Source of the DNA: Roseobacter sp.
GTDB taxonomy: Bacteria > Pseudomonadota > Alphaproteobacteria > Rhodobacterales > Rhodobacteraceae
Reading direction: 5' to 3'
Assembly: GCA_015665415.1 (NCBI GenBank)
Contig: JADFAE010000005.1
Span: 310,001 to 374,000 of the forward strand
DNA length: 64,000 bases
Within the stretch, counting starts at the first letter, position 1; the number at the start of each line of letters is the position of its first letter. Shown piece after piece: positions 1-64,000 of this stretch. A model generated the notes under the pieces. It was not told where the DNA came from. It searched no databases and saw nothing but the letters and a program-made list of their open reading frames with translations. Both the position numbers and the translations under genes were made by a program.

Positions 1-1
1 T

Positions 2-298
2 CGCCGTCTGCTGCGGCAAAGATCGGATGAAACCGGGCATGCGCGCGACCGTCGCCGGGGCGAGATGGAGAAGATTGTCACTTTGCTGCGGGCGGAAACG
101 CTGGACGTAGATGCCGTCAAGACAATCCTGGAGGCGCATGTTGTCGAAACCAACGCCTTTTTACTGTCGGTGTCGCAGGTCTGGGGACAGCGCCTGGAAG
201 GGCTGAGCCTGAACCAGCGCCAGCAGATTGCGGATCGCATGGAGGCGAGTTTGAAACATGGCCCGCGCCGCAGAAGAAGCGCGGATCGCGATCAATAA
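2..298 (+). CDS. C-terminal part of a periplasmic heavy-metal sensor-like (Spy/CpxP-type) protein, cut by the window edge
   Basis: The reading frame is open from the first bases of the window, so the true start lies upstream; an internal ATG at 65 is only a methionine inside the protein. The visible part is a helical, Arg/Glu-rich chain with a pattern like EGLSLNQRQQIADRME, followed by a basic tail (GPRRRRSADRDQ). This resembles the C-terminus of the small periplasmic heavy-metal sensor/resistance proteins often found in alphaproteobacterial operons with an ECF sigma factor and anti-sigma protein. The upstream partners are outside the window. Assignment is by pattern only; metal binding cannot be judged from this piece. 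Confidence 0.55.
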   Translation, partial: RRLLRQRSDETGHARDRRRGEMEKIVTLLRAETLDVDAVKTILEAHVVETNAFLLSVSQVWGQRLEGLSLNQRQQIADRMEASLKHGPRRRRSADRDQ

Positions 299-380
299 TG
301 TGATCAGAACAGTCACCTCAAACAAGAGGCACCAGAGTAATCTGGGTCACTTGTTTGTGTGCTGAAGGCGGCAACGGTTT

Positions 381-1817
381 TCAGGCAGCTACGGTGCAGT
401 TTTTACCCAGGGTGACCTGATTGCGACCGGCATTCTTGGCGTTGTAGAGTGCGCGGTCCGCTTGCGAAATCAGATCTGTGACACCTTTGGCCAGCCGTTC
501 CGAACCGCCCCGACCGGTGTCAGATCCTTTGTGCTGCAGATCTCGACCGATGACGGCGCCAATGCTGATTGTGACTTCGATTGGCTGCGAGATTCCGGGC
601 ACTTTGAAGGGCTTGCTGTTGATGGCGTTGCACAGGGCTACGGCGGCCATGCCTGCGCTGACTTCATCAGCACCTGGCAAGACCATCATGAATTCCTCGC
701 CGCCGACACGGGCAACCAGATCCACCGGGCGAAGCTCGGCTTGCAGGCGGCGCGCCGCTTCGATCAGGACGGCATCTCCTGCCGGGTGGCCATATTGATC
801 ATTGATCCGTTTGAAATGGTCGAGATCTGCCAGCATCAGCGCAAAAGTGTCATCGCTTTCGGTGGCGCGTTCGGCGGTGCGATCCAGAAACGGTTTGGCG
901 TAGCGGCGATTGTACAGCCCGGTCATCGGGTCCTGTACCGCGGCGCGCAGGCCATTGCGCAGGCTGTCGCGCAGCCGGTCGTTGCGGGTCTTATACTGCA
1001 GCTGCGTGGTCAGGCGCAGGGCCAGCTCATCAACGTCAAATCCGCTTTGCAGGACGTCATGGGCACCGCGATCCAGCGCCTCGGCGGCAATCTGGGGGTC
1101 GGCCGGGTTGGGCACCGCAATCACCACGGACTTGCGGGTGGCCGCACGGGCCCGCAGGTCCGCCAGCAGCCGCAGGCCGGGACCGGCGGAAAGCTCATTC
1201 AGCTCGATGACAAAGACATCTGCCACCGGTGCGGTCATCATCAGCTGGATGTCATCCATCTGATGGCACCGCAGTTCATGGGGGGCATGGCCCTTGAGGC
1301 GCTTGGCCCAGTCCCTGGCGGTCTGGGTATCCTGGGCCACCAGCGCAACACTGGCACCCGCGCAATCGATGCCCGCATGGCGATCCGAGAGCGGCAGTAC
1401 AAACCCATGAGAGGCATCGCGTTGCAAATGCAGTTCTTCATTGGCGCTGTGCACCCGCAGTAGGCTGCGAATACGTGCCTGCAGGATGACATCATCCACC
1501 GGCTGTGGCAGCACATCATCAATCCCCGCGGACAGCGCATTGAGGCGGCGTTCGGGGGCATTGGATTGGGAGATGGCGATGACCGGGACATCGGCTAGCA
1601 ACTCGTCCTGGCGCAGTGCCTCTTTTACATCGGCGGCTGTGCCATCGGGCAGCGTCATCGCCGTAAGTACCAGATCGGGGCGGCAGTGCCGGGCTGCTTC
1701 GAGAACATCGGCCAGACAATCTGCCTGTTCCACTGCGTAATAGGCAGCAGTCAGCTGAACCTTCAGCATGATGCGGTTGGTGGATACACCGTCTATGACC
1801 AGGATGGTTCCTTGCAC
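381..1817 (-). CDS. PleD-like diguanylate cyclase with two degenerate receiver domains
   Basis: The architecture is receiver, receiver, GGDEF, as in Caulobacter PleD. The GGDEF half looks active for making c-di-GMP: GGEEF at residues 372-376, and an intact product-inhibition site RPVD at 363-366 in the usual position. The receivers look dead: Ala53 stands where PleD has phospho-acceptor Asp53, the acidic pair near the start is ID-G instead of DD, and the conserved Lys is Gln (PQP near 105). The second receiver is also atypical. I chose the GTG start at 1817 (QGTILVIDG, preceded by AAAGG) because it matches where PleD begins; a TTG at 1832 is the alternative. It is divergent from the DUF3572 gene. 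Phosphorylation-independent control is inferred. Confidence 0.85.
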   Translation of the reverse strand: MQGTILVIDGVSTNRIMLKVQLTAAYYAVEQADCLADVLEAARHCRPDLVLTAMTLPDGTAADVKEALRQDELLADVPVIAISQSNAPERRLNALSAGIDDVLPQPVDDVILQARIRSLLRVHSANEELHLQRDASHGFVLPLSDRHAGIDCAGASVALVAQDTQTARDWAKRLKGHAPHELRCHQMDDIQLMMTAPVADVFVIELNELSAGPGLRLLADLRARAATRKSVVIAVPNPADPQIAAEALDRGAHDVLQSGFDVDELALRLTTQLQYKTRNDRLRDSLRNGLRAAVQDPMTGLYNRRYAKPFLDRTAERATESDDTFALMLADLDHFKRINDQYGHPAGDAVLIEAARRLQAELRPVDLVARVGGEEFMMVLPGADEVSAGMAAVALCNAINSKPFKVPGISQPIEVTISIGAVIGRDLQHKGSDTGRGGSERLAKGVTDLISQADRALYNAKNAGRNQVTLGKNCTVAA

Positions 1818-1932
1818 GCGGTTGCCTTTCAAGCCTAGTACTCCCTACAGTTTGAAGTCTCGGTCAGACTGGTTAATAAACTGTTTCGGGTTTTTACTAA
1901 TTTGTCCGCAACATGTCAGGAAAGGGACCAAT

Positions 1933-2217
1933 ATGCAGTTTTCCGCCGATCAAGCTGAGGTCATTGGCCTCAAGGCCCTGGCCTGGTTGATGACAAATGA
2001 TGAGTTGTTGCCAGTGTTTATGGGGGCGACCGGGGCTGCAGAGGCAGATCTGCGGGAAAACGCCGGAGATCCTGAGTTTTTGGGCTCGCTGCTCGATTTC
2101 TTAACCATGGACGACGCCTGGGTGGTGCAATTTTGCGATCAGGCCGGGCTGGACTACGAGGTTCCGATGCGGGCGCGGATGGCACTGCCGGGGGGCGCTC
2201 AGGTGCATTGGACCTGA
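1933..2217 (+). CDS. DUF3572 family protein
   Basis: This is a 94-residue acidic protein beginning MQFSADQAEVIGLKALAWLM and containing FLTMDDAWVVQFCDQAG, the pattern of the DUF3572 family, found in alphaproteobacteria. The ATG at 1933 has a good ribosome-binding site (AGGAAAGGG, about 1919-1927). It is divergently transcribed from the PleD-like gene; I recall the two families being neighbours in related genomes. The HAD phosphatase follows 90 bp downstream on the same strand. No biochemical function is known for the family and none can be read from the sequence. Confidence 0.8.
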   Translation: MQFSADQAEVIGLKALAWLMTNDELLPVFMGATGAAEADLRENAGDPEFLGSLLDFLTMDDAWVVQFCDQAGLDYEVPMRARMALPGGAQVHWT

Positions 2218-2306
2218 CTTCCAGCCTGAGCGCGGGTCAGTTAGGCCTTGCGCCATGCCCATTTGGCGATACGGTCGCGCCAGATCAATGCGCGCAAGGA
2301 AGTACA

Positions 2307-2996
2307 ATGCCGGTAGATGCCCTTCTCTTTGACAAAGACGGAACTCTGTTCAATTTCGCAGAAACCTGGAACGCCTGGGCAGGGGAGGTGCTGGAGCAGT
2401 TGTCGCAGGGCGATGAGGCACGGGCCGACGCCATGGCGCGGGTGATCAGTTTTGATCGCAGCCGTGGGGCTTTTAACCCGGACAGCCTTGTCATTGCTGG
2501 AACCAATGATGAGGTCGCAGAAGTTCTATCCGAGTTCGTACAGGAAAAATCGCTGCAGGAACTGGCTGACTTCCTATCGCAGAGCGCCGCAGCAGCGGCC
2601 CTGGCTCCGGCGGTTCCGCTGGCTGAGTTTCTGGACGGGCTGTTGTCACAGGGCAAGGTCCTGGGCGTGATGACTAATGATTCTGAGCTTTCCGCCAAAA
2701 GCCAGCTTGCGCGGGCAGGGGTGTTGGATCGCTTTGCCTTTGTGGCGGGCTGCGACAGTGGCCACGGAGCAAAGCCGGATCCGGATCCGCTTTTGGCCTT
2801 TTGTGCCGCAACCGGGGTGGCACCGGGGCGCACCGCCATGGTCGGCGACAGCCTGCATGATCTCGAAGCCGGGGCGGCGGCAGGCATGACCCGCATCGGC
2901 GTGTTGACCGGCATGGCGCTGCGCGAGGATCTGGCCCCCCACGCAGATGTGGTTCTGCCTGACATTGGCCATATCCCCGGGTGGCTCGATCATTGA
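2307..2996 (+). CDS. HAD-superfamily hydrolase, phosphoglycolate phosphatase-like
   Basis: A 229-residue haloacid dehalogenase-type phosphatase. All four motifs are visible: I, LLFDKDGTLFNF near the N-terminus (nucleophile and acid/base Asp); II, GVMTNDSE (Thr); III, GAKPDPDP (Lys); IV, AMVGDSLHDLEAG (acidic pair). The helical segment between motifs I and II is a type-I cap, as in Gph/PGP-like phosphatases acting on small phosphorylated metabolites. The start at 2307 is supported by AAGGAAG a few bases upstream; frames opening further 5' overlap the previous gene and lack homology. The substrate is not determined; phosphoglycolate is the commonest guess. Confidence 0.85.
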   Translation: MPVDALLFDKDGTLFNFAETWNAWAGEVLEQLSQGDEARADAMARVISFDRSRGAFNPDSLVIAGTNDEVAEVLSEFVQEKSLQELADFLSQSAAAAALAPAVPLAEFLDGLLSQGKVLGVMTNDSELSAKSQLARAGVLDRFAFVAGCDSGHGAKPDPDPLLAFCAATGVAPGRTAMVGDSLHDLEAGAAAGMTRIGVLTGMALREDLAPHADVVLPDIGHIPGWLDH

Positions 2997-3115
2997 GCTC
3001 TGTTTGATTCCCAAGTGATGTAAGGCCGATCTCGACCGCGTCGTGGGATTGGCTTGGCAATGAACTGGGCACATATGTACAGAAAAATACGTTTGCGCCC
3101 TCAAATAGCATGAAA

Positions 3116-3132
3116 ACGACACTCCCTGTCGT
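3116..3132. promoter_or_regulatory. Short perfect inverted repeat upstream of the MttB-like gene
   Basis: ACGACA and TGTCGT are separated by CTCCC (arms 3116-3121 and 3127-3132), about 95 bp before the methyltransferase start. It could be a regulator's operator or a small leader hairpin; there is no U-tract to suggest a terminator. Only the symmetry is seen. Confidence 0.3.
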
Positions 3133-3225
3133 GAACGGACGGGTTCGGGGGGGCGGGATTGGGCCTGCTAAGGGCAGATCTTGGCCTCCGGATTGTGAGG
3201 CTGCGAAGTTTCAGGGAGAATATTT

Positions 3226-4779
3226 ATGGCACGGGAAACAGGCAGACGAGGCGGTGGGCGTGCAGGCGCAGCTGCAAGACGTGGCAAGGCGGCCCTGCAG
3301 CAGATGCCCTGGTCGATTCCGCAAAATATTGATCGCCCGATTGAACCCTTGAGCGAGGAAGGCGTGGCCGCCATTCATGACGGTGCCATGCGCATTCTCG
3401 AGGAAATCGGTGTTGTCTTCCTCAACCCCGAGGCCCTGGAACTCCTGAAGGAGGCGGGCTGTCGGGTCGAAGGCGATCTGGTGAAGATGGATCGGGACTT
3501 TGTGATGGAGATGGTGGGCAAAGCGCCCAGCGAATTTACCATCACCCCGCGCAATCCCGACCGCGCCATTCCGATTGGCGGCAACAATCTTCTGTTTGGC
3601 AATGTCTCCTCGCCGCCCAACTACTGGGATCTGGATCTCGGCAAAAAGGTTGCTGGCACCCGCGAACAATGCCGCAACCTGCTAAAGCTCACCCAGTATT
3701 TCAACTGTATCCATTTTGCCGGCGGCTATCCGGTGGAACCGGTGGATATCCATGCTTCGGTGCGCCATCTGGATGTGCTCTATGACAAGCTGACGCTGAG
3801 CGACAAGGTCATGCATGCTTATTCCCTGGGCAAGGAGCGGGTCGAAGATGTGATGGAGATGGTGCGCATCGCCGGTGGCCTGAGCGATGAGGAATTCGAA
3901 GCCAAGCCGCATATGTACACCAATATCAATTCCACCTCGCCGCTGAAACATGACTACCCGATGATCGATGGCTGCCTGCGGCTGATCCGCCGTGGACAGG
4001 CGGTTGTGGTCTCTCCCTTCACGCTGGCGGGGGCCATGGCACCGGTTACCATGTCGGGCGCGGTGGCCCAAAGTTTGGCCGAGTCGCTCTGTGCCATTGC
4101 CCTGTTTCAATATGTGCGCCCCGGGGCAGCCTGCGCGATTGGCACATTTACCTCGAATGTGGACATGAAATCGGGGGCCCCGGCCTTTGGGACGCCGGAA
4201 TACATGCGGGCAACCCAGATGACCGGGCAGATGGCGCGGTTCTACGGGCTGCCGATGCGCTCCTCCGGGGTCTGTGCTGCCAATGTGCCGGATGGCCAGG
4301 CGATGTGGGAGACCTCCAATTCGCTTTGGGCCTCGGTGCAATCGGGCACCAATATGGTGTATCACGCGGCGGGTTGGCTGGAGGGTGGCTTGATCGCCAG
4401 CCCGGAGAAATTCATCATGGACTGCGAGGTGCTGCAGCAGATCCAGCGCTACATGCAGCCTGAAATCTGTGCCACTGGCCCGGATGAAATCGCCTTGGAT
4501 GCCATCCGGGAGGTCGGCAACGAAGGCCACTTCTTTGGGATCCAGCATACGCAGGACCGCTATACCACAGCCTTTTACCAACCCTTCCTGAGCGACTGGC
4601 GTAATTATGAATCCTGGGAGGCCGCAGGGTCCGTCTGGACCGCAGAACGGGCCAACAAGATCTACAAGGACATCTTGGCGGATTTTGAAGCCCCAGCCAT
4701 GGATGCTGCAATTCACGATGAGCTGAAAGACTTTGTTGCCCGTCGCAAGTCAGAGGGCGGTGCGCCGACCGACTTCTGA
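3226..4779 (+). CDS. MttB-superfamily (trimethylamine methyltransferase-like) corrinoid methyltransferase, non-pyrrolysine type
   Basis: A 517-residue protein with the MttB-family TIM-barrel pattern, including EEIGVVFLNPEALELL near the N-terminus, the SPFTLAGAMAPVTMSGAV segment and MVYHAAGWLEGGL toward the C-terminus. There is no in-frame TAG, so it belongs with the non-pyrrolysine homologues, some of which (MtgB) demethylate glycine betaine using a cobalamin protein. No corrinoid protein (MttC-like) or reactivase lies beside it. The basic, Gly/Arg-rich N-terminus (residues 1-25) is an extension. The start at 3226 has AGGGAG upstream. A role in methylated-amine catabolism fits soxBDAG about 17 kb away, but the exact substrate is inference. 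Confidence 0.85.
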   Translation: MARETGRRGGGRAGAAARRGKAALQQMPWSIPQNIDRPIEPLSEEGVAAIHDGAMRILEEIGVVFLNPEALELLKEAGCRVEGDLVKMDRDFVMEMVGKAPSEFTITPRNPDRAIPIGGNNLLFGNVSSPPNYWDLDLGKKVAGTREQCRNLLKLTQYFNCIHFAGGYPVEPVDIHASVRHLDVLYDKLTLSDKVMHAYSLGKERVEDVMEMVRIAGGLSDEEFEAKPHMYTNINSTSPLKHDYPMIDGCLRLIRRGQAVVVSPFTLAGAMAPVTMSGAVAQSLAESLCAIALFQYVRPGAACAIGTFTSNVDMKSGAPAFGTPEYMRATQMTGQMARFYGLPMRSSGVCAANVPDGQAMWETSNSLWASVQSGTNMVYHAAGWLEGGLIASPEKFIMDCEVLQQIQRYMQPEICATGPDEIALDAIREVGNEGHFFGIQHTQDRYTTAFYQPFLSDWRNYESWEAAGSVWTAERANKIYKDILADFEAPAMDAAIHDELKDFVARRKSEGGAPTDF

Positions 4780-5509
4780 GCGGCGCAGAAGGGATCGAGA
4801 ATACACTTTTAGGTTGAGTGCTATCGTGTTGCTGGCTACCCTGTCCTTCTTAGAAGGGCAGGGCGATGTGCGTTTTGCTTCGCGACCTGTAAGAAAGGTT
4901 AGAAAATTGTCTGGGGAGCTGCTAGGAGGGCTGTCGGATAGAGCGGCCTGAACTGCAGTTGTTTGGGCGCGGATTTTCGTTTTGCACAATAGTGGCGCGC
5001 ATCAAGAGGCGCGGCAGACCTTGGTTGGCTGGAAAGGCAAAGGTTGAAAAGTTGCAGACAGGAGGAGGTTTTTTGGGGGAGATACCCTCGAAATTGTGTA
5101 ATGTAGGGGCCTGATGGCCGCAGTGCAAAAGAACAAGACTGGTGCAAATATCGGCCGTATTTTGCTAATGTGGAGGGGCGGCACAGGAAGTTCTTTGCTC
5201 AAGGGCGCGTTTGTTGCTGCTCTGGGGTTTGGACTGGATTTTTCCCCGTTTTGACGAGACGGGCTATGTGCTTTTAGAAGGCGGAGAGCTCTTGCCAGGA
5301 GGAGAGACGCTTTGTGTACCAATACGGCGCATCCGGGGCTGTTCCTGGGGGCTGTGCCGCAAAAGAAACTGAAGTGTTTCCAGCGGTTTCCTGCCTGTAT
5401 CGGTTGGGATGATGGGATTAGTGTTGGAAATTCGGTCGATTTTTATTTGTTGGGCGTATGTTAACGTTCCGACGCCAAATATGATCGTGGTGTAGCAAGG
5501 GGCCAATTT
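4780..5509. other. Long intergenic region between the MttB-like and H-NOX-like genes
   Basis: About 730 bp without a convincing gene on either strand; open frames here lack coding character and recognisable domains. It holds a strong hairpin at 4839-4863, G-rich runs near 5050-5100, and near 5460 the sequence GTATGTTAACGTTCCG, which contains a TTAA half-site about 50 bp before the H-NOX gene. The last bases (AAGGGGCC) supply that gene's ribosome-binding site. Nothing else is recognised. Confidence 0.6.
4839..4863 (+). terminator. Hairpin downstream of the MttB-like gene, possible terminator
   Basis: CCCTGTCCTT and AAGGGCAGGG form a 10-bp stem with one G-U pair and a short loop (CTTAG), about 60 bp after the stop codon. 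The following bases are only weakly U-rich (GCGTTTTG), so intrinsic termination is plausible but not certain. Confidence 0.5.
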
Positions 5510-6097
5510 ATGCATGGTCTGATCAACAGAGCAATTCAGGCATTTGCCGTCAGTACCTATGGTGCTGAGCGTTGGCGTGATGTCATGGATCTTGCCGGCC
5601 TCGGTTTTACCGAGTTCGAAGCCATGTTGATCTATCCTGATGACCAATCCAACACCATGCTAGCCGCAATGGAGCAGGTTCTGGAGCGCCCACTGCCCGA
5701 AATTCTTGAGGATATGGGGACCTTTCTGGTGTCCAATCCGCAGGTGGAAGCCCTGCGCCGCCTGTTGCGATTTGGCGGCGTAAACTATGTTGAATTCCTG
5801 CATTCATTGGATGATCTGCCAGATCGGGCCCGATTGGCAGTGGCGGATCTGCATCTGCCAGCGCTGGAATTGGTGGAACATTCCCCCGGGCAGTTTGATC
5901 TGATTTGCCAGCCTGGTCTGCCAGGATATGCCTATGTGATGATGGGGGTTCTGCGCGCCATGGGGGACGATTATGGCGATCTGGTCATTCTGGATCATCG
6001 GGGTACGCAGGAGGGGGCTGAGGTGATTTCCATCACATTGGTGGAGACTGATTTCGCTGAAGGACGTGCCTTTGATCTGGGGGCGCATTCCCTATGA
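5510..6097 (+). CDS. H-NOX (heme NO-binding) fold protein lacking the canonical proximal histidine
   Basis: A 195-residue protein with H-NOX architecture: start MHGLINRAIQAF, the middle pattern RRLLRFGG and FLHSLDDLPDRARL, and the C-terminal segment GVLRAMGDDYGDLV. In classical H-NOX the sequence LDxLH supplies the heme ligand; here it reads LDDLP, with Pro104 at the histidine position, while His98 lies six residues earlier. The YxSxR propionate-binding motif also cannot be found (the segment reads LICQPGLPG). Heme binding may be lost or use another ligand. The ATG has AAGGGG upstream. It overlaps the next gene by four bases (ATGA), so the two are co-translated and probably act together in NO, redox or other sensing. 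Confidence 0.85.
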   Translation: MHGLINRAIQAFAVSTYGAERWRDVMDLAGLGFTEFEAMLIYPDDQSNTMLAAMEQVLERPLPEILEDMGTFLVSNPQVEALRRLLRFGGVNYVEFLHSLDDLPDRARLAVADLHLPALELVEHSPGQFDLICQPGLPGYAYVMMGVLRAMGDDYGDLVILDHRGTQEGAEVISITLVETDFAEGRAFDLGAHSL

Positions 6098-7134
6098 TGC
6101 ATATCCATGAGCTGACTTCGATTGCAGACCAACTCTGTCCAATGCATGCCATGGTCGATGCCTCCGGACGTCTGGTCAGCGTTGGCCCCACGCTCAAGAA
6201 GCTGCGTCCGGATCTGAACTGGGAGGGCAAGCGGTTCTTTCGGGTCTTTGACATGGCGCGTCCTCGTTGGGTCCGCTCGATGGATGATTTGCTGCAGACT
6301 GCGGGCGCAAAGCTGCATCTGCAATTTCGTGATTCACCCCAGACCAGTCTAAAAGGGGTCTTGGTGCCGCTGCCGCAAGGCAAAGGCGCGCTGATCAATC
6401 TCTCATTCGGGATCTCCGTGCTTGAGGCCGTGCGTGATTACGACCTTACCAGCGCCGATTTTTCTCCCACCGATCTGACGATCGAGATGCTCTATCTGGT
6501 CGAAGCGAAATCTGCTGCCATGGAAGCCTCACGGCAACTGAATCTGCGGCTGCAGGGGGCCAAGATTGCGGCAGAAGAACAGGCGTTTACCGATACGCTT
6601 ACCGGTCTCAAGAATCGCCGTGCCATGGATCATATTCTGGAGCGTTTGATCGGCTCGGGCACCGATTTTGCCCTGATGCATGTGGATCTCGATTTCTTCA
6701 AGGAAGTGAACGATAGCCTCGGCCATGCCGCCGGGGATGCGGTTTTGCAAAATGTTGCCAAGGTGATGGTCGAGTGTACGCGCCAGACCGATACCGTTGC
6801 ACGGGTTGGCGGGGATGAGTTCGTGATGTTGTTTGAAGGCGTCAAAGAGCCCAAGGTTCTTGAAGCGCTGGCAACCCGTCTGATCGCCCGACTTGAGGAG
6901 CCGATTCCCTATGGGGGCAGGCTCTGCAAGGTTTCAGCCAGTGCCGGGACAACCATGTCGGTGTGGAACACCCATCCCTTTGAGGCGGCTGAAATTCTGC
7001 ATCAAGCGGATCTTGCGCTCTACGCGGCGAAACGCGCCGGGCGTTCGCGGCATTGTTTCTACGAACAGGGCATGCAGAAGGATGAGCAGCAGGCGGGTGC
7101 TCTGGCTGATGTTGTCCAGATGCAAAAGCGCTAA
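6094..7134 (+). CDS. HNOBA-GGDEF diguanylate cyclase, partner of the H-NOX-like protein
   Basis: A 346-residue protein. Residues about 7-130 match the heme-NO-binding-associated (HNOBA, PAS-like) domain: MVDASGRLVSVGPTL, then KRFFRVFDMARPRW. Residues about 133-165 form a coiled-coil signalling helix (YLVEAKSAAMEASRQLN). The GGDEF domain follows, with an intact active site GGDEF (239-243), metal-binding DLDFF and an inhibitory I-site RQTD (230-233). HNOBA domains dock H-NOX proteins, so signal transfer from the H-NOX-like protein to c-di-GMP synthesis is expected. The start overlaps the upstream stop as ATGA; a second ATG follows at 6097. No EAL domain is present, so this should be a synthase only. 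Confidence 0.88.
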   Translation: MMHIHELTSIADQLCPMHAMVDASGRLVSVGPTLKKLRPDLNWEGKRFFRVFDMARPRWVRSMDDLLQTAGAKLHLQFRDSPQTSLKGVLVPLPQGKGALINLSFGISVLEAVRDYDLTSADFSPTDLTIEMLYLVEAKSAAMEASRQLNLRLQGAKIAAEEQAFTDTLTGLKNRRAMDHILERLIGSGTDFALMHVDLDFFKEVNDSLGHAAGDAVLQNVAKVMVECTRQTDTVARVGGDEFVMLFEGVKEPKVLEALATRLIARLEEPIPYGGRLCKVSASAGTTMSVWNTHPFEAAEILHQADLALYAAKRAGRSRHCFYEQGMQKDEQQAGALADVVQMQKR

Positions 7135-7481
7135 GATTTCTGAGGTTAGATGGCTCTTGCTTGCTTGGCCTGGTCTCTGACCGAGTCGGAGCGGTGGAAT
7201 CTTTGTGGGCTGAATAACGCTGACTTCTGGCACACCAAGCATTGAAGGTTGCTCTGACCCGGAAGGGCAGCGTGGATAAGTGGCCCGTTTCATGCATTTT
7301 GGCTTTAGATTACAGGTGCGCTCATCGCGGGAAACCCTATGCGCGACTGGTCGAAATGGGTGCCGAAATCACGGCGGCGAACCACCCTAGCCGAATGAGA
7401 GCAATCCAATTGATTTCTCCAGGCACTGTAAAGCGTTCAGTTGCTTGTGGCGCAGGAACAAAAATGATTTCAGGAGGGAAG
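7135..7481. other. Intergenic region between the HNOBA-GGDEF gene and tRNA-Glu
   Basis: About 350 bp. I see no gene, clear terminator or repeat. It lies 3' of the first tRNA-Glu gene (minus strand) and downstream of the cyclase (plus strand). A short frame running into the tRNA is an artefact of the tRNA antisense. Confidence 0.5.
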
Positions 7482-7556
7482 TGGCAGCCCGTAGGGGAGT
7501 CGAACCCCTCTTTTCAGGTTGAAAACCTGACGTCCTAACCGATAGACGAACGGGCC
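7482..7556 (-). tRNA. tRNA-Glu (anticodon UUC), copy 1
   Basis: Read on the minus strand, a 7-bp acceptor stem starting GGCCCGT is matched by ACGGGCT followed by G and an encoded CCA. The anticodon stem TCAGG/CCTGA encloses the loop TTTTCAA, giving anticodon UUC. The T-arm GGGGTTCGACTCCCC is standard. It is identical to the copy at 7732-7806, which lies upstream on the same strand. Confidence 0.96.
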
Positions 7557-7731
7557 ACTGTTTGTGAAGCGGTATTTACTTAGTCCACCGCAGTCACGCA
7601 AGAGGTTTTTTGCAAAAAATGAAGATTTTCCGCTGACAGTTAAGCTGTTGAATGAATGCGAAATAATCGCATTTTCAGGCGGGCTTATCCACTCTGGTGC
7701 GAGATGATTTTTGCAGGAAGGTCAACAGCAA

Positions 7732-7806
7732 TGGCAGCCCGTAGGGGAGTCGAACCCCTCTTTTCAGGTTGAAAACCTGACGTCCTAACCGATAGACGAA
7801 CGGGCC
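7732..7806 (-). tRNA. tRNA-Glu (anticodon UUC), copy 2
   Basis: Identical in sequence to the copy at 7482-7556, with encoded CCA and the same cloverleaf. The 5' flanks of both copies share AGCGGTATTTA (7568-7578 and 7818-7828), so the duplication included part of the promoter region. The spacing between copies is 250 bp. Confidence 0.96.
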
Positions 7807-7925
7807 ACTTGCTGTGGAGCGGTATTTAGTTTCTCCGGGCCAAAGCCGCAAGACAAAAAATGCCTCTTGGTGCAGTTTATTTTCAGCAACAGGCTTGGCC
7901 CTTGTTTTACAGGGACCAGCTCCGG

Positions 7926-9677
7926 TCAGCTGGCTTCGGCGGCATCCTCCAGACGCAGTTGCGGGCTCTGTCTGCCGCCCCAGGTATTCACCTCCAGGCG
8001 GCCGGAAAAATGGAATCGCGCGCCACCATGCTCCAGCAGGCGCGGCCCCATCGCCGTGTCAAAGGCCCCAAAACAGATCGCATCCAACGTGCCCCCCATA
8101 CCATCGGTGAGCGACAGTTTCAGATGGGTCTCACCAATGCGTTTGGCAAAGCGCACCGCCAGATCGGGAAAACCATAGCGCGGTGCAGGGGCCCCTGCGC
8201 CAAAGGGACCAGCCTGTTCGATCTGCTCAATGAGATCCACCGTGGCGGCTCCGGGCATCAGCATGCCGTCCAGCTTAAGGTCTGAGGGGCCCAGATCCGC
8301 AGCCCCCTGTTTCGCCAAGAGCTCGCTCAACCGCGCCATCGCGGCGTCCAGCTTGTCTTCAGCCACCGTGAGACCCGCTGCCATCTTGTGACCGCCGCCT
8401 TTGATTAGCAGCGCCTCGGCAGCCGTGCGCTGGATGGCGGCACCCAGATCGATACCACTGACCGACCGACCAGAACCCTTGCCTTCGCCATTGTGCAGGC
8501 CAATGACCACAGCCGGCCGACCGGCGGCTTCTTTCAGGCGCGAGGCCACGATGCCGACAACGCCGGGATGCCAGCCTTCGCCAGCAGCCCAGACCAGAGG
8601 AGCATCAAACCCGCGGCTCTCGGCCTGTTCCATGGCAGCGGCGCGCACGGCGTTTTCAATGTCGCGGCGCTCAGTGTTGAGCTGATCCAGGCGCTCCGCC
8701 AGCGCGGCGGCCTCATGCGGGTTGTCCGTTGCCAGCAAGCGGGCACCAAGATCCGCCTTGCCTATGCGCCCGCCGGCATTGACCCGGGGCCCCAAAAGAA
8801 AGCCCAGGTGATAGGTCGAAGGGGCGGCATCCATGCGCGAGACATCCGCCAGAGCCACCAGGCCGGGGCGTTGACGCCCGCCCATCACCTTGAGCCCCTG
8901 ACGCACCAGGGCGCGGTTGGCTCCAATCAAGGGGGCCACATCGGCAACGGTAGCCAGGGCCACCAGATCCAACAGGCTGAGTAGGTCGGGCCCTGCCGCC
9001 AGCCCTTTTTCGCGCGCTTGGCGACGCACCTCGACCAGCATCAAAAAGACCACGCCAGCAGCGCAGAAATAGCCCAGCTCGCCATCCTCGTCCTGGCGGT
9101 TGGGGTTCACCACAGCGACGCAATCGGGCAGGGTCTCGCCGCCCAGGTGGTGATCCAGAACCACCACGTCAGCGCCTTTTGCGGCGGCAATCGGCCCATG
9201 CGAAAGCGTGCCACAGTCAACACAGACAATCAGATCATGATCGCGCGCCAGCGCTGCCATCGCCTCCTCGTTGGGGCCATAGCCTTCGTCGATGCGGTCA
9301 GGAATATAAAGCGTCGCCTGACGTCCCATGGTGCGCAGCCAGACCATCAGCAGGGCGGCAGAGCTGCCGCCATCAACGTCGTAATCGGCAAAGATGGCGA
9401 TCCGCTCGCCCTGTTCGGCAGCCTGCAAAAACCGACCGGCGGCGGCTTCCATGTCCTTCATGCGGCGGGGGTCGGGCAGCAGCTCTTTCAGCTGCGGCGT
9501 CAAAAACCCTGTTGCCTCATGGGCGGGCACGCCGCGACGGGCCAGAACCTGACACAGGGGCGCGGGCAGGCCGGTCTGCTGCTGCATGTGTTCGGCAGCG
9601 CGTTCCATATCGATGCCCAGCCCCAACCAACGCCGCCCGGTCAGCGATGCCTCAACCCCAAGAAAGCTCATTGCCAT
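7926..9677 (-). CDS. recJ: Single-stranded-DNA-specific exonuclease RecJ
   Basis: A 583-residue DHH-family 5'-3' single-strand exonuclease used in recombination and mismatch repair. Visible motifs are IFADYDVDGGSSAAL (metal-binding Asp residues, about 95-108), VDCGT (153-157), VVLDHHLGG with DHH at 175-177, and the DHHA1-type GGGHKMAAG motif toward the C-terminus. Length is typical. The start could be 9677 or the ATG two codons later (MSFLGVEAS), which fits the family equally well. It is downstream of hom and glpX on the same strand, a common Rhodobacterales order. Confidence 0.95.
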   Translation of the reverse strand: MAMSFLGVEASLTGRRWLGLGIDMERAAEHMQQQTGLPAPLCQVLARRGVPAHEATGFLTPQLKELLPDPRRMKDMEAAAGRFLQAAEQGERIAIFADYDVDGGSSAALLMVWLRTMGRQATLYIPDRIDEGYGPNEEAMAALARDHDLIVCVDCGTLSHGPIAAAKGADVVVLDHHLGGETLPDCVAVVNPNRQDEDGELGYFCAAGVVFLMLVEVRRQAREKGLAAGPDLLSLLDLVALATVADVAPLIGANRALVRQGLKVMGGRQRPGLVALADVSRMDAAPSTYHLGFLLGPRVNAGGRIGKADLGARLLATDNPHEAAALAERLDQLNTERRDIENAVRAAAMEQAESRGFDAPLVWAAGEGWHPGVVGIVASRLKEAAGRPAVVIGLHNGEGKGSGRSVSGIDLGAAIQRTAAEALLIKGGGHKMAAGLTVAEDKLDAAMARLSELLAKQGAADLGPSDLKLDGMLMPGAATVDLIEQIEQAGPFGAGAPAPRYGFPDLAVRFAKRIGETHLKLSLTDGMGGTLDAICFGAFDTAMGPRLLEHGGARFHFSGRLEVNTWGGRQSPQLRLEDAAEAS

Positions 9678-9718
9678 TCCTCATCTATTGAAAAGGGCCG
9701 GACCCAAATGGATCCAGC

Positions 9719-9772
9719 CCTTCATTTGGCCAAAAATATCCCCGCCGGAGGCCGCGGCGCAAGCCGCTTTTG
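9719..9772 (+). repeat. Dispersed intergenic repeat, copy A (TTCATTTGGC..GGAGGCCGC type)
   Basis: The stretch between recJ and glpX starting CCCTTCATTTGGCC and continuing with AAAATATCCCC and GCCGGAGGCCGC matches two other intergenic stretches, at 43021-43081 (same strand) and 23217-23256 (opposite strand). The second half contains GCGGCGCAAGCCGC, which can fold. It behaves like a REP-type or 3'-end element. Confidence 0.6.
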
Positions 9773-9792
9773 CGTTCCGGCAAATGGCGCAA

Positions 9793-10779
9793 TCAGCCTT
9801 CGTGCGACTCCAGGGGGGTGCGGTAGGACATCCGTCGCACCGACCCGGTCTTGGAACGCATCAGCAGCGTGGTGGTCTCGACCCAACCGGGCTGGCGCTT
9901 GATCGCAGGCAGCAAAGAGCCACCAGTAACGCCTGTGGCGGCAAAGATCACATCCTGTGTCACCATCTCGTCCCGGGTATAGACGCGGTCGAGATCGGTG
10001 ATGCCGGCCTTGGCGGCCCGGCCTTTTTCATCGTCGTTGCGGAACAACAGGCGGCCAAAGATCTGACCCCCCATGCATTTCAGCGCAGCGGCTGCCAGAA
10101 CCCCCTCAGGCGCGCCGCCCTGGCCCATATACATGTCGATGCCGGTGGTCTCGGATTCGGCACAATGCATCACACCAGCCACGTCGCCATCAGTGATCAG
10201 GCGGATCGAGGCACCGGTCTTGCGAACCTCGGCGATCATCGCTTCATGGCGGGGGCGCTCCAGAATGCAGACGGTGATGTCAGAGGGGGCGCAGCCCTTG
10301 GCCGCGGCCAGGGCCTCGACGCGCTCGCGCGGTGACATATCCAGCGAAACAACGCCTTCGGGGTAGCCGGGGCCAATTGCCAGCTTGTCCATATAGGTGT
10401 CCGGCGCGTGCAGCATGGAGCCGCGCGGGCCCATTGCAATCACGGTCAGCGCGTTGGGCATGTCCTTGGCGGTCAGCGTGGTGCCCTCAAGCGGGTCCAG
10501 GGCGATATCGACGCCGGGGCCGGTGCCAGAGCCAACTTCTTCACCGATATATAGCATCGGCGCTTCATCACGCTCGCCTTCGCCAATCACCACGACACCC
10601 TTGATGTCGAGCAGGTTCAGCTGTTCGCGCATGGCGTTGACTGCCGCCTGATCGGCGGCTTTTTCGTCGCCACGGCCGATCAGCGAGGCAGAGGCCAGCG
10701 CGGCTTGTTCGGCAACACGGGCGAGGCCCAGAGACAGCATGCGATCGTGGAAAGGGGCGTCGGTGGGGGTCGAGGTCAT
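9793..10779 (-). CDS. glpX: Fructose-1,6-bisphosphatase class II, GlpX type
   Basis: A 328-residue class II FBPase that hydrolyses fructose-1,6-bisphosphate in gluconeogenesis. Diagnostic motifs are VIGEGERDEAPMLYIGEE (about 64-81), the metal/phosphate motif DIALDPLEGTTL (91-102), and LITDGDVAGVM. The start MTSTPTDAPFHDRM at 10779 is where the family begins and has AGGATT upstream; a frame opening 38 codons earlier lacks family similarity. It lies between hom and recJ, all on the minus strand; the 177-bp gap to hom may hold its own promoter. Confidence 0.94.
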   Translation of the reverse strand: MTSTPTDAPFHDRMLSLGLARVAEQAALASASLIGRGDEKAADQAAVNAMREQLNLLDIKGVVVIGEGERDEAPMLYIGEEVGSGTGPGVDIALDPLEGTTLTAKDMPNALTVIAMGPRGSMLHAPDTYMDKLAIGPGYPEGVVSLDMSPRERVEALAAAKGCAPSDITVCILERPRHEAMIAEVRKTGASIRLITDGDVAGVMHCAESETTGIDMYMGQGGAPEGVLAAAALKCMGGQIFGRLLFRNDDEKGRAAKAGITDLDRVYTRDEMVTQDVIFAATGVTGGSLLPAIKRQPGWVETTTLLMRSKTGSVRRMSYRTPLESHEG

Positions 10780-10956
10780 ACTCAGAATCCTGTTACAATC
10801 CGGGGCGGGTTGCCTGTCGCATAGCCTTTTGCAGGGGCGGCGGGCAAGGGATGATAGCGTTCGAGAGGGCGGGAAGGCGCTGGTTGTGCCCAAATGGGAG
10901 CATATTTGCGCCTCTTTGTCGGAAATGGGGCGAGATCGGGTCTCGCCCCGGGAGGC

Positions 10957-12243
10957 TTAGAGCTCTTCGATGCGCAGCGCCACGGGATCGCCATCGACAA
11001 CCCCGGTCTTGGCCAGCGCCTCGATGGCGATGTCCAGCATCGCCGAGGTGCATTTATGGGTGACGATCAGCACCGGTGCGGTGGACTCGGCATGACCGTA
11101 TTGACGCATCCGGTCGATGGAGACCCCTGCGTCGCCAAGCTCTGCCGCCACTTTGGCCAGGGCACCGGGTTTGTCCTGCAATGCCAGGCGCAGATAGTAG
11201 GGCGCTGGCAACCCTGTTTGCGCGGCAGGAATTTCCTGCAATGTGGTGGCAGGCTGGCCAAAGGTGGCGATGCGCAGGCCACGTGCCAGATCGCAGATGT
11301 CGCCCAGCACGGCGCTGGCGGTGGGGCCTTCGCCGGCACCGGGGCCACGCAGCACAACCTGTTCCACCGCATCGCCTTCGATCACCACCATATTGGTGCC
11401 ACCCTCCAGCTGACCCAGCGGCGAATTGGCTGGAACCAGACAGGGGGTCATGCGCTGCTCGAGGCCGCGCGGCGACCGCTGTGCAACGCCTAAGAGCTTG
11501 ATCCGATAACCCATGTCGGCGGCATGGCGAATATCGTCCAGCTCGATGCGCTGAATGCCCTGCAGCTGCACATCGTCAAAGGCGGGCTTGCTGCCAAATG
11601 CGATGGAGGACAACAGCGCCAATTTGTGGCCGGCATCGATGCCGCCGACATCAAGATTGGGATCGGCTTCGAGATAGCCCAGGCGGCCGCATTCCTCGAA
11701 TAGGGCATTATAGCCCTGACCGGTCGCTTCCATCCGGGTGAGGATATAGTTGCAGGTGCCGTTCATCACGCCCATGACGCGGGTAATTTCATTGCCAGCC
11801 AGACCCTCGGTGAGGGATTTGATCACCGGGATACCACCCGCAACCGCGGCCTCGAAACGGATCACCTGACCTGCGGCCTCGGCGGTTTCGGCCAGGGCCT
11901 GCCCGTGGATGGCCAGCAGCGCCTTGTTGGCGGTGACCACATCCTTGCCCGTGGCCAGCGCCGCCTCGGTGGCGTCTTTTGCGGCGCCGTCATGGCCGCC
12001 CATCAATTCGACAAAGACATCGACGTCATCGCGTTTGGCCAGGGCGACGGGGTCGCTTTCCCAGGCATAGCCAGAGAGCGCGACACCGCGATCCTTGGTG
12101 GCGTCGCGGGCCGATACGGCGGTGATCACCACCGGGCGACCGGTGCGCATCTCCAGCATTTCAGCCTGGCGGCGGACAATCTTGACGACGCCCACGCCCA
12201 CCGTGCCCAAACCTGCAATCCCAAGACGAAGCGGTTTTGTCAT
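10957..12243 (-). CDS. hom: Homoserine dehydrogenase with C-terminal ACT domain
   Basis: A 428-residue NAD(P)-dependent homoserine dehydrogenase, which reduces aspartate semialdehyde toward threonine and methionine. The Rossmann motif GIAGLGTVGVGVV is at residues 8-20. The catalytic region includes GVMNGTCNYIL and the substrate-binding EADPNLDVGGIDAGHKLA. The last roughly 80 residues (YYLRLALQDKPGALAKVA) form an ACT domain for feedback by threonine. I chose ATG 12243 (MTKPLRLGIAG) because AAGGAT precedes it and the Rossmann strand follows at once; an ATG seven codons upstream is possible. Confidence 0.95.
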   Translation of the reverse strand: MTKPLRLGIAGLGTVGVGVVKIVRRQAEMLEMRTGRPVVITAVSARDATKDRGVALSGYAWESDPVALAKRDDVDVFVELMGGHDGAAKDATEAALATGKDVVTANKALLAIHGQALAETAEAAGQVIRFEAAVAGGIPVIKSLTEGLAGNEITRVMGVMNGTCNYILTRMEATGQGYNALFEECGRLGYLEADPNLDVGGIDAGHKLALLSSIAFGSKPAFDDVQLQGIQRIELDDIRHAADMGYRIKLLGVAQRSPRGLEQRMTPCLVPANSPLGQLEGGTNMVVIEGDAVEQVVLRGPGAGEGPTASAVLGDICDLARGLRIATFGQPATTLQEIPAAQTGLPAPYYLRLALQDKPGALAKVAAELGDAGVSIDRMRQYGHAESTAPVLIVTHKCTSAMLDIAIEALAKTGVVDGDPVALRIEEL

Positions 12244-12464
12244 AGCCGGAGATCCTTTTCCCATCCATCAGTGTTGAACCGCCTTATCCGGTTCGGGGAT
12301 GCGGCGCAACGGCGCTGCTATGGCGCTCTGAAAAATTGTCGCAGAAAGTCATTGGAAGACGGGTTTCGCAGCGGCGGCAGACAAAAGCTCAGCCGCGTAG
12401 ACGAAGGGGCGCGCAGCAGGATCGCAATCAGGGGAGGTGAGTTCAGGCGAGAATCCGGTCTGGA

Positions 12465-12728
12465 TCAGTTGCTGGCCCGGCGCAGGGCCTCGGCCCGGCG
12501 CTCCAGCCGTTTGCTGCGGGCGTCCAGGTCCTGCTCCAAAGCCGCGCTTTCTTCTTGTGGCGCAGGCAGGACAGGGACCAGATCCTCAATCGGCAGCAGG
12601 TCGGGATAGGCCGCATTGCGCAGCTCCGGCGAGAGACGATTTGTCAGCTCCGGCTCGTTGGAGCAGCCCGCAAGGCCAGCAGTGCCAAGGGCGACACAGA
12701 GGAGCATTTGGGGCAGAGGGCGGATCAT
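12465..12728 (-). CDS. Small lipoprotein of unknown function
   Basis: An 87-residue protein with a lipoprotein signal peptide: hydrophobic stretch MLLCVALGTAGLAGC with lipobox LAGC and lipidated Cys22. The mature part is short, with a Pro-rich middle (LLPIEDLVPVLPAPQ) and a C-terminal charged helix (LEQDLDARSKRLERRAEAL). Ser at +2 after the Cys suggests outer-membrane sorting. The ATG at 12728 begins right at the signal peptide. A longer open frame extends upstream into the divergent TetR gene and is not credible. No function is known. Confidence 0.75.
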   Translation of the reverse strand: MIRPLPQMLLCVALGTAGLAGCSNEPELTNRLSPELRNAAYPDLLPIEDLVPVLPAPQEESAALEQDLDARSKRLERRAEALRRASN

Positions 12729-12882
12729 GTTACGTTTCCTTTGTCTTTGCCCTTGATGCACAATCCTCGCGTCCGGTACAAGCAAGGCACCGCATCGCGC
12801 GTGAATTTTGTCGCCTGCGGTCATTGCCCTCTGGCTGTTCAGGCCTGTTTTGGCGTTTTCTTTTGCAGCTGGGGTCTTTTTT

Positions 12883-12898
12883 CTGAACAAATGTTCAG
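12883..12898. promoter_or_regulatory. Palindromic operator just upstream of the TetR gene
   Basis: CTGAACA and TGTTCAG form perfect 7-bp arms around AA. The palindrome ends 13 bp before the TetR ATG and lies in the divergent interval with the lipoprotein gene. TetR regulators typically bind such 14-18-bp palindromes and repress themselves, so autoregulation is the simple reading. Confidence 0.6.
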
Positions 12899-12911
12899 TT
12901 AACCTTGCCCC

Positions 12912-13511
12912 ATGGCACGTACTCAGGGTTCTCATTCCGACATCACCGGCCCGCGCATCCGCGACGCGGCGCTGCGTCTTTTTGCTCAGCACGGCTATGC
13001 CGCCGTGTCGATGCGCCAGATCGCCAAGGAGGTCGGGGTGCAGGCCGGGGCGCTGTATAACTATACGCCGGACAAGCAAAGCCTGCTGCATCGACTGATG
13101 GAAGGCCATATGCGTGAGCTGCTGGCAGCCTGGCAGGTGCAGGAGAGCTCTGGTGAGGCGGGCGAAGATGCCATGGCACAGCTGGAGCGCTTTGTGCGGT
13201 TTCACATCAGCTTTCACATGCAGCGCCCGGATGCGGTTTTCATCGCCTATATGGAGCTGCGCAACCTCAGCGAAGAGAATTTCATCCTGATCGAGGCGTT
13301 GCGGAGCAGCTATGAGGATGCGCTGGAAGCGGTTCTGAAGCGGGGCGTTGACACCGGACGGTTCCGGATCCCGGATACCAAGATCGCAACGCTGGCCGTC
13401 ATCGCGATGCTCAATGGTGTGATGACCTGGTATCGCAGCGGCGGGCGTCTGTCCCTGGAAGAGGTGGAAAGCGTGTATTGGGACATGGTGCGCAAATCCG
13501 TTGGCGTTTAG
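12912..13511 (+). CDS. TetR/AcrR family transcriptional regulator
   Basis: A 199-residue repressor. The N-terminal helix-turn-helix is clear: RIRDAALRLFAQHGYAAVSMRQIAKEVGV, then GALYNYTPDKQSLL (about residues 15-60). The C-terminal ligand-binding part is helical, with ISFHMQRPDAVFIAYMELRNL. The ligand is not identifiable; fatty-acid or acyl-CoA regulators share this general look, but that is only a guess. The palindrome directly upstream is probably its own operator. A GNAT gene starts three bases after the stop and is likely co-transcribed. Confidence 0.88.
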   Translation: MARTQGSHSDITGPRIRDAALRLFAQHGYAAVSMRQIAKEVGVQAGALYNYTPDKQSLLHRLMEGHMRELLAAWQVQESSGEAGEDAMAQLERFVRFHISFHMQRPDAVFIAYMELRNLSEENFILIEALRSSYEDALEAVLKRGVDTGRFRIPDTKIATLAVIAMLNGVMTWYRSGGRLSLEEVESVYWDMVRKSVGV

Positions 13512-13514
13512 GCC

Positions 13515-14015
13515 ATGGACCTGCTGAAACTGCGTTCAAGCCGCCTGCATGCCATTTCGCCTATGGCGCTGACCGGTGCAGACCGTGCTGCGCTGCTGGC
13601 CCCAGAAGTGGTGCGCTGGCTGCCGCCAGGGTTTCAAAGGCTGGAAACGGACGAGGACCGCGCGGCCTTGATTGAAGGTCTGGCAAAGGACGCAGATTTA
13701 GCCGTTTTGGCTGACGAGGCAGGTCTTGCGGTGGGATTGTTGATTCTGAGCTTTGCTGTGGCCTCCCCTGCAGACAGAACGCATTCCACTCGCCATCTTG
13801 GGTACCTGTTTGCCCCAGCGGCCTGGGGGCAGGGCTATGCAACCGAGATGTTGCAGGCGCTGCAATCTCAGTTTCGCGGACAGGACGTGATGCTTTCGGG
13901 CGGGGTCATGCAGGAAAATACCGCATCTGCCAGGGCGCTGCTGAAGGCAGGATTTACCGCCGGGCCCGTACAGGACGGCGGCGAAGTCATCTATACTTGG
14001 ACCGCTCGCCTTTGA
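13515..14015 (+). CDS. GNAT family N-acetyltransferase
   Basis: A 166-residue acetyltransferase of the RimJ/RimL-like type. The acetyl-CoA-binding region is GYLFAPAAWGQGYATEML (about residues 96-113), matching the Q/R-x-x-G-x-G/A pattern, followed by a strand and helix with ENTASARALLKAGF, typical of the fold's last part. It begins three bases after the TetR stop codon, so it is likely in the same operon and may share that control. The substrate is unknown. Confidence 0.82.
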   Translation: MDLLKLRSSRLHAISPMALTGADRAALLAPEVVRWLPPGFQRLETDEDRAALIEGLAKDADLAVLADEAGLAVGLLILSFAVASPADRTHSTRHLGYLFAPAAWGQGYATEMLQALQSQFRGQDVMLSGGVMQENTASARALLKAGFTAGPVQDGGEVIYTWTARL

Positions 14016-14183
14016 TCCGTTGAGGGCGGAGGGGCTCTGTTGCGCGGGCAATGGTGCGGAGCGAGGCAGTTCAATTTTCTTGAGGCGTATGGGGGGAGAC
14101 CAGTAGGATGATTCTAAAATGTGCCCGCCACAGACGCGGCGGGCAACAAGGTTATGGGACATGAGCAAGACTGCGGCATCGGT

Positions 14184-15110
14184 TCAATGAGCAGGGGCGA
14201 TGAAAGTGCCGTTGCGCAGATCCTTAAAGGCCTGTTGCAATTCTTCCCGGGTGTTCATCACGATGGGGCCGTGCCAGGCAACGGGTTCCTGGATCGGAGC
14301 ACCTGAGATCAGCAGAAACCGCAGCCCTTCGGGACCGGCCTGTACCTTGATCTCTTCGCCGCTGCCAAAGCGCACCAGCGTGCGATTGCCCGACAGATCG
14401 CGGATATTGATCTCCTGACCGTTTACTTCCTTTTCCAGCAACACCCCCTGGGGAGGGGCGGCATCGACAAAGGCACCGGCGCCTTCAAAGACATAGGCAA
14501 AGGCGCGGCGGTAGGTGTCGATCCGGAAGGTCCTGGTGACCCCGGCCGGGACTGAGATGTCGAGATATTGCGGATCGGAGGCAATGCCATCCACCGGGCC
14601 GCGTTGGCCCCAGAATTCACCGGTGATCACCCGCACCTTGGTGCCATCGTCGTCGGTGATCTCGGGGATTTCACGGGACGCGACATCCTGGTAACGCGGC
14701 GCGCACATTTTTTGATCAGAGGGCAGGTTGCCCCAGAGCTGAAACCCGTGCATCTGGCCGTTGGCGTTGCCGCTGGGCATTTCCTGATGCAGGATGCCAG
14801 ATCCGGCGGTCATCCACTGCACGTCGCCGGCCCCCAGACTGCCGCTGTTGCCAAGGGAATCGCTATGTTCCACTTCGCCGGACAGAACGTAGGTGATGGT
14901 TTCGATGCCGCGATGCGGATGCCAGGGAAACCCCTGCTGGTAGTCGGCCGGGACTTCGTTGCGAAAGTCGTCAAACAGCAGGAAGGGGTCCAGCTCGCTG
15001 GGGTCCTGAAAGCCAAAGGCGCGGTGCAGTTTGACACCGGCACCCTCGATCGTGGGCCGGGCGGCGCGTGTTTCCAGAACAGGTCTGGGGGATGTGGGTC
15101 TAAGCGACAT
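14184..15110 (-). CDS. Pirin family protein (bicupin)
   Basis: A 308-residue two-cupin protein. The N-terminal cupin keeps the metal site: FPWHPHRGIETITYVLSGEVEHSDS gives two His, and GSGILHQEM gives the third His and the Glu. The C-terminal half starts near GPVDGIASDPQYLDISVPAG and ends with the pirin_C pattern WHGPIVMNTREELQQAFKDL. Some bacterial pirins are quercetin dioxygenases; others are regulators, so the role is open. It is convergent with the acetyltransferase. The RdhA-like gene lies about 120 bp further along on the same strand. Confidence 0.92.
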   Translation of the reverse strand: MSLRPTSPRPVLETRAARPTIEGAGVKLHRAFGFQDPSELDPFLLFDDFRNEVPADYQQGFPWHPHRGIETITYVLSGEVEHSDSLGNSGSLGAGDVQWMTAGSGILHQEMPSGNANGQMHGFQLWGNLPSDQKMCAPRYQDVASREIPEITDDDGTKVRVITGEFWGQRGPVDGIASDPQYLDISVPAGVTRTFRIDTYRRAFAYVFEGAGAFVDAAPPQGVLLEKEVNGQEINIRDLSGNRTLVRFGSGEEIKVQAGPEGLRFLLISGAPIQEPVAWHGPIVMNTREELQQAFKDLRNGTFIAPAH

Positions 15111-15226
15111 GGGAGGTCTCCTGTGCAGGGCTCGTGTTGCTTAGGAAAATAGATCTCTCTAGCGGGGCGCAAAACACCTAGAAAATCACCTCATCTGTGC
15201 GCCTGTGCACAATTACGCGGGTGGAG

Positions 15227-16414
15227 CTATTTCTTGGCTTTTTGTCTCCCGGCCCACCAGTCAGCGGGTTTGACTCGGGCCCCATGGGATTTGGCCCAGC
15301 GCAGAGCCAGCCTGCGAAACCGGGACAAGGCCAGGCGCAGCCACAGTCGGTTCAGGGGTTTCTCGTAGTCCCGGTTGAACGGGCAGACCCGCATGCAGAT
15401 GGCGCAATCCGAGGCCATCTTGGCCCAGAAGGAAAAGCATTTTTCCGCATCAGAGGTCCATTTGCGCACGCCTTTGATGGCCGAGATATTGGTTCCGCCC
15501 TCCTGTGGCGGGCCAAAAGGCAGGGCCTTGACCGGGCAGGCATCGGCGCATTTGGTACAGATGTCGCAAAAGGCGCGCACGCCTTGTGGTTTGGGCGCGT
15601 CATGGTCCAGCGGCAGATTGGTGAAGATCTTGGAAAACCGCAGGCGGGGGCCGTACTGCGGGGTGATGACCATCTGGTTGCGGGCATATTCGCCGAGGCC
15701 GGCCTTGACCGCATAGGGGATGACCAGGCCGGTGTCATTCATGGAGGGAACGGCCTCGTAACCCAGATTGCGAATATAGGCGGCCAATTGCATCACCACT
15801 GCAGCTTCGTGGCTGTATTCCCGCCCGGTGGCCGCTCCGGCGAGGGCGGAGGGGTAGGTGGCAACCAGATCGGCCTCCATTTCGTGGCCGAGCACGATGA
15901 CCGTGTTCAAGCCTTCGGGCAGATCATGGGGGGCTTCTGAGAAGTCACGGGTATCAACGCGGGAGGCATAGAGCCAGCGCTCATCCAGGTCGGTGATGCC
16001 GCAGAGGTCAGCACCAAAAAATGTGGCGATCCGCTTGACCTCAGCGGACATCTGGCTGGGGTCCTCGATTGCGACAGGCTCGGGGGCGACCGGAGTGTCG
16101 GGCTGGATCGGGGCCTGAAACCCTTCGCGCAGGCCCTGATCGGCGCGCCGGTTCGAAATCACATCCGAGACCAGCCAGGCGGCATTGCGCAGGGCAAAAT
16201 CGCGCTGGGCAAAGCCGTCACCACGGCGGGGGGCCGCTTCCATGCGGTAGGAGGCAAAGAACTTGGCGCTGTGTTTGGATTTGACGCTGGGATCCCAAAA
16301 GGCGCGGGTGAAGATATCGTTGCGCTGGGTAAAGCGCTCGAAATTATCCGAAATCTCAATCCCGGCTGCGGCATCGCTGTCTTGGTGGGGCGGTGTGTTC
16401 TTGGGCCAGTTCAT
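15227..16414 (-). CDS. RdhA-like (reductive dehalogenase/QueG-related) iron-sulfur protein, cytosolic
   Basis: A 395-residue protein with the reductive-dehalogenase-type C-terminus: segment GLGEYARNQMVITPQYGPRLRF (about 239-260), a first 4Fe-4S motif CDICTKCADACP (283-294), and a second Cys set with long spacing, C326, C337, C340, C344-Pro, the pattern of RdhA rather than QueG. No Tat signal, RdhB anchor gene or fused reductase domain is present, so it resembles soluble, non-respiratory homologues. Cobalamin use is likely by family (cobS/cobT are in the window). I chose ATG 16414 over a TTG at 16450. The substrate is unknown; dehalogenation is not established. Confidence 0.7.
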   Translation of the reverse strand: MNWPKNTPPHQDSDAAAGIEISDNFERFTQRNDIFTRAFWDPSVKSKHSAKFFASYRMEAAPRRGDGFAQRDFALRNAAWLVSDVISNRRADQGLREGFQAPIQPDTPVAPEPVAIEDPSQMSAEVKRIATFFGADLCGITDLDERWLYASRVDTRDFSEAPHDLPEGLNTVIVLGHEMEADLVATYPSALAGAATGREYSHEAAVVMQLAAYIRNLGYEAVPSMNDTGLVIPYAVKAGLGEYARNQMVITPQYGPRLRFSKIFTNLPLDHDAPKPQGVRAFCDICTKCADACPVKALPFGPPQEGGTNISAIKGVRKWTSDAEKCFSFWAKMASDCAICMRVCPFNRDYEKPLNRLWLRLALSRFRRLALRWAKSHGARVKPADWWAGRQKAKK

Positions 16415-16602
16415 GGCCGGAACGGTAGGGGGCGGCTGTGTCAGAGACAAGAGCCGAGTCGCACTGTGATCCTTCTGGGTGGCGATTGTGGCTGGTGGCG
16501 GGGGCTGCTGAAACGGCGGGTCTGTTCGTTTGGCAGAATTCAGGCTATGTCCCGGCTGCAGATCGACCCCAACGGTCGCAGCGCAAGGCAGGAGAGTGAC
16601 GG

Positions 16603-17076
16603 ATGGCGGATGAAGTCTTGGTAACGGTAGAGGCCTCTGGGCTGCGGCGCATCATGGGGGTGGGCATGTTGGGGGCGATCGGCTTGATGCTGCTGTATGT
16701 GGCCTCGGCAACGCCGCCCTCGCTGGGCTGGCTGGTGTTCCTGCTGGGGGTTGGCATTGGTGCGCTGTGGCTGGCGGTGCGGATGTGGCAGGCCACGGAG
16801 CACAAGATCGAACTCACCGAAGCAGAGCTGCGCAGCACGGATGGGACAGTGATTGCCCGCGTGGCGGATATCGAAGCCATTGATCGCGGCTTTTTTGCCT
16901 TCAAACCCTCCAACGGGTTTTTGATCCGCACCGCCACCCCGGGTGGCCGCACTTGGCAGCCAGGCCTGTGGTGGCGCGCCGGTCGTCGCATTGGCATTGG
17001 TGGGGTGACACCGGGATCGCAGAGCAAGTCGATGTCTGAGATCCTGGCTGCAATGATTGCGCAGCGAAGCCTATAA
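16603..17076 (+). CDS. Small membrane protein of unknown function
   Basis: A 157-residue protein. Two transmembrane helices are visible: IMGVGMLGAIGLMLLYVAS (about 17-35) and GWLVFLLGVGIGALWLAV (about 42-59). A soluble C-terminal part follows with a beta-rich, PH-like pattern (KIELTEAELRSTDGTVIARVADIEAIDRG). Proteins like this occur across Rhodobacteraceae without assigned function. It is divergent from the RdhA-like gene and convergent with the Tad-like genes. Codon use looks like its neighbours. Confidence 0.7.
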   Translation: MADEVLVTVEASGLRRIMGVGMLGAIGLMLLYVASATPPSLGWLVFLLGVGIGALWLAVRMWQATEHKIELTEAELRSTDGTVIARVADIEAIDRGFFAFKPSNGFLIRTATPGGRTWQPGLWWRAGRRIGIGGVTPGSQSKSMSEILAAMIAQRSL

Positions 17077-17107
17077 ACGAGGGACTGCAGCCTGCTCAGA
17101 AAGTGGG

Positions 17108-17713
17108 TTAGTCGACCAAGTCGCCGCCAACAGTATCGTCATGACCACTTGAACTTATCGTGACCCCTTCAAAATAAACCAAGGGTGCAAAACGTGGCCG
17201 GGTGAAGACAAAGTTGTCGAGCTCCATTGCAGGCAGGCCAATATTGAAAGCCGGTTCCATTTCGTTGCGGGTTTCCACCAGGATGACGCGTTCCTGGTCC
17301 GGCATGGTGGGCAGGTTATCTTCGACTTCGCTGATGGTGGCATCTGTCCAGACATCCAATGCGGTGCCGCGGACCTTGGACCAGTCGAGGTAATACCGAT
17401 CATCGTCTTCATCCCAGCGTACCACGGAAACGCGCAGGGAGAGGCTGGAGTTCGAACGGACCAGTAATTTGTTCATCTCAAGCATGCTGTCGATATAGGT
17501 CTCGTTCAGCTCTGCGGTTTCCCGGGAAATCAGATCCGAGATCGTGTAGGCGGCCTTGAGATTGACCGTTTGCTGCCGGAAGGCGTCAAAATAGGTGTAG
17601 ATTGCCGCAAAGAGCCACAACAACAACGGTGCCAGGATCACGAATTCGACGGTCAGCGCGCCTTCGGCGTTGCGCCGAAACCTACGCAGCTGGAGGATCA
17701 ATGTGTTCAACAT
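17108..17713 (-). CDS. TadE/TadG-like pseudopilin-family protein
   Basis: A 201-residue protein with the TadE-like N-terminus: short basic leader LRRFRRNAEGALTVEFVIL, then one transmembrane segment LAPLLLWLFAAIYTYFDAF. The EG-A/TVEF pattern resembles the prepilin-peptidase-type sites seen in TadE and TadF. The rest is an extracytoplasmic, acidic domain. It is third in a minus-strand set (TadG-like, TadE, this gene) with only 3 bp to the preceding gene. No Tad ATPase, secretin or flp pilin is in the window, so the secretion apparatus must be encoded elsewhere. Confidence 0.75.
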   Translation of the reverse strand: MLNTLILQLRRFRRNAEGALTVEFVILAPLLLWLFAAIYTYFDAFRQQTVNLKAAYTISDLISRETAELNETYIDSMLEMNKLLVRSNSSLSLRVSVVRWDEDDDRYYLDWSKVRGTALDVWTDATISEVEDNLPTMPDQERVILVETRNEMEPAFNIGLPAMELDNFVFTRPRFAPLVYFEGVTISSSGHDDTVGGDLVD

Positions 17714-17716
17714 GGC

Positions 17717-18262
17717 TTATCTCGGCTCCTGAACAAAGGCGGATGTGGCCACCAAGCTCACCAGGCCAAAATCATCAGCATCGGCCAGGTCTTCTCCCAA
17801 ACCCCAATTGGAGAATATGGGCTCAAACCGCATGCAAGCCCGGATCAGCATCAACTCGTTGGAATCGCCATTCTGGTTGAACCCGCGCGGAGAATTGATC
17901 TCTTCGGGGTCGCTGATGCAGTCAGGTTCCGGGTCAACCGTGGTCCATGCAAAGGGGTCCAATTGGATCATCTCGAGCCGCAAGGATGTGTCGCAGTTCT
18001 TGATCATCCCGGACAGATCGCAGATGAGGTCGCGCATGGTGTCGTGGTCATCCACGGCCCCGGTGTTCAGCCTGATCTCTCGCACCGCGATATCCAACGC
18101 GCGTTCCAGTTGCGAATGGCGCAGATTGACCAGGCCCAGCTCAACCGTTGAAATCAGAATGGCGAAATACAGCGGGATCAGCAGCACGAATTCGATGGTG
18201 ACGGTGGCCTCGCTGTCGCGTCGAAAACGCCGCAGAGTGCGAGACAGGGCTGAGCGTATCAT
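17717..18262 (-). CDS. TadE family protein
   Basis: A 181-residue protein. The N-terminus is the TadE signature: LRRFRRDSEATVTIEFVLLIPLYFAILISTVELGLV, a basic leader followed by E-ATVTIEF and a single transmembrane helix (about 22-44). The periplasmic part includes RHSQLERALDIAVREIRLNTG and two Cys pairs that may form disulfides. Its ATG overlaps the TadG-like stop by four bases, indicating translational coupling. It is expected to act in the envelope with the other two proteins in adhesion or pilus assembly. Confidence 0.82.
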   Translation of the reverse strand: MIRSALSRTLRRFRRDSEATVTIEFVLLIPLYFAILISTVELGLVNLRHSQLERALDIAVREIRLNTGAVDDHDTMRDLICDLSGMIKNCDTSLRLEMIQLDPFAWTTVDPEPDCISDPEEINSPRGFNQNGDSNELMLIRACMRFEPIFSNWGLGEDLADADDFGLVSLVATSAFVQEPR

Positions 18263-19881
18263 TGGGTCAGCCTCAGCTGGCGAATAGAGGTCGCGATTGA
18301 GTTGAAGGCATCCGAGATTTCCAACCCATCCACATCATAATAATGCGAGGCGGTGCTGGCACAGTCCTTCAAGACCGCCTGTCCATCGCTGGGGGCTTCA
18401 AAGCCAATGGTATAGACGACGATGCCCTGGGCCTTGGCCGCGGCGCAGATATCCGCAGTGCGAGAGTTCTTCTCTGTGTTTCCGAGGTAATCGTAGAGAT
18501 TGTAGTACCAGCTGTACTTGGCCGTACTTCTGCTCATCCAATCCCGGTAGACCTTGCTGTACAACCACTTTATGGACATGAAGGAAAAGAGGCTTGGGAA
18601 ACTCAGGCGGTCCGCATCATCTCCACCAGCGGGCGTGTAATACCAGCCATTGCTATAGTGTCCGCTGTGATCATAGTGGCGGTAGTAGTAGCCGCTGTCC
18701 GGATCGAGTGTTGAATACTGATCGGTGTCGGCATCATACCAGACATCTGAGTTACCAGAGCGATATTCGTCCTCAATGAAATACTGGGATGTATTTTGAC
18801 CATCGGTCATTAGCACAATGATCTTGAGCGTATCGGTGTCATTGTATTCCGCTGGCCGGGCCGCAAAATCAATGGGAATCACAGAATCCCCACCGGATGT
18901 CAGTGCACTGATTGCAGGACGTGCCGAAGGATCAAGTAATGCAGTACCCCATTTCATGCCGATGTCGATTGATGTATTGCCCCAAGCGCTCAGGTTCTCA
19001 ATGAAATTCTTTAGTTCGGTTTCATCTTTCTGAAAGGCCAGGATTTCACGGCTGTCGAGATTGTCACAGATTTCATAAGGGATTGGAGAGCCGGTACCGC
19101 GGCTCTCACTCGTATACCATGGACCAAAGTGCATGGTACGATCATAGATCGTTGTTGTCGGCATGGTCGTGGTTTGAAAATCGCTGGCCTCAAAGTTGAT
19201 GCAATTGGCAAAGTCGTTTTCGCCAACGGTGGTATACTGGGCAAACAGCTCATCTGGGACAGAGACCTGGGTGGCATAAGGCACGATCGAGACAGACATT
19301 TTCCCATCGGTGGTATTGGCCACCATGGTTTCGATGAATTCTTTGGCGGCCACTTTCAAATTGGATAGGCGACTGTTTGAATTCATCGATCCCGACACAT
19401 CCAGCACCAGCGAGATTTCGAGCCCGTCGATGCTCTCTTCAGCGGTGGAGGCGGCATAGATCGGCATGTCGCTGCCATTGGAGAATTTCAGCAGATGCGC
19501 CTCAAAGGTGGCTTCAACGCTGGCTTCAACTCGTTTGTAGCCCAGGCGTTCCTCCGGGATGACGTTATCCGCTGAATAATACTCAGCCAAGCCGGCCTTG
19601 GTCAGATAGTCCTGCACTACAATTTTGGCATCCTGCGTCTGGTCGAGATCCGCCGCTGCCAGAACGGCACGATCGAGGGTGCTTTGCAGAAGTGTCCGAT
19701 CCCGCTCCATGCGCATGAAGTCGACGCCGATGCCGCCAATCCCCAGCATCATCAGGAAAAAGGCGATTGTCGGGTAGGTCATGGTCCCGGCCTCATCACG
19801 CCTGAATGCGCGCAGGTGTCCGATGCCTTTTTGCAGGACATGGGCGGGCAGGGCGGTGGCGGTATTGGAGCGCAGGATCAT
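18259..19881 (-). CDS. TadG-like protein with von Willebrand factor A domain and Tyr-rich insert
   Basis: A 540-residue membrane-anchored protein. The N-terminus has FRRDEAGTMTYPTIAFFLMMLGIGGIGVD, a Flp/TadG-type anchor (about 27-53). A VWA domain follows with MIDAS motif LVLDVSGSM (DxSxS at 161-165) and LMTDGQN as the distal Asp strand. After this comes an unusual aromatic-rich insert (about 360-470: repeated YYY, WYY, YSWYY) before the closing strand GIVVYTIGFEAP. I prefer ATG 19881 to the TTG at 19905, with AAGAGG upstream. It is probably surface-associated and adhesive. Confidence 0.85.
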   Translation of the reverse strand: MILRSNTATALPAHVLQKGIGHLRAFRRDEAGTMTYPTIAFFLMMLGIGGIGVDFMRMERDRTLLQSTLDRAVLAAADLDQTQDAKIVVQDYLTKAGLAEYYSADNVIPEERLGYKRVEASVEATFEAHLLKFSNGSDMPIYAASTAEESIDGLEISLVLDVSGSMNSNSRLSNLKVAAKEFIETMVANTTDGKMSVSIVPYATQVSVPDELFAQYTTVGENDFANCINFEASDFQTTTMPTTTIYDRTMHFGPWYTSESRGTGSPIPYEICDNLDSREILAFQKDETELKNFIENLSAWGNTSIDIGMKWGTALLDPSARPAISALTSGGDSVIPIDFAARPAEYNDTDTLKIIVLMTDGQNTSQYFIEDEYRSGNSDVWYDADTDQYSTLDPDSGYYYRHYDHSGHYSNGWYYTPAGGDDADRLSFPSLFSFMSIKWLYSKVYRDWMSRSTAKYSWYYNLYDYLGNTEKNSRTADICAAAKAQGIVVYTIGFEAPSDGQAVLKDCASTASHYYDVDGLEISDAFNSIATSIRQLRLTQ

Positions 19882-20227
19882 TGACAACAAGCCTCTTGGC
19901 CCCAAGACGAAAGGGCAAAAAAGTGGAACGTGTTTAGGTCTTGTTCATAATTGGTTGGGGAAGATGGCGGAAATTGGGCGCTCTTGGGCCTATTTGGTTA
20001 CAATTTCCTTAAACTTCGGGGCAATTTCGGCCCGACAGCAGCACTGTTCACGCTTTTTCAACAACCTGCGAGAACCGGTCAGCTTTGGAGATTCGGAAAT
20101 GGTATGCAGTTGCATTCGGAAAAATCTTGGGAAGGGAATGGTCAAAAAGGTCGCACTCTTTAAACTTCCGTGCATAGAGTTGCCTTAACGATAAGAATCA
20201 GTCGTTGCAGCCTACGGAGAACCGCCA
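19882..20227. promoter_or_regulatory. Divergent promoter region between the TadG-like gene and gdh
   Basis: 346 bp between divergent genes, fairly A+T-rich. At 19998-20012 TTAC-N7-TTAA is one mismatch from the CtrA consensus TTAA-N7-TTAA, about 120 bp upstream of the TadG-like start; CtrA controls pili and motility in related bacteria. Near 20190 the leader CCTACGGAGAACC gives gdh its ribosome-binding site. No small gene is evident. Confidence 0.4.
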
Positions 20228-21658
20228 ATGAGCAGCCCGCAAGAACCCAGTTTCCGCGAAAGCGTTGATCTCATGTTCAACAGAGCCGTGGCTCTGATGG
20301 ATCTGCCGCCTGGGTTGGAAGAGAAAATCCGCGTCTGCAATGCGACCTATACCGTGCGTTTTGGTGTGCGCCTGCGTGGCGAGATTCAGACTTTCACCGG
20401 GTATCGCTCGGTGCATTCCGAACATATGGAGCCGGTCAAGGGCGGGATCCGCTACGCCATCAACGTGCATCAGGATGAGGTCGAAGCCCTGGCCGCGCTG
20501 ATGACCTATAAATGTGCTTTGGTGGAGGCGCCCTTTGGGGGCTCCAAAGGCGGGCTGTGTATCGATCCACGCAAATATGAAGAACATGAGCTGGAGCTGA
20601 TCACCCGCCGCTTTGCCTATGAGCTGGCCAAGCGCGATCTGATCAATCCCAGCCAGAACGTGCCCGCGCCTGATATGGGCACTGGCGAGCGCGAGATGGC
20701 CTGGATTGCCGATCAATACCAGCGCATGAACACCACCGATATCAACGGCCGCGCCTGTGTCACCGGCAAGCCGCTGAATGCCGGAGGTATTGCTGGACGG
20801 GTCGAAGCCACAGGGCGCGGCGTGCAATACGCGCTGCGCGAGTTCTTCCGCCACCCGGCGGATGTTGCCAAAGCCGGTCTCGAGGGGAAACTCAAAGGCA
20901 AGCGCGTGATCGTGCAGGGGCTTGGCAATGTGGGGTATCATGCTGCCAAATTCCTCAGCCAGGAAGATGGCTCGCGGATCACCGGTATCATCGAGCGGGA
21001 TGGTGCGCTGTATCATGCCGAAGGGCTGGACGTGGAGGCGGTGCGCAACTGGATCGTCAAACACGGTGGCATTGCCGGCTACCCCGATGCGCAGCTGATG
21101 GAAGATGGCGCGGCGCTGCTGGAACAGGAGTGCGACATTCTGATCCCGGCGGCCTTGGAAGGTGTGATCAATCTCACCAATGCAGACCGGGTCAAGGCTC
21201 CGCTGATCATCGAGGCCGCCAACGGTCCTGTGACCGCGGGCGCGGATGAGATCCTGCGCAACAAGGGCACGGTGATCATTCCTGATATGTATGCCAACGC
21301 CGGTGGTGTGACGGTGTCCTACTTTGAGTGGGTCAAGAACCTGAGCCATATCCGCTTTGGGCGCATGCAGCGTCGCCAGGAAGAGGCGCGTCACCAGCTG
21401 GTGGTGGATGAGCTGGAAAACCTCTCTGACAGCATGGGCAAGACTTGGTCGCTGGATGCCGAGTTCAAGGAAAAATATCTGCGCGGTGCGGATGAGCTGG
21501 AGCTGGTACGCTCTGGTCTCGATGACACCATGCGGATTGCCTATCAGTCGATGCGCGAAGTCTGGCACAGCCGCGACGACGTGACCGACCTGCGCACGGC
21601 AGCCTATCTGGTCTCGATCGAAAAGGTCGCCGCCAGCTATCGTGCCAAAGGCCTGTAA
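20228..21658 (+). CDS. gdhA: Glutamate dehydrogenase (Glu/Leu/Phe/Val dehydrogenase family)
   Basis: A 476-residue hexameric-type enzyme that interconverts glutamate and 2-oxoglutarate plus ammonia. Substrate-binding motifs PVKGGIRYA (69-77) and APFGGSKGGL with catalytic Lys107, then VPAPDMGTGEREMAWI, are intact. The nucleotide-binding motif VIVQGLGNVGYHAA uses GLGNVG. The C-terminal hinge NAGGVTVSYFEWVKN is typical. A perfect hairpin terminator follows. The position directly before soxBDAG suggests that amine nitrogen released downstream feeds glutamate metabolism, though each unit seems to have its own promoter. Confidence 0.93.
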   Translation: MSSPQEPSFRESVDLMFNRAVALMDLPPGLEEKIRVCNATYTVRFGVRLRGEIQTFTGYRSVHSEHMEPVKGGIRYAINVHQDEVEALAALMTYKCALVEAPFGGSKGGLCIDPRKYEEHELELITRRFAYELAKRDLINPSQNVPAPDMGTGEREMAWIADQYQRMNTTDINGRACVTGKPLNAGGIAGRVEATGRGVQYALREFFRHPADVAKAGLEGKLKGKRVIVQGLGNVGYHAAKFLSQEDGSRITGIIERDGALYHAEGLDVEAVRNWIVKHGGIAGYPDAQLMEDGAALLEQECDILIPAALEGVINLTNADRVKAPLIIEAANGPVTAGADEILRNKGTVIIPDMYANAGGVTVSYFEWVKNLSHIRFGRMQRRQEEARHQLVVDELENLSDSMGKTWSLDAEFKEKYLRGADELELVRSGLDDTMRIAYQSMREVWHSRDDVTDLRTAAYLVSIEKVAASYRAKGL

Positions 21659-21683
21659 AAGGCGACAGGTATGGATTTCTACG

Positions 21684-21713
21684 AAATGTGGCGGGCTATT
21701 GCCCGCCACATTT
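21684..21713 (+). terminator. Rho-independent terminator after gdhA
   Basis: A perfect 13-bp stem, AAATGTGGCGGGC and its complement GCCCGCCACATTT, closes a TATT loop and is followed by TGTTTGTG. It starts 26 bases after the stop codon. Confidence 0.88.
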
Positions 21714-21943
21714 TGTTTGTGTGCAAGAAAGGACATCAGGAACATCGCGAGGCAAGCGGATCTGATATTCTTAGCGCTGGACAGATGTGTCTATTTCCTG
21801 TTGAACTCCCGGCAGAAGCTTGCCGGTTGTGGGATTCTTTGTGGTCGGGGCTAGGCGGTTGCCTTGTGAAGGGCTAGCAATATCAGCAGTTCGAACTCTG
21901 GCGGCAGACCAGGGTGGAGCCATAGGCGAAGGGGAGGGGTGTT

Positions 21944-23197
21944 ATGCGATTTTCTGGATGGCGGGTGCTCAAGGAAGGGCTGACCGGCAACAAGGGGTGG
22001 GCCCCGCATTGGCGCAACCCGGAGCCCAAGCGTGAATATGACGCAGTGATTATCGGTGGCGGCGGTCACGGGCTGGCGACAGCCTATTATCTGGCTGCTG
22101 AACACGGGCTGACCAATATTGCGGTGCTGGAAAAAGGCTATCTGGGTGGTGGCAATGTCGGGCGTAACACCACCATCGTGCGGGCCAATTATTACCTGCC
22201 GGGCAATTCCGAATTCTATTCGCATTCGCTGCGTCTTTGGGAGGGGCTGGAGCAGGAGCTGAACTACAACGCGATGATGTCGCAGCGTGGCATCCTCAAC
22301 CTCTATCACAATGACGGGCAGCGCGATGCGGCGGTGCGTCGCGGCAATTCTATTGTCAATCAGGGGGATGACGCCGAATTGCTGGATCGCGAAGGCGTGC
22401 GCAAACTGGCGCCCTTCCTGAATTTCGACAACAATCGCTTTCCGATCCAGGGCGCCTTGATGCAGCGGCGCGCAGGCACAGCGCGCCATGATGCGGTGGC
22501 CTGGGGCTATGCCCGTGGTGCCGATATGCGCGGTGTGGATCTGATCCAGAACTGCGAAGTGACCGGCATTGATGTGGAAAACGGCAAGGTGACCGGGGTG
22601 CAGACCGCGCGCGGCCCGATCAAGGCCAAGAAGGTGGCACTGGCAGCGGCGGGCCGCAGTGGTCAGGTGGCGGCCATGGCCGGGCTGACCCTGCCCATCG
22701 AAAGCCATGTGCTGCAGGCCTTTGTGACCGAGGGAATCAAGCCGCTGATCGATCACGTGATCACCTTTGCGGAGGGGCATCTTTATATCAGCCAGTCCGA
22801 CAAGGGGGGATTGGTCTTTGGCAGCTATCTGGATTTCTATGCCTCTTATGCCGCGCGCGGCAATCTGCCGATGGTGGAACACACCATGGAGACCTGTGTG
22901 GCCATGGTTCCAAGCATTAGCAAGTCCAGGTTGCTGCGCAGTTGGGGCGGGATCATGGATATGACGCCGGACGGCTCTCCGATTATCGACCACTCTCCGA
23001 TCGAGGGGCTCTATCTCAATTGTGGCTGGTGTTACGGCGGCTTCAAGGCAACGCCCGGAGCAGGCAGTGTCTTTGCCCATCTTATTGCCACCGACCGCCC
23101 TCATGGGGCCGCAACCAAGTTCAAGCTGGATCGGTTCCGCTCTGGCTACGGGCTGATGGATGAGGAGGGGACCGGTGCGCAACATAACCTGCACTAG
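21944..23197 (+). CDS. soxB: Sarcosine oxidase beta subunit, SoxB
   Basis: A 417-residue flavin oxidoreductase subunit of heterotetrameric sarcosine oxidase, which demethylates sarcosine to glycine with tetrahydrofolate as one-carbon acceptor. The FAD-binding Rossmann motif AVIIGGGGHGLATAYYL is at residues 34-50. RRAGTARHDAVAWGYARGA contains His182, the likely counterpart of the His that covalently binds FMN in characterised SoxB. The C-terminus CGWCYGGFKATPGAG is characteristic. It heads the order soxB-soxD-soxA-soxG, the standard operon, and a dispersed repeat separates it from soxD. Confidence 0.95.
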   Translation: MRFSGWRVLKEGLTGNKGWAPHWRNPEPKREYDAVIIGGGGHGLATAYYLAAEHGLTNIAVLEKGYLGGGNVGRNTTIVRANYYLPGNSEFYSHSLRLWEGLEQELNYNAMMSQRGILNLYHNDGQRDAAVRRGNSIVNQGDDAELLDREGVRKLAPFLNFDNNRFPIQGALMQRRAGTARHDAVAWGYARGADMRGVDLIQNCEVTGIDVENGKVTGVQTARGPIKAKKVALAAAGRSGQVAAMAGLTLPIESHVLQAFVTEGIKPLIDHVITFAEGHLYISQSDKGGLVFGSYLDFYASYAARGNLPMVEHTMETCVAMVPSISKSRLLRSWGGIMDMTPDGSPIIDHSPIEGLYLNCGWCYGGFKATPGAGSVFAHLIATDRPHGAATKFKLDRFRSGYGLMDEEGTGAQHNLH

Positions 23198-23216
23198 GCC
23201 TTTGGTGCCAATTCTG

Positions 23217-23256
23217 GGAGCCTCCGGCGGAGGTATTTGGAGCAAAATGAAAAGGG
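23217..23256 (-). repeat. Dispersed intergenic repeat, copy C, inside the sox operon
   Basis: Read on the minus strand this stretch gives CCCTTTTCATTTTGC, CCAAATACCTCC and GCCGGAGGC, matching the copies at 9719 and 43021. Its core CCTCCGGCGGAGG is a perfect palindrome. It fills the soxB-soxD gap and ends just where the soxD ribosome-binding site begins (AGGGAG). Confidence 0.6.
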
Positions 23257-23266
23257 AGCCTTGGCA

Positions 23267-23536
23267 ATGAGGATCACCTGTCCGCTCTGCGGGGAAAGAG
23301 ATCGCCGCGAATTCTATTACAAGGGGGCAGCGTTGGTGCGGCCGGCGGAAGAGGCCGATCTCGCGCAATGGGATGCCTATGTGAACCTGCGGGATAACCC
23401 GGCGGGGCCTTTGGCAGAGCTTTGGTATCATGAGATGGGCTGCGGCAGTTGGCTGACTGTGACGCGCAATACCGCAAGCCATGAGATTTTGCATGTGGAG
23501 CTGGCCTCTGGGTCTGGATTGGGGGGCACGCCATGA
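23267..23536 (+). CDS. soxD: Sarcosine oxidase delta subunit, SoxD
   Basis: An 89-residue zinc-binding subunit. The N-terminal CPLCGERDRREFYYKG gives two zinc ligands; GCGSWLTVTRNTASHEI gives the Cys and probably the His of the other pair. The start at 23267 has AGGGAG upstream and begins exactly at the conserved MRITCPLCG; a longer frame opening at 23237 adds residues encoded by the intergenic repeat and is less likely. Its stop overlaps the soxA start by four bases. Confidence 0.93.
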   Translation: MRITCPLCGERDRREFYYKGAALVRPAEEADLAQWDAYVNLRDNPAGPLAELWYHEMGCGSWLTVTRNTASHEILHVELASGSGLGGTP

Positions 23537-26478
23537 GGATTGCAGGCAAGGGGCTCACGGCGGGGGCCAAAACGGTCAGTTTTTCCTTCAACGGGCGGCA
23601 GTTGATGGGGCTGGAGGGCGACACGCTGGCCTCAGCGCTGCTGGCCAATGACATTCATCTGGTCGGGCGTTCATTCAAGTATCACCGCCCGCGCGGTGTG
23701 CTGACGGCGGGCAGCGAAGAGCCCAACGCGCTGGTCACTCTGGGCAGTGGGGCGCTGCAGGATCCAAATGTACGTGCCACCACGCAGGAGCTGTTTGACG
23801 GCTTGCAGGCGCGCAGCCAGAATTGCTGGCCCTCGGTTGAGCATGATGTCATGGCGGTCAACAATCTGGCAGCACCGTTTTTTGGTGCCGGGTTTTATTA
23901 CAAGACTTTCATGTGGCCTGCGGCGATGTGGGAAAAACTCTATGAGCCGATGATCCGCCGGGCGGCGGGTCTGGGGGCGTTGTCCGGTGAGGCCGATACG
24001 GATCTTTACGAGAAGGCCTATGCCTTTTGTGATGTGCTGGTGGTTGGGTCCGGCCCTGCGGGGCTGATGGCGGCGCTCACGGCGGGCCGGGCCGGGGCAG
24101 ATGTGCTGCTTTTGGAAGAAGACAGCCGGATGGGCGGGCGTCTGCTGGTCGAGCAGGAAGAGATCGATGGCATGCCGGCCCTGGATTGGGTCGATGCGGC
24201 CCTGTCTGAGCTCGAGGCCATGGAGAACGTGCGCCTGATGTGTCGCACTTCGGTCAGTGGTGCCTATGATCAGGGCACCTATGGGGCGCTTGAGCGGGTT
24301 GGGCATCATGAGCTGCGGCAGCATTCGCTGAAAGGCAGCCACCGTCCGCGTGAATGTTTCTGGCGCATTGCCGCCAAACATTGCGTGCTGGCGGCCGGAG
24401 CCATTGAACGCCCCATCGGCTTTCGCAACAATGATCGCCCCGGTGTGATGATGGCCGGCGCAGTGCGGGCCTATCTCAACCGCTGGGGCGTTGCCCCAGG
24501 TGAGCGGGTGACGCTTTTTACCAACAATGACGACGCCCATCGTACCGCCCGTGATCTGGTTGAGGCAGGCGTGCATCTGGCGGCGGTGATCGACAGCCGC
24601 CATGATGCGCCCGACAGTGATCTCTATACGGTGATCAAGGGCGCACAGGTCTGTGACACTGGGGGTGGCAAGCGGCTGGAGAGCATCACGGTGCGCTCTG
24701 TGCGCGGCGAGGAAAAGATCCAGACGGATTGTCTGGTGATGTCGGGGGGCTGGAACCCTTCGGTGCATCTCACTTGTCATCTGAATGCGCGCCCCAGCTG
24801 GCGGCGCGATCTGCTGGCATTCGTGCCGACGCCAGAGGCGGTGCCGGGCATGCGGGCGGTCGGCGCTTGCAATGGCAGTTTTTCCACCCAGGGCGCGCTG
24901 CAAGAGGGGGCTGCGGCGGCCAGTGCCATTCTGCAGGAGCTGGAGCTTCAGGCCAAAGACTGTGCACTGCCGGTGGCGGATGACAGCCCCTATCGTATCG
25001 CGCCGCTTTGGGCGGTGCCCGGCAAGGGACGCGCCTGGCTTGATTTCCAGAACGACGTCACCGTCAAGGATGTGACCCAGGCGGCAACAGAGAATTTTCG
25101 CTCTGTCGAGCATATGAAACGCTATACCACCCAAGGCATGGCCACGGATCAGGGCAAGAACTCCAATGTGGCAGCGCTGGCGGTGCTGGCGGATGTGACT
25201 GGGCGTTCGATCCCCGAGACCGGCACAACCACCTTTCGCCCGCCCTTTGTGCCGGTTGCGCTTGGGGCGCTGGGGGCAGGGGCTGCAGATCAGGGCTTTA
25301 AGCCGCAGCGCTATCTGACCTCACATGCGGCAGCAGAGGAGCGCGGGGCCAGCCAGCTGGAGGTGGGCCTGTGGTATCGCGCCGCCTATTTCCCCAAACC
25401 GGGGGAGAGTAATTGGCGTCAGTCCTGCGACCGTGAAGTGATCTATGTGCGCAATGCGGTCGGGGTTTGTGATGTCTCCACGCTGGGCAAGATCGACATC
25501 CAGGGGCCGGATGCGGCGAAACTGCTGGACTTTGTCTATACCAATACCTTTAGCACGCTAAAGCTGGGACGCGTGCGCTATGGTCTGATGCTGCGCGAAG
25601 ACGGTTTTGTCATGGATGACGGCACCTGTGCGCGGCTGGGCGACAGCCATTACGTGATGACCACCACCACCGCAGCGGCGGGAGAGGTCATGGCGCATCT
25701 CGAATTTGTCGCCCAGGCGCTGCACCCTGAATGGGATGTGCGCTTTACCTCGGTGACAGAGCAGTGGGCGCAGTTTGCCGTCGCCGGGCCAAAATCGCGC
25801 GAGCTGCTGAACGGGCTATTGGATGCACCAATCGAGGGTGACGCCTGGCCGTTCATGGCCTGTGGCGCGGTTTCAGTGATGGGGGTCGAGGGGCGGTTGT
25901 TCCGGATCTCCTTCTCTGGGGAGGAGGCCTATGAGCTGGCGCTGCCTGCCAGCTATGGCGACAGCCTGTTTCGCACCCTGCTGTCGCGCGCCGAAGCTCT
26001 GGGCGGCGGGGCCTACGGGATGGAGGCGCTGAATGTTTTGCGGATCGAGAAGGGCTTTATCACCCATGCAGAGATCAATGGCACAGTGAACGCCCATGAT
26101 CTGGGCATGAAGGGGATGCTCTCCAAGAAGAAAGCCTTTGTGGGGCAGGCCATGGCGCATCGTCCCGGTCTGGTGGATGAGGACCGTCAGCAGATGGTAG
26201 GGCTGAAACCCATCGGCGCGGTCAAGGAGCTGAGCGCAGGCGCGCATCTGTTCAATCCCGAAGACCCGGTGGAGCGGATCCATGATCAGGGCTATGTCAC
26301 CTCGGTCGGCTTTTCGCCTCTGATGGGGCATATGATTGGTCTTGGGTTCTTGAAACGTGGCTTGACGCGTATCGGCGACGAGGTTCGTCTGGTGGATCAC
26401 ATGCGGGGGATCGATACCCTGTGCGAGGTGGTTGAACCGGTGTTTTATGATCCAGAAGGGGAGAAGCTCCGTGGCTGA
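23533..26478 (+). CDS. soxA: Sarcosine oxidase alpha subunit, SoxA
   Basis: A 981-residue subunit. Residues about 10-100 form the N-terminal 2Fe-2S-like fold without cluster cysteines (GDTLASALLANDIHLVGRSFKYHRPRG). An NAD/FAD-type domain follows with DVLVVGSGPAGLMAALTAGR (about 170-190). From about residue 600 there is a T-protein (GcvT-like) domain that binds tetrahydrofolate and takes up the methyl carbon, including VGVCDVSTLGKIDIQGPDA and EALNVLRIEKGFITHAEING. Length is typical of the family. ATGA overlap with soxD and an overlap with soxG show tight coupling. Confidence 0.95.
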   Translation: MRIAGKGLTAGAKTVSFSFNGRQLMGLEGDTLASALLANDIHLVGRSFKYHRPRGVLTAGSEEPNALVTLGSGALQDPNVRATTQELFDGLQARSQNCWPSVEHDVMAVNNLAAPFFGAGFYYKTFMWPAAMWEKLYEPMIRRAAGLGALSGEADTDLYEKAYAFCDVLVVGSGPAGLMAALTAGRAGADVLLLEEDSRMGGRLLVEQEEIDGMPALDWVDAALSELEAMENVRLMCRTSVSGAYDQGTYGALERVGHHELRQHSLKGSHRPRECFWRIAAKHCVLAAGAIERPIGFRNNDRPGVMMAGAVRAYLNRWGVAPGERVTLFTNNDDAHRTARDLVEAGVHLAAVIDSRHDAPDSDLYTVIKGAQVCDTGGGKRLESITVRSVRGEEKIQTDCLVMSGGWNPSVHLTCHLNARPSWRRDLLAFVPTPEAVPGMRAVGACNGSFSTQGALQEGAAAASAILQELELQAKDCALPVADDSPYRIAPLWAVPGKGRAWLDFQNDVTVKDVTQAATENFRSVEHMKRYTTQGMATDQGKNSNVAALAVLADVTGRSIPETGTTTFRPPFVPVALGALGAGAADQGFKPQRYLTSHAAAEERGASQLEVGLWYRAAYFPKPGESNWRQSCDREVIYVRNAVGVCDVSTLGKIDIQGPDAAKLLDFVYTNTFSTLKLGRVRYGLMLREDGFVMDDGTCARLGDSHYVMTTTTAAAGEVMAHLEFVAQALHPEWDVRFTSVTEQWAQFAVAGPKSRELLNGLLDAPIEGDAWPFMACGAVSVMGVEGRLFRISFSGEEAYELALPASYGDSLFRTLLSRAEALGGGAYGMEALNVLRIEKGFITHAEINGTVNAHDLGMKGMLSKKKAFVGQAMAHRPGLVDEDRQQMVGLKPIGAVKELSAGAHLFNPEDPVERIHDQGYVTSVGFSPLMGHMIGLGFLKRGLTRIGDEVRLVDHMRGIDTLCEVVEPVFYDPEGEKLRG

Positions 26479-27016
26479 ATTGCTTGCAAAAACCGCCTGC
26501 GATGGCTTGGCACCGCTGACCATCGGGGGGCTCTCGCTCAAGGAGACCGCGCCACAGGTGCTGACCAGCCTGGCGCCCTATCGCGATCAGGCTCAGGCGT
26601 TGGAGGCCGCGCTTCAGGCAGCCCATGGGCTTGGCTTTCCCGCCCAGGGTGGCTCGACCAGGAGCAAAGAGGCCCGCGCCATCTGGTTTGGCCGGGATCT
26701 GGCACTGCTGATCGGTCCCAAGCCGGACGCAAGCCTGGCGCAGCATGCTGCGCTGACGGATCAGAGCGCAGGCTGGGCGGTGATGGAGCTGACGGGGCAG
26801 GGTGCTGAGGATGTTTTGGCACGGCTTTGCCCGGTAGATCTGCGGCTCTCTGCTTTTGCGGTTGGTGCCTCTTTGCGCACCGAAGCCAAGCACATGATGG
26901 CCTCTGTTCATCGCCGTGAAAAAGACAGCTTTCAGATCATGGTGTTCCGCTCGCTGGCGCAGACTTTGCATCATGATCTCAAAACAGCGATGGAAGCCTG
27001 GGCGGCGCGGGGGTAA
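26471..27016 (+). CDS. soxG: Sarcosine oxidase gamma subunit, SoxG
   Basis: A 181-residue subunit, the least conserved of the four. I place the start at GTG 26471, overlapping the soxA stop by eight bases with AAGGGGAG just upstream; the ATG codons at 26432 and 26447 lie inside soxA and have no better signals. Family features include the segment AIWFGRDLALLIGP and, later, AVMELTGQGAEDVLARLCPVDLR, a degenerate GcvT-like pattern. It closes the sox operon; no folate gene follows directly. Confidence 0.88.
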   Translation: MAELLAKTACDGLAPLTIGGLSLKETAPQVLTSLAPYRDQAQALEAALQAAHGLGFPAQGGSTRSKEARAIWFGRDLALLIGPKPDASLAQHAALTDQSAGWAVMELTGQGAEDVLARLCPVDLRLSAFAVGASLRTEAKHMMASVHRREKDSFQIMVFRSLAQTLHHDLKTAMEAWAARG

Positions 27017-27052
27017 TCTCTCGGGATCATCAACTGATTCCGGGAGCGATCC

Positions 27053-27394
27053 ATGATCCGCATCACCCTTGCCGCCCTATCTCTGTTGGCGGCCCCTGCC
27101 TATGCCGCTGATAGCAAAGAAGACAGCTGCAAATATCAGGGCCAGGTCATGGCGGCGGTTCAGACCGCGCGGCTGGATCGGGTCAAGCAGGAAGAGGTAG
27201 AACAAAGCATTCTGGACAGTGCACCGGACTGGCCGGAGCAGTATTCCAAGGCGATCCCGCAGCTGGCAGCACATGTCTACGCGATGAAGCGTCGGGATCT
27301 GAAGGCCACCGAGTTTGGCCCGCTGTTGGAGCAGCAGTGCCTGGAAAACTGGGATCAGATCCAGGAGATGCAGCAACAGCTGACATCGAACTGA
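27053..27394 (+). CDS. Small exported protein of unknown function upstream of dnaG
   Basis: A 113-residue protein with a clear Sec signal peptide (MIRITLAALSLLAAPAYA, cleavage after residue 18). The mature part is helical and charged, with one Cys near each end (DSCKYQGQ and EQQCLENW) that could form a disulfide. The dnaG start codon follows with one base between, so it is likely co-transcribed with dnaG. Such small proteins occur at this position in related genomes, to my recollection. No function is assigned. Confidence 0.72.
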   Translation: MIRITLAALSLLAAPAYAADSKEDSCKYQGQVMAAVQTARLDRVKQEEVEQSILDSAPDWPEQYSKAIPQLAAHVYAMKRRDLKATEFGPLLEQQCLENWDQIQEMQQQLTSN

Positions 27395-27395
27395 T

Positions 27396-29441
27396 ATGTC
27401 CCTGACACCCGCTTTCATGGATGAATTGCGCAGCCGGATCAGCATCTCTGATGTGGTTGGGCGCAAGGTCATGTGGGATCAGCGCAAATCCAATACCGGC
27501 AAGGGAGACCTCTGGGCACCTTGCCCCTTTCACCATGAAAAAAGCGCGTCTTTTCATGTCGATGATCAAAAAGGCTATTATTATTGCTTTGGCTGTCAGG
27601 CCAAGGGCGACGCGCTGAAATTTGTCCAGGAAACCGAAAACGTCGGCTTTATGGAAGCGGTGGAGATCCTGGCCCGTGAGGCCGGTATGGAGATGCCCGC
27701 GCGTGATCCCAAGGCACAGCAGAAACAGGACCGCCGCACGCTGTTGATCGAGGTGATGGAACAGGCGGTGCAATTTTTTCGCCTCCAGCTCAAGACCCAT
27801 AATGCCGGGCCGGCTCGCGCCTATCTGCAGGGGCGGGGCTTCACGCCCGCCAGCCTGGACCGTTGGGAGATCGGCTTTGCCCCCGACGGCTGGCAAAACC
27901 TCTGGGACCATTTGCGTGGCAAAAGCGTGCCCGAGGAACTGATCCTGGCCGCTGGGCTGTCGAAAGCCTCGACCAAGGGCGGCAAACCCTATGACACCTT
28001 CCGCAACCGGATCATGTTCCCGATCCGCGACGCCCGCGGTCGCGCCATCGCCTTTGGGGGCCGGGCGATGGATCCCAATGACAATGCTAAATATCTGAAC
28101 TCTCCCGAGACAGAGCTGTTTGACAAGGGGCGCAGCCTTTACAATCAGGCCCCGGCGCGAGCAGCCGCTGGACGTGGCACACCGCTGATCGTGGCTGAGG
28201 GCTACATGGATGTGATCGCGTTGTCGGAGGCGGGGTTTCAGTCCTCGGTGGCGCCCTTGGGCACAGCCGTGACAGAAAACCAGCTGCAGATGATGTGGCG
28301 GATGTCGGATGAGCCGATTATTGCCCTGGATGGCGATCAGGCGGGCCTACGGGCGGCAATGCGGGTGGTTGATCTGGCCCTGCCATTGCTTCAGGCGGGC
28401 AAATCCCTGCGGTTTGCCATCATGCCCGATGGCCAGGACCCGGATGACCTGATCAAGGCCAAGGGGCCGGAGGCGGTGCAAGAAGTGCTGGATCAGGCCA
28501 TGCCGATGGTCAAACTGCTGTGGCAGCGCGAAACCGAAGGCAAGGTCTTTGACAGCCCCGAGCGCAAAGCGGCGCTGGATAAGGCGCTGCGTGAAAAGAT
28601 CCGACTGATCCGCGATTCTTCGATCCGCAAACATTATGGCGAGGACATCAAGGACCTTCGTTGGACCCTGTTTCGGGGCAACCGCCCCGACGGCGACCGC
28701 AGTTTTGATGATTTTGCGCCTGATCAGGGGGGCTACCAGCAGGGCGGATATCAAAAGGGTGGTTTCCAAAAAGGCGGCGCGCGTGGCGGGTTTGGTGACG
28801 GGGGGCGCAAACCCTGGAAGGGCAAAAATGCCACGCCTGCGCCTTTGGCCAGCACCCGCAGTTCGCTGTTGGCAGCGGCGGATGAGGCGGAGCTGCAACG
28901 TGTCCGCGAAGCAGTGGTGCTGGCGGTGGCGATCACCACACCTCAGATGGTTGTCGAATTCGAAGCCAATCTTGAGCGGATGCACTGCGCGGACAGCACT
29001 CTTGCCGCGCTGCGCGATCAGCTGCTGCGATTTGGTGTGGACGATCCTGACGGGCTCAGAGAGCGGATCCACGAAAATCTTGGACCCCAGGCCCTTGAAA
29101 ACCTGATGACGCTTCGCCATGTGGCAATCATCCCCTGCCTGCGCAAACCCGATGATTGCGAAGCCGCGCGCCAGACGCTGGCCGAAGAATTCGCCAAGCT
29201 GGAAGCGATGCGGGGGTTGGATGCAGAGTTGGCCGAGGCCGAAGAGGATCTGACAGGGCTTGCGGATGAGGCTTTGACCTGGCGCTTGAAACAGGCGGCA
29301 GAAGCCAGAAACCGCGCCGTGCGCAGCGAGAATGAGGACAAGGCTAACTTTGATGTGGGCGAAAATGGCGCGCGCCTCGACCGCGAGGAACGTGATGCAT
29401 TTGGGGCCCTGTTGGACAGGATTGGCTTTACTCAAAAGTGA
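27396..29441 (+). CDS. dnaG: DNA primase DnaG
   Basis: A 681-residue replicative primase. The CHC2 zinc finger has C43, H46, C64 and C67 (CPFHHEKSASF, then YYYCFGCQAKG). The TOPRIM catalytic core carries VAEGYMDVIALSEAG and the acidic pair in IIALDGDQAGLRAA. The C-terminal helicase-binding part is helical. Between core and C-terminus lies a disordered Gly-rich linker with three tandem five-residue repeats (GGYQQ, GGYQK, GGFQK; bases 28728-28772) and then Gly/Arg-rich sequence, longer than usual. It lies directly upstream of rpoD, the classic macromolecular synthesis arrangement. Confidence 0.95.
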   Translation: MSLTPAFMDELRSRISISDVVGRKVMWDQRKSNTGKGDLWAPCPFHHEKSASFHVDDQKGYYYCFGCQAKGDALKFVQETENVGFMEAVEILAREAGMEMPARDPKAQQKQDRRTLLIEVMEQAVQFFRLQLKTHNAGPARAYLQGRGFTPASLDRWEIGFAPDGWQNLWDHLRGKSVPEELILAAGLSKASTKGGKPYDTFRNRIMFPIRDARGRAIAFGGRAMDPNDNAKYLNSPETELFDKGRSLYNQAPARAAAGRGTPLIVAEGYMDVIALSEAGFQSSVAPLGTAVTENQLQMMWRMSDEPIIALDGDQAGLRAAMRVVDLALPLLQAGKSLRFAIMPDGQDPDDLIKAKGPEAVQEVLDQAMPMVKLLWQRETEGKVFDSPERKAALDKALREKIRLIRDSSIRKHYGEDIKDLRWTLFRGNRPDGDRSFDDFAPDQGGYQQGGYQKGGFQKGGARGGFGDGGRKPWKGKNATPAPLASTRSSLLAAADEAELQRVREAVVLAVAITTPQMVVEFEANLERMHCADSTLAALRDQLLRFGVDDPDGLRERIHENLGPQALENLMTLRHVAIIPCLRKPDDCEAARQTLAEEFAKLEAMRGLDAELAEAEEDLTGLADEALTWRLKQAAEARNRAVRSENEDKANFDVGENGARLDREERDAFGALLDRIGFTQK

Positions 29442-29543
29442 TTCGTGAGGCCCGCGAGTCGTTTTGCTAAGGAAGAGCCAAAGAAAATTCGATAAACCGG
29501 GTGACGAATCACAGGATCGCGCTAATGATTCGGCATCCGAATC
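29440..29543. promoter_or_regulatory. Cluster of five GANTC (CcrM) sites with alternating complementary segments upstream of rpoD
   Basis: GANTC occurs at 29440 (GATTC), 29456 (GAGTC), 29506 (GAATC), 29527 (GATTC) and 29539 (GAATC). GATTCGG (29527-29533) and CCGAATC (29537-29543) form a perfect 7-bp hairpin around CAT; the same GATTCG can instead pair with CGAATC at 29505-29510, and ATTCG (29487) with CGAAT (29505). GANTC is the target of the cell-cycle methylase CcrM in alphaproteobacteria. A regulatory role for rpoD is inferred. Confidence 0.55.
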
Positions 29544-29567
29544 GCCCAGCCTCTTAGGGAGCAATGA

Positions 29568-31559
<1,992 letters not shown>

Positions 31560-31561
31560 TC

Positions 31562-31590
31562 AAAGGGCGCCCTTTTGGGGCGCCTTTTTT
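31562..31590 (+). terminator. Rho-independent terminator after rpoD
   Basis: GGGCGCCC and GGGGCGCC form a stem with a T-rich loop, followed by six T residues. It begins three bases after the rpoD stop. Confidence 0.88.
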
Positions 31591-31606
31591 CATTTGGAGG
31601 CCTATT

Positions 31607-32095
31607 TTGCGCTTTTCCTCTTTATGCATTTTCTTTTGCGTTTCGGCCCAGTCTGGCGTGGCTTGTCCTGCTGGCTCGGAAACTCTGGTCTCCTGTACTC
31701 TCAAAGACGGCAGCAAGATGCTCACGACCTGTCTGCAAGGTGATCAGGTGAGATATGCCTTTGGGCGCAGTGGTGGTGATCCGGACCTGGCGTTGCTCCG
31801 TAACGTACGGGACGTGAATATGGTGCCTTGGCCAGGGATCGGCAGCTCTATCTGGGAAGAGTTCACTTTTGACAATGAGGGCACTTCCTACACTATCTAC
31901 TACAGTCAGGAGCGCGACCCGGGTGCTGAGGAACCACTGAGTGGCGGGGTTATTGTCGAACAAAGCGGTAAGGAACTGGCTCATCTGCGTTGCGACAAGG
32001 GGAGCGTGCAGAGTTCCGGCTATGGTTTGCCCCTGTTTGAAGCCAAGGAACGCGCCGGACAGGTCTATTCGCTGGAAACCGGAAGCTGGCAATAG
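31607..32095 (+). CDS. Exported protein of unknown function
   Basis: A 162-residue protein starting at TTG 31607 with a strong GGAGG six bases upstream. The N-terminus (MRFSSLCIFFCVSAQSGVA) looks like a signal peptide, with likely cleavage before CPAG. The mature protein is beta-rich, with SETLVSCTLKDGSKMLTTCLQGDQVRYAFG, and contains several Cys that may pair. I do not recognise a named family, though similar small secreted proteins occur in Rhodobacteraceae. It lies three bases before the DCC-family gene and is probably in its operon. Confidence 0.7.
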   Translation: MRFSSLCIFFCVSAQSGVACPAGSETLVSCTLKDGSKMLTTCLQGDQVRYAFGRSGGDPDLALLRNVRDVNMVPWPGIGSSIWEEFTFDNEGTSYTIYYSQERDPGAEEPLSGGVIVEQSGKELAHLRCDKGSVQSSGYGLPLFEAKERAGQVYSLETGSWQ

Positions 32096-32098
32096 GGG

Positions 32099-32560
32099 AT
32101 GGGCAGAGCCGTAGGACCCGAGCCGAGCCCTGTGACCGGTGACCTCATCGTCTTTGACGGTGAATGTGTGCTGTGCTCGCGGTTTTTCCAGTTCATGCTG
32201 CGCCATGACAGGGAACAACGGTTTTCCTTTGCCACCGCGCAATCCGCCCTGGGCCAGCGGCTGTATCGCGAGCGCGGCCTGCCTACGGATGAGTTCGAGA
32301 CCAATCTCGTCTTTGTCGATGGGCACTGCTATCAGCGCCTCGATGCCTTTGCCGCCGCGATGCGGGCGCTGCCGGGGGCCTGGCCACTGCTGGGGCTGTG
32401 CCGCTTTCTGCCGGGATTTGTTAAAGACCCACTCTACCACGCTGTTGCGCGCAATCGCTATCGTATCTTTGGCCGCACCGAGACCTGCATGGTGCCCAGT
32501 CCAGAGCTGCGGGCACGGTTTCTGGATTGGATCCCAGCGCAGCAAGAAGACAGCGCATGA
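32099..32560 (+). CDS. Thiol-disulfide oxidoreductase, DCC (DUF393) family
   Basis: A 153-residue protein with the family-defining N-terminal motif VFDGECVLCSRFFQFML: the DxxCxxC (Cys23, Cys26) after a thioredoxin-like first strand. The downstream pattern GLCRFLPGFVKDPLYHAVARNRYRIFGR is also typical. Such proteins are thought to be thiol-redox enzymes of unknown substrate. The first 12 residues are probably over-extended: a GTG at codon 12 is a possible start. The stop overlaps the next gene by four bases (ATGA). Confidence 0.85.
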   Translation: MGRAVGPEPSPVTGDLIVFDGECVLCSRFFQFMLRHDREQRFSFATAQSALGQRLYRERGLPTDEFETNLVFVDGHCYQRLDAFAAAMRALPGAWPLLGLCRFLPGFVKDPLYHAVARNRYRIFGRTETCMVPSPELRARFLDWIPAQQEDSA

Positions 32561-33129
32561 GCGATGCCTTTGGTCAAATCATAATAGAGCGCGGCCTGAA
32601 AGTGCCTGCGGTGGTGGCGCGGTTTCATGCCGCCGGATCTGGCCGATATAAGGGCCAGGCTGAAGTCGAGGCAGGCAATGCCCTGGCCCGTTTGATTGCC
32701 CGTCTTGCGGGCTTTCCGCCCGCAGGCCACAGCATTCCTTTTGAGATTTTGGTTGAACCGCAGGGGCAGGGCCATCTTTGGCGGCGGTGTTTTGGGCGCA
32801 GCCAGACGCTGTCCCACCTCCGCTACGACAGCCAAAGCGGCTGTGCCATCGAAGGCTTTGGCCCGTTCCGGTTCTATATGGACCTGCGCCTGCTGGGAGA
32901 GACGCTGGCGGTTGATGTCTCGCGTATGGAGGTTCTGGGGCTGCCGCTGCCGCGCTGGCTGACGCCCCGGTCGGCGGCGCGCGAATTTGAGGCTGTTGAT
33001 GGCGAATTTGGCTTTGATATCTCGGCCAGCCTGCCGCTGGTGGGGATGCTGATCCGCTACCGGGGCAGTTTTCCCGTGCCCGGCACCGGCATTGCTAACG
33101 AGCGCGCCGGATCGTTAACCAATTCCTAA
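32557..33129 (+). CDS. DUF4166 domain protein
   Basis: A 190-residue protein of the DUF4166 type, recognised from SGRYKGQAEVEAGNALARLIARLAGFP near the N-terminus and the middle pattern GQGHLWRRCFG. The C-terminal part contains PLPRWLTPRS and the segment GMLIRYRGSF. No catalytic motif is evident. It overlaps the DCC-family stop by four bases, so the two proteins are translationally coupled and may share a pathway. The family is often near fatty-acid or redox genes; function is unknown. Confidence 0.8.
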   Translation: MSDAFGQIIIERGLKVPAVVARFHAAGSGRYKGQAEVEAGNALARLIARLAGFPPAGHSIPFEILVEPQGQGHLWRRCFGRSQTLSHLRYDSQSGCAIEGFGPFRFYMDLRLLGETLAVDVSRMEVLGLPLPRWLTPRSAAREFEAVDGEFGFDISASLPLVGMLIRYRGSFPVPGTGIANERAGSLTNS

Positions 33130-33173
33130 TGCGGCACCTTGTGAGATAGGGACGATCCCTAATAGACTGTTAA
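33115..33173. promoter_or_regulatory. Two CtrA-like sites upstream of a small coiled-coil gene
   Basis: TTAA-N7-CTAA at 33115-33129 and CTAA-N7-TTAA at 33159-33173 each match the CtrA consensus TTAA-N7-TTAA with one mismatch. They lie 50-107 bp before the small gene at 33222. The first overlaps the end of the DUF4166 gene. Binding is not shown. Confidence 0.4.
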
Positions 33174-33221
33174 GAGACCTGTCTCGCTGCCACGAGATGT
33201 AACGACCAAATGGGGGTGCGG

Positions 33222-33530
33222 ATGTCTGCCAATCAGAAACTGACCCTGGCGCTGGCTGCGCTGGAACAGCAACTTGAAACACTAAAGACTCTGACCGATG
33301 CCAATGAGTTCATGGTCACGGCTCTGAAAGAACAGGGCGAAGATCTAAGGCAAATGGAGGCAGATGCGGCCCGCGATATGTTGCGGGGGCAGGCTCGGGC
33401 GCGCTTTGATGCGGAAGATGGGACCGCGCCGGATGCGGCGGTTCTGGCGATCCTGGAGCAAAGCCTCGGCACCGGTCTTGGGGCCCAGATCATTCCCTTC
33501 CCAATCGCCGCCACCAAGCAACAGGCGTGA
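33222..33530 (+). CDS. Small coiled-coil protein of unknown function
   Basis: A 102-residue protein. The N-terminal 55 residues form a heptad-like coiled coil (LALAALEQQLETLKTLTDAN, then LKEQGEDLRQMEADAARDML). The C-terminal part is short and ends with IIPFPIAATKQQA. No signal peptide or domain is evident. I chose the ATG at 33222 because GGGGGTG is well placed upstream; an in-frame ATG at 33210 is the alternative. The candidate CtrA sites upstream suggest possible cell-cycle control. Confidence 0.6.
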   Translation: MSANQKLTLALAALEQQLETLKTLTDANEFMVTALKEQGEDLRQMEADAARDMLRGQARARFDAEDGTAPDAAVLAILEQSLGTGLGAQIIPFPIAATKQQA

Positions 33531-33703
33531 TCTGAAAGCCCAAGCACGGAACCGGCTAGGCTTTTGGAGTGAAGCCCAAGGGCGTGGGTGAAATTGCGGC
33601 TGTGCTGCCGCAAACGGACCGATTTCTTGCCGACCTTCCCCTTGGAACCGGATGTCTGCCTGCCTATGTAGGGTCCAGACACTGGAAGGCAGGAAAAGAT
33701 CTC

Positions 33704-34114
33704 ATGAAAAGCAAAGTCATCGCAGCTGGACTTGCGGCAGCTCTTTTGGCACCGGTCAGCGCCGAAGCCTTTACCACCCCACGTGGCGTCAAGGTCAATC
33801 CGGTGAATGAACTGATCTTTGAGGTCATTCCCACCAGCTCTGGCTCTTACGGGGATTTCTGGTGTGGGGCGTCTGAATACGCCCGCCGGGTCAAGGGCGC
33901 GGGTTGGACCGACCGGGTCTATGTCGTTCAGGGACGCGCGACCAGCGTGACCACTGGTCGCCGTTCTGCGGTGCAATTCACCCTTTCGCCCGTCAAAGCA
34001 CAGGTACCTCCGCCGCCCCAGGGCTGGCTGGCGCTGGGCATCAAGGCAGGTGGCAGCATGTCGATCCAGCAGGCCAGATCTCATTGCGATCAGCAGCCGA
34101 TCAATTTCAACTGA
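33704..34114 (+). CDS. Exported two-cysteine protein, tandem paralogue 1 of 3
   Basis: A 136-residue protein with a signal peptide (MKSKVIAAGLAAALLAPVSAEA, cleavage after residue 22). The mature part begins FTTPRGVKVNPVN and carries the signature shared with the next two genes: a hydrophobic-FEV strand, DFWCG, then YARR, a V/I-YV strand, RRSAVQFTL and a late Cys (SHCDQ). Exactly two Cys remain after processing, so one disulfide is expected. The ATG has AGGAAAAG upstream. No known family is recognised. It acts in the periplasm or outside. Confidence 0.78.
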   Translation: MKSKVIAAGLAAALLAPVSAEAFTTPRGVKVNPVNELIFEVIPTSSGSYGDFWCGASEYARRVKGAGWTDRVYVVQGRATSVTTGRRSAVQFTLSPVKAQVPPPPQGWLALGIKAGGSMSIQQARSHCDQQPINFN

Positions 34115-34136
34115 TTGGTTCTGTTTGATGCCCCAC

Positions 34137-34173
34137 GGCCAGCAATCCTCGCCTTGGCTGAGGGTCGCTGGCC
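34137..34173 (+). terminator. Nested hairpin after paralogue 1, possible terminator
   Basis: GGCCAGC (34137-34143) pairs with GCTGGCC (34167-34173), and inside it CCTC (34147) pairs with GAGG (34160). No U-tract follows, so its role as a terminator is uncertain. Confidence 0.35.
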
Positions 34174-34345
34174 TGGCGCGGAATGAGCGGCATGTTTAGG
34201 CGTTAAGCTTGTGAAATCCAGCCCTGATCACCCAGAGGGCACAGATACGTGTGGCACGCAACTGTGACTGGCCTTGCCGGTGAGGCTGCCTAATTTGAAG
34301 GGGAGCCTCACGTGTGGGCTGTTCCTTTGGATGAAAGGCTTTGCC

Positions 34346-34759
34346 ATGACTATTCTCTCTCGCACCCTGGTTGGGGCCAGTATTGTTGCACTGCTCATGG
34401 CAGGGTCCGCCTCTGCCTTTACCTCGCGGGATGGAACCCGTGTCAATCCACTGTCCGAGGGGCGTTTCGAGGTGGTGCCACGAGCGGGTGGCGTAGGACG
34501 GGACTATTGGTGCGCTGCGGGGGACTATGCCCAGAGGGCGCTCAAGGCCCCCTGGGCGGCTCAGCTCTATATCTCCCGCTCCCGCGGTCCCAGCGAAACC
34601 ACCAACAAACGCTCAGCAGTGCAATTTACCCTGCGCGCTGATCTTGCTGGCGGGCCGGAAAAGGGCGATCTTGGCAGCGTCAATTCTTTGGCACGCGGCG
34701 ACAATATGAGGGTGCAAGAGGCCTTTCGCTATTGCAGCCAGTTGCCAACGGGGTTCTGA
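34346..34759 (+). CDS. Exported two-cysteine protein, tandem paralogue 2 of 3
   Basis: A 137-residue protein with a signal peptide (LVGASIVALLMAGSASA, cleavage after residue 24). The mature part FTSRDGTRVNPLSEGRFEVVP aligns with paralogue 1, then DYWCAAGDYAQRAL, KRSAVQFTL and a terminal Cys (RYCSQ). Exactly two mature Cys. The ATG at 34346 has AAAGG upstream; the in-frame ATG at 34331 lacks a good site. An 8-bp inverted repeat (GTGAGGCT/AGCCTCAC, 34280-34287 and 34304-34311) lies in its leader. Sequence divergence from paralogue 1 shows an old duplication. Confidence 0.78.
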   Translation: MTILSRTLVGASIVALLMAGSASAFTSRDGTRVNPLSEGRFEVVPRAGGVGRDYWCAAGDYAQRALKAPWAAQLYISRSRGPSETTNKRSAVQFTLRADLAGGPEKGDLGSVNSLARGDNMRVQEAFRYCSQLPTGF

Positions 34760-34851
34760 GATCGCGCCAATAGGGCGATTGATCGCAATCTGCTATGCTA
34801 TGGTCTGAGCCGCATTTGTTGCGGCCCGTTGACCAGGGAAAGGCACAGGAG

Positions 34852-35295
34852 ATGAGGCGAAACTTTCGAAACAGAGCCAGGTCAGGCCTTGCCCGGGGGG
34901 CGCTGATTGCGTGGTTGATTGTGCTGCCGATTGCGGCCCAGGCCTGGTGGGCCTGGAACCGGCATGAGGTGCTTCCCGTTGCCGAAGGCGTCTGGGAAGT
35001 GGTCAATGAGGTGGGCACAGGGGCGCAGGACTACTGGTGCGGCATCGGGGATTTTGCCATTCGCCAACTGCGCAGCAAAGCAACCCAGCGGATCTATGTC
35101 TGGCAGGCTGTCGGGCCAGCGGTGAACCGACCGGGGCGCAAATCGGTGCAGTTCTCCTTTGCGCCTCCCCCGGGCAGCAGCAACAAACGCGGCTATTCCC
35201 TGAGCATCAAGATCCCTGGCTACAGTCTCAATGCGGCCACGGCGCGCTACTATTGCTTTGATCGGATGGATGATCCGTTTTTTCGCCGCTTCTGA
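34852..35295 (+). CDS. Exported two-cysteine protein, tandem paralogue 3 of 3
   Basis: A 147-residue protein with a longer, basic N-terminus and hydrophobic core (GALIAWLIVLPIAAQA, cleavage about residue 31 or a retained anchor). The mature part keeps the family pattern: VWEVVNEVGTGAQDYWCGIGDFAIRQLR, an IYVWQAVGP strand, RKSVQFSF and a late Cys (YYCFDR). Exactly two mature Cys again. It is the most divergent of the three. The start at 34852 has AGGGAAAGG upstream. An opposite-strand open frame here is a shadow. Confidence 0.75.
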   Translation: MRRNFRNRARSGLARGALIAWLIVLPIAAQAWWAWNRHEVLPVAEGVWEVVNEVGTGAQDYWCGIGDFAIRQLRSKATQRIYVWQAVGPAVNRPGRKSVQFSFAPPPGSSNKRGYSLSIKIPGYSLNAATARYYCFDRMDDPFFRRF

Positions 35296-35349
35296 AGCTG
35301 TGCTTCGCGGGCTCTTGCGCCGCGCGCCGGGCTGCGGCAGATCTGTAGG

Positions 35350-35769
35350 ATGCAACAGGAATTTCAGATCGCAACCCGGGGGCAGGGCCTCTATGAATTC
35401 ACCTCCGAGCTGCGGCAGTGGCTGGCAGGGGCGCAGCTGCAGGTGGGTCTGATGACGCTGTTTGTGCGCCATACCTCCTGTTCCCTGCTGATACAGGAAA
35501 ACGCCGACCCTGAGGTGCAGGGAGATCTGCAAGCTTTCTTTGCCCGCTTGGTGCCGCCTTCCAATGATCCGTCGATGTCCTACTTGCGCCACACCTATGA
35601 GGGGCCGGATGATATGCCCGCCCATATCAAGGCGGCGATGATGCCGGTGAGCCTCTCTGTCCCGATCTGCGATGGTGCCTTGGGACTGGGGACCTGGCAG
35701 GGGATCTATCTGTTTGAGCATCGGGATGCGCCGCATCAGCGCCGCATCCTGGCCCGTATCAGCCCCTGA
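35350..35769 (+). CDS. YjbQ family protein (UPF0047; secondary thiamine-phosphate synthase-like)
   Basis: A 139-residue protein. The family signature is present: GLMTLFVRHTSCSLLIQENAD (about 33-53) and SVPICDGALGLGTWQGIYLFEHRD near the C-terminus, with the conserved His and Glu that line the pocket. E. coli YjbQ has weak thiamine-phosphate synthase activity, but the true role is unsettled. It stands alone between the exported paralogues and nrdR. Confidence 0.9.
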   Translation: MQQEFQIATRGQGLYEFTSELRQWLAGAQLQVGLMTLFVRHTSCSLLIQENADPEVQGDLQAFFARLVPPSNDPSMSYLRHTYEGPDDMPAHIKAAMMPVSLSVPICDGALGLGTWQGIYLFEHRDAPHQRRILARISP

Positions 35770-35913
35770 GGACAAGCGACAGCCATATGACGAACCGCTT
35801 GATCTTGCGGTTTCATTTCCCCTCTACCCAATTCCTAGCGGCTGCCCTATAGTTGTGGATAACTGTGCAGCTGAAGGCACATATGACGGGTATTGGGAAA
35901 AGGGGATCGGCAG

Positions 35914-36381
35914 ATGCGCTGTCCGTTTTGCGGGAATATCGACACTCAGGTGAAAGACTCACGCCCCGCCGAGGATCACGTCTCGATCCGCCGGCGTCGT
36001 TTCTGTCCGGCCTGCGGTGGCCGCTTTACCACCTACGAGCGGGTGCAACTGCGGGATCTGGTGGTGGTCAAGACCAACGGCAAGCGCGAAGATTTTGATC
36101 GCGACAAGCTGGAACGCTCCATCCGCATTTCCATGCAGAAGCGCCCAATTGATCCGGAGCGGATCGATCAGATGATCTCAGGGATCGTGCGGCGGCTGGA
36201 AAGCATGGGCGAAACCGATATCTCTTCCAGCAAGATTGGCGAGATCGTGATGGAGGCGCTGGCCCGGATCGATACCGTGGCCTATGTGCGCTTTGCCAGC
36301 GTCTACAAGAATTTCCAGGCGGCGGATGACTTTGAGGATTTTGTCCATGAGTTGCGCCCGGATGCGCCAAGTGAAGAGTAA
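35914..36381 (+). CDS. nrdR: Transcriptional repressor NrdR
   Basis: A 155-residue repressor of ribonucleotide reductase genes that senses (d)ATP. The zinc ribbon is CPFCGN and [13 protein letters not shown] (four Cys); the ATP-cone begins near [19 protein letters not shown] chose ATG 35914 (MRCPFCG), the family's normal start, with AAAAGGGG upstream; an in-frame ATG 21 bases earlier is not needed. It precedes ribD on the same strand, a common order (nrdR-ribD), with a 118-bp gap holding a hairpin. Confidence 0.95.
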
Positions 36382-36439
36382 GCACTGGCGTGACATCATC
36401 AGGTGACCAAGTCATCTATTGACCTAAATTGAACCGCAG

Positions 36440-36470
36440 CGCCCGGATTGGCATGGACCCGATCCGGGCG
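36440..36470 (+). promoter_or_regulatory. Perfect hairpin between nrdR and ribD
   Basis: CGCCCGGAT (36440-36448) and ATCCGGGCG (36462-36470) form a 9-bp stem with a 13-base loop. It ends exactly at a possible GTG start of ribD (36470) and 30 bp before the preferred start. There is no U-tract. It could be a weak terminator or a translational control element. No FMN riboswitch features are seen. Confidence 0.4.
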
Positions 36471-36499
36471 TGGCGTTGACCAGAATTGGCGGACAGGCT

Positions 36500-37597
36500 G
36501 TGACGGACATGGATTCCAGGTATATGGCCCTGGCGTTGACCCTTGGGCGGCGCGGGCAGGGCAACTGCTGGCCCAACCCGGCGGTGGGCTGCGTATTGGT
36601 GCGCGAGGGGCGCATTGTCGGGCGAGGCTGGACCAAACCGGGCGGGCGGCCCCATGCAGAGACCGAGGCTCTGGCCCAGGCCGGAGATTTGGCGCGGGGC
36701 GCGACGGCCTATGTCACGCTGGAGCCCTGTTCGCATCACGGCGAGACCGCGCCCTGTGCCCAGGCGCTGATTGACGCCGGGATCGGCAGGCTGGTGGCCG
36801 CTATCGGCGATAGTGATCCGCGGGTCTCAGGCCAGGGTTTCGAGATGCTGCGCCGGGCTGGGATCCCCGTCACCACCGGGGTGTTGGCTGAGGAGGCCGC
36901 GCGGGATCACGCCGGGTTTTTCTACAAGACCGAACAGGGCCGCCCGTTGGTGACGCTCAAACTGGCGAGCAGCTTTGATGGCCGCATTGCCACCGGATCG
37001 GGGCAAAGCAAATGGATCACGGGGGCGCAGGCCCGGCGCACGGTGCACGCGATGCGGGCCCGCCATGATGCGGTCATGGTCGGGGCCGGCACGGCACGCG
37101 CCGATGATCCGTCGCTGACCGTACGCGATCTTGGGGTTGATCATCAGCCGGTGCGGGTGGTGATCTCGCGCCACCTTGATCTGCCTCTGATCAGCCAATT
37201 GGCGACTACGGCCAATGAGGTGCCGCTTTGGCTTTGCCATGGGCAGGGCGCAGATATTGAGCGCAAACAGGCCTGGGAAGGGTTGGGCGCGCGGCTGCTG
37301 CCCTGTGCCAGTCGTGGGGTGCAGCTGGATGCGCATGATATCCTGCAGCAGCTGGGCAAGGCCGGACTGACGCGGGTGTTCTGCGAAGGCGGCAGTGCGC
37401 TAGCGGCCTCGCTTCTGGCCTTTGATCTGGTGGATGAGTTGATCGGCTTTACCGCCGGTCTTGGCATCGGCGCCGAGGGGTTGCCGTCGATTGGGGCTTT
37501 GGGGCTGGAACGCCTGGAGGCGGCCAACCGCTTTGAGCTGGTGGAGGCTGGCCCGGTAGGGGGCGATCTGATGCACCGATGGCGGCGTGCAAGCTAA
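36500..37597 (+). CDS. ribD: Riboflavin biosynthesis protein RibD (deaminase/reductase)
   Basis: A bifunctional enzyme of about 365 residues. The N-terminal deaminase has zinc motif HAETEAL and LEPCSHHGETAPC; the C-terminal reductase starts near PLVTLKLASSFDGRIATGSG and has VMVGAGTARADDPSLTVR. Both activities are expected: deamination, then reduction of the pyrimidine intermediate. Start choice is uncertain: GTG 36500 (GGACAGG upstream), ATG 36509, or GTG 36470 within a hairpin. It is followed by opposite-strand capsule genes, which separate it from ribE. Confidence 0.92.
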   Translation: MTDMDSRYMALALTLGRRGQGNCWPNPAVGCVLVREGRIVGRGWTKPGGRPHAETEALAQAGDLARGATAYVTLEPCSHHGETAPCAQALIDAGIGRLVAAIGDSDPRVSGQGFEMLRRAGIPVTTGVLAEEAARDHAGFFYKTEQGRPLVTLKLASSFDGRIATGSGQSKWITGAQARRTVHAMRARHDAVMVGAGTARADDPSLTVRDLGVDHQPVRVVISRHLDLPLISQLATTANEVPLWLCHGQGADIERKQAWEGLGARLLPCASRGVQLDAHDILQQLGKAGLTRVFCEGGSALAASLLAFDLVDELIGFTAGLGIGAEGLPSIGALGLERLEAANRFELVEAGPVGGDLMHRWRRAS

Positions 37598-37641
37598 GAG
37601 GCGGGTATGTTCAGGGACTGGTAAGCTGAGAGACTGGGCTG

Positions 37642-39663
37642 CTAGCTACGCCGCCACAGATGCGCATAGGTGGCAAAAACCCCTTGCAGCTTTGACAGTG
37701 CCCGGTTGCCTAGGCCTGGTTGCGGCAGCTCCCCTGAAATCAACCGCTCCACCACCACTTCCGGTGGGCAGGGCTGCTGGGTGACGGGGTCAAAATAGCG
37801 CGGGTAATCAATCAGCACCGCATGGGCCAACCCCAGCAAATCAGGGCGTGCTCTGCGCCAGGGCGGCGGTGTGCGCTTGTCTGTCGTAAGACCCCAGCCC
37901 GCATAAAAGGGCAGGCCAAGCGTGGTCACCTTGACGCCGCGCAACAACGCCTCAAACCCCAAGAGCGAAGTCAGTGTCCAGACCTCTTGTACCATATCAA
38001 GCAGGGCCATCGGATCGCTGTTGCTGGCCACCACATCCGCCAGGTTTTCTGGGATGATTTCCCCCTGTCGCAACCCGGCCTCAACATCGGGGTGGGGCTT
38101 GTAGATGATCACCGCCTTGGGGTTGGCCCTGCGGGTGGCTTGCAGCAGCGCGAGATTGGTGTTGATGCGGCCACAGCCTGCCAGGATCGAGGCGTCGTCC
38201 TCCACCTGGCCGGGCACCAATATGCGATGGCCCGGTGGCAGATCCGGCACCACACCCGCCAGATTGTATTTCGATACGCTGTTGCGGATCAGCTGCTGCA
38301 CCAGGGCTTCGGCGCGCAGCGCTTCGGCAGGGCCCAGGTCAGCGCGCAGGGTGATAAGATCATCCAGGTCCGAGGGCTGGCGCGGGTCGTAGTAGATGCC
38401 CTGGCGGTCCAGCACCAGCGACATCGGCGGCACCAGGTCGGCCCCCAACCCCCGCGAGCGCAGAAAGCCGTCTTCTAGCCGGGCCGCCCCATCGTGGATC
38501 TTGGCGGCCTTGCCGGCCCAGACCATCCAGTTGTGCCCGCTCTTGCGCGCCTCTTGCGGCTCTTCAGTGAAGATCAGTTTTTTGGTCTGGCCAAAAAAGC
38601 CCTGCAGTGGCTTGCGCTTCCACAGCCGCATGCCCGAGGCCACCCAACCGGCCTGATCCTGTCGCCAGGCACGGGCCTGGGCCTCCAAGGTGTCGATGAC
38701 GCGCTCCAGCTCGCACAATTGGTCGCTGTAGGGGTCATACCATTTGGGATAGAGGATCATCGCCCCACTGAACAGCTGTGCCCGGGTCAATCGGCGTTGG
38801 CGACGCGTTACCGGGTCTTCGTCTGTGGTGAGGCCCCAACCCGCATAAAAGGGCTGGCCAAAGACGCGCGGCTTATGGCCGGACAGGATGGCCTCAAAGC
38901 CCAGCTGGGAGGAGACCGTATAGACCGCTGTGGCACCCTCGAGCAGAGCCCAGGGAGAGACGGCATCGCTGAACAGCTCGATCCGACCCTGCGCGTCTTG
39001 GGCCATGAAATGCCCGGGGCGATGGCCCGCACTGGTTTCAGGGTGGGTCTTGATCAGGATGCGCGAACCGGGGTTTTCCTCTTGGGCAAAGACCAACATT
39101 TCGCAGAACCGGGCCCGGTCCGCCCGGGAGGCCGTCACCGAGGCATCGCCGCGCAACTGGTCCACCACCAGCACATAGCCGGGATCCGGCAGCGGTGCCT
39201 CGGGCAAAAAACCGTTGTATTTGCTGAGGTGTGCGTCCTGCAATCGACCGATCGCATTGCGGGCCCGTCGCATCATGTGGCTGTCGTCCAACGGATGTGT
39301 GGCCAGCAGCTCCTCCAGGTCCGATGGGGTGCTGGGGTCAAAATGCAGCCCCTTGCGATCCAACAACAGCCCAAGAGGAGGCTCTCCGCTTCGGCCGGGA
39401 TGAATGGAGCGCAGAAAGGCATCTTCGATCCGCAACAGACCTGCCTCGTATTTTTGCGCCACGCTGCGGCCCCGGTGGGCGGTGGGTGAATTGCCCCAGA
39501 TGCCAACCAGATCGCTCTCTTGCGGCAGGCCGAGACGGGTTTGAAAGCCCGCGAGGTTCAGAATGCGGCGCAGACGCGGTTGGGTCAGAAAACCACCGTT
39601 GTAAACAAAAAGCCGGGAGCGTTTGCTCCCGGCCTGGGTTTTTGAAGTTGCGTCTTTGCGCAT
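37642..39663 (-). CDS. kpsC: Capsule polysaccharide Kdo-linker transferase KpsC
   Basis: A 673-residue protein made of two similar halves, as in KpsC, the dual retaining beta-Kdo transferase that builds the lipid-anchored Kdo linker of group 2-type capsules. Each half has the E-D-x-FLRS motif (RIEDAFLRSI and RLEDGFLRSRG), the Kdo-site HP (KTHPETSAG, KPHPDVEAG) and the FYAGWGLTTD motif. I chose ATG 39663 rather than a TTG at 39699 that overlaps wza. It follows wza (4 bp gap) and kpsS on the same strand. It acts at the cytoplasmic membrane. Confidence 0.9.
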   Translation of the reverse strand: MRKDATSKTQAGSKRSRLFVYNGGFLTQPRLRRILNLAGFQTRLGLPQESDLVGIWGNSPTAHRGRSVAQKYEAGLLRIEDAFLRSIHPGRSGEPPLGLLLDRKGLHFDPSTPSDLEELLATHPLDDSHMMRRARNAIGRLQDAHLSKYNGFLPEAPLPDPGYVLVVDQLRGDASVTASRADRARFCEMLVFAQEENPGSRILIKTHPETSAGHRPGHFMAQDAQGRIELFSDAVSPWALLEGATAVYTVSSQLGFEAILSGHKPRVFGQPFYAGWGLTTDEDPVTRRQRRLTRAQLFSGAMILYPKWYDPYSDQLCELERVIDTLEAQARAWRQDQAGWVASGMRLWKRKPLQGFFGQTKKLIFTEEPQEARKSGHNWMVWAGKAAKIHDGAARLEDGFLRSRGLGADLVPPMSLVLDRQGIYYDPRQPSDLDDLITLRADLGPAEALRAEALVQQLIRNSVSKYNLAGVVPDLPPGHRILVPGQVEDDASILAGCGRINTNLALLQATRRANPKAVIIYKPHPDVEAGLRQGEIIPENLADVVASNSDPMALLDMVQEVWTLTSLLGFEALLRGVKVTTLGLPFYAGWGLTTDKRTPPPWRRARPDLLGLAHAVLIDYPRYFDPVTQQPCPPEVVVERLISGELPQPGLGNRALSKLQGVFATYAHLWRRS

Positions 39664-39667
39664 GTCG

Positions 39668-40801
39668 TTACAGACCGAGCGACGTCGCGGTGCTGGCAAT
39701 CGGCGACAGCGGGCTGACCAGAAGCGAGATGGTCTTGGTCCACTGGGCGTAGGGGGCCTCGGTCACATAAAGCGTGTCTTCGTCGCGGATCACAAAATCA
39801 CGGGCGACAAACAGGCCGTTGGGCTGGGTGAGATTGAGAACATAGACCAGCCGTTGAGCGCCGACGAGATCGTCGCGCCCCAGAACCTGATTGGCGATTT
39901 CCGCGGGCTCGTTGCGCAGCACAAAGACGCCGGTAGGGTCGGAGTTGGTGGAAATCAGGCCGCCAACCTGGGCAATGGCCTCCAGCGCCGACAGATCCTG
40001 GCTCTCAAAGGGCACGCGGGCCTGTGCGCTGGTTGCCCCCAAAGCGGTAAAGGAGCGGCTGTCAGCCTTGACCAGAATGCGGTCGCCGCCGCGCAGTGCG
40101 ATATCGAGCTCGGGGTGGTTGAACAGGTCCTGGAACCAGATCTTGCCCTGCTCCTTGCCGCGGATCACGGTGACCTGGGCAATTTCGGGCTCGATGGCGA
40201 CGCCTCCGGCACGGGCCAACATGGTCGAAAGCGTTCGGGTTGGGCGTTCGATGGCATAGACGCCCTGGCCTCCAACCGCGCCGGTCAGGCTGACGGTAGA
40301 GCCATCACCGGCCACGCGGCGCACCTGCACCTGCGGATCCGGGGTCTGATCTTCGAGCTTCTTGGTGATCATTTCGCGCAGTTGCTCAGGCGTGTTGCCC
40401 GAGGCCCGCAACCGCCCGGCATAGGGCACAAAGATAAATCCGGCGCTGTCGACCTGCACTTCTTCCAGTGCGGTGGCGTTGGTGGCCTCGCTGGCCAGCA
40501 ACCCATCATCGACGTTTTCCCAGATTGTCAGACCCAGCACATCGCCGGGGCGAATGGTGTCCGAGGTCAGCCGACCGGCATTGATGAAACCACTGGAGAA
40601 ACCCAAGGCCGGCACCACGGCGGTGGCGCGGGTGACACGGTCGTTGACAGAAACGATAAAGGCATCGCCTTGTTTCTGCACCGACCCGGCAAAGATTTCG
40701 CGTTTGTTGGGGCCAACTTTTGGCAGGCCACAGGACGCAGCGAGCGTCAATGCAGCCAGCATCGCCATAGGGCGCGCCCAGGAGAGGGGGACATTTTTCA
40801 C
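39668..40801 (-). CDS. Polysaccharide export outer-membrane lipoprotein, Wza/KpsD-like
   Basis: A 377-residue lipoprotein: signal peptide MLAALTLAASC with lipidated Cys24. A poly_export domain follows (IRPGDVLGLTIWENVDDG, then VDSAGFIFVPYAGRL), then SLBB-type segments (GQGVYAIERPTRTLSTMLARAGG, SALEAIAQVGGLI). Such proteins form the outer-membrane translocon for capsule. The C-terminus (KTISLLVSPLSPIASTATSL) could be the amphipathic membrane helix. It sits between kpsS and kpsC, so all three probably serve the same capsule. An ABC transporter (KpsMT) is not in the window. Confidence 0.9.
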   Translation of the reverse strand: MKNVPLSWARPMAMLAALTLAASCGLPKVGPNKREIFAGSVQKQGDAFIVSVNDRVTRATAVVPALGFSSGFINAGRLTSDTIRPGDVLGLTIWENVDDGLLASEATNATALEEVQVDSAGFIFVPYAGRLRASGNTPEQLREMITKKLEDQTPDPQVQVRRVAGDGSTVSLTGAVGGQGVYAIERPTRTLSTMLARAGGVAIEPEIAQVTVIRGKEQGKIWFQDLFNHPELDIALRGGDRILVKADSRSFTALGATSAQARVPFESQDLSALEAIAQVGGLISTNSDPTGVFVLRNEPAEIANQVLGRDDLVGAQRLVYVLNLTQPNGLFVARDFVIRDEDTLYVTEAPYAQWTKTISLLVSPLSPIASTATSLGL

Positions 40802-40897
40802 TGCTCGGTCTCCTCGACCTATTATTATTCTGCCTCGGTTTTTTGGGCCAACCTAACGAGGTGCCGCCAGAAAATCCAGTCCTGCGAGAGGTTTCGC

Positions 40898-42190
40898 CTA
40901 GCGGACCACAGATAACTGTTGCCGGGGTGCCGCTGTCCCATGACGCAGGGCCTCATAGGGGTCATGGGGTGCAAGCATCATGTCCACCACGTGGCGCAGC
41001 AATTGATGACGGCCAGAGCGGGAATAGAACCCGCCGGGAACCTGCGAGGTCTCGAGCAAATAGCGGCGGTAGTCCTTATAGGCGCGGTTGTCGGGCCGCG
41101 CCGGTGCTGCAAAGAACTCTGACAGCGGTTGATCAGAGGTGAATTCTGCCTTGTCATAGACCGCAGCACCAAACACCTTGAGCGGAATGCCGCGCCACAG
41201 GACCTGCTGACCCGCCGTCGAATTGACCGTGACAGCGGTGCGGGCCTCGTTCAGCAATGCGGCCAGTTTGCCGCCGCGCACATAGTGGACGCGGGTCTCG
41301 ATGCCATGGGCCTGGGCCAGGCGGCGCAGCTCACGGCGAATGGGGCTGCGCCCGTCTTCCAGGGGATGCGCCTTGATCACCAGATGATGATGACGCGCGG
41401 CACCGGCGGCAAAGCCGGAAATGACCTCCGCAAGAAACTCCGTCATGGTGCCAAAGGGGGAGTGTTTCTGGAAGGAGCTGTCGTGTTCCAGCTGCAACAA
41501 CGCCAGATGATAGGGAAAGCCGCCATTGCGAATGCGGCGGGTGGCCAGACGGCGCTCCAGCGCTTGGGCGGGCATCAGCAGCAACCGTTTGAGATAGAGC
41601 TGGAATTCCTGGGTGACAGCCAGGGCGCGATGGGGGCGGAAATTGCTGTATTGGCGATTTCGAAACATCACGAACCAATGATACAGCGCGCCGTAGAACA
41701 CGTGCTGGCGCATGTCACCCCAATGAGAGGGCGGCAAGGGCGCTTCCATGTCCGACCGTTCTAGGGCGACCTGCATGTCCGGAACTGTGGTTTGCATCAG
41801 CTTTGAATGGCCATTGGAGCCTTCGCGCTCATAGGTGACCCAATAGGGACGCAAATAGCCCTCCTCAAAGACATGCACCCGCAGACCCAACGCCCGAGCC
41901 GCCTTGATGGCCTCGGCGTGGATAGGACGGGTGTCGCCATAGAGCACCAGATCGGTGATATTCTTGTCTTGGCAACACTGCTGGAAAAAGGCTGGCCATT
42001 GCTCCAGCGCGCCCCGATAGGGCAAGTAGTGTTGCTTGTCGCGCCAGAAGGCCTGATCCCCGGCATTAAAGCCGATACGCCAGACGGTGCAGCCTGCGGT
42101 GCGCAACATCTTTCCCAATGCATTGAAAAACGGGCCATGGGGACCCTGCAAAAGCAAAAAGGAGCGCTGAGAAGGGCTGCGGGGTGTCAT
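40898..42190 (-). CDS. kpsS: Capsule polysaccharide Kdo-linker transferase KpsS
   Basis: A 430-residue protein of the KpsS type, which adds the first Kdo to phosphatidylglycerol. Family features are the N-terminal SFLLLQGPHGPFFNALGK, then VHVFEEGYLRPYWVTYE (E-G-Y-L-R-P motif) and HHHLVIKAHPLEDGRS, with the Kdo-site HP. ATG 42190 was preferred to a TTG six codons earlier. It is first in the kpsS-wza-kpsC set. The 96-bp gap to wza contains no clear promoter. Confidence 0.9.
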   Translation of the reverse strand: MTPRSPSQRSFLLLQGPHGPFFNALGKMLRTAGCTVWRIGFNAGDQAFWRDKQHYLPYRGALEQWPAFFQQCCQDKNITDLVLYGDTRPIHAEAIKAARALGLRVHVFEEGYLRPYWVTYEREGSNGHSKLMQTTVPDMQVALERSDMEAPLPPSHWGDMRQHVFYGALYHWFVMFRNRQYSNFRPHRALAVTQEFQLYLKRLLLMPAQALERRLATRRIRNGGFPYHLALLQLEHDSSFQKHSPFGTMTEFLAEVISGFAAGAARHHHLVIKAHPLEDGRSPIRRELRRLAQAHGIETRVHYVRGGKLAALLNEARTAVTVNSTAGQQVLWRGIPLKVFGAAVYDKAEFTSDQPLSEFFAAPARPDNRAYKDYRRYLLETSQVPGGFYSRSGRHQLLRHVVDMMLAPHDPYEALRHGTAAPRQQLSVVR

Positions 42191-42431
42191 CGGGCTTTCG
42201 CTTGGCAAAGGGTGTATCCTTGGGGCTTGTTCAAGCTTTAACAGTTTTCTGGGGCAAAACTATGTCCAATGCGCGCCAATGGCTGTTTTGCGGGCTCCAA
42301 TGAGTGCGGGGAGCGGGGTCGGCTCGGGCCAGGGCAGGCCAAGTCTGCTTTGGACGTCGGGGACTTGTGAAGCCGCCGCGCCTCGGCTACCTCTGGGCTC
42401 TGAAATCCTGCCGCAGCCTAGGAGAGGCCTC

Positions 42432-43019
42432 ATGTTCACCGGTATCGTCACAGACATTGGCACCATTGCTCAGCTGGATCAGCAGGGGGATCTGCGGGCC
42501 CGGATCACCACGGCCTACCAGACCGCCGGTATCGATCTGGGCGCTTCGATCGCCTCGGATGGGGTCTGCCTGACAGTGATTGAACTGGGCACCGACTGGT
42601 ATGATGTGCAGATTTCCGCTGAAACGGTATCCAAGACAAATATCGGCGCTTGGACTGTGGGCAAGCGGGTCAATCTGGAACGCGCCTTGAAGGTGGGCGA
42701 TGAGCTGGGCGGTCATATCGTATCCGGCCATGTGGATGGGGTCGCCGAAGTGGTCGCGTTGCAGGATGAAGGCGACAGCACCCGTGTCACCCTGCGTGCA
42801 CCTGCCCAACTGGCCAAGTTCATTGCCCCCAAAGGATCGGTGGCGCTGAACGGCACCTCCCTGACGGTGAACGATGTGGAGGGCTGTGATTTTGGCATCA
42901 ATTTCATCCCGCATACCAAAGAGGTCACCACCTGGGGCGACGTCAAGCTGGGGGATCAGATCAACCTCGAGATCGACACCCTGGCGCGCTACGTGGCCCG
43001 CCTGCACGAAGCAAGCTGA
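42432..43019 (+). CDS. ribE: Riboflavin synthase alpha chain
   Basis: A 195-residue enzyme with the two similar barrel halves of riboflavin synthase: MFTGIVTDIG at the start, DGVCLTVIEL, then GHIVSGHVDGVAEV, and in the second half GSVALNGTSLTVNDVEG and TLARYVARL. It dismutates two lumazines to riboflavin. The start at 42432 has GGAGAGG upstream; frames opening up to 51 codons earlier are not conserved. The 241 bp upstream (divergent from kpsS) should hold its promoter; no FMN riboswitch is seen. Confidence 0.95.
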   Translation: MFTGIVTDIGTIAQLDQQGDLRARITTAYQTAGIDLGASIASDGVCLTVIELGTDWYDVQISAETVSKTNIGAWTVGKRVNLERALKVGDELGGHIVSGHVDGVAEVVALQDEGDSTRVTLRAPAQLAKFIAPKGSVALNGTSLTVNDVEGCDFGINFIPHTKEVTTWGDVKLGDQINLEIDTLARYVARLHEAS

Positions 43020-43020
43020 G

Positions 43021-43081
43021 CCTTTTCATTTGGCGGAAAATATCCCGGGGTGAGGCCGCAGGCCGAGGGGCAGCGCCCCTC
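43021..43081 (+). repeat. Dispersed intergenic repeat, copy B, with terminator-like hairpin
   Basis: CCTTTTCATTTGGCGG, AAAATATCCCG and GTGAGGCCGC match copies at 9719 and 23217. The end forms a perfect 7-bp hairpin, GAGGGGC (43065-43071) with GCCCCTC (43075-43081). It lies between the convergent ribE and proline racemase genes and may terminate both. Confidence 0.6.
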
Positions 43082-43104
43082 ACACCCTTTGCCCGCCGCA
43101 TCGC

Positions 43105-44157
43105 CTACCACATGTCGCCGACGGTATAGCCCTGAGGAAAGGGATCACTTGGATCCAGGGTGTAGCTGCTGAGCCCGTAAATCCAGCCCTGACCAGACAG
43201 CTCTGGTAGGATGGCCGGATAGCCACCCTGGGTGGTGGTCTCCAGAATGCGACCGGTAAAGGTGGTGCCCAATGGGCCCGCATTGACGTAGTCTTGGCCA
43301 ACCTCAAGCAGCCCACGGGCGTGCAGTACCGCCATCTTGGCGCAGGTCCCGGTGCCACAGGGAGAGCGGTCGAGAATGCCGCTGGCCTCCTGCGGGAGGT
43401 CGGGGTCGAAATCTCCGGTGGAAATGGTGATGGCGCCGCGCCCATCGGTGCCGGGCGCGTTCGGGCTGGCCCAGAGATTGGTGATGGTCGGGCCTGTGAT
43501 CGCCGGATTTTCCGGATGGGTCACGGGCAGCTGTTGGGTGGTGGCATGGCGGATTGCCTCGCTGATGCGAACGATCTCAGCCCCATTTTCGGCGCTGGGG
43601 TCCAACCCGATGGACTCGCCATTGATCAGTACAAAGAACATGCCGCCCCAGGCCACATCCACCTTGACCGTTCCCAGCCCCGCCACTTCGATGGGCGCAT
43701 CCAGATGCAGGGCAAAAGCGGGGACATTGCGAAAACGAACCCGCGTGACCTTGCCGTCCTTGCACTCCGCGCGCACCCGGATCAGCCCGGCTGGGGCCTC
43801 CAGTGTCAGCTCGGTCACCGGCTCCTGCATTTGCACAATGCCTGTTTCCAACAGCACAGTGACCACGCAGATACAGTTGGAGCCCGACATCGGCGGGTAT
43901 TCGGTCTGCTCAAAGATGATGAAGCCCGCATCTGCATCCGGATGGCAGGGCGGCACGATGGCATTGCCGCACAGTCCGGGGTTTCCGCGCGGCTCACGCA
44001 GCATCTGCAGGCGGATATCATCATGATTTTCAGCCATATCCTGCATTTTCTCAAAGACGCTTGCGCCCTTCAACAGCGGCATGCCGCCAGTGATGACGCG
44101 TCCGGGTTCGCCCTCGGCATGGGCCTCGACGGCCTGAAGAATACGGGATGCGCGCAT
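43105..44157 (-). CDS. Proline racemase-family enzyme, Ser/Cys type (likely 4-hydroxyproline epimerase-like)
   Basis: A 350-residue member of the proline racemase superfamily. One catalytic residue is the Cys in SPCGTGTC; the other position, in YPPMSGSNCIC, is Ser rather than Cys. In this superfamily Cys/Cys and Ser/Cys pairs occur in racemases and 4-hydroxyproline 2-epimerases, while Cys/Thr marks trans-3-hydroxyproline dehydratases, so an epimerase is more likely. The start at 44157 (MRASRILQAVEAHAEGE) matches the family. The same frame stays open far upstream through ribBX, but that is antisense shadow. It interrupts the riboflavin cluster on the other strand. Confidence 0.82.
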   Translation of the reverse strand: MRASRILQAVEAHAEGEPGRVITGGMPLLKGASVFEKMQDMAENHDDIRLQMLREPRGNPGLCGNAIVPPCHPDADAGFIIFEQTEYPPMSGSNCICVVTVLLETGIVQMQEPVTELTLEAPAGLIRVRAECKDGKVTRVRFRNVPAFALHLDAPIEVAGLGTVKVDVAWGGMFFVLINGESIGLDPSAENGAEIVRISEAIRHATTQQLPVTHPENPAITGPTITNLWASPNAPGTDGRGAITISTGDFDPDLPQEASGILDRSPCGTGTCAKMAVLHARGLLEVGQDYVNAGPLGTTFTGRILETTTQGGYPAILPELSGQGWIYGLSSYTLDPSDPFPQGYTVGDMW

Positions 44158-44340
44158 GGGAAGCCTCTCTGACTCGTGAATATTGTATCCAATTCTTTCT
44201 TTGTGCCCGTTGGCAGACGCCGCGTCCAGCCCCTGCAGCGCCGCTTGTGGGGCTGGTCTTTGCGACCCGACTGGGCTATTTCGCCTATAGAACCTGCCGG
44301 GCGATAGGGCCCTGGGGCATGCGTATCGAAAGGCTGAAAC

Positions 44341-45462
44341 ATGAGCTTTGAAACACCGGGGCCCGTCGAGGCCCGTTTGCGCGCGGCGATCAGCCCGATT
44401 GAGGATATCATCGCCGAGGCCCGCGCGGGACGGATGTTCATCCTGGTCGACCACGAGGATCGTGAAAACGAGGGCGATCTGGTGATCCCGGCCCAAAGCG
44501 CCGACGCCGCGGCCATCAACTTTATGGCCACCCACGGGCGTGGGCTGATCTGCCTGACCCTGCCGGCTGAGCGTATTGAAGAGCTGGGTCTGCAGATGAT
44601 GGCGATGCATAATTCCTCGCGACACGAGACGGCCTTTACGGTGTCGATCGAGGCCCGCGAAGGCGTGACCACCGGCATTTCCGCTGCCGATCGTGCGCTC
44701 ACTGTGGCCACGGCCATCGACCCGGAAAAAACCGCCGCCGATATCGCCACGCCGGGCCATGTCTTTCCATTGCGCGCGCGCCGTGGCGGCGTGCTGATGC
44801 GTGCAGGTCATACCGAAGCGGGCTGCGATGTGGCACGTCTGGCCGGGCATTACCCCTCCTCGGTGATCTGCGAGATCATGAACGAGGACGGCACCATGGC
44901 GCGTCTGCCGGATCTGGTGGATTACGCCGAGACCCATGGGCTTAAGATTGGCACCATTTCGGATCTGATCACCTATCGGTCGCGCAATGACAATCTGGTG
45001 GTGGAAACCAGCCGCAGCACCGTCACCTCCGAATTTGGTGGCGACTGGGACATGCGCCTGTTCACCGACCAGACCCACGGGGTTGAACATGTGGTGCTGA
45101 TCAAGGGCGACATCTCCTCTGGTGGTCCGGTTCTGACCCGCACCCATGCCCTGCATGAAGCCTCTGATATTCTGGGGCTCGGCCCCAAGCCGGTGCGCGA
45201 ATTGCCCCGCGCGATGGAGTTGATCGCCGAAGAGGGGCGCGGCGTCGTCTGCCTGTTCCGCGAGCCCCGCCATTCGCTTTACGCGCCCGAGGACGAAGGT
45301 CCACGGACCATCAAGCAGACCGGGCTTGGTGCCCAGATCCTGTCCAAACTGGGGCTGGAAGAGCTGGAGCTGCTGACGGATTCGCCTGCGACCACTTATC
45401 TGGGTCTCGACGCCTATGGGCTGTCGATTGTTGGAACCCGCCCCATTCTGAAGGACATTTGA
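44341..45462 (+). CDS. ribB: 3,4-dihydroxy-2-butanone-4-phosphate synthase with degenerate GTP cyclohydrolase II-like domain (RibBX)
   Basis: A 373-residue fusion. Residues about 15-215 are an intact RibB: LVDHEDRENEGDLVIPA (acidic metal site) and MRAGHTEAGCDVARLAG. The C-terminal part resembles GTP cyclohydrolase II in fold, but the zinc motif (C-x10-C-x-C in GDVFGSLRCDCG) is absent: the equivalent stretch reads RTHALHEASDILGLGPKP. Only the RibB activity is therefore expected, as reported for RibBX proteins of some alphaproteobacteria. ribH follows with one base between, so they are co-transcribed. A separate ribA should exist elsewhere in the genome. Confidence 0.9.
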   Translation: MSFETPGPVEARLRAAISPIEDIIAEARAGRMFILVDHEDRENEGDLVIPAQSADAAAINFMATHGRGLICLTLPAERIEELGLQMMAMHNSSRHETAFTVSIEAREGVTTGISAADRALTVATAIDPEKTAADIATPGHVFPLRARRGGVLMRAGHTEAGCDVARLAGHYPSSVICEIMNEDGTMARLPDLVDYAETHGLKIGTISDLITYRSRNDNLVVETSRSTVTSEFGGDWDMRLFTDQTHGVEHVVLIKGDISSGGPVLTRTHALHEASDILGLGPKPVRELPRAMELIAEEGRGVVCLFREPRHSLYAPEDEGPRTIKQTGLGAQILSKLGLEELELLTDSPATTYLGLDAYGLSIVGTRPILKDI

Positions 45463-45463
45463 T

Positions 45464-46015
45464 ATGGCTGGACAGGAACAGCATTACATCATGCCGCGCG
45501 CCGAATTTGACAAGCCGGTGAAACTGGCCATCGTGATGTCGCCTTACTACAAGGATATCGCGGACAATATGCTGGCTGGCGCCCAGGCAGAGATCGAGGC
45601 CGTTGGCGGGTCTTTCGAAGTGGTTCAAGTGCCCGGTGCGCTGGAAATCCCGACGGCGATTGCCATCGCCGACCGCAGCTCCAACTTTGACGGATTTGTT
45701 GCGCTGGGCTGCGTCATTCGCGGGGAAACCACCCATTATGACACCGTCTGCAACGACAGCAGCCGGGCGATCCAGCTTTTGGGGCTGCAGGGGCTGTGCA
45801 TCGGCAATGGTATCCTGACCGTGGAGAACCGCAAACAGGCCGAGGTGCGCGCGGATCCGCAGGATCAGAACAAAGGTGGCGGCGCGGCGGCTGCGGCCTT
45901 GCAACTTATTGCGCTCACGCGTAAGTGGGGCGCCCAGACCAAGGGAGTCGGCTTCAAGGCGCCTTCCGAAGCCATTCAACTGGCTGGCACAGAAAACGGA
46001 CCCCGCACAGCATGA
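45464..46015 (+). CDS. ribH: 6,7-dimethyl-8-ribityllumazine synthase
   Basis: A 183-residue lumazine synthase that condenses the RibB and RibD-pathway products. Motifs: VVQVPGALEIPTAIA, FVALGCVIRGETTHYDTVCND, with the catalytic His, and GNGILTVEN. A C-terminal extension of about 20 residues follows the fold. The stop overlaps the nusB start by four bases (ATGA), a common ribH-nusB coupling. Confidence 0.95.
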   Translation: MAGQEQHYIMPRAEFDKPVKLAIVMSPYYKDIADNMLAGAQAEIEAVGGSFEVVQVPGALEIPTAIAIADRSSNFDGFVALGCVIRGETTHYDTVCNDSSRAIQLLGLQGLCIGNGILTVENRKQAEVRADPQDQNKGGGAAAAALQLIALTRKWGAQTKGVGFKAPSEAIQLAGTENGPRTA

Positions 46016-46494
46016 CCAATTCGGACAGCGCCCCAAAGGGCAAAGCCAAGACCCAGATGAAATCGGCAGCCCGGCTTTATGCCGTGCAGGCCCTGTTTCA
46101 GATGGAGCACAGCAGCCTGACCTTTGACAAGGTCATCGTCGAATTCGAAGATCACCGCTTTGGCGCTGTCTATGACGGCGATGAAATGGCCGAGGGCGAC
46201 ACCGGGTTGTTTCGCAAGCTGGTCAAGGATGCGGTGAACCATCAGGCGCAAATCGACCAGATGACCGATCGCGCTTTGGTGGCGAAATGGCCGCTGGGTC
46301 GGATCGATCCCACCCTGCGTGGGCTGTTCCGGGCGGCAGGGGCTGAGCTCACCCAGTCGAAAACACCGGTCAAGGTGGTGATCAATGAGTTCGTTGATAT
46401 CGCCCGGGCCTTCTTTCCCGAAGGAAAAGAATCCAAATTCGTCAATGCGGTGCTGGATCACATGGCGCGCGAGGCCCAGCCCGAAGCCTTTTGA
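46012..46494 (+). CDS. nusB: Transcription antitermination factor NusB
   Basis: A 160-residue RNA-binding factor for rRNA antitermination. The family pattern is visible: KSAARLYAVQALFQMEHS near the N-terminus, RIDPTLRGLFRAAGAEL, and VVINEFVDIARAFFPEGKESKFVNAVLD at the C-terminus. The start at 46012 overlaps ribH. A frame opening at 45925 lies inside ribH and is not real. A terminator follows at 46534. Confidence 0.95.
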   Translation: MTNSDSAPKGKAKTQMKSAARLYAVQALFQMEHSSLTFDKVIVEFEDHRFGAVYDGDEMAEGDTGLFRKLVKDAVNHQAQIDQMTDRALVAKWPLGRIDPTLRGLFRAAGAELTQSKTPVKVVINEFVDIARAFFPEGKESKFVNAVLDHMAREAQPEAF

Positions 46495-46533
46495 TCCTGG
46501 TGGGGCTTGGGTCCTGCACATGATTTTGCAATG

Positions 46534-46557
46534 CGCGTCCTTTCGGGGCGCGTTTTT
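46534..46557 (+). terminator. Rho-independent terminator after nusB
   Basis: CGCGTCC and GGGGCGCG form a 7-bp stem (one G-U) with a TTTC loop, followed by TTTTTG and more T. Confidence 0.75.
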
Positions 46558-46701
46558 GTTTTGAGCACGTTTTTGTTTGGATCCCCAAGGCGCTGGACCT
46601 GGTTGCGTCTTTGTTAGGCTAAAATCCACCAATGCTGCCAAAAGCGCTGGACCCCGATCTCTGGCATGCTAGCCTCTGCCTTGAAAATGGATGAGGTAAT
46701 C

Positions 46702-47040
46702 ATGCCCAAGTTGGTAAAACTCTACATCAAGAACGTTATCATTGGTTTCGCCATCGCCGCGGGCTTTGTTGCGATGCTGCTCTGGTTCAACGTGATGGGG
46801 CTGTGGGGGCTGATCAGCCAGTCCAGCGATGGGGTGCTGGCGGTCTTTATGCTGTGGTTCATGAATGGCATTGTCTTTGCCGGGGTGCAATTTGCTTATG
46901 TGATCATGTCGATGGCGCAAAAAGACGATGGTCCGCGCCGGGGCACACCTGTGGTGGATCGCTTTACCCCTGTCCGGGTCAAAGCAGAAGCAGGCTCCAA
47001 GGCATCGCGCCAGTTCCGCCAGATCAAACCGCGCCGCTAG
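46702..47040 (+). CDS. Small membrane protein of unknown function
   Basis: A 112-residue protein with two transmembrane helices (about IIGFAIAAGFVAMLLWF and AVFMLWFMNGIVFAGVQFAYVI), a short basic N-terminus and a basic C-terminal tail rich in Lys and Arg (FRQIKPRR). The start at 46702 has GAGG upstream; an ATG 12 codons earlier lacks a site. The tail should lie in the cytoplasm. No family function is known. Confidence 0.72.
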   Translation: MPKLVKLYIKNVIIGFAIAAGFVAMLLWFNVMGLWGLISQSSDGVLAVFMLWFMNGIVFAGVQFAYVIMSMAQKDDGPRRGTPVVDRFTPVRVKAEAGSKASRQFRQIKPRR

Positions 47041-47086
47041 TGGGTGGCCTCCAAAGCGGGGCGCTTGGCAACCGATTTACAAAAAG

Positions 47087-47120
47087 ACCCGCGACCTCAA
47101 TTCCGGAGGGGCGCGGGTTT
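47087..47120 (+). terminator. Probable terminator after the small membrane protein gene
   Basis: ACCCGCG (47087-47093) and CGCGGGT (47112-47118) form a 7-bp stem followed by TTTTC. The inner bases can extend it (CCTC/GGAGG). Confidence 0.6.
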
Positions 47121-47189
47121 TCATGTGGAATGAGCCCGTGAAATGGGCCTGTTGGGCTGAAAATGTGACGGGACCACCAACAAACGTGC

Positions 47190-47430
47190 GGTTTTGATTC
47201 CCGGGGACCTGTATGTACAGGTGGGCGCCAGGTAAACGGACCAGGATCCGAACAGAGCCAGCTCCCGTGGAATTGCTTAAGGCCACTGGAATGCTGCCGG
47301 TCACTGAGAGGGCAGAACCCGCCACGCCCCTAGGTAGTCTCTCCATGGCAACATGGCAAGAGGAGGGGGCAAGGGATTGCGGCAACCCTGGGTGAAATGG
47401 TGGGGTATGCGGAGGCTCCGTAGCCCCGAT
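47190..47430 (+). ncRNA. Candidate structured RNA of unknown family upstream of mmcB
   Basis: About 240 bp with no coding sense but strong nested pairing. It begins with palindrome ACCTGTA-TG-TACAGGT (47207-47222). A three-part hairpin then has GCCCCT (47326) with AGGGGGC (47364), CTCT (47339) with AGAG (47359), and CCATG (47343) with CATGG (47352) closing a GCAA tetraloop at 47348-47351. A final hairpin spans 47402-47427. The GNRA loop appears only on the plus strand, which sets the direction. I looked for signatures of RNase P RNA, tmRNA, SRP RNA and 6S RNA and did not find them. Confidence 0.45.
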
Positions 47431-47451
47431 TAAGTCCGAGGCTTGCATTCT

Positions 47452-47477
47452 GTTCACGAATTATTCACGCTGTATTC
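47452..47477 (+). promoter_or_regulatory. Candidate LexA (SOS) box just before mmcB
   Basis: GTTC (47452), ATTC (47463) and ATTC (47474) recur with exactly seven bases between, resembling the alphaproteobacterial LexA consensus GTTC-N7-GTTC with one mismatch per pair. mmcB is DNA-damage related, which makes the placement meaningful. No Shine-Dalgarno is seen before the ATG. Confidence 0.45.
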
Positions 47478-47987
47478 ATGAGTGATCTCGTCCCATCCCA
47501 ATCGCCCCCGCCCTCGCAGTTACAGCCCGGCCAGCGACTGGCCCGTGGTGTGTCGCGGCACCTGCGCAGCCTGGGCTTTGCTGCCCTTGAGGAGTTTGTG
47601 CCTGCGCGCGGGCTGCGGGTGGATGTGCTGGGGCTCGGCCCCAAAGGAGAGCTCTGGGTGGTGGAGTGCAAATCCAGCCGCGCCGATTTTCAGTCCGACA
47701 GCAAATGGCAGGGCTATCTGGAGTGGTGTGACCGCTATTTCTGGGCGGTGGATATGGAGTTTCCGGTGGAACTGCTGCCGGATGGGACCGGACTGATCAT
47801 CGCCGATGACTATGACGCAGAGGTCATCCGCATGGCTCCTGAGGCCAAACTGTCACCCGCACGGCGCAAAAAGCTGATCCAGAAGTTTGCCATGGATGCG
47901 GCCCGACGTTTGCAGGTGCTGCGCGATCCGCGTCCTGGTCGGGATGGTCAGTTGCTTGTGCAGCACGCCCCGGCAGGTGGAGATTGA
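47478..47987 (+). CDS. mmcB: MmcB family DNA repair protein
   Basis: A 169-residue protein of the MmcB family, implicated in mitomycin C resistance in Caulobacter. The nuclease-like core is visible: GLRVDVLGLGPKGELWVVECKSSRADFQSD (acidic residue, then E-C-K motif, about 48-77), followed by KWQGYLEWCDRYFWAVDM. This is the PD-(D/E)xK-type arrangement. No Shine-Dalgarno is evident, so translation may be leaderless. The repeated GTTC/ATTC upstream suggests SOS control. Confidence 0.85.
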   Translation: MSDLVPSQSPPPSQLQPGQRLARGVSRHLRSLGFAALEEFVPARGLRVDVLGLGPKGELWVVECKSSRADFQSDSKWQGYLEWCDRYFWAVDMEFPVELLPDGTGLIIADDYDAEVIRMAPEAKLSPARRKKLIQKFAMDAARRLQVLRDPRPGRDGQLLVQHAPAGGD

Positions 47988-48040
47988 TCACAGCACAAAA
48001 GCGCTGTGGCCGGTTTGAAGGCGAGCGAATAGGAGAGCGT

Positions 48041-48229
48041 TCAGCCTGTTACAAGGCGGGCGGCTTGGGCCGCAGCGCGCAGTTCTTCGGCGATCTCTTC
48101 AGCCTCTTCCGGGTCAAAATCCATCGGGATCTCGATACCGTCGGCTTCGATGAACAGCCGCACCATGCCCTGGTCGGTTGGACCAATTTGCATGTTTGCT
48201 TCGATGTCACGTTCGCTATTGATACCCAT
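48041..48229 (-). CDS. Small DUF6324-like acidic protein
   Basis: A 62-residue protein beginning MGINSERDIEANMQIGPTDQ and ending in an acidic, then basic helix (DPEEAEEIAEELRAAAQA). The start at 48229 is preceded, on the minus strand, by CAGGAG about nine bases away. I believe it matches the small Rhodobacterales family DUF6324, from memory. A longer frame opening at 48355 overlaps the divergent acetyltransferase gene and is not credible. Function unknown. Confidence 0.7.
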   Translation of the reverse strand: MGINSERDIEANMQIGPTDQGMVRLFIEADGIEIPMDFDPEEAEEIAEELRAAAQAARLVTG

Positions 48230-48320
48230 TTTGCACTCCTGCCGCAGCGATGTATTGCCCGTTTTTGGTGCTAGACCGCGAAGACTTGAAAGGCAAGTGG
48301 GCTCTGGGCTTTGATAGCTC

Positions 48321-48803
48321 ATGCCCGAAATCGCTTTGCGCCGATTCGTTCCCACAGATTGCCAATGGCTGGTGGCCCGCCACCAGGATCTCTATGCGCG
48401 CGATGAGGGTTTTGACGAGACCTTTGGCCCACTGGTGGCGCAAATTCTACAACAATTCTGCGAAGACCACGATCCGGCCTGTGAACAAGGGTGGATTGCC
48501 CATCGCGGCGCGGAACGGCTGGGCTCGATCTTTTGCGTACGCCACAGCGAAGAGACAGCCAAGTTGCGGCTGTTTTTGTTGACACCTGAGGCGCGCGGGC
48601 AGGGGCTGGGGAAGCGTTTGCTGCGCCACTGCATGGCGTTTGCCCGCAGTGCAGGCTACCGGGACATGCAGCTGTGGACCCATGAAAGCCACCAGGCGGC
48701 CTGCGCGCTCTATACCGCCTTTGGCTGGCAAATGACGGCCAGCAAGCCGGTTCACTCCTTTGGACAGGATTTGATCGAACAAAGCTGGAAAGTTGTGTTA
48801 TAA
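48321..48803 (+). CDS. GNAT family N-acetyltransferase
   Basis: A 160-residue acetyltransferase. The acetyl-CoA-binding motif is AKLRLFLLTPEARGQGLGKRLL (R-G-Q-G-L-G at about 92-97), followed by DMQLWTHESHQAACALYTAFGW, the typical last part of the fold. It starts divergently from the small DUF6324-like gene and is followed by tRNA-His about 40 bp downstream. The substrate is unknown. Confidence 0.85.
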   Translation: MPEIALRRFVPTDCQWLVARHQDLYARDEGFDETFGPLVAQILQQFCEDHDPACEQGWIAHRGAERLGSIFCVRHSEETAKLRLFLLTPEARGQGLGKRLLRHCMAFARSAGYRDMQLWTHESHQAACALYTAFGWQMTASKPVHSFGQDLIEQSWKVVL

Positions 48804-48846
48804 TCCTCTTGCGCTTCGGTTTTCTCTAGGCTAAATCGCCCCCAGT

Positions 48847-48923
48847 GCCGCCTTAGCTCAGTAGGTTAGAGCGCCTGATTGTGGATCAGGAGGTCCCCCG
48901 TTCGAGCCGGGGAGGTGGTACCA
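48847..48923 (+). tRNA. tRNA-His (anticodon GUG)
   Basis: The acceptor strand GCCGCCT pairs with AGGTGGT, followed by discriminator A and CCA. The anticodon stem CCTGA/TCAGG encloses TTGTGGA, giving GUG. The 5' end is G1 paired with U72 and A73, with T (not G) before it, so no G-1 is encoded. Alphaproteobacteria are known to have this type of His tRNA. Confidence 0.95.
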
Positions 48924-49090
48924 CTCTTTACTCCCGGCATATGATGAACTGAACCGGACATGTGGTCCCGCGTGGGCACAGATGGGCTGTGTCAGGCGAT
49001 GCACACCGATGTCTGCGTGATCCTTAAAGATACATGGCGGCGGGGCAGAGCCAGGTTGTCAGCCCTTTGATCTCGCAAAAGAAGCGCGCC

Positions 49091-49393
49091 TCATTTGATT
49101 TCGATTTCCTGGCGCAAGGCGCTGGTCTCGGGGTCAAGAATCAGAATGCGGTTATCCGTGGTTACAACAGCGACCCAGCCGGTGCCAAAAGTCACGGCCT
49201 GGGCCACTGTGCCCTCAGGCAGGGTGATCTCTGCGGGAACAGAGGGGCCATCAGCAGACAAGCGGATGACAAGCAGGCTGACAACCAGTACAAGCCCGCC
49301 AATCATCACCACCGTCAAGGTGGTCACCAGTCGGCGCAGAAACTTGAGCTGTGGTGGCTCGTCTTGAAATTCAGGCTTGGAAGGATCAGTCAT
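49091..49393 (-). CDS. Small membrane protein (DUF6476-like)
   Basis: A 100-residue protein with one transmembrane helix (VTTLTVVMIGGLVLVVSLLVI) after a short cytoplasmic N-terminus (MTDPSKPEFQDEPPQLKFLRR). The periplasmic part, about 50 residues, is beta-like (PAEITLPEGTVAQAVTFGTGWVAVVTTDNRIL). Its ATG shares the CATG with the divergent rluD ATG (49391-49394), so the starts overlap by two bases. The assignment to DUF6476 is from memory. Confidence 0.7.
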   Translation of the reverse strand: MTDPSKPEFQDEPPQLKFLRRLVTTLTVVMIGGLVLVVSLLVIRLSADGPSVPAEITLPEGTVAQAVTFGTGWVAVVTTDNRILILDPETSALRQEIEIK

Positions 49394-50426
49394 GAGCAGC
49401 CGCCGGATTGAGTTTGTCATCGCGGAAGACCCGCCTAAGCGGCTTGATAAAGCGGTTTCGCGCGATGTGCCAGAGGCCGCGACTTTGTCGCGCACACGGC
49501 TGGCGCGCCTGATCGAAGCAGGCAGCCTGCAGGTGGATGGTGCCGTGGTGCAGGATGCCAAGGCCCGCGTGGCTGAGGGTGCACAGATCACTATCTTAGT
49601 GGAAGAGGCGGACGAGAGCCATATCGGCCCCGAAGATATCCCATTGGACGTGATCTATGAGGACGAGGATCTCATCGTGGTGAACAAACCCGTTGGCATG
49701 GTGGTGCATCCGGCACCGGGCACGCCCTCTGGCACGTTGGTCAATGCCCTGCTGCATCACTGCGGTGACAACCTGTCGGGTGTGGGTGGGGTCAAGCGGC
49801 CCGGCATCGTGCACCGCATCGACAAGGAGACCTCGGGTCTTTTGGTGGTGGCCAAATCCGACGCGGCGCACCAAGGGCTGGCGGCGCAGTTTGAGAAACA
49901 TACCGTTGAACGGTACTACCGCGCCATTTGTTACGGGGTGCCGGATGCCAATGATCCACGTCTGCGCGGCGTCAAAGGCACCAGTTTCGAGCGGGGAAAC
50001 ATCCTCAAACTAACAACGCAGCTGGCCCGTCACAAACATGACCGCCAGCGCCAGGCGGTGCTGTTTCAGGGCGGCCGCCACGCGGTCACCCGCGCACGTA
50101 TCGTTGAAAGCTTTGGCACACCTGGCGTGGCCGCCTTGATCGAATGTTGGCTGGAAACCGGGCGCACCCATCAGATCCGGGTGCATATGACCCATGCAGG
50201 TCACGGGCTGGTCGGGGATCCGACCTATGGCGGCAAACGCAAATTGGCGGCGAAATCGCTGACCCCGGCTGGTATTGCGGCAGTGCAAAGCTTCCCGCGT
50301 CAGGCCTTGCATGCGGCGGTTTTGGGGTTTGTCCACCCGGTCAGCGGCGAAGAGATGCGCTTTGAAGCGCCCCTACCGCAGGACATGGCTGATTTGATCG
50401 AGACCCTGCGCCAACCGGCGCAATAG
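49392..50426 (+). CDS. rluD: Pseudouridine synthase, RluD (RluA family)
   Basis: A 344-residue RNA pseudouridine synthase, likely acting on 23S rRNA helix 69. An N-terminal S4 domain (TRLARLIEAGSLQVDGAVV) is followed by the catalytic core with VNKPVGMVVHPAPG and the catalytic HRIDKETSGLLVVAK (Asp in HRIDK). Near the C-terminus GRTHQIRVHMTHAGHGLVGDPTYG is typical. The start at 49392 (GGAAGGA upstream) overlaps the divergent membrane protein's start. An ATG 15 bases earlier is possible. Confidence 0.93.
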   Translation: MSSRRIEFVIAEDPPKRLDKAVSRDVPEAATLSRTRLARLIEAGSLQVDGAVVQDAKARVAEGAQITILVEEADESHIGPEDIPLDVIYEDEDLIVVNKPVGMVVHPAPGTPSGTLVNALLHHCGDNLSGVGGVKRPGIVHRIDKETSGLLVVAKSDAAHQGLAAQFEKHTVERYYRAICYGVPDANDPRLRGVKGTSFERGNILKLTTQLARHKHDRQRQAVLFQGGRHAVTRARIVESFGTPGVAALIECWLETGRTHQIRVHMTHAGHGLVGDPTYGGKRKLAAKSLTPAGIAAVQSFPRQALHAAVLGFVHPVSGEEMRFEAPLPQDMADLIETLRQPAQ

Positions 50427-50522
50427 GACCGCTGCCCGGGTTCTGCGCGTCAGCTCTGCATCTTATTGGTCAAATTTGCCGACAAGCGCGAAGGAGTGGG
50501 CTTCTTTTTGGGGGGAGGGCCG

Positions 50523-50545
50523 CTTTCGATCCGACAGATCGAAAG
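50523..50545. terminator. Perfect inverted repeat after rluD
   Basis: CTTTCGATC and GATCGAAAG (9-bp arms, 5-base loop) lie 97 bp after the rluD stop and 155 bp before rpoH. No U-tract follows, so terminator and operator are both possible. Confidence 0.4.
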
Positions 50546-50627
50546 TGCTGCAAAAAACAATAGGCTCTGTGTCAAAGATCACAGATGTTTCACCGGGCGA
50601 AGTATAGAAGAATAGATGTTAACGCCC

Positions 50628-50656
50628 CTTGAAAGGTATTTAGCGCTAACCCATAT
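50628..50656 (+). promoter_or_regulatory. Heat-shock (sigma-32) type promoter of rpoH
   Basis: CTTGAAA (50628-50634) and CCCATAT (50650-50656), with 15 bases between, match the sigma-32 consensus CTTGAAA / CCCATnT. They lie 44 bp before the rpoH start, with a leader of suitable length. This suggests that rpoH, or a second RpoH, drives its own transcription. Confidence 0.65.
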
Positions 50657-50699
50657 GGACTAATGTTAAGTCCTTAAACATTTGGGAGGGACCGACTGA

Positions 50700-51596
50700 A
50701 TGGCCAACTACGCAAATCTGCCCGCACCAACCCCTGAGGGTGGTCTGAACCGCTATATGCAGGAAATCCGCAAATTCCCGCTGCTGGAGCCGGAAGAGGA
50801 ATACATGCTGGCCAAGGCCTGGGTGGAGAAAGAGGACTCGGGTGCCGCCCATAAGATGGTCACCTCGCATCTGCGCTTGGCCGCCAAGATCGCCATGGGC
50901 TATCGCGGCTATGGCCTGCCGCAAGCAGAGGTGATCTCGGAGGCCAACGTCGGTCTGATGCAGGCGGTCAAACGCTTTGATCCCGAAAAAGGCTTCCGTC
51001 TGGCCACCTATGCCATGTGGTGGATCCGCGCCTCTATTCAGGAATATGTGTTGCGCTCTTGGTCGATGGTCAAACTGGGCACCACCTCGGCGCAGAAAAA
51101 GTTGTTCTTCAACCTGCGTAAGGCCAAGGCCCGCATTGGAGCCTTGGAAGAAGGCGACCTGCGGCCCGAGAATGTCGCCAGAATTGCCCATGACCTGGGG
51201 GTGACAGAGGCAGAGGTGATCTCGATGAACCGTCGGATGTCCGGTGGGGATGCATCGCTCAATGCCACTGTTGGCAGCGAGGGCGAAGGCACCATGCAAT
51301 GGCAGGATTGGCTCGAGGATGAGGATGCAGATCAGGCGGGCGACTATGAAGCCCGCGATGAGCTGGAAGCCCGCCGCGAGCTGTTGGTTCAGGCCCTTGA
51401 GGTGCTCAATGATCGGGAAAAGGACATCCTGACCCAGCGCCGCCTGGCGGAAAATGTGCAGACGCTGGAGGAGCTGAGCACGCAGTATAGCGTGAGCCGT
51501 GAGCGGATTCGCCAAATCGAAGTGCGTGCCTTTGAAAAGCTGCAAAAGAAAATGCGCGAACTGGCTTCGGCCAAGGGGATGCTGACTAGCCACTAG
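50700..51596 (+). CDS. rpoH: RNA polymerase heat-shock sigma factor RpoH (sigma-32)
   Basis: A 298-residue alternative sigma factor. The RpoH box QKKLFFNLR (132-140) identifies it; region 2 is SHLRLAAKIAMGYRGYGLPQAEVISEANVGLMQAV and GFRLATYAMWWIRASIQEY; region 4 ends with [18 protein letters not shown]. Many Rhodobacterales have two rpoH genes; which one this is cannot be told. The promoter at 50628-50656 looks heat-shock-dependent. A strong terminator follows. Confidence 0.96.
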   Translation: MANYANLPAPTPEGGLNRYMQEIRKFPLLEPEEEYMLAKAWVEKEDSGAAHKMVTSHLRLAAKIAMGYRGYGLPQAEVISEANVGLMQAVKRFDPEKGFRLATYAMWWIRASIQEYVLRSWSMVKLGTTSAQKKLFFNLRKAKARIGALEEGDLRPENVARIAHDLGVTEAEVISMNRRMSGGDASLNATVGSEGEGTMQWQDWLEDEDADQAGDYEARDELEARRELLVQALEVLNDREKDILTQRRLAENVQTLEELSTQYSVSRERIRQIEVRAFEKLQKKMRELASAKGMLTSH

Positions 51597-51618
51597 GCTG
51601 CAAATGACCTTGGAATGC

Positions 51619-51660
51619 AAAACAGGCGGGGTTCGTGATGAGCTCCGCCTGTTTTTCTGT
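51619..51660 (+). terminator. Rho-independent terminator after rpoH
   Basis: AAAACAGGCGG (51619-51629) and CCGCCTGTTTT (51645-51655) form an 11-bp stem with a 15-base loop, ending in TTTTT. Confidence 0.88.
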
Positions 51661-52249
51661 TGCGTTCCTGCTGGCAAGCGCGCGCTGGCTGGCGTGTCTC
51701 GGTCTTGCTATTGCTGGGGCTCTGTCTATCTGACTGGCGGGGCTGCTGCGCGGGGCGGCAGTGGCTGGCGCGTGTGATGGTCCCTGGCTGGAAACCGGAT
51801 CTGGTGTCTTCGAACCTGCATCAAAGCGGTGATACCAACGGTGAGGAACGGCTGGCGTGGATCGGTAAGTTGCTGGCGGGGCTGGCTGTCTTGCTGGTTC
51901 AGGTGAAACCCTGGACTGGCTGGTTAGCTTGCTGCTTGCTGCCTGCGATCCGGCTAGCTGCAGTTCCTGTAGCCTGAGTACGGGGCTTCGGTTAGGTCGT
52001 CAATCGGAATTTCTGAAAAATTCAACAAAATCATATAGTTGATAGTTATTGTCAGGTATTGACCGCTACGAAAGATCTTGCAATCTCCTGACAAAAATGG
52101 GTTTTGGGGTTTTCCTGAAAGTGTTTGAAAACTCTCCAAAATCCTTTTCAGGCGCGAGGGGTGTTAGTCAGGGCGTCTCACATGGTCTTGCCGGAGCGAG
52201 GGGGGGTACCCTAGACTGAGGCGGGTATTTTGCCGGAAGGAAGAGAGCA
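51661..52249. other. Long intergenic region between rpoH and the DksA-like gene: CTGGC-rich tract, then A+T-rich structured part
   Basis: About 590 bp without a credible gene. From about 51665 to 51940 the motif CTGGC recurs roughly ten times, as in GCGCTGGCTGGCG and GGACTGGCTGG. From about 52000 the composition turns A+T-rich and holds two inverted repeats: TTGTCAGG (52049-52056) with CCTGACAA (52087-52094), and CCTGAAA (52114-52120) with TTTCAGG (52146-52152). A small regulatory RNA is possible. A 105-codon frame from TTG 51660 is Trp/Cys-rich and unconvincing. Confidence 0.4.
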
Positions 52250-52519
52250 ATGGCTGGGGGTTGGGCGCAGGATGGCGCGGTAAGCGAGCAGATCGAGGCC
52301 ACATTAAAGGATGAACTGGCCCGGATGCAGGCGCAAAAGCGCCCCCAGGGCGAAAGCCTGAGCCACTGCGCTGAATGCGAGGAAGAAATCCCGGAAAAGC
52401 GTCGTCTGGCGATTCCCGGAGTAAAGCTTTGCATTGACTGCCAGCAAGAGCGCGACGGTGCCCAAAAGGCGCGCGGTGGCATCAACCGGCGTGGGTCCAA
52501 GGACAGCCAGCTGAAGTGA
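52250..52519 (+). CDS. DksA/TraR-type C4 zinc-finger protein
   Basis: An 89-residue protein, helical in its first third (EQIEATLKDELARMQAQ) and carrying HCAECEEEIPEKRRLAIPGVKLCIDCQQE, the four-Cys zinc finger of the DksA/TraR family. It is short, like TraR or YbiI, and lacks the long coiled coil of DksA. It probably binds the RNA polymerase secondary channel, but regulatory activity is inferred. GGAAGGAAGAG precedes the ATG. Confidence 0.85.
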   Translation: MAGGWAQDGAVSEQIEATLKDELARMQAQKRPQGESLSHCAECEEEIPEKRRLAIPGVKLCIDCQQERDGAQKARGGINRRGSKDSQLK

Positions 52520-52548
52520 TCGCATCTTCGTTTGGCGGCGACCCGTCG

Positions 52549-53019
52549 CTACAGCGCCATCCGTAATATATGTTGCGGGCCTGCGATGCCGCCTGTGAAG
52601 ATGTCGCCGCTGTCCACAAAGCCCCCCTTTAGATAGCAGGCTATGGCTGCCGGGTTCTGCATGTTCACGGTCAGCACTGCACTTGGGCGTCCCGGGTACT
52701 GTGCTCTCAAATAGGGAGCCAGGCTGGCGACGGCACAACCGGCCAGACCCTTGCCCTGATCGGCGAAATTGATCTTGAAGGCCCGAATTCCCAGCTCATG
52801 CGGTTGCGCAAAGGCATTGCGGTCAAAGCCGCGATCCACCTTGAAAAAGCCAACCGCGCGCCTTTCTGTTTCGATGACATGAAAATCGACTTCGGGCTCA
52901 TCTACTCCAAAAGCGTGTTGGATCGACCCTGCCCAAAGAACCTGGTCATCGGGGATCCAGATGTGTTGCACCCGCCGGAACGCATCTTTGCCCAAGGGGG
53001 CGAGGTGGATCTGTTCCAT
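52549..53019 (-). CDS. GNAT family N-acetyltransferase
   Basis: A 156-residue protein with the fold pattern of GNAT enzymes: VDFHVIETERRAVGFFKVDRGF as beta strands, then IRAFKINFADQGKGLAGCAVASL (acetyl-CoA site, Q-G-K-G-L) and NMQNPAAIACYLKGGF near the C-terminus. The substrate is unknown. It is convergent with the DksA-like gene and lies 78 bp beyond pepF on the same strand. Confidence 0.8.
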   Translation of the reverse strand: MEQIHLAPLGKDAFRRVQHIWIPDDQVLWAGSIQHAFGVDEPEVDFHVIETERRAVGFFKVDRGFDRNAFAQPHELGIRAFKINFADQGKGLAGCAVASLAPYLRAQYPGRPSAVLTVNMQNPAAIACYLKGGFVDSGDIFTGGIAGPQHILRMAL

Positions 53020-53097
53020 GTCTCAGTCCTTGCAAGCAGATAGGAATACAAAAACGGGCACCAATGGGCGCCCGTCTGTGGGTCTCTGGAGGTCGGA

Positions 53098-54918
53098 TCA
53101 GGCCTCCATGGCTTCCAGCTCGTCAATCATCTCAGAGATCATCGACAGGCCCTTGTCCCAGAATTTGGGATCAGATGCATCCAGTCCAAAGGGGGCTAGC
53201 AGTTCCTTGTGATGCTTGGATCCGCCAGCCTTGAGCATGTCGAAATACTTGTCCTCAAAGCCCTCACCGCCCTCGGCATAGACCGAATAGAGCGCGTTCA
53301 CCAGGCCGTCGCCAAAGGCATAGGCATAGACGTAAAAGGGCGAATGCACGAAATGCGGGATGTAGCACCAGAAGGTCTCATAGCCTTCCATGAAATCAAA
53401 GGCTTCGCCCAGGCTTTCGGCTTGGACCGACATCCACAGGGCGTTGATGTCATCGGGGGTCAGCTCTCCCTCGGCGCGGGCAGCGTGCAGTTTGCACTCA
53501 AAGTCATAAAAGGCGATCTGGCGCACAACCGTGTTGATCATGTCCTCGACCTTGCCTGCCAGCAGGACTTTGCGCTGCTCCTGGGTTTCGGCCTTGTCCA
53601 GCATCTTGCGGAACGTGAGCATCTCGCCAAAGACGGAGGCGGTTTCCGCCAGGGTCAGCGGCGTCGACGACAGCATCTCGCCCTGGTCGGCGGCCAGCAC
53701 CTGATGCACGCCATGGCCCAGCTCATGCGCCAGGGTCATCACATCGCGCGGCTTGCCCAGATAGTTGAGCATCACATAGGGGTGCACCTCGGTGACGGTG
53801 GGATGGGCAAAGGCGCCGGGGGCCTTGCCGGGTTTCACACCGGCATCGATCCAACCCTTGGAGAAAAACGGCGCGGCGATCTCGCCCATGCGCGGATCAA
53901 AGGCCTCATAGGCTTCCATCACGGTCTGTTCGGCCTGGTCCCAGGTGACCACGCGGCTGTCTTCCATCGGCAGCGGCGCATTGCGGTCCCAGACCTGCAT
54001 CCGGTCCAGACCCAGCCACTTGCGCTTGAGCTCATAGTAGCGGTGCGACAGCTTGGGGTAGGCGGCGACGACAGCCTCGCGCAGGGCCTCGACCACCTCG
54101 GGTTCCACGTGGTTGGACAGATGGCGTCCGGTCTGCGGTGTTGGCATGCCGCGCCAGCGGTCGACGATCTCTTTTTCCTTGGACTGGGTGTTGTGCACGC
54201 GGGCAAAGGTTTTGACGTTATCGGCAAAGACTCGGGCCAACTCGCGCGAGGCCGCCTCGCGTTTGCTGCGATCCTGTTCGGTCAGATAGTTCAGGGTGCC
54301 TTCGATATTCAGCTCTTCGCCACCGATGGTGAACTTGAGCCCGGCAATGGTCTCATCGAACAGGCGCTCCCAGGCGTCGCCAACCACGCCGAGATCATGC
54401 AGGAATTTCTCCAGCTCATCCGACAGCTGATAGGGCTTCATCGCGCGGATGCGGTCAAACACCGGCTTGTAACGGGCCAGATCTGCATTGGCGGCAAAAT
54501 GCGCCTCCATCTGGTCATCCTCGATGCGGTTGATCTCCAGCGTGAAAAACACCAGCGGCGTGGTGAAGATGGTGATTTTCTCCTGGCAGTCGGACATGAA
54601 TTTGGCCCGGTCCGCATCGGTGGTCAGCTGGTAGTAGCGCAGGCCCGCATAAGACATGATGCGTCCGGCAATGGCGTTGATCTTTTCGTTGCGCAGCACG
54701 CAGTCCAGCAGGCCAGCAGCGTCAAGATCGGCCAGTTTGCCTTCATAGTCGGCGGCAAAGCTGCTGCATTCGCCCTCCAGCCAATCCAGATCGCGGGCCA
54801 GCTCAGGGGCGTCCTCGCCCGCATAGAGATCATCGAGATTCCATTCCGGCAGATTGCCCAGCTCATCAGAGCCGGAACCGGCATTGGCATCACGGACGGG
54901 GAAGGGGAGTTGCAACAT
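53098..54918 (-). CDS. pepF: Oligoendopeptidase F (M3 family metallopeptidase)
   Basis: A 606-residue zinc peptidase that cuts oligopeptides. The zinc motif HELGH is in MTLAHELGHGVHQVL, with the downstream Glu ligand in TLAETASVFGEML. The C-terminal HFVHSPFYVYAYAFGDGLVNALY lines the active site, as usual in M3B enzymes. No signal peptide is present, so it is cytosolic. The start at 54918 (MLQLPFPVRDANAG) is the conserved one. It is transcribed in the same direction as the lipase/SCP2 genes further upstream. Confidence 0.94.
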   Translation of the reverse strand: MLQLPFPVRDANAGSGSDELGNLPEWNLDDLYAGEDAPELARDLDWLEGECSSFAADYEGKLADLDAAGLLDCVLRNEKINAIAGRIMSYAGLRYYQLTTDADRAKFMSDCQEKITIFTTPLVFFTLEINRIEDDQMEAHFAANADLARYKPVFDRIRAMKPYQLSDELEKFLHDLGVVGDAWERLFDETIAGLKFTIGGEELNIEGTLNYLTEQDRSKREAASRELARVFADNVKTFARVHNTQSKEKEIVDRWRGMPTPQTGRHLSNHVEPEVVEALREAVVAAYPKLSHRYYELKRKWLGLDRMQVWDRNAPLPMEDSRVVTWDQAEQTVMEAYEAFDPRMGEIAAPFFSKGWIDAGVKPGKAPGAFAHPTVTEVHPYVMLNYLGKPRDVMTLAHELGHGVHQVLAADQGEMLSSTPLTLAETASVFGEMLTFRKMLDKAETQEQRKVLLAGKVEDMINTVVRQIAFYDFECKLHAARAEGELTPDDINALWMSVQAESLGEAFDFMEGYETFWCYIPHFVHSPFYVYAYAFGDGLVNALYSVYAEGGEGFEDKYFDMLKAGGSKHHKELLAPFGLDASDPKFWDKGLSMISEMIDELEAMEA

Positions 54919-55088
54919 GGGGCCTCCTTGGCGGGCATGTTTGATTTCTGATGTTTTCCAACATTTAAGCAGCGCGTGGCGGGATCACAAGCAAAGCCCC
55001 GCCGCGAAGCGCGCCGCAGGGAAAATTTTGTGCTGGTAATTTGTGAAAAGCCGCTGAAACACAGGCGCGGCGCCGGAGGGGCCCAGGG

Positions 55089-56063
55089 CTAGCGGTACTG
55101 GTCGAACAACAGGCACATCTTGTCAAAGGCGCGGCTGCGGATCTGGGCGTCTTCCATCACGATTTCATGTTGGGCCGGGTCGATCAGATCCAGCTCGCCA
55201 CCGGGCCAACGCGCCATGCGCTCCTTCACGGCCTCGCTGTTGACGATCTGCTCCTGGGTGCCAAGGAAGGTGAGACAGGGCAGGGCAGGCGAAGGTTTTT
55301 CTGCCAGAGCTTCACATTCCTTCAGCCCCTCGCTCAGCCAATTGATGGTGGGTCCGCCCAAGACCAGATCGCTTTGGGCATGCAGCTGGTCGATCATCAG
55401 CTGATACATGGCCGGGTCATTTGTCAGGGTATTGCCCTTGAACGGCGCGCTTTGCACGTAGTGTTCTGCTGTGGTGGTCGGCACCCGCTTGTTGCCGATG
55501 CCAAAGGCCGGTGCCAGCCCGCCAAGGATCCGGGCCAGGGGGCGCAGGCCGGCGGGAATGAGAATACCCCACATCGGTGCCGAAAAGGCGCAGGCCTTGA
55601 CCGGCAGACCTTCGAACAGGGCGCGTAGACCAATGGCCCCGCCCATGGAATGCCCCAGCAGATACCAGGGTTCCGGCAGCCTCAGCTGCTTGGCCAGTTT
55701 GACAACGGCAGCGACGTCCTTTTGAAAATCCCCAAATTTCTCAACATGGCCCAGACGGCGGTCTGGCAGCATGCGATCCCCCAGCCCCTGTCCGCGCCAG
55801 TCCACCGCCAGGGTGGCATAGCCGCGCTGGCCCAGCTCGATGGCGGCAGAGCCGTATTTTTCGACATATTCGGTGCGGCCGGGGAAGATCAGCACCGTTC
55901 CTTTGATTCCCTTGGCGGGTGCATCATTGCTGGGCAGCCAATGGCCAACCCGGATGCGCAACCCGTCCTCGGTGGTTGCCCAATGGGCCTGTCCCGTTTC
56001 CGGGCCCTCTGCGATTTCAGCAAAGTAAGGGGCAGGGGTCAGGTCCATCAGGCTTTTGTCCAT
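55089..56063 (-). CDS. Alpha/beta hydrolase, PldB-like lysophospholipase
   Basis: A 324-residue serine hydrolase. The nucleophile elbow GHSMGG is in WYLLGHSMGGAIGLRALFEG. An oxyanion/N-terminal strand region VLIFPGRTEYVEKYGSAA and a C-terminal Asp/His (DLIDPAQHEIVMED) complete the triad. The pattern is that of PldB/monoglyceride lipase-type enzymes. The start at 56063 overlaps the upstream SCP2 stop (TGATG), so translation is coupled; a start five codons in is also possible. A lipid substrate is likely but unproven. Confidence 0.88.
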   Translation of the reverse strand: MDKSLMDLTPAPYFAEIAEGPETGQAHWATTEDGLRIRVGHWLPSNDAPAKGIKGTVLIFPGRTEYVEKYGSAAIELGQRGYATLAVDWRGQGLGDRMLPDRRLGHVEKFGDFQKDVAAVVKLAKQLRLPEPWYLLGHSMGGAIGLRALFEGLPVKACAFSAPMWGILIPAGLRPLARILGGLAPAFGIGNKRVPTTTAEHYVQSAPFKGNTLTNDPAMYQLMIDQLHAQSDLVLGGPTINWLSEGLKECEALAEKPSPALPCLTFLGTQEQIVNSEAVKERMARWPGGELDLIDPAQHEIVMEDAQIRSRAFDKMCLLFDQYR

Positions 56064-56353
56064 CAGGCCAGAACCGAGGCCAGTTGCATCGCGGTGCCCA
56101 TGTCGCCGTCGATGGTGAGCTTGCCGGACATGAAGGCGCTGGTGGGGTTCAACTCACCGCTGAGGATCTCCTTGAAGGTATCCGCATCCGCATTCATGGT
56201 GACATCAGTCTCTTCGTCGCTGATACGGGCCCCGTCGCTGTCCAGCACGATGGCGCCGACACCTTCGATAGCAAATTTTGCCGAAGCGCTGAAATCGCTG
56301 CCAGCCAGTTTTTCGTTCATTGCCGCTACGGCCTGTTCAAGCGTATCGCTCAT
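56063..56353 (-). CDS. SCP2 sterol-binding domain protein
   Basis: A 96-residue single-domain SCP2 fold protein: start MSDTLEQAVAAMNEKLAG, the strand-rich middle with IEGVGAIVLDSDGA, and the typical end FMSGKLTIDGDMGTAMQLASVL. SCP2 domains bind lipids or acyl chains. The coupling with the downstream lysophospholipase-like gene suggests the two handle the same lipid class. The ribosome-binding region before 56353 is AAGGAC-like. Confidence 0.9.
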   Translation of the reverse strand: MSDTLEQAVAAMNEKLAGSDFSASAKFAIEGVGAIVLDSDGARISDEETDVTMNADADTFKEILSGELNPTSAFMSGKLTIDGDMGTAMQLASVLA

Positions 56354-56466
56354 TTTGACGTCCTTTGGTCAGAGGTGCAGCAGGGGCACCGGAAAATTGC
56401 AATTCTACGTGAGGCGCAGGCTTCCAGCACTGGAAAAAGCGCGACACGGGGTTACACTGGGCCATC

Positions 56467-57036
56467 ATGATTGCAAATCACCTGAACCTCAAAGCTATCG
56501 TGGCGGCAACGCTGCTTACAGTCACGATTTCCATGCCTTTGGCAACATCTGCCGACGAGGACACGCGGGAAACCGCCCTTTTGGCTGAGTTGCGGCAGGC
56601 GGATGCCAGCACGGCACTGGCGCTGGAGCGGGAGCTGCAGGCGCTCTGGCGCAAAAGCGGCTCGCCTGCGATGGATCTGTTGTTGTCGCGGGCCCAGAAA
56701 TCCTTTGAGGCCGGGGATCTGGCCGGTGCCATCGAACATCTGACAGCCCTGACGGATCATGCGCCGGATTTTGCCCAGGGTTGGTATGAGCGCGCCCGGG
56801 CCTATCATGCGGCAGGGCTTTATGGGCCGTCGGTGGCGGATCTGGAGCGCGCTTTGGCGCTGAATCCAAATGATTACAATGCGATCTATGCGCTGGGCAC
56901 GGTCTTTGAGCAATTCCGCATGCCCAAGCGCGCCTACGAGGCCTATTTGCGGGCCAAGACTATACATCCCCATCATGAGGAAGTACTCAACGCGCTGGAA
57001 CGTCTGCGGCCGCAAGCGGCAGGCAAGGATCTTTAG
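56467..57036 (+). CDS. TPR-repeat exported protein
   Basis: A 189-residue protein with a signal peptide (IVAATLLTVTISMPLATSADE, cleavage near residue 29). Two to three tetratricopeptide repeats follow: AQKSFEAGDLAGAIEHLTALTDHAPDFAQGWYERARAYHAAGLYGPSVADLERALALNPND and AIYALGTVFEQFRMPKRAYEAYLRA, each with the W/A-G-Y-A-P pattern. It is probably periplasmic and acts through protein contacts. It stands before the helicase gene on the same strand with 64 bp between. Confidence 0.85.
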   Translation: MIANHLNLKAIVAATLLTVTISMPLATSADEDTRETALLAELRQADASTALALERELQALWRKSGSPAMDLLLSRAQKSFEAGDLAGAIEHLTALTDHAPDFAQGWYERARAYHAAGLYGPSVADLERALALNPNDYNAIYALGTVFEQFRMPKRAYEAYLRAKTIHPHHEEVLNALERLRPQAAGKDL

Positions 57037-57100
57037 CCGCCCATGTTTTTGGTGTCACATTTGACGTCCAGAAAGCAGGGGCAGAACAAGGGCTGAACGG

Positions 57101-60052
57101 ATGGCAGGCGCTTCTCGGGTCTTGGCGGTTTTGGGGCCGACCAATACCGGCAAAACCCACTACGCAATCGAACGCATGCTGGGCTATCGCACTGGCATCA
57201 TGGGGTTTCCTCTGCGGCTGCTGGCACGCGAAGTCTATGACAAGATCGTGGCCATTCGCGGCCCCTCAGTGGTGGCGCTGGTCACCGGCGAAGAGCGCAT
57301 CGTGCCGCCGCGGGCCAAATACTGGATCTGCACCGTCGAAGCGATGCCGCCAGCCATGGGCTGTGATTTTCTCGCCATCGACGAGATCCAGCTCTGTGCC
57401 GATCCCGATCGTGGCCATGTCTTTACCGAGCGTCTGCTGAAAGCACGCGGCACCAATGAAACCCTGTTCCTGGGTGCCGATACCATGCGTGGGCCGATTT
57501 CGGCGCTGGTGCCAGAGGTGGAGTTTCTGCGCCGCGAGCGGATGTCAGAACTGGTCTATGGCGGCTCCAAAAAGATCAGCCGGATGCCGCCGCGCACTGC
57601 AATCGTTGGGTTTTCGGTCGACAATGTCTATGCCATCGCTGAGCTGCTGAAGCGCCAGAAAGGCGGCGCTGCCGTGGTCATGGGGGCGCTGAGCCCGCGC
57701 ACCCGCAACGCCCAGGTCGCGCTTTATCAGAACGGAGAGGTCGACTACCTCGTGGCCACTGATGCCATCGGCATGGGGCTGAACCTCGATATTGACCATG
57801 TGGCCTTTTCCGCCACCTCCAAATTCGACGGCCGCCGTATGCGCCAGCTGGCCCCCAATGAGCTGGCGCAGATCGCAGGGCGGGCTGGGCGTGGCATGAG
57901 CCATGGCAGCTTTGGTGTGACCGGCGATGCCCGCCCGCTGGAGCCGGAAGTGGCAGAGGCGATCATGGAGCACCGCTTTGCGCCGCTGAAAAAGCTCAAC
58001 TGGCGCAATTCGAATCTGCAGTTCGGCTCGGTTGAGGCGTTGATCCGTTCGCTCGAATCAGCGCCGCAGGATGAGGTCCTGGTGCGCGCCCGCGAGGCCG
58101 ATGATCTGGGCGCTTTGAAGTTTTTGTCGCGCGACGGTGGCATAATATCGCGCACCACCAACGCACAGTCGGTTCGCCTTTTGTGGGATGTCTGCCGCAT
58201 CCCGGATTTTCGCGGCATCTCACATGGTGAGCATGCATCGCTTATTGGCGGTATATTCGAGTATTTGCATGGGGGCGGGGTGGTGCCAGACGATTGGCTG
58301 GCGCGCCAGATCAAGCGAATTGACCGCACCGACGGCGATATAGATACCCTGTCCAAGCGGCTGGCATTTATCCGAACCTGGACCTATGTCTCACAACGTA
58401 AAGACTGGTTGCATGACGAAAGCCATTGGCGCGGGGTGACTCGCGCTGTAGAAGACAGACTGTCAGATGCGCTGCACGAGCGCTTGACTCAGCGATTTGT
58501 GGACCGGCGCACATCCGTGCTTCTGCGCCGGCTCAAACAGAAGGAGGCCCTTTTGGCCGAAGTGAATGACAAGGGTGAAGTGACCGTCGAAGGCGAATTT
58601 GTCGGACGGTTGGACGGGTTCCGGTTTACCCCGGACAAATCTGCGCAAGGACCTGAGGCAAAGACATTGATGTCGGCCTCGGTGCAAGCTTTGACGCCGC
58701 AGTTCCATCTGCGTGCGGACCGGTTCTACAATGCACCCGATACCGAGATCGATTTCACCGAACAGGGTGGCCTGATGTGGGGCGACAATGCGGTGGGCAA
58801 ATTGGTGGCCGGGGCTGATCCTCTGTCGCCGCAGGTCGAGGTCTTTGTTGATGAGGCCGCTGGTGCGGATGTTGCTCAAAAGGTGGAGCGCCGTTTGCAG
58901 CACTTCATCTCGCGCAAGGTCCAGGCGCTGTTTGAACCGCTGATCAATCTGCAAAAAGACGAAGAACTGACCGGCCTGGCCCGTGGCTTTGCCTTCCGTC
59001 TGGTCGAAGGCCTGGGGCTGCTGCCGCGCCATACGGTGATGCAGGAAGTCAAGGATCTGGATCAGGACGCCCGTGGCGCACTGCGCAAGCACGGCATCCG
59101 CTTTGGCCAGTTCACCATCTTCATGCCGCTGCTGCTGAAGCCGGCTCCGACCCGTCTGCGTCTGGTACTGTGGTCGCTGGCCAATGGGCTGCAGGACTTC
59201 CCCGAAGCGCCGCCCCCGGGTCTGGTTACCGTGCCCGCCTTGAAGGATGCGCCTAAAGGTTATGATACCATGTCTGGCTACCGCGAAGCCGGCGAGCGGA
59301 TGATCCGTATCGACATGTTGGAGCGCCTGGCAGACATGCTGCGCGCTGAGGACAGCCGTGGCGGCTTTGAGGCTAAGGCAGATATGCTGTCGATCACCGG
59401 CATGACGCTGGAGCAATTTGCCGATCTGATGCAGGGCCTGGGCTATCGCGCCGAAAAGGGTGAACGCGCCAAGGTGAAAGCTGCCCCAGAGGCTGTCAAG
59501 GAAGAGGCTGCCAAGGAAGAGGTCGCCAAGGAAGAGGCGGCTCCGGCGGCTGAAGCCGAGGCAAAACCTGCCGAGGCAGAGGCACCTGTAGAAGCAGAGG
59601 CCGTAGAGGCACCCGCTGCCGAAGCTGCTGAGACTGCTCCAGCTGAGGAAGCTGCGGCAGAGCCAACCAGCGAAACTGCTGCGCAAGACGCGCCAGCGGT
59701 TGAAGCAGAAGCCGAGATGGAGGTGTTTTACACCTTTGCTTGGGGTGGTCGGGCCCGTCAGGGCGGAGGCAATCGTGGCCAGCGTCGTGGTCAGGATAGC
59801 CAGGACAAGCGCGCCGAAGGTGGTGGCGAGGGTCGACGTGGTGGCAAACCCCGGGGTGCCGGTGGTGGCCAGGGGCGTCAGGGCGGCAAACCCGGTGGTC
59901 GTCCAGGCGGCAAGCCCGGCGGCAAAAAAGGCGAACGCGGTGGTCAGCAAGGTGGCAAGACCTATTCGGCCCGTCCGCCGAAGAAGGAAAAGCGCATCGA
60001 TCCCGACAATCCCTTTGCGGCAGCTCTGATGGGGCTGAAGCAGGGCGACTGA
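57101..60052 (+). CDS. SUV3-type ATP-dependent RNA helicase with long acidic/Gly-Arg-rich tail
   Basis: A 983-residue helicase related to mitochondrial SUV3. Walker A is GPTNTGKT (12-19), the Walker B equivalent is DEIQ (94-97), and motif VI is QIAGRAGRG (about 260). The core and winged-helix part end near residue 780. The tail is unusual: an Ala/Glu/Pro-rich stretch (about 790-870) and then an RGG-like stretch (RRGGKPRGAGGGQGRQ, about 880-960), closing with the conserved RIDPDNPFAAALMGLKQG. It probably unwinds structured RNA for decay. The S4 gene follows after six bases. Confidence 0.9.
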   Translation: MAGASRVLAVLGPTNTGKTHYAIERMLGYRTGIMGFPLRLLAREVYDKIVAIRGPSVVALVTGEERIVPPRAKYWICTVEAMPPAMGCDFLAIDEIQLCADPDRGHVFTERLLKARGTNETLFLGADTMRGPISALVPEVEFLRRERMSELVYGGSKKISRMPPRTAIVGFSVDNVYAIAELLKRQKGGAAVVMGALSPRTRNAQVALYQNGEVDYLVATDAIGMGLNLDIDHVAFSATSKFDGRRMRQLAPNELAQIAGRAGRGMSHGSFGVTGDARPLEPEVAEAIMEHRFAPLKKLNWRNSNLQFGSVEALIRSLESAPQDEVLVRAREADDLGALKFLSRDGGIISRTTNAQSVRLLWDVCRIPDFRGISHGEHASLIGGIFEYLHGGGVVPDDWLARQIKRIDRTDGDIDTLSKRLAFIRTWTYVSQRKDWLHDESHWRGVTRAVEDRLSDALHERLTQRFVDRRTSVLLRRLKQKEALLAEVNDKGEVTVEGEFVGRLDGFRFTPDKSAQGPEAKTLMSASVQALTPQFHLRADRFYNAPDTEIDFTEQGGLMWGDNAVGKLVAGADPLSPQVEVFVDEAAGADVAQKVERRLQHFISRKVQALFEPLINLQKDEELTGLARGFAFRLVEGLGLLPRHTVMQEVKDLDQDARGALRKHGIRFGQFTIFMPLLLKPAPTRLRLVLWSLANGLQDFPEAPPPGLVTVPALKDAPKGYDTMSGYREAGERMIRIDMLERLADMLRAEDSRGGFEAKADMLSITGMTLEQFADLMQGLGYRAEKGERAKVKAAPEAVKEEAAKEEVAKEEAAPAAEAEAKPAEAEAPVEAEAVEAPAAEAAETAPAEEAAAEPTSETAAQDAPAVEAEAEMEVFYTFAWGGRARQGGGNRGQRRGQDSQDKRAEGGGEGRRGGKPRGAGGGQGRQGGKPGGRPGGKPGGKKGERGGQQGGKTYSARPPKKEKRIDPDNPFAAALMGLKQGD

Positions 60053-60058
60053 TCGCCG

Positions 60059-60433
60059 ATGGAGCTGCAGGCGCAGAAAATCCGGATCGACAAATGGCTA
60101 TGGCAGGCGCGGTTTTTCAAAACCCGCAGCCTGGCCGCCAAACAGGTCAGCGCCGGTCATCTGCGCCTCAACGGCACCAAGATTACAAAAACCGCTCAGA
60201 ACGTCACCGCAGGTGATGTTCTGAGCTTTCCACAAGGCCGACAGACCCGTGTGGTTGAGGTTGTGGCGATCGGAACCCGCCGTGGCCCGGCACCTGAGGC
60301 CCAGAGCCTGTACCTCGATAAGACGCCAAAACAGGATATCTTACCTGCAAATCCTCGGTTTGAAGGAAAAGGGCGGCCAGACAAGAAGACACGCAGAGCG
60401 CTTGACCTTTCTCGCGCGCGTGACCCTACTTGA
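60059..60433 (+). CDS. S4-domain RNA-binding protein, Hsp15/HslR-like
   Basis: A 124-residue protein. The S4 domain is RIDKWLWQARFFKTRSLAAKQVSAGHLRLNG (about 9-39), as in HslR, which recycles stalled 50S subunits with nascent chains. The C-terminal half has KTPKQDILPANPRFEGKGRPDKKTRRALD, common in alphaproteobacterial members. It starts six bases after the helicase stop, so the two are likely co-transcribed and both act on RNA or ribosomes. Confidence 0.9.
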   Translation: MELQAQKIRIDKWLWQARFFKTRSLAAKQVSAGHLRLNGTKITKTAQNVTAGDVLSFPQGRQTRVVEVVAIGTRRGPAPEAQSLYLDKTPKQDILPANPRFEGKGRPDKKTRRALDLSRARDPT

Positions 60434-60497
60434 TGTCTTGAAGAAGACGCCACTCTGGATTAGCTAGACGCCAAACAGCAAATGGGACTGAGCCCGC

Positions 60498-60836
60498 ATG
60501 ACCTACGTCGTTACGGATAACTGCATCGCCTGCAAATACACCGACTGTGTCGAAGTCTGCCCGGTCGATTGTTTCTATGAGGGTGAAAACACACTGGTGA
60601 TCCACCCCGATGAATGTATCGACTGTGGGGTTTGCGAACCTGAATGCCCGGCGGATGCGATCCGCCCGGATACTGAGCCGGATATGGACAAATGGGTTGA
60701 ATTCAACCGGAAGTATTCCGAGATGTGGCCGGTGATCATTTCCAAGAAAGACCCGATGCCCGACGCCGAAAAACACGACGGTGAAGAGGGCAAGCTGGAG
60801 AAATACTTCTCCGAGGCCCCCGGCGAAGGCGGCTAA
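60498..60836 (+). CDS. fdxA: Ferredoxin with 3Fe-4S and 4Fe-4S clusters, FdxA
   Basis: A 112-residue seven-iron ferredoxin. Cluster ligands are in [17 protein letters not shown] (3Fe-4S type plus one ligand for the other cluster) and [12 protein letters not shown] (4Fe-4S). The C-terminal extension [19 protein letters not shown] matches FdxA-type proteins. It is a small electron carrier in the cytoplasm. The gap to carD (338 bp) holds a terminator and a short reading frame. Confidence 0.95.
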
Positions 60837-60936
60837 GCGCTCTGGGTCCCTGCGCAGGGTTCAGGGGAAATCGCGGTCTTTTTACGCAAAAAAAGGCGCC
60901 AGACCCAAAGGAAACCGGGGATCTTCCCGGGATCCG

Positions 60937-60968
60937 CAGCTTCCCCGCCTTTCGGGGAGGCTGTTTTT
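60937..60968 (+). terminator. Rho-independent terminator after fdxA
   Basis: CAGCTTCCCC (60937-60946) and GGGGAGGCTG (60954-60963) form a 10-bp stem with one G-U pair, followed by TTTTTG. It lies 100 bp after the stop. Confidence 0.82.
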
Positions 60969-61057
60969 GTGATATGCTCTCTCATTAGATGAATATGAAA
61001 ACAGAACCCTTCTCGCTTTGCCCACGGAACATGGGGCGGGGCCGGGGGGATTGACCC

Positions 61058-61162
61058 ATGGCAACGATTGAACTTCTGCACTGCTTTGGCAGTGCGGGGG
61101 CGATAGCGTTGCCTTGTTGTGTCGGTGTTGCGGCCTTTTGGCCGCCCCGGCCTCAAGTGTAA
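61058..61162 (+). CDS. Possible 34-codon leader ORF in the carD 5' region
   Basis: ATG 61058 to TAA 61162 encodes a hydrophobic, Cys-containing 34-residue peptide (MATIELLHCFGSAGAIALP, then more). It ends 12 bp before the carD ATG, and a GGGG run precedes it at a loose distance. Two perfect hairpins lie within it: GCACTGC/GCAGTGC (61078-61095) and GCGGCC/GGCCGC (61130-61145). This could be a leader peptide or chance. Coding evidence is weak. Confidence 0.3.
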   Translation: MATIELLHCFGSAGAIALPCCVGVAAFWPPRPQV

Positions 61163-61174
61163 GGAAAGACCTGT

Positions 61175-61687
61175 ATGACCAAATCGAAGAAGCTCGAATT
61201 CCGCCCCGACGAATATGTTGTCTACCCCGCCCATGGGGTTGGGCAGATCATCTCGGTTGAGGAGCAGGAAGTGGCCGGCTTTGCGCTGGAGCTTTTCGTG
61301 ATCACCTTTGAAAAAGACAAAATGACTCTGCGGGTGCCAACCAACAAGGCCGTCGAAGTGGGCATGCGCTCGCTCAGCTCACCGGATGTGATCAATCAGG
61401 CGATGAAGACCCTCAAGGGCAAGGCCAAGGTCAAGCGCGCCATGTGGTCGCGTCGGGCCCAGGAATATGAGCAAAAGATCAACTCTGGCGATCTGATCGC
61501 GATTGCCGAAGTGGTCCGCGATCTGCACCGCACCGATGATCAGCGCGAGCAGAGCTATTCCGAGCGTCAGCTCTATGAGGCAGCTTTGGAACGCTTGACC
61601 CGCGAAGTTGCGGCGGTCGCAGGTGGAGATGAAATCCTTGCGGCCAAGCAGGTTGGCGATGTGCTGACCTCGCGCGTGGCCGCCTGA
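61175..61687 (+). CDS. carD: CarD-family transcriptional regulator
   Basis: A 170-residue CarD/CdnL-type protein. The RNA polymerase-interacting domain is at the N-terminus (DEYVVYPAHGVGQIISVEEQEVAGFALELFVITFEKDKMTLRVPTNKA), followed by the helical C-terminal DNA-contacting part (RRAQEYEQKINSGDLIAIAEVVRDLHRTD). It stabilises open promoter complexes, including at rRNA promoters. The ATG has AAGGAAAG upstream. A bidirectional-looking terminator separates it from the convergent cobS. Confidence 0.93.
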   Translation: MTKSKKLEFRPDEYVVYPAHGVGQIISVEEQEVAGFALELFVITFEKDKMTLRVPTNKAVEVGMRSLSSPDVINQAMKTLKGKAKVKRAMWSRRAQEYEQKINSGDLIAIAEVVRDLHRTDDQREQSYSERQLYEAALERLTREVAAVAGGDEILAAKQVGDVLTSRVAA

Positions 61688-61736
61688 CTTCAGGACAGGC
61701 TGTCGCCACAGGCGTCCTTGATAGACCAAACGAAGG

Positions 61737-61763
61737 AGCCCGCAGCCGATGGCTGCGGGCTTT
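61737..61763 (+). terminator. Rho-independent terminator between carD and cobS
   Basis: AGCCCGCAGCC (61737-61747) and GGCTGCGGGCT (61751-61761) form a perfect 11-bp stem around GAT, followed by TTGTT. It ends just before the cobS stop and probably serves carD. Confidence 0.8.
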
Positions 61764-61764
61764 G

Positions 61765-62541
61765 TTATGCGCTCTGGCTCAGGATCGCTGCCAGGCTGAG
61801 CAGGCCTGCAACCTCGCACAGTTGTTGGCAGGCCCCCAGTACATCACCGGTCTGCCCCCCGATCTTGCGGCGCGCCAGTAGCCCGGTCCCCAGGCAGGCC
61901 AGGGCAATCATCGCAACAACAGCCAGACAGGCGCTGCCCAGCAGGGGCCAAGACAGTGCAACGGCGAGGCCCAGACCAAGGCTCACCGCCCGCCGGGACG
62001 GGCAGCCAACAGATTGCGACAGGCCTGACTGGCGGGCATTGGGCAGTGCCAACATCAGCAGCGGCATCATGGCGCGGCTCAGCAGCGCCAGCGCCAGCAG
62101 GCTCCAGATGTGATCCAGCTCCAGCAGCACGGTCACCGCCTGCCAGCGCAGACCAAGCCCCAGCATCAGCGCCAGCACGCCATAGCTGCCGATCTGGCTG
62201 TCCTTCATGATCTCCAACCGCCGCGCGCGGTCAAACCCACCCCAGAACCCATCGGCGCAATCGGCCAACCCGTCTTCGTGCATGGCGCCGCTGAGCAGGA
62301 TTTGAACCAATAGGATCAAGCCGGCGGCCACCGGTGCCGCCAGCCCCATCGCCAGGGCGGCCAGCCCCACAAGGCAGGCGGGCAGGGTGACCGCAAGCCC
62401 GGCAAGCGGAAAGGCCCAGACCGCCTGGCGCTGGCGTTGAAAACTGGCAGCAGACAGCCGTGGCAGCGGCAGCCGGGTCAGCAGCACCAGCGCCAGGGGG
62501 ATATCAACCAGATCCACTAGGGATATGTCGTTTTTACGCAT
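61765..62541 (-). CDS. cobS: Adenosylcobinamide-GDP ribazoletransferase, CobS
   Basis: A 258-residue integral membrane enzyme for the last step of cobalamin assembly, joining adenosylcobinamide-GDP with alpha-ribazole. The family pattern is visible: FPLAGLAVTLPACLVGLAALAM, then AMHEDGLADCADGFWGGFDRARRLEIMKDSQIGSYGVLAL (metal-binding D/E residues), and LSRAMMPLLMLALP. About six transmembrane helices. I chose ATG 62541, with AAGAGG upstream; an ATG 12 codons earlier is possible. It is divergent from cobT. Confidence 0.93.
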   Translation of the reverse strand: MRKNDISLVDLVDIPLALVLLTRLPLPRLSAASFQRQRQAVWAFPLAGLAVTLPACLVGLAALAMGLAAPVAAGLILLVQILLSGAMHEDGLADCADGFWGGFDRARRLEIMKDSQIGSYGVLALMLGLGLRWQAVTVLLELDHIWSLLALALLSRAMMPLLMLALPNARQSGLSQSVGCPSRRAVSLGLGLAVALSWPLLGSACLAVVAMIALACLGTGLLARRKIGGQTGDVLGACQQLCEVAGLLSLAAILSQSA

Positions 62542-62641
62542 ATGCGGGCCTCTTGCGGGACTTGCGAAGCAGCGCATAGCCGCTAAACAGAATGAAACCT
62601 GATTTATGCGCGTCCACCGCTCAGATGCAACGAGGCTTTAC

Positions 62642-63658
62642 ATGCTGTCACCACTCACCTCTCTTGACGATTTTCGCGCTCAGCTGGCTCAGGCCGGTGC
62701 GGCGGATCAAACTTCGCTTGCGGCTGCTGCGGCGCGCAATGGGCAATTGACCAAACCCCCGGGCGCGCTGGGGCGGCTCGAGGATCTGGCGATCTGGTAT
62801 GGCGGCTGGCGCGAAACGGACCGCCCAGCGATCACCGCGCCGCAGGTCATCGTCTTTGCCGGCAATCACGGGGTGACGGCGCAGGGGGTCTCGGCCTTCC
62901 CGGCGGAAGTGACCGCCCAGATGGTGATCAATTTCGAACATGGCGGGGCGGCGATCAATCAACTGGCCAAGCTGGCAGGCGCGCGCATGGATGTGCATGC
63001 GTTGGACCTGGACAATCCGGTACAGGATTTCACCCAGAGCTCTGCCATGAGCGAGGCAGAGCTGTTGGCGGCGCTGCAGGCGGGCTGGAACGCCGTTGAC
63101 CCGGAGGCGGATCTGCTGGTGGTTGGCGAGATGGGCATCGGCAACACCACTCCGGCTGCGGCCCTGGCGCATGCGCTGTTTGGCGGCGAAGCTTCGGATT
63201 GGACCGGGCGCGGCACCGGGGTGGACGACGCCGGTCTGGCCAATAAGACCCGCGTTGTTGCCGAAGGCGTGGCCCTGCATGGGGGCGCAATTCGCGATGG
63301 TCTGGACGCGTTGGGCCATCTGGGCGGACGCGAGATTGCCGCCATGGCGGGCGCGATTGCAGCTGCGCGTGTGTTGCATATTCCGGTGATTTTGGATGGC
63401 TTCATCTGTTGCGCGGCTGCGGCCTGTCTGCTGCGTACCAGCGAGACGGCACTGGACCACGCGGTTGCCGGCCATCAAAGCGCAGAAAGCGCCCATCCCG
63501 CGCTGTTGCAGGCCCTGGGCAAAAAGGCGCTGTTGTCGCTGGGTCTGCGTCTGGGCGAGGGCTCTGGTGCGGCGCTGGCGATCCAGGTGCTGAAAGGGGC
63601 GCTGGCCTGTCACAGTGGCATGGCGACTTTTGCCGAGGCTGGCGTCTCGGACGGCTGA
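62642..63658 (+). CDS. cobT: Nicotinate-nucleotide-dimethylbenzimidazole phosphoribosyltransferase, CobT
   Basis: A 338-residue enzyme that makes alpha-ribazole phosphate. Motifs are [15 protein letters not shown] (substrate loop), [36 protein letters not shown] and, near the C-terminus, [20 protein letters not shown] with the catalytic Glu. The start at 62642 has ACGAGG upstream. It pairs with the divergent cobS. The 100-bp interval is too short for a full cobalamin riboswitch. Confidence 0.95.
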
Positions 63659-63682
63659 TCCTGCGAAGGATTTGAAAGAGAG

Positions 63683-63712
63683 AACGCCCCAAAGGAGATT
63701 TTGGGGCGTTTC
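63683..63712 (+). terminator. Rho-independent terminator after cobT
   Basis: AACGCCCCAAA (63683-63693) and TTTGGGGCGTT (63700-63710) form an 11-bp stem, followed by a T-rich stretch (TCTTGGTTCTTTTTT). Confidence 0.85.
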
Positions 63713-63745
63713 TTGGTTCTTTTTTACTTGGTGCGGGGTTCGGCG

Positions 63746-64000
63746 TCAGGCGGATTTTTTGTCTTTTTTCTCTGCCAGTTCCTGAAAGGCGGTTTCCAGA
63801 TCCTTTTCCAGGGCACGGGCCTTGTCGATATAGGCTTGGTTCTCGCTGGCGGGGGTGCCCGGCACCCAATAGCTGGCCAGTTCGCGCACGGTCAGTCGGT
63901 CATGGGCATAAAAGGTCTGTTCCGCCTGCGCCGCCTCATATTCGCTGAGGCCAATCTTTTCGAGCACATAGCGCCCAGCCCGCAGCGAGCTGTCAAACAT
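63746..64000 (-). CDS. C-terminal end of a KefB/KefC-type monovalent cation:proton antiporter, cut by the window edge
   Basis: Only the last 84 codons are visible; the gene continues beyond the window. FDSSLRAGRYVLEKIGLSEYEAAQAEQTFYAHDRLTVRELA resembles the post-TrkA-N tail of glutathione-gated KefB/KefC-like potassium efflux antiporters, followed by YIDKARALEKDLETAFQ and a Lys-rich end (KKDKKSA). The first visible Met is internal to the family pattern. The membrane domain and the regulatory TrkA-N domain are outside. Confidence 0.75.
   Translation of the reverse strand: MFDSSLRAGRYVLEKIGLSEYEAAQAEQTFYAHDRLTVRELASYWVPGTPASENQAYIDKARALEKDLETAFQELAEKKDKKSA

Follow-up and report, generated by a model that had tools for sequence, protein, structure and literature searches.

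We identified, in a 64,000-nucleotide stretch of Roseobacter sp. DNA (hereafter, the window), three tandem genes from a genuine, uncharacterised protein family that has no convincing match in Pfam, NCBIfam, PHROGs, PADLOC, or the PDB. The family is apparently restricted to the Rhodobacteraceae, as far as it has been sampled, and seems to comprise two old subfamilies, which we call A (P1 and P2) and B (P3). On average, all three genes are under purifying selection. Our preferred reading is that these old and stable Rhodobacteraceae paralogues encode a non-enzymatic, disulfide-stapled periplasmic module with a binding or structural role, which exists in A and B forms. We hold this reading tentatively, as a little short of evenly balanced.

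The array consists of three intact open reading frames on the + strand (positions 33704-35295 of the window), which encode homologous proteins of 136-147 residues (Table 1). The gaps between the genes are 231 bases (P1-P2) and 92 bases (P2-P3). A search of the whole genome with P2 as the query returned P1 (E = 6.8e-25) and P3 (E = 2.2e-11) besides P2 itself, with no further relatives at E up to 10. In a three-way alignment, P2 is 39% identical to P1 and P3 is 30% identical to P1; the invariant positions are E-V, D-x-W-C, V-Q-F, one glycine, and a late cysteine. As judged by eye, each protein begins with a stretch that can be read as a signal peptide, so the proteins are apparently exported. 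The original prediction of three tandem, deeply diverged paralogues with an exported look and two cysteines is borne out by the reading frames, the search of the genome, and the alignment. Most of the shared motifs that it listed are there too (E-V, W-C, V-Q-F, and the late cysteine), but R-x-S-V-Q-F is off in one detail: the motif is R-S-A-V-Q-F in P1 and P2 and R-K-S-V-Q-F in P3.

Table 1. Features in and around the array (positions within the window).
Feature	Positions	Strand	Remarks
Tandem tRNA-Glu (ttc) genes	7482-7556 and 7732-7806	-
rpoD	29568-31559	+	named from sequence; syntenic upstream neighbour of the array
Exported-looking protein	31607-32095	+	162 aa, several cysteines; between rpoD and the DCC1-like gene
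DCC1-like thiol-disulfide oxidoreductase	32099-32560	+	PF04134, E 7e-29; 1.1 kb upstream of the array
DUF4166 protein	32527-33129	+	PF13761, E 4.3e-29; follows the DCC1-like gene
Small protein	33210-33530	+	about 100 aa; just 5' of the array; no Pfam family above cut-off
Promoter-like element before P1, CTTGGAAC-N15-CTATGTAG	33641-33671	+	63 bases before the ATG; in 12/12 genus genomes, fixed spacing
Paralogue 1 (P1, subfamily A)	33704-34114	+	136 residues; cysteines at 54 and 128; signal peptide judged by eye
Terminator-like site, end of gene 1	34095-34120		consensus scan
Nested hairpin after P1	34137-34150 / 34160-34173	+	14 nt, 86%; not conserved
Conserved block before P2, GTGTNGCAC ... GTGACTGG	34249-34272	+	GTGTNGCAC in 10/12 genus rows (alignment by eye)
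Inverted repeat, P2 leader	34280-34290 / 34301-34311	+	11 nt, 91%; not conserved
Paralogue 2 (P2, subfamily A)	34346-34759	+	137 residues; cysteines at 56 and 130; signal peptide judged by eye
Paralogue 3 (P3, subfamily B)	34852-35295	+	147 aa; signal peptide by eye; mature part modelled, 34945-35292
Terminator-like site, end of gene 3	35263-35277		consensus scan
yjbQ (UPF0047, PF01894)	35350-35769	+	named by Pfam; syntenic downstream neighbour; followed by nrdR and ribD
Two Capsule_synth proteins (PF05159) flanking a Poly_export/SLBB protein	37642-42208	-	between ribD and ribE

Several searches bear on whether these proteins belong to a known family. First, P1, P2, and P3 have no matches in Pfam at E up to 10. 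NCBIfam gave two rows, for P1 alone (E = 0.09-0.12), and PHROGs gave a single row, for P3 (E = 0.43). No PADLOC model matched at E up to 1 (0 families), so we have no sign from these models that the proteins belong to an anti-phage defence system. P2 did not match any sequence in the PDB. A profile of 62 members reached E = 0.47 at best against the PDB sequences, and a profile of 134 members reached E = 0.04, with antibody light chains at the top.

Second, we scanned the members of the family against these databases. The commonest weak Pfam row among the 134 members was DUF2914 (PF11141), with matches in seven of them and a best E of 0.0018, but P1, P2, and P3 are all unmatched. DUF2914 was also absent when ten members were scanned singly at E up to 0.2, though those ten may not include the seven. 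In NCBIfam, a model for iron superoxide dismutase matched 2 of the 134 members (best E = 0.0099). Both sets of rows are isolated, weak, and near chance level, and neither gives the family a convincing identity.

Third, none of the papers listed in a literature search names the family. (Papers are not searchable by sequence.) Profile searches for a characterised family with a housekeeping function did not find one either, and the rows from Pfam, NCBIfam, PHROGs, PADLOC, and the PDB were at chance level at best. The original assessment that this is no known family still stands.

We then asked which genomes have the family. (All of the following counts refer to samples of genomes, not to all genomes.) With P2 as the query, we found matches in 87 of 295 Rhodobacteraceae genomes, with 160 copies in total: 45 genomes had one copy and 42 had two to five. 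A profile (A2) matched 126 of 292 genomes from the order Rhodobacterales, and all of those among the matches listed are Rhodobacteraceae. Because relatives were not found in 208 of the 295 genomes (with P2) or in 166 of the 292 (with A2), the family is dispensable to many Rhodobacteraceae.

In a sample of the class, A2 matched 4 of 385 genomes, all of them Rhodobacteraceae. A broader profile (A3) matched 7 of 385 genomes from the class, 4 of them Rhodobacteraceae, and 10 of 398 genomes in a sample of the phylum, 9 of them Rhodobacteraceae. The A3 matches outside the Rhodobacteraceae are pieces of 17-58 positions with E = 0.003-0.01; one of them has an internal stop codon, and one genome accounts for a match in both samples. 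We regard these as chance-level scraps. A caveat is that the profile searches of the order, class, and phylum scored the best 10-14 candidates per genome, so distant kin may escape. A scan of named genomes with P2 identified 47 loci, nearly all of them from roseobacters and Paracoccus. P2 did not match any of the phage records or viral contigs that we searched; it matched two plasmid records, both from Paracoccus, and P3 matched none of the plasmid records.

This distribution is reminiscent of the signature proteins, many of them annotated as hypothetical, that are restricted to the Rhodobacterales (Gupta and Mok 2007; PMC2241609). In our samples, the family was likewise found in Rhodobacterales and nowhere else. 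However, signature proteins of the type in their Table 4A are in all of the available species, while the family was found in just 87/295 or 126/292 genomes. Their list is keyed by TM1040 locus tag, and the family could not be mapped to any of the tags.

The array occupies an old and widely kept slot. In most of the roseobacter loci examined, it lies between rpoD and yjbQ-nrdR-ribD. (We named yjbQ and nrdR by Pfam, and rpoD, ribD, and ribE from sequence.) Among 29 short-flank loci (1.5 kb or less on either side), we found rpoD in 22, yjbQ in 23, and nrdR in 20. Of the named loci, 16 do not belong to the Paracoccus set, and one or more of these three genes are present in 12 of them. (We did not count one locus whose rpoD match is 29% identical.) Two diverged copies also follow the end of rpoD, recognised as a reading frame that runs into the gene. 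The Paracoccus loci have one copy each, mostly beside pepF, a dipeptidase, and an RbsD-like gene (labels that we read off the sequences), and the flanks examined contain none of rpoD, yjbQ, or nrdR. The conserved neighbours look like plain synteny rather than partners, and the neighbours are different in Paracoccus, so we set the gene neighbourhood aside as a clue to function. Among 10 loci with long open frames, we saw no fusion to another domain (by reading).

Other genes near the array can be described briefly (Table 1). The exported-looking protein encoded just after rpoD matches nothing in Pfam at E up to 0.1, and we found relatives in just 2 of 76 loci. The small protein encoded just 5' of the array has relatives near the array in four loci. 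The three gene clusters of the region with the capsule proteins are seen again in 10 named loci.

To see what kind of domain these proteins might have, we turned to predicted structures. AlphaFold gave confident models for P2 (from 62 sequences; pLDDT 86.8, pTM 0.79) and for mature P3 (from 134 sequences; pLDDT 88.0, pTM 0.81). In both models, the order of elements is strand-strand-helix-long strand-strand-short strand-helix. By residue number, both cysteines lie within the two helices of each model, so the cysteines most likely form a single disulfide that staples the two helices together.

The original prediction had proposed a search for lectin, inhibitor, or enzyme folds. This yielded the two models but not a convincing fold match. 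Foldseek searches of the PDB with both models gave nothing at E of 0.001 or better (the E-values were 0.24 and above), and neither did a search of BFVD with the P3 model, whose best match was an unnamed 266-residue entry (E = 0.032). In a second fold comparison, the best row for the P2 model was Lip1, a subunit of the yeast ceramide synthase (Z 5.2, rmsd 3.4 over 78 residues). The P2 model also overlapped weakly with Hint1 (Z 4.7, rmsd 4.4 over 80 aligned residues), while the P3 model reached at most Z 3.6, with Lip1. All of these values are under a Z of 8, below which the tool warns of common arrangements. Lip1 has just 8% identity and belongs to a eukaryotic membrane complex. HIT (histidine triad) proteins such as Hint1 have a conserved His-x-His-x-His motif. 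By this motif, we excluded membership of the HIT family, as no well-filled column of the family alignment has histidine in at least 30% of the 134 rows. The proteins also look exported, and the HIT proteins that the P2 model brought up do not appear in the rows listed for the P3 model. None of the inhibitor, lectin, or thioredoxin-like folds stood out among the matches listed for either model. Still, the fold need not be new just because its matches are weak or missing.

We also examined which positions are conserved. Our alignment (A3) includes 134 of 155 rows; the 21 left out come from 19 loci. (From the window's own genus, 33 of 36 rows are included, and the three left out are all from one genome.) The first cysteine is present in 134/134 rows, but this is partly by construction, as having W-C or [WFYM]-C was the basis for choosing rows. 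The second cysteine was not a selection criterion, and it is present in 133/134 rows; the exception is a reference that we had cut short. Exactly two cysteines are found in the stretch counted as mature in 132/134 rows. The conserved pair of cysteines in the original prediction is therefore a property of the family as a whole. Columns in which one residue makes up at least 75% of the 134 rows are mainly W, C, F, G, V, A, and L. The best-kept charges, in the numbering of mature P3, are E18, D/E36, and R40. This pattern is what one would expect of a structural core more than of an active site. Lipoprotein-like signals were seen in some members: 9 of 95 rows have a lipobox pattern, of which we judged three to be real, and two other loci also have lipoprotein-like leaders. 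These signals fit a location in the envelope.

On this basis, we propose that P1-P3 are old paralogues that would have stayed at their ancestral position downstream of rpoD. Each product would be exported via its signal peptide and is predicted to fold into a small single domain, in which the two cysteines would form one disulfide that staples both helices. In the periplasm, it would then serve the cell envelope in a binding or structural role, not as an enzyme. Subfamilies A and B may be produced together so as to share out tasks or to complement each other, and they might even act as partners. We suggest a non-enzymatic module because the conservation pattern shows no evident enzyme-like cluster of charged residues or histidines. 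A few charged columns are fairly conserved, so a catalytic activity would also be compatible with the alignment.

Many of these features would also suit small, disulfide-bonded proteins that bind and inhibit envelope hydrolases in the periplasm. The targets could be lysozymes, proteases, or other enzymes that cleave murein or protein, and they would differ between A and B. Such inhibitors might well be small, exported-looking domains with two cysteines, with some lipoprotein-like members, no enzyme-like conserved cluster, and paralogues kept side by side. But no inhibitor family from Pfam matched P1-P3, and none is among the Pfam families listed for the sets of 62 and 134 members. The C-type lysozyme inhibitor families are MliC/PliC, and their Pfam profiles do not match P1-P3 at E up to 10. 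In NCBIfam, a kinase-inhibitor model matched 1 of the 134 members at the level of chance (E = 0.076). Also, the low dN/dS ratios (see below) seem unlike what a contest with changing foreign enzymes would produce. We consider inhibition to be unlikely, if worth keeping in mind.

A bolder idea is that this is a new fold family that arose at the rpoD-yjbQ interval in the ancestor of the Rhodobacteraceae, split early into A and B, and formed an A-B envelope complex that is peculiar to the lineage. We think that this full scenario is quite unlikely.

We then considered how the array might be controlled. Upstream of gene 1, all 12 genomes from the genus have an element of the form CTTGGA-N17-NTATNT, at 53-66 bases 5' of the start. 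A scan for sigma-70 consensus promoters found 0 (0.3 were expected) and did not report this element. Its C-37, TTG at -36 to -34, T-13, and T-9 are present in 12/12 genomes and its C-14 in 7/12. A study of Rhodobacter sphaeroides names these positions (C-37, TTG, C-14, T-13, and T-9) for RpoHI and RpoHII promoters (PMC3441632). This raises the possibility that an RpoH-type sigma factor transcribes gene 1 and that the products are part of stress-responsive quality control in the envelope, where they would protect exported proteins from damage by heat or oxidation.

We have several pieces of evidence against this. First, the same layout (CTTG-N19-CTNNNT) is found just upstream of tRNA-His (48808, + strand) and tRNA-Glu (7852, - strand), and the strict form of the element occurs 9 times in the 64 kb, counting both strands. 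Second, the exact form is absent within 400 bases of our controls, groES and three hsp20 genes. (By reading, groES does have a GTTG-N19-CT form upstream, which speaks for the RpoH idea.) Third, the pattern is not enriched in the genome: allowing up to 2 mismatches, we found it 45 times and a control pattern 43 times. Finally, the regions upstream of the first gene in 29 loci from other genera match the element no better than shuffled sequence does; for the best two of these loci, 8 and 10 of 100 shuffles were as good. We view both transcription of gene 1 by an RpoH-type sigma factor and a role in stress-responsive quality control as improbable.

Separate control of the genes had originally been suggested from an inverted repeat in the leader of P2 and a nested hairpin after P1. 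Both exist in the window, but the exact core arms were found in just 1 of the 12 genomes from the genus. (The search for the arms covered up to 260 bases before gene 2, and the spacer is longer in two of the genomes.) Nor did fold z-scores indicate a consistent structure in the spacers across the 12 genomes. For the spacer after gene 1, the z-score is -2.4 in the window; the other 11 genomes give values from -2.0 to +1.3, and two of the 12 fall below -2. For the spacer between genes 2 and 3, it ranges from -3.3 to +1.6 and is below -2 in three. Separate control is supported in part by other evidence: one conserved block precedes gene 1 and another precedes gene 2, and genes 1 and 3 have terminator-like sites at their ends. 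(A consensus scan found six such sites, versus 1.9 expected.) The repeat and the hairpin are not a basis for it, but judging from these other signals, gene-specific control of genes 1 and 2 is plausible.

Another question is how old the subfamilies are and whether they are still diverging. In a quickly built tree (106 rows, 119 columns), P1 and P2 fall in one group (A) and P3 in another (B), with supports of 81-94 and many forks left open. (The tree includes 12 rows from the genus, representing 4 of the 12 genomes; 59 rows that were re-derived via the W-C motif; and 35 rows from named loci. Members from three loci that lack W-C are in A3 and are absent from the tree.) P2 groups with sequences from other genera, in a set of 7 rows, and apart from P1, so the split between P1 and P2 predates the genus. 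In the loci in the tree that hold both subfamilies, every A is upstream of every B (15/15), and the gaps from A to B are often 0-50 bases. (Two overlaps of -166 are an artefact of stop-to-stop coordinates.) Within the locus DNA examined, five loci have A only and five have B only, so a partnership between A and B would not be obligatory at one locus.

Within the genus, all 12 genomes have three copies, in the order P1-P2-P3. The copy-number check that accompanied the original prediction thus gives a constant three copies in the genus and, from the P2 search, 1 to 5 copies among Rhodobacteraceae outside of it. Across the 12 genomes, the orthologues have mean identities of 70% (P1), 65% (P2), and 73% (P3), as compared to 39, 27, and 29% between paralogues. 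The median dN/dS is 0.140 for P1, 0.139 for P2, and 0.132 for P3, and the highest values are 0.23, 0.34, and 0.25. We computed these ratios from 66 pairs per gene, after dropping 3, 19, and 8 pairs (for P1, P2, and P3) in which dS was saturated. Because the median dS of the remaining pairs is 1.3-1.7, the ratios are rough, and as they are averages over the gene, a few sites could be changing.

It had been suggested that the proteins diversify for competition between strains or for interactions with eukaryotic hosts. Tandem, exported-looking paralogues with deep divergence, and with 1-5 copies across the Rhodobacteraceae, might seem to fit. But fixed copy number and order in 12/12 congeners, orthologues that are on average 65-73% identical, and a median dN/dS of about 0.14 (with 0.34 for the highest pair) argue against diversification. 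So do the array's place at a fixed housekeeping locus, the lack of relatives of P2 in the phage records and viral contigs searched, the scarcity of plasmid matches, and the lack of a PADLOC match. We find this suggestion decidedly improbable, and we think that a long-standing, constrained function in the envelope fits the facts better than a diversifying one. The variation in copy number outside the genus does leave room for adaptive turnover.

It is very improbable that the two strictly conserved cysteines alternate between dithiol and disulfide forms and so act as a sensor or carrier of redox state, as a DCC1-like gene 1.1 kb upstream might hint, given that the cysteines of P1-P3 are 72-74 residues apart with no C-x-x-C and that a DCC gene is near the family in just 3/29 loci with short flanks and 0/47 named loci.

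The Rhodobacteraceae abound in the sea and on algae, and lineage-restricted, nameless exported proteins such as these account for part of what distinguishes them. The family can be described as a new family of the Pfam type, with two subfamilies, A upstream of B, and 1 to 5 copies per genome in our sample. As it is compact, single-domain, well modelled, and constrained at a fixed place, it is tractable for deletion, localisation, and structural work.
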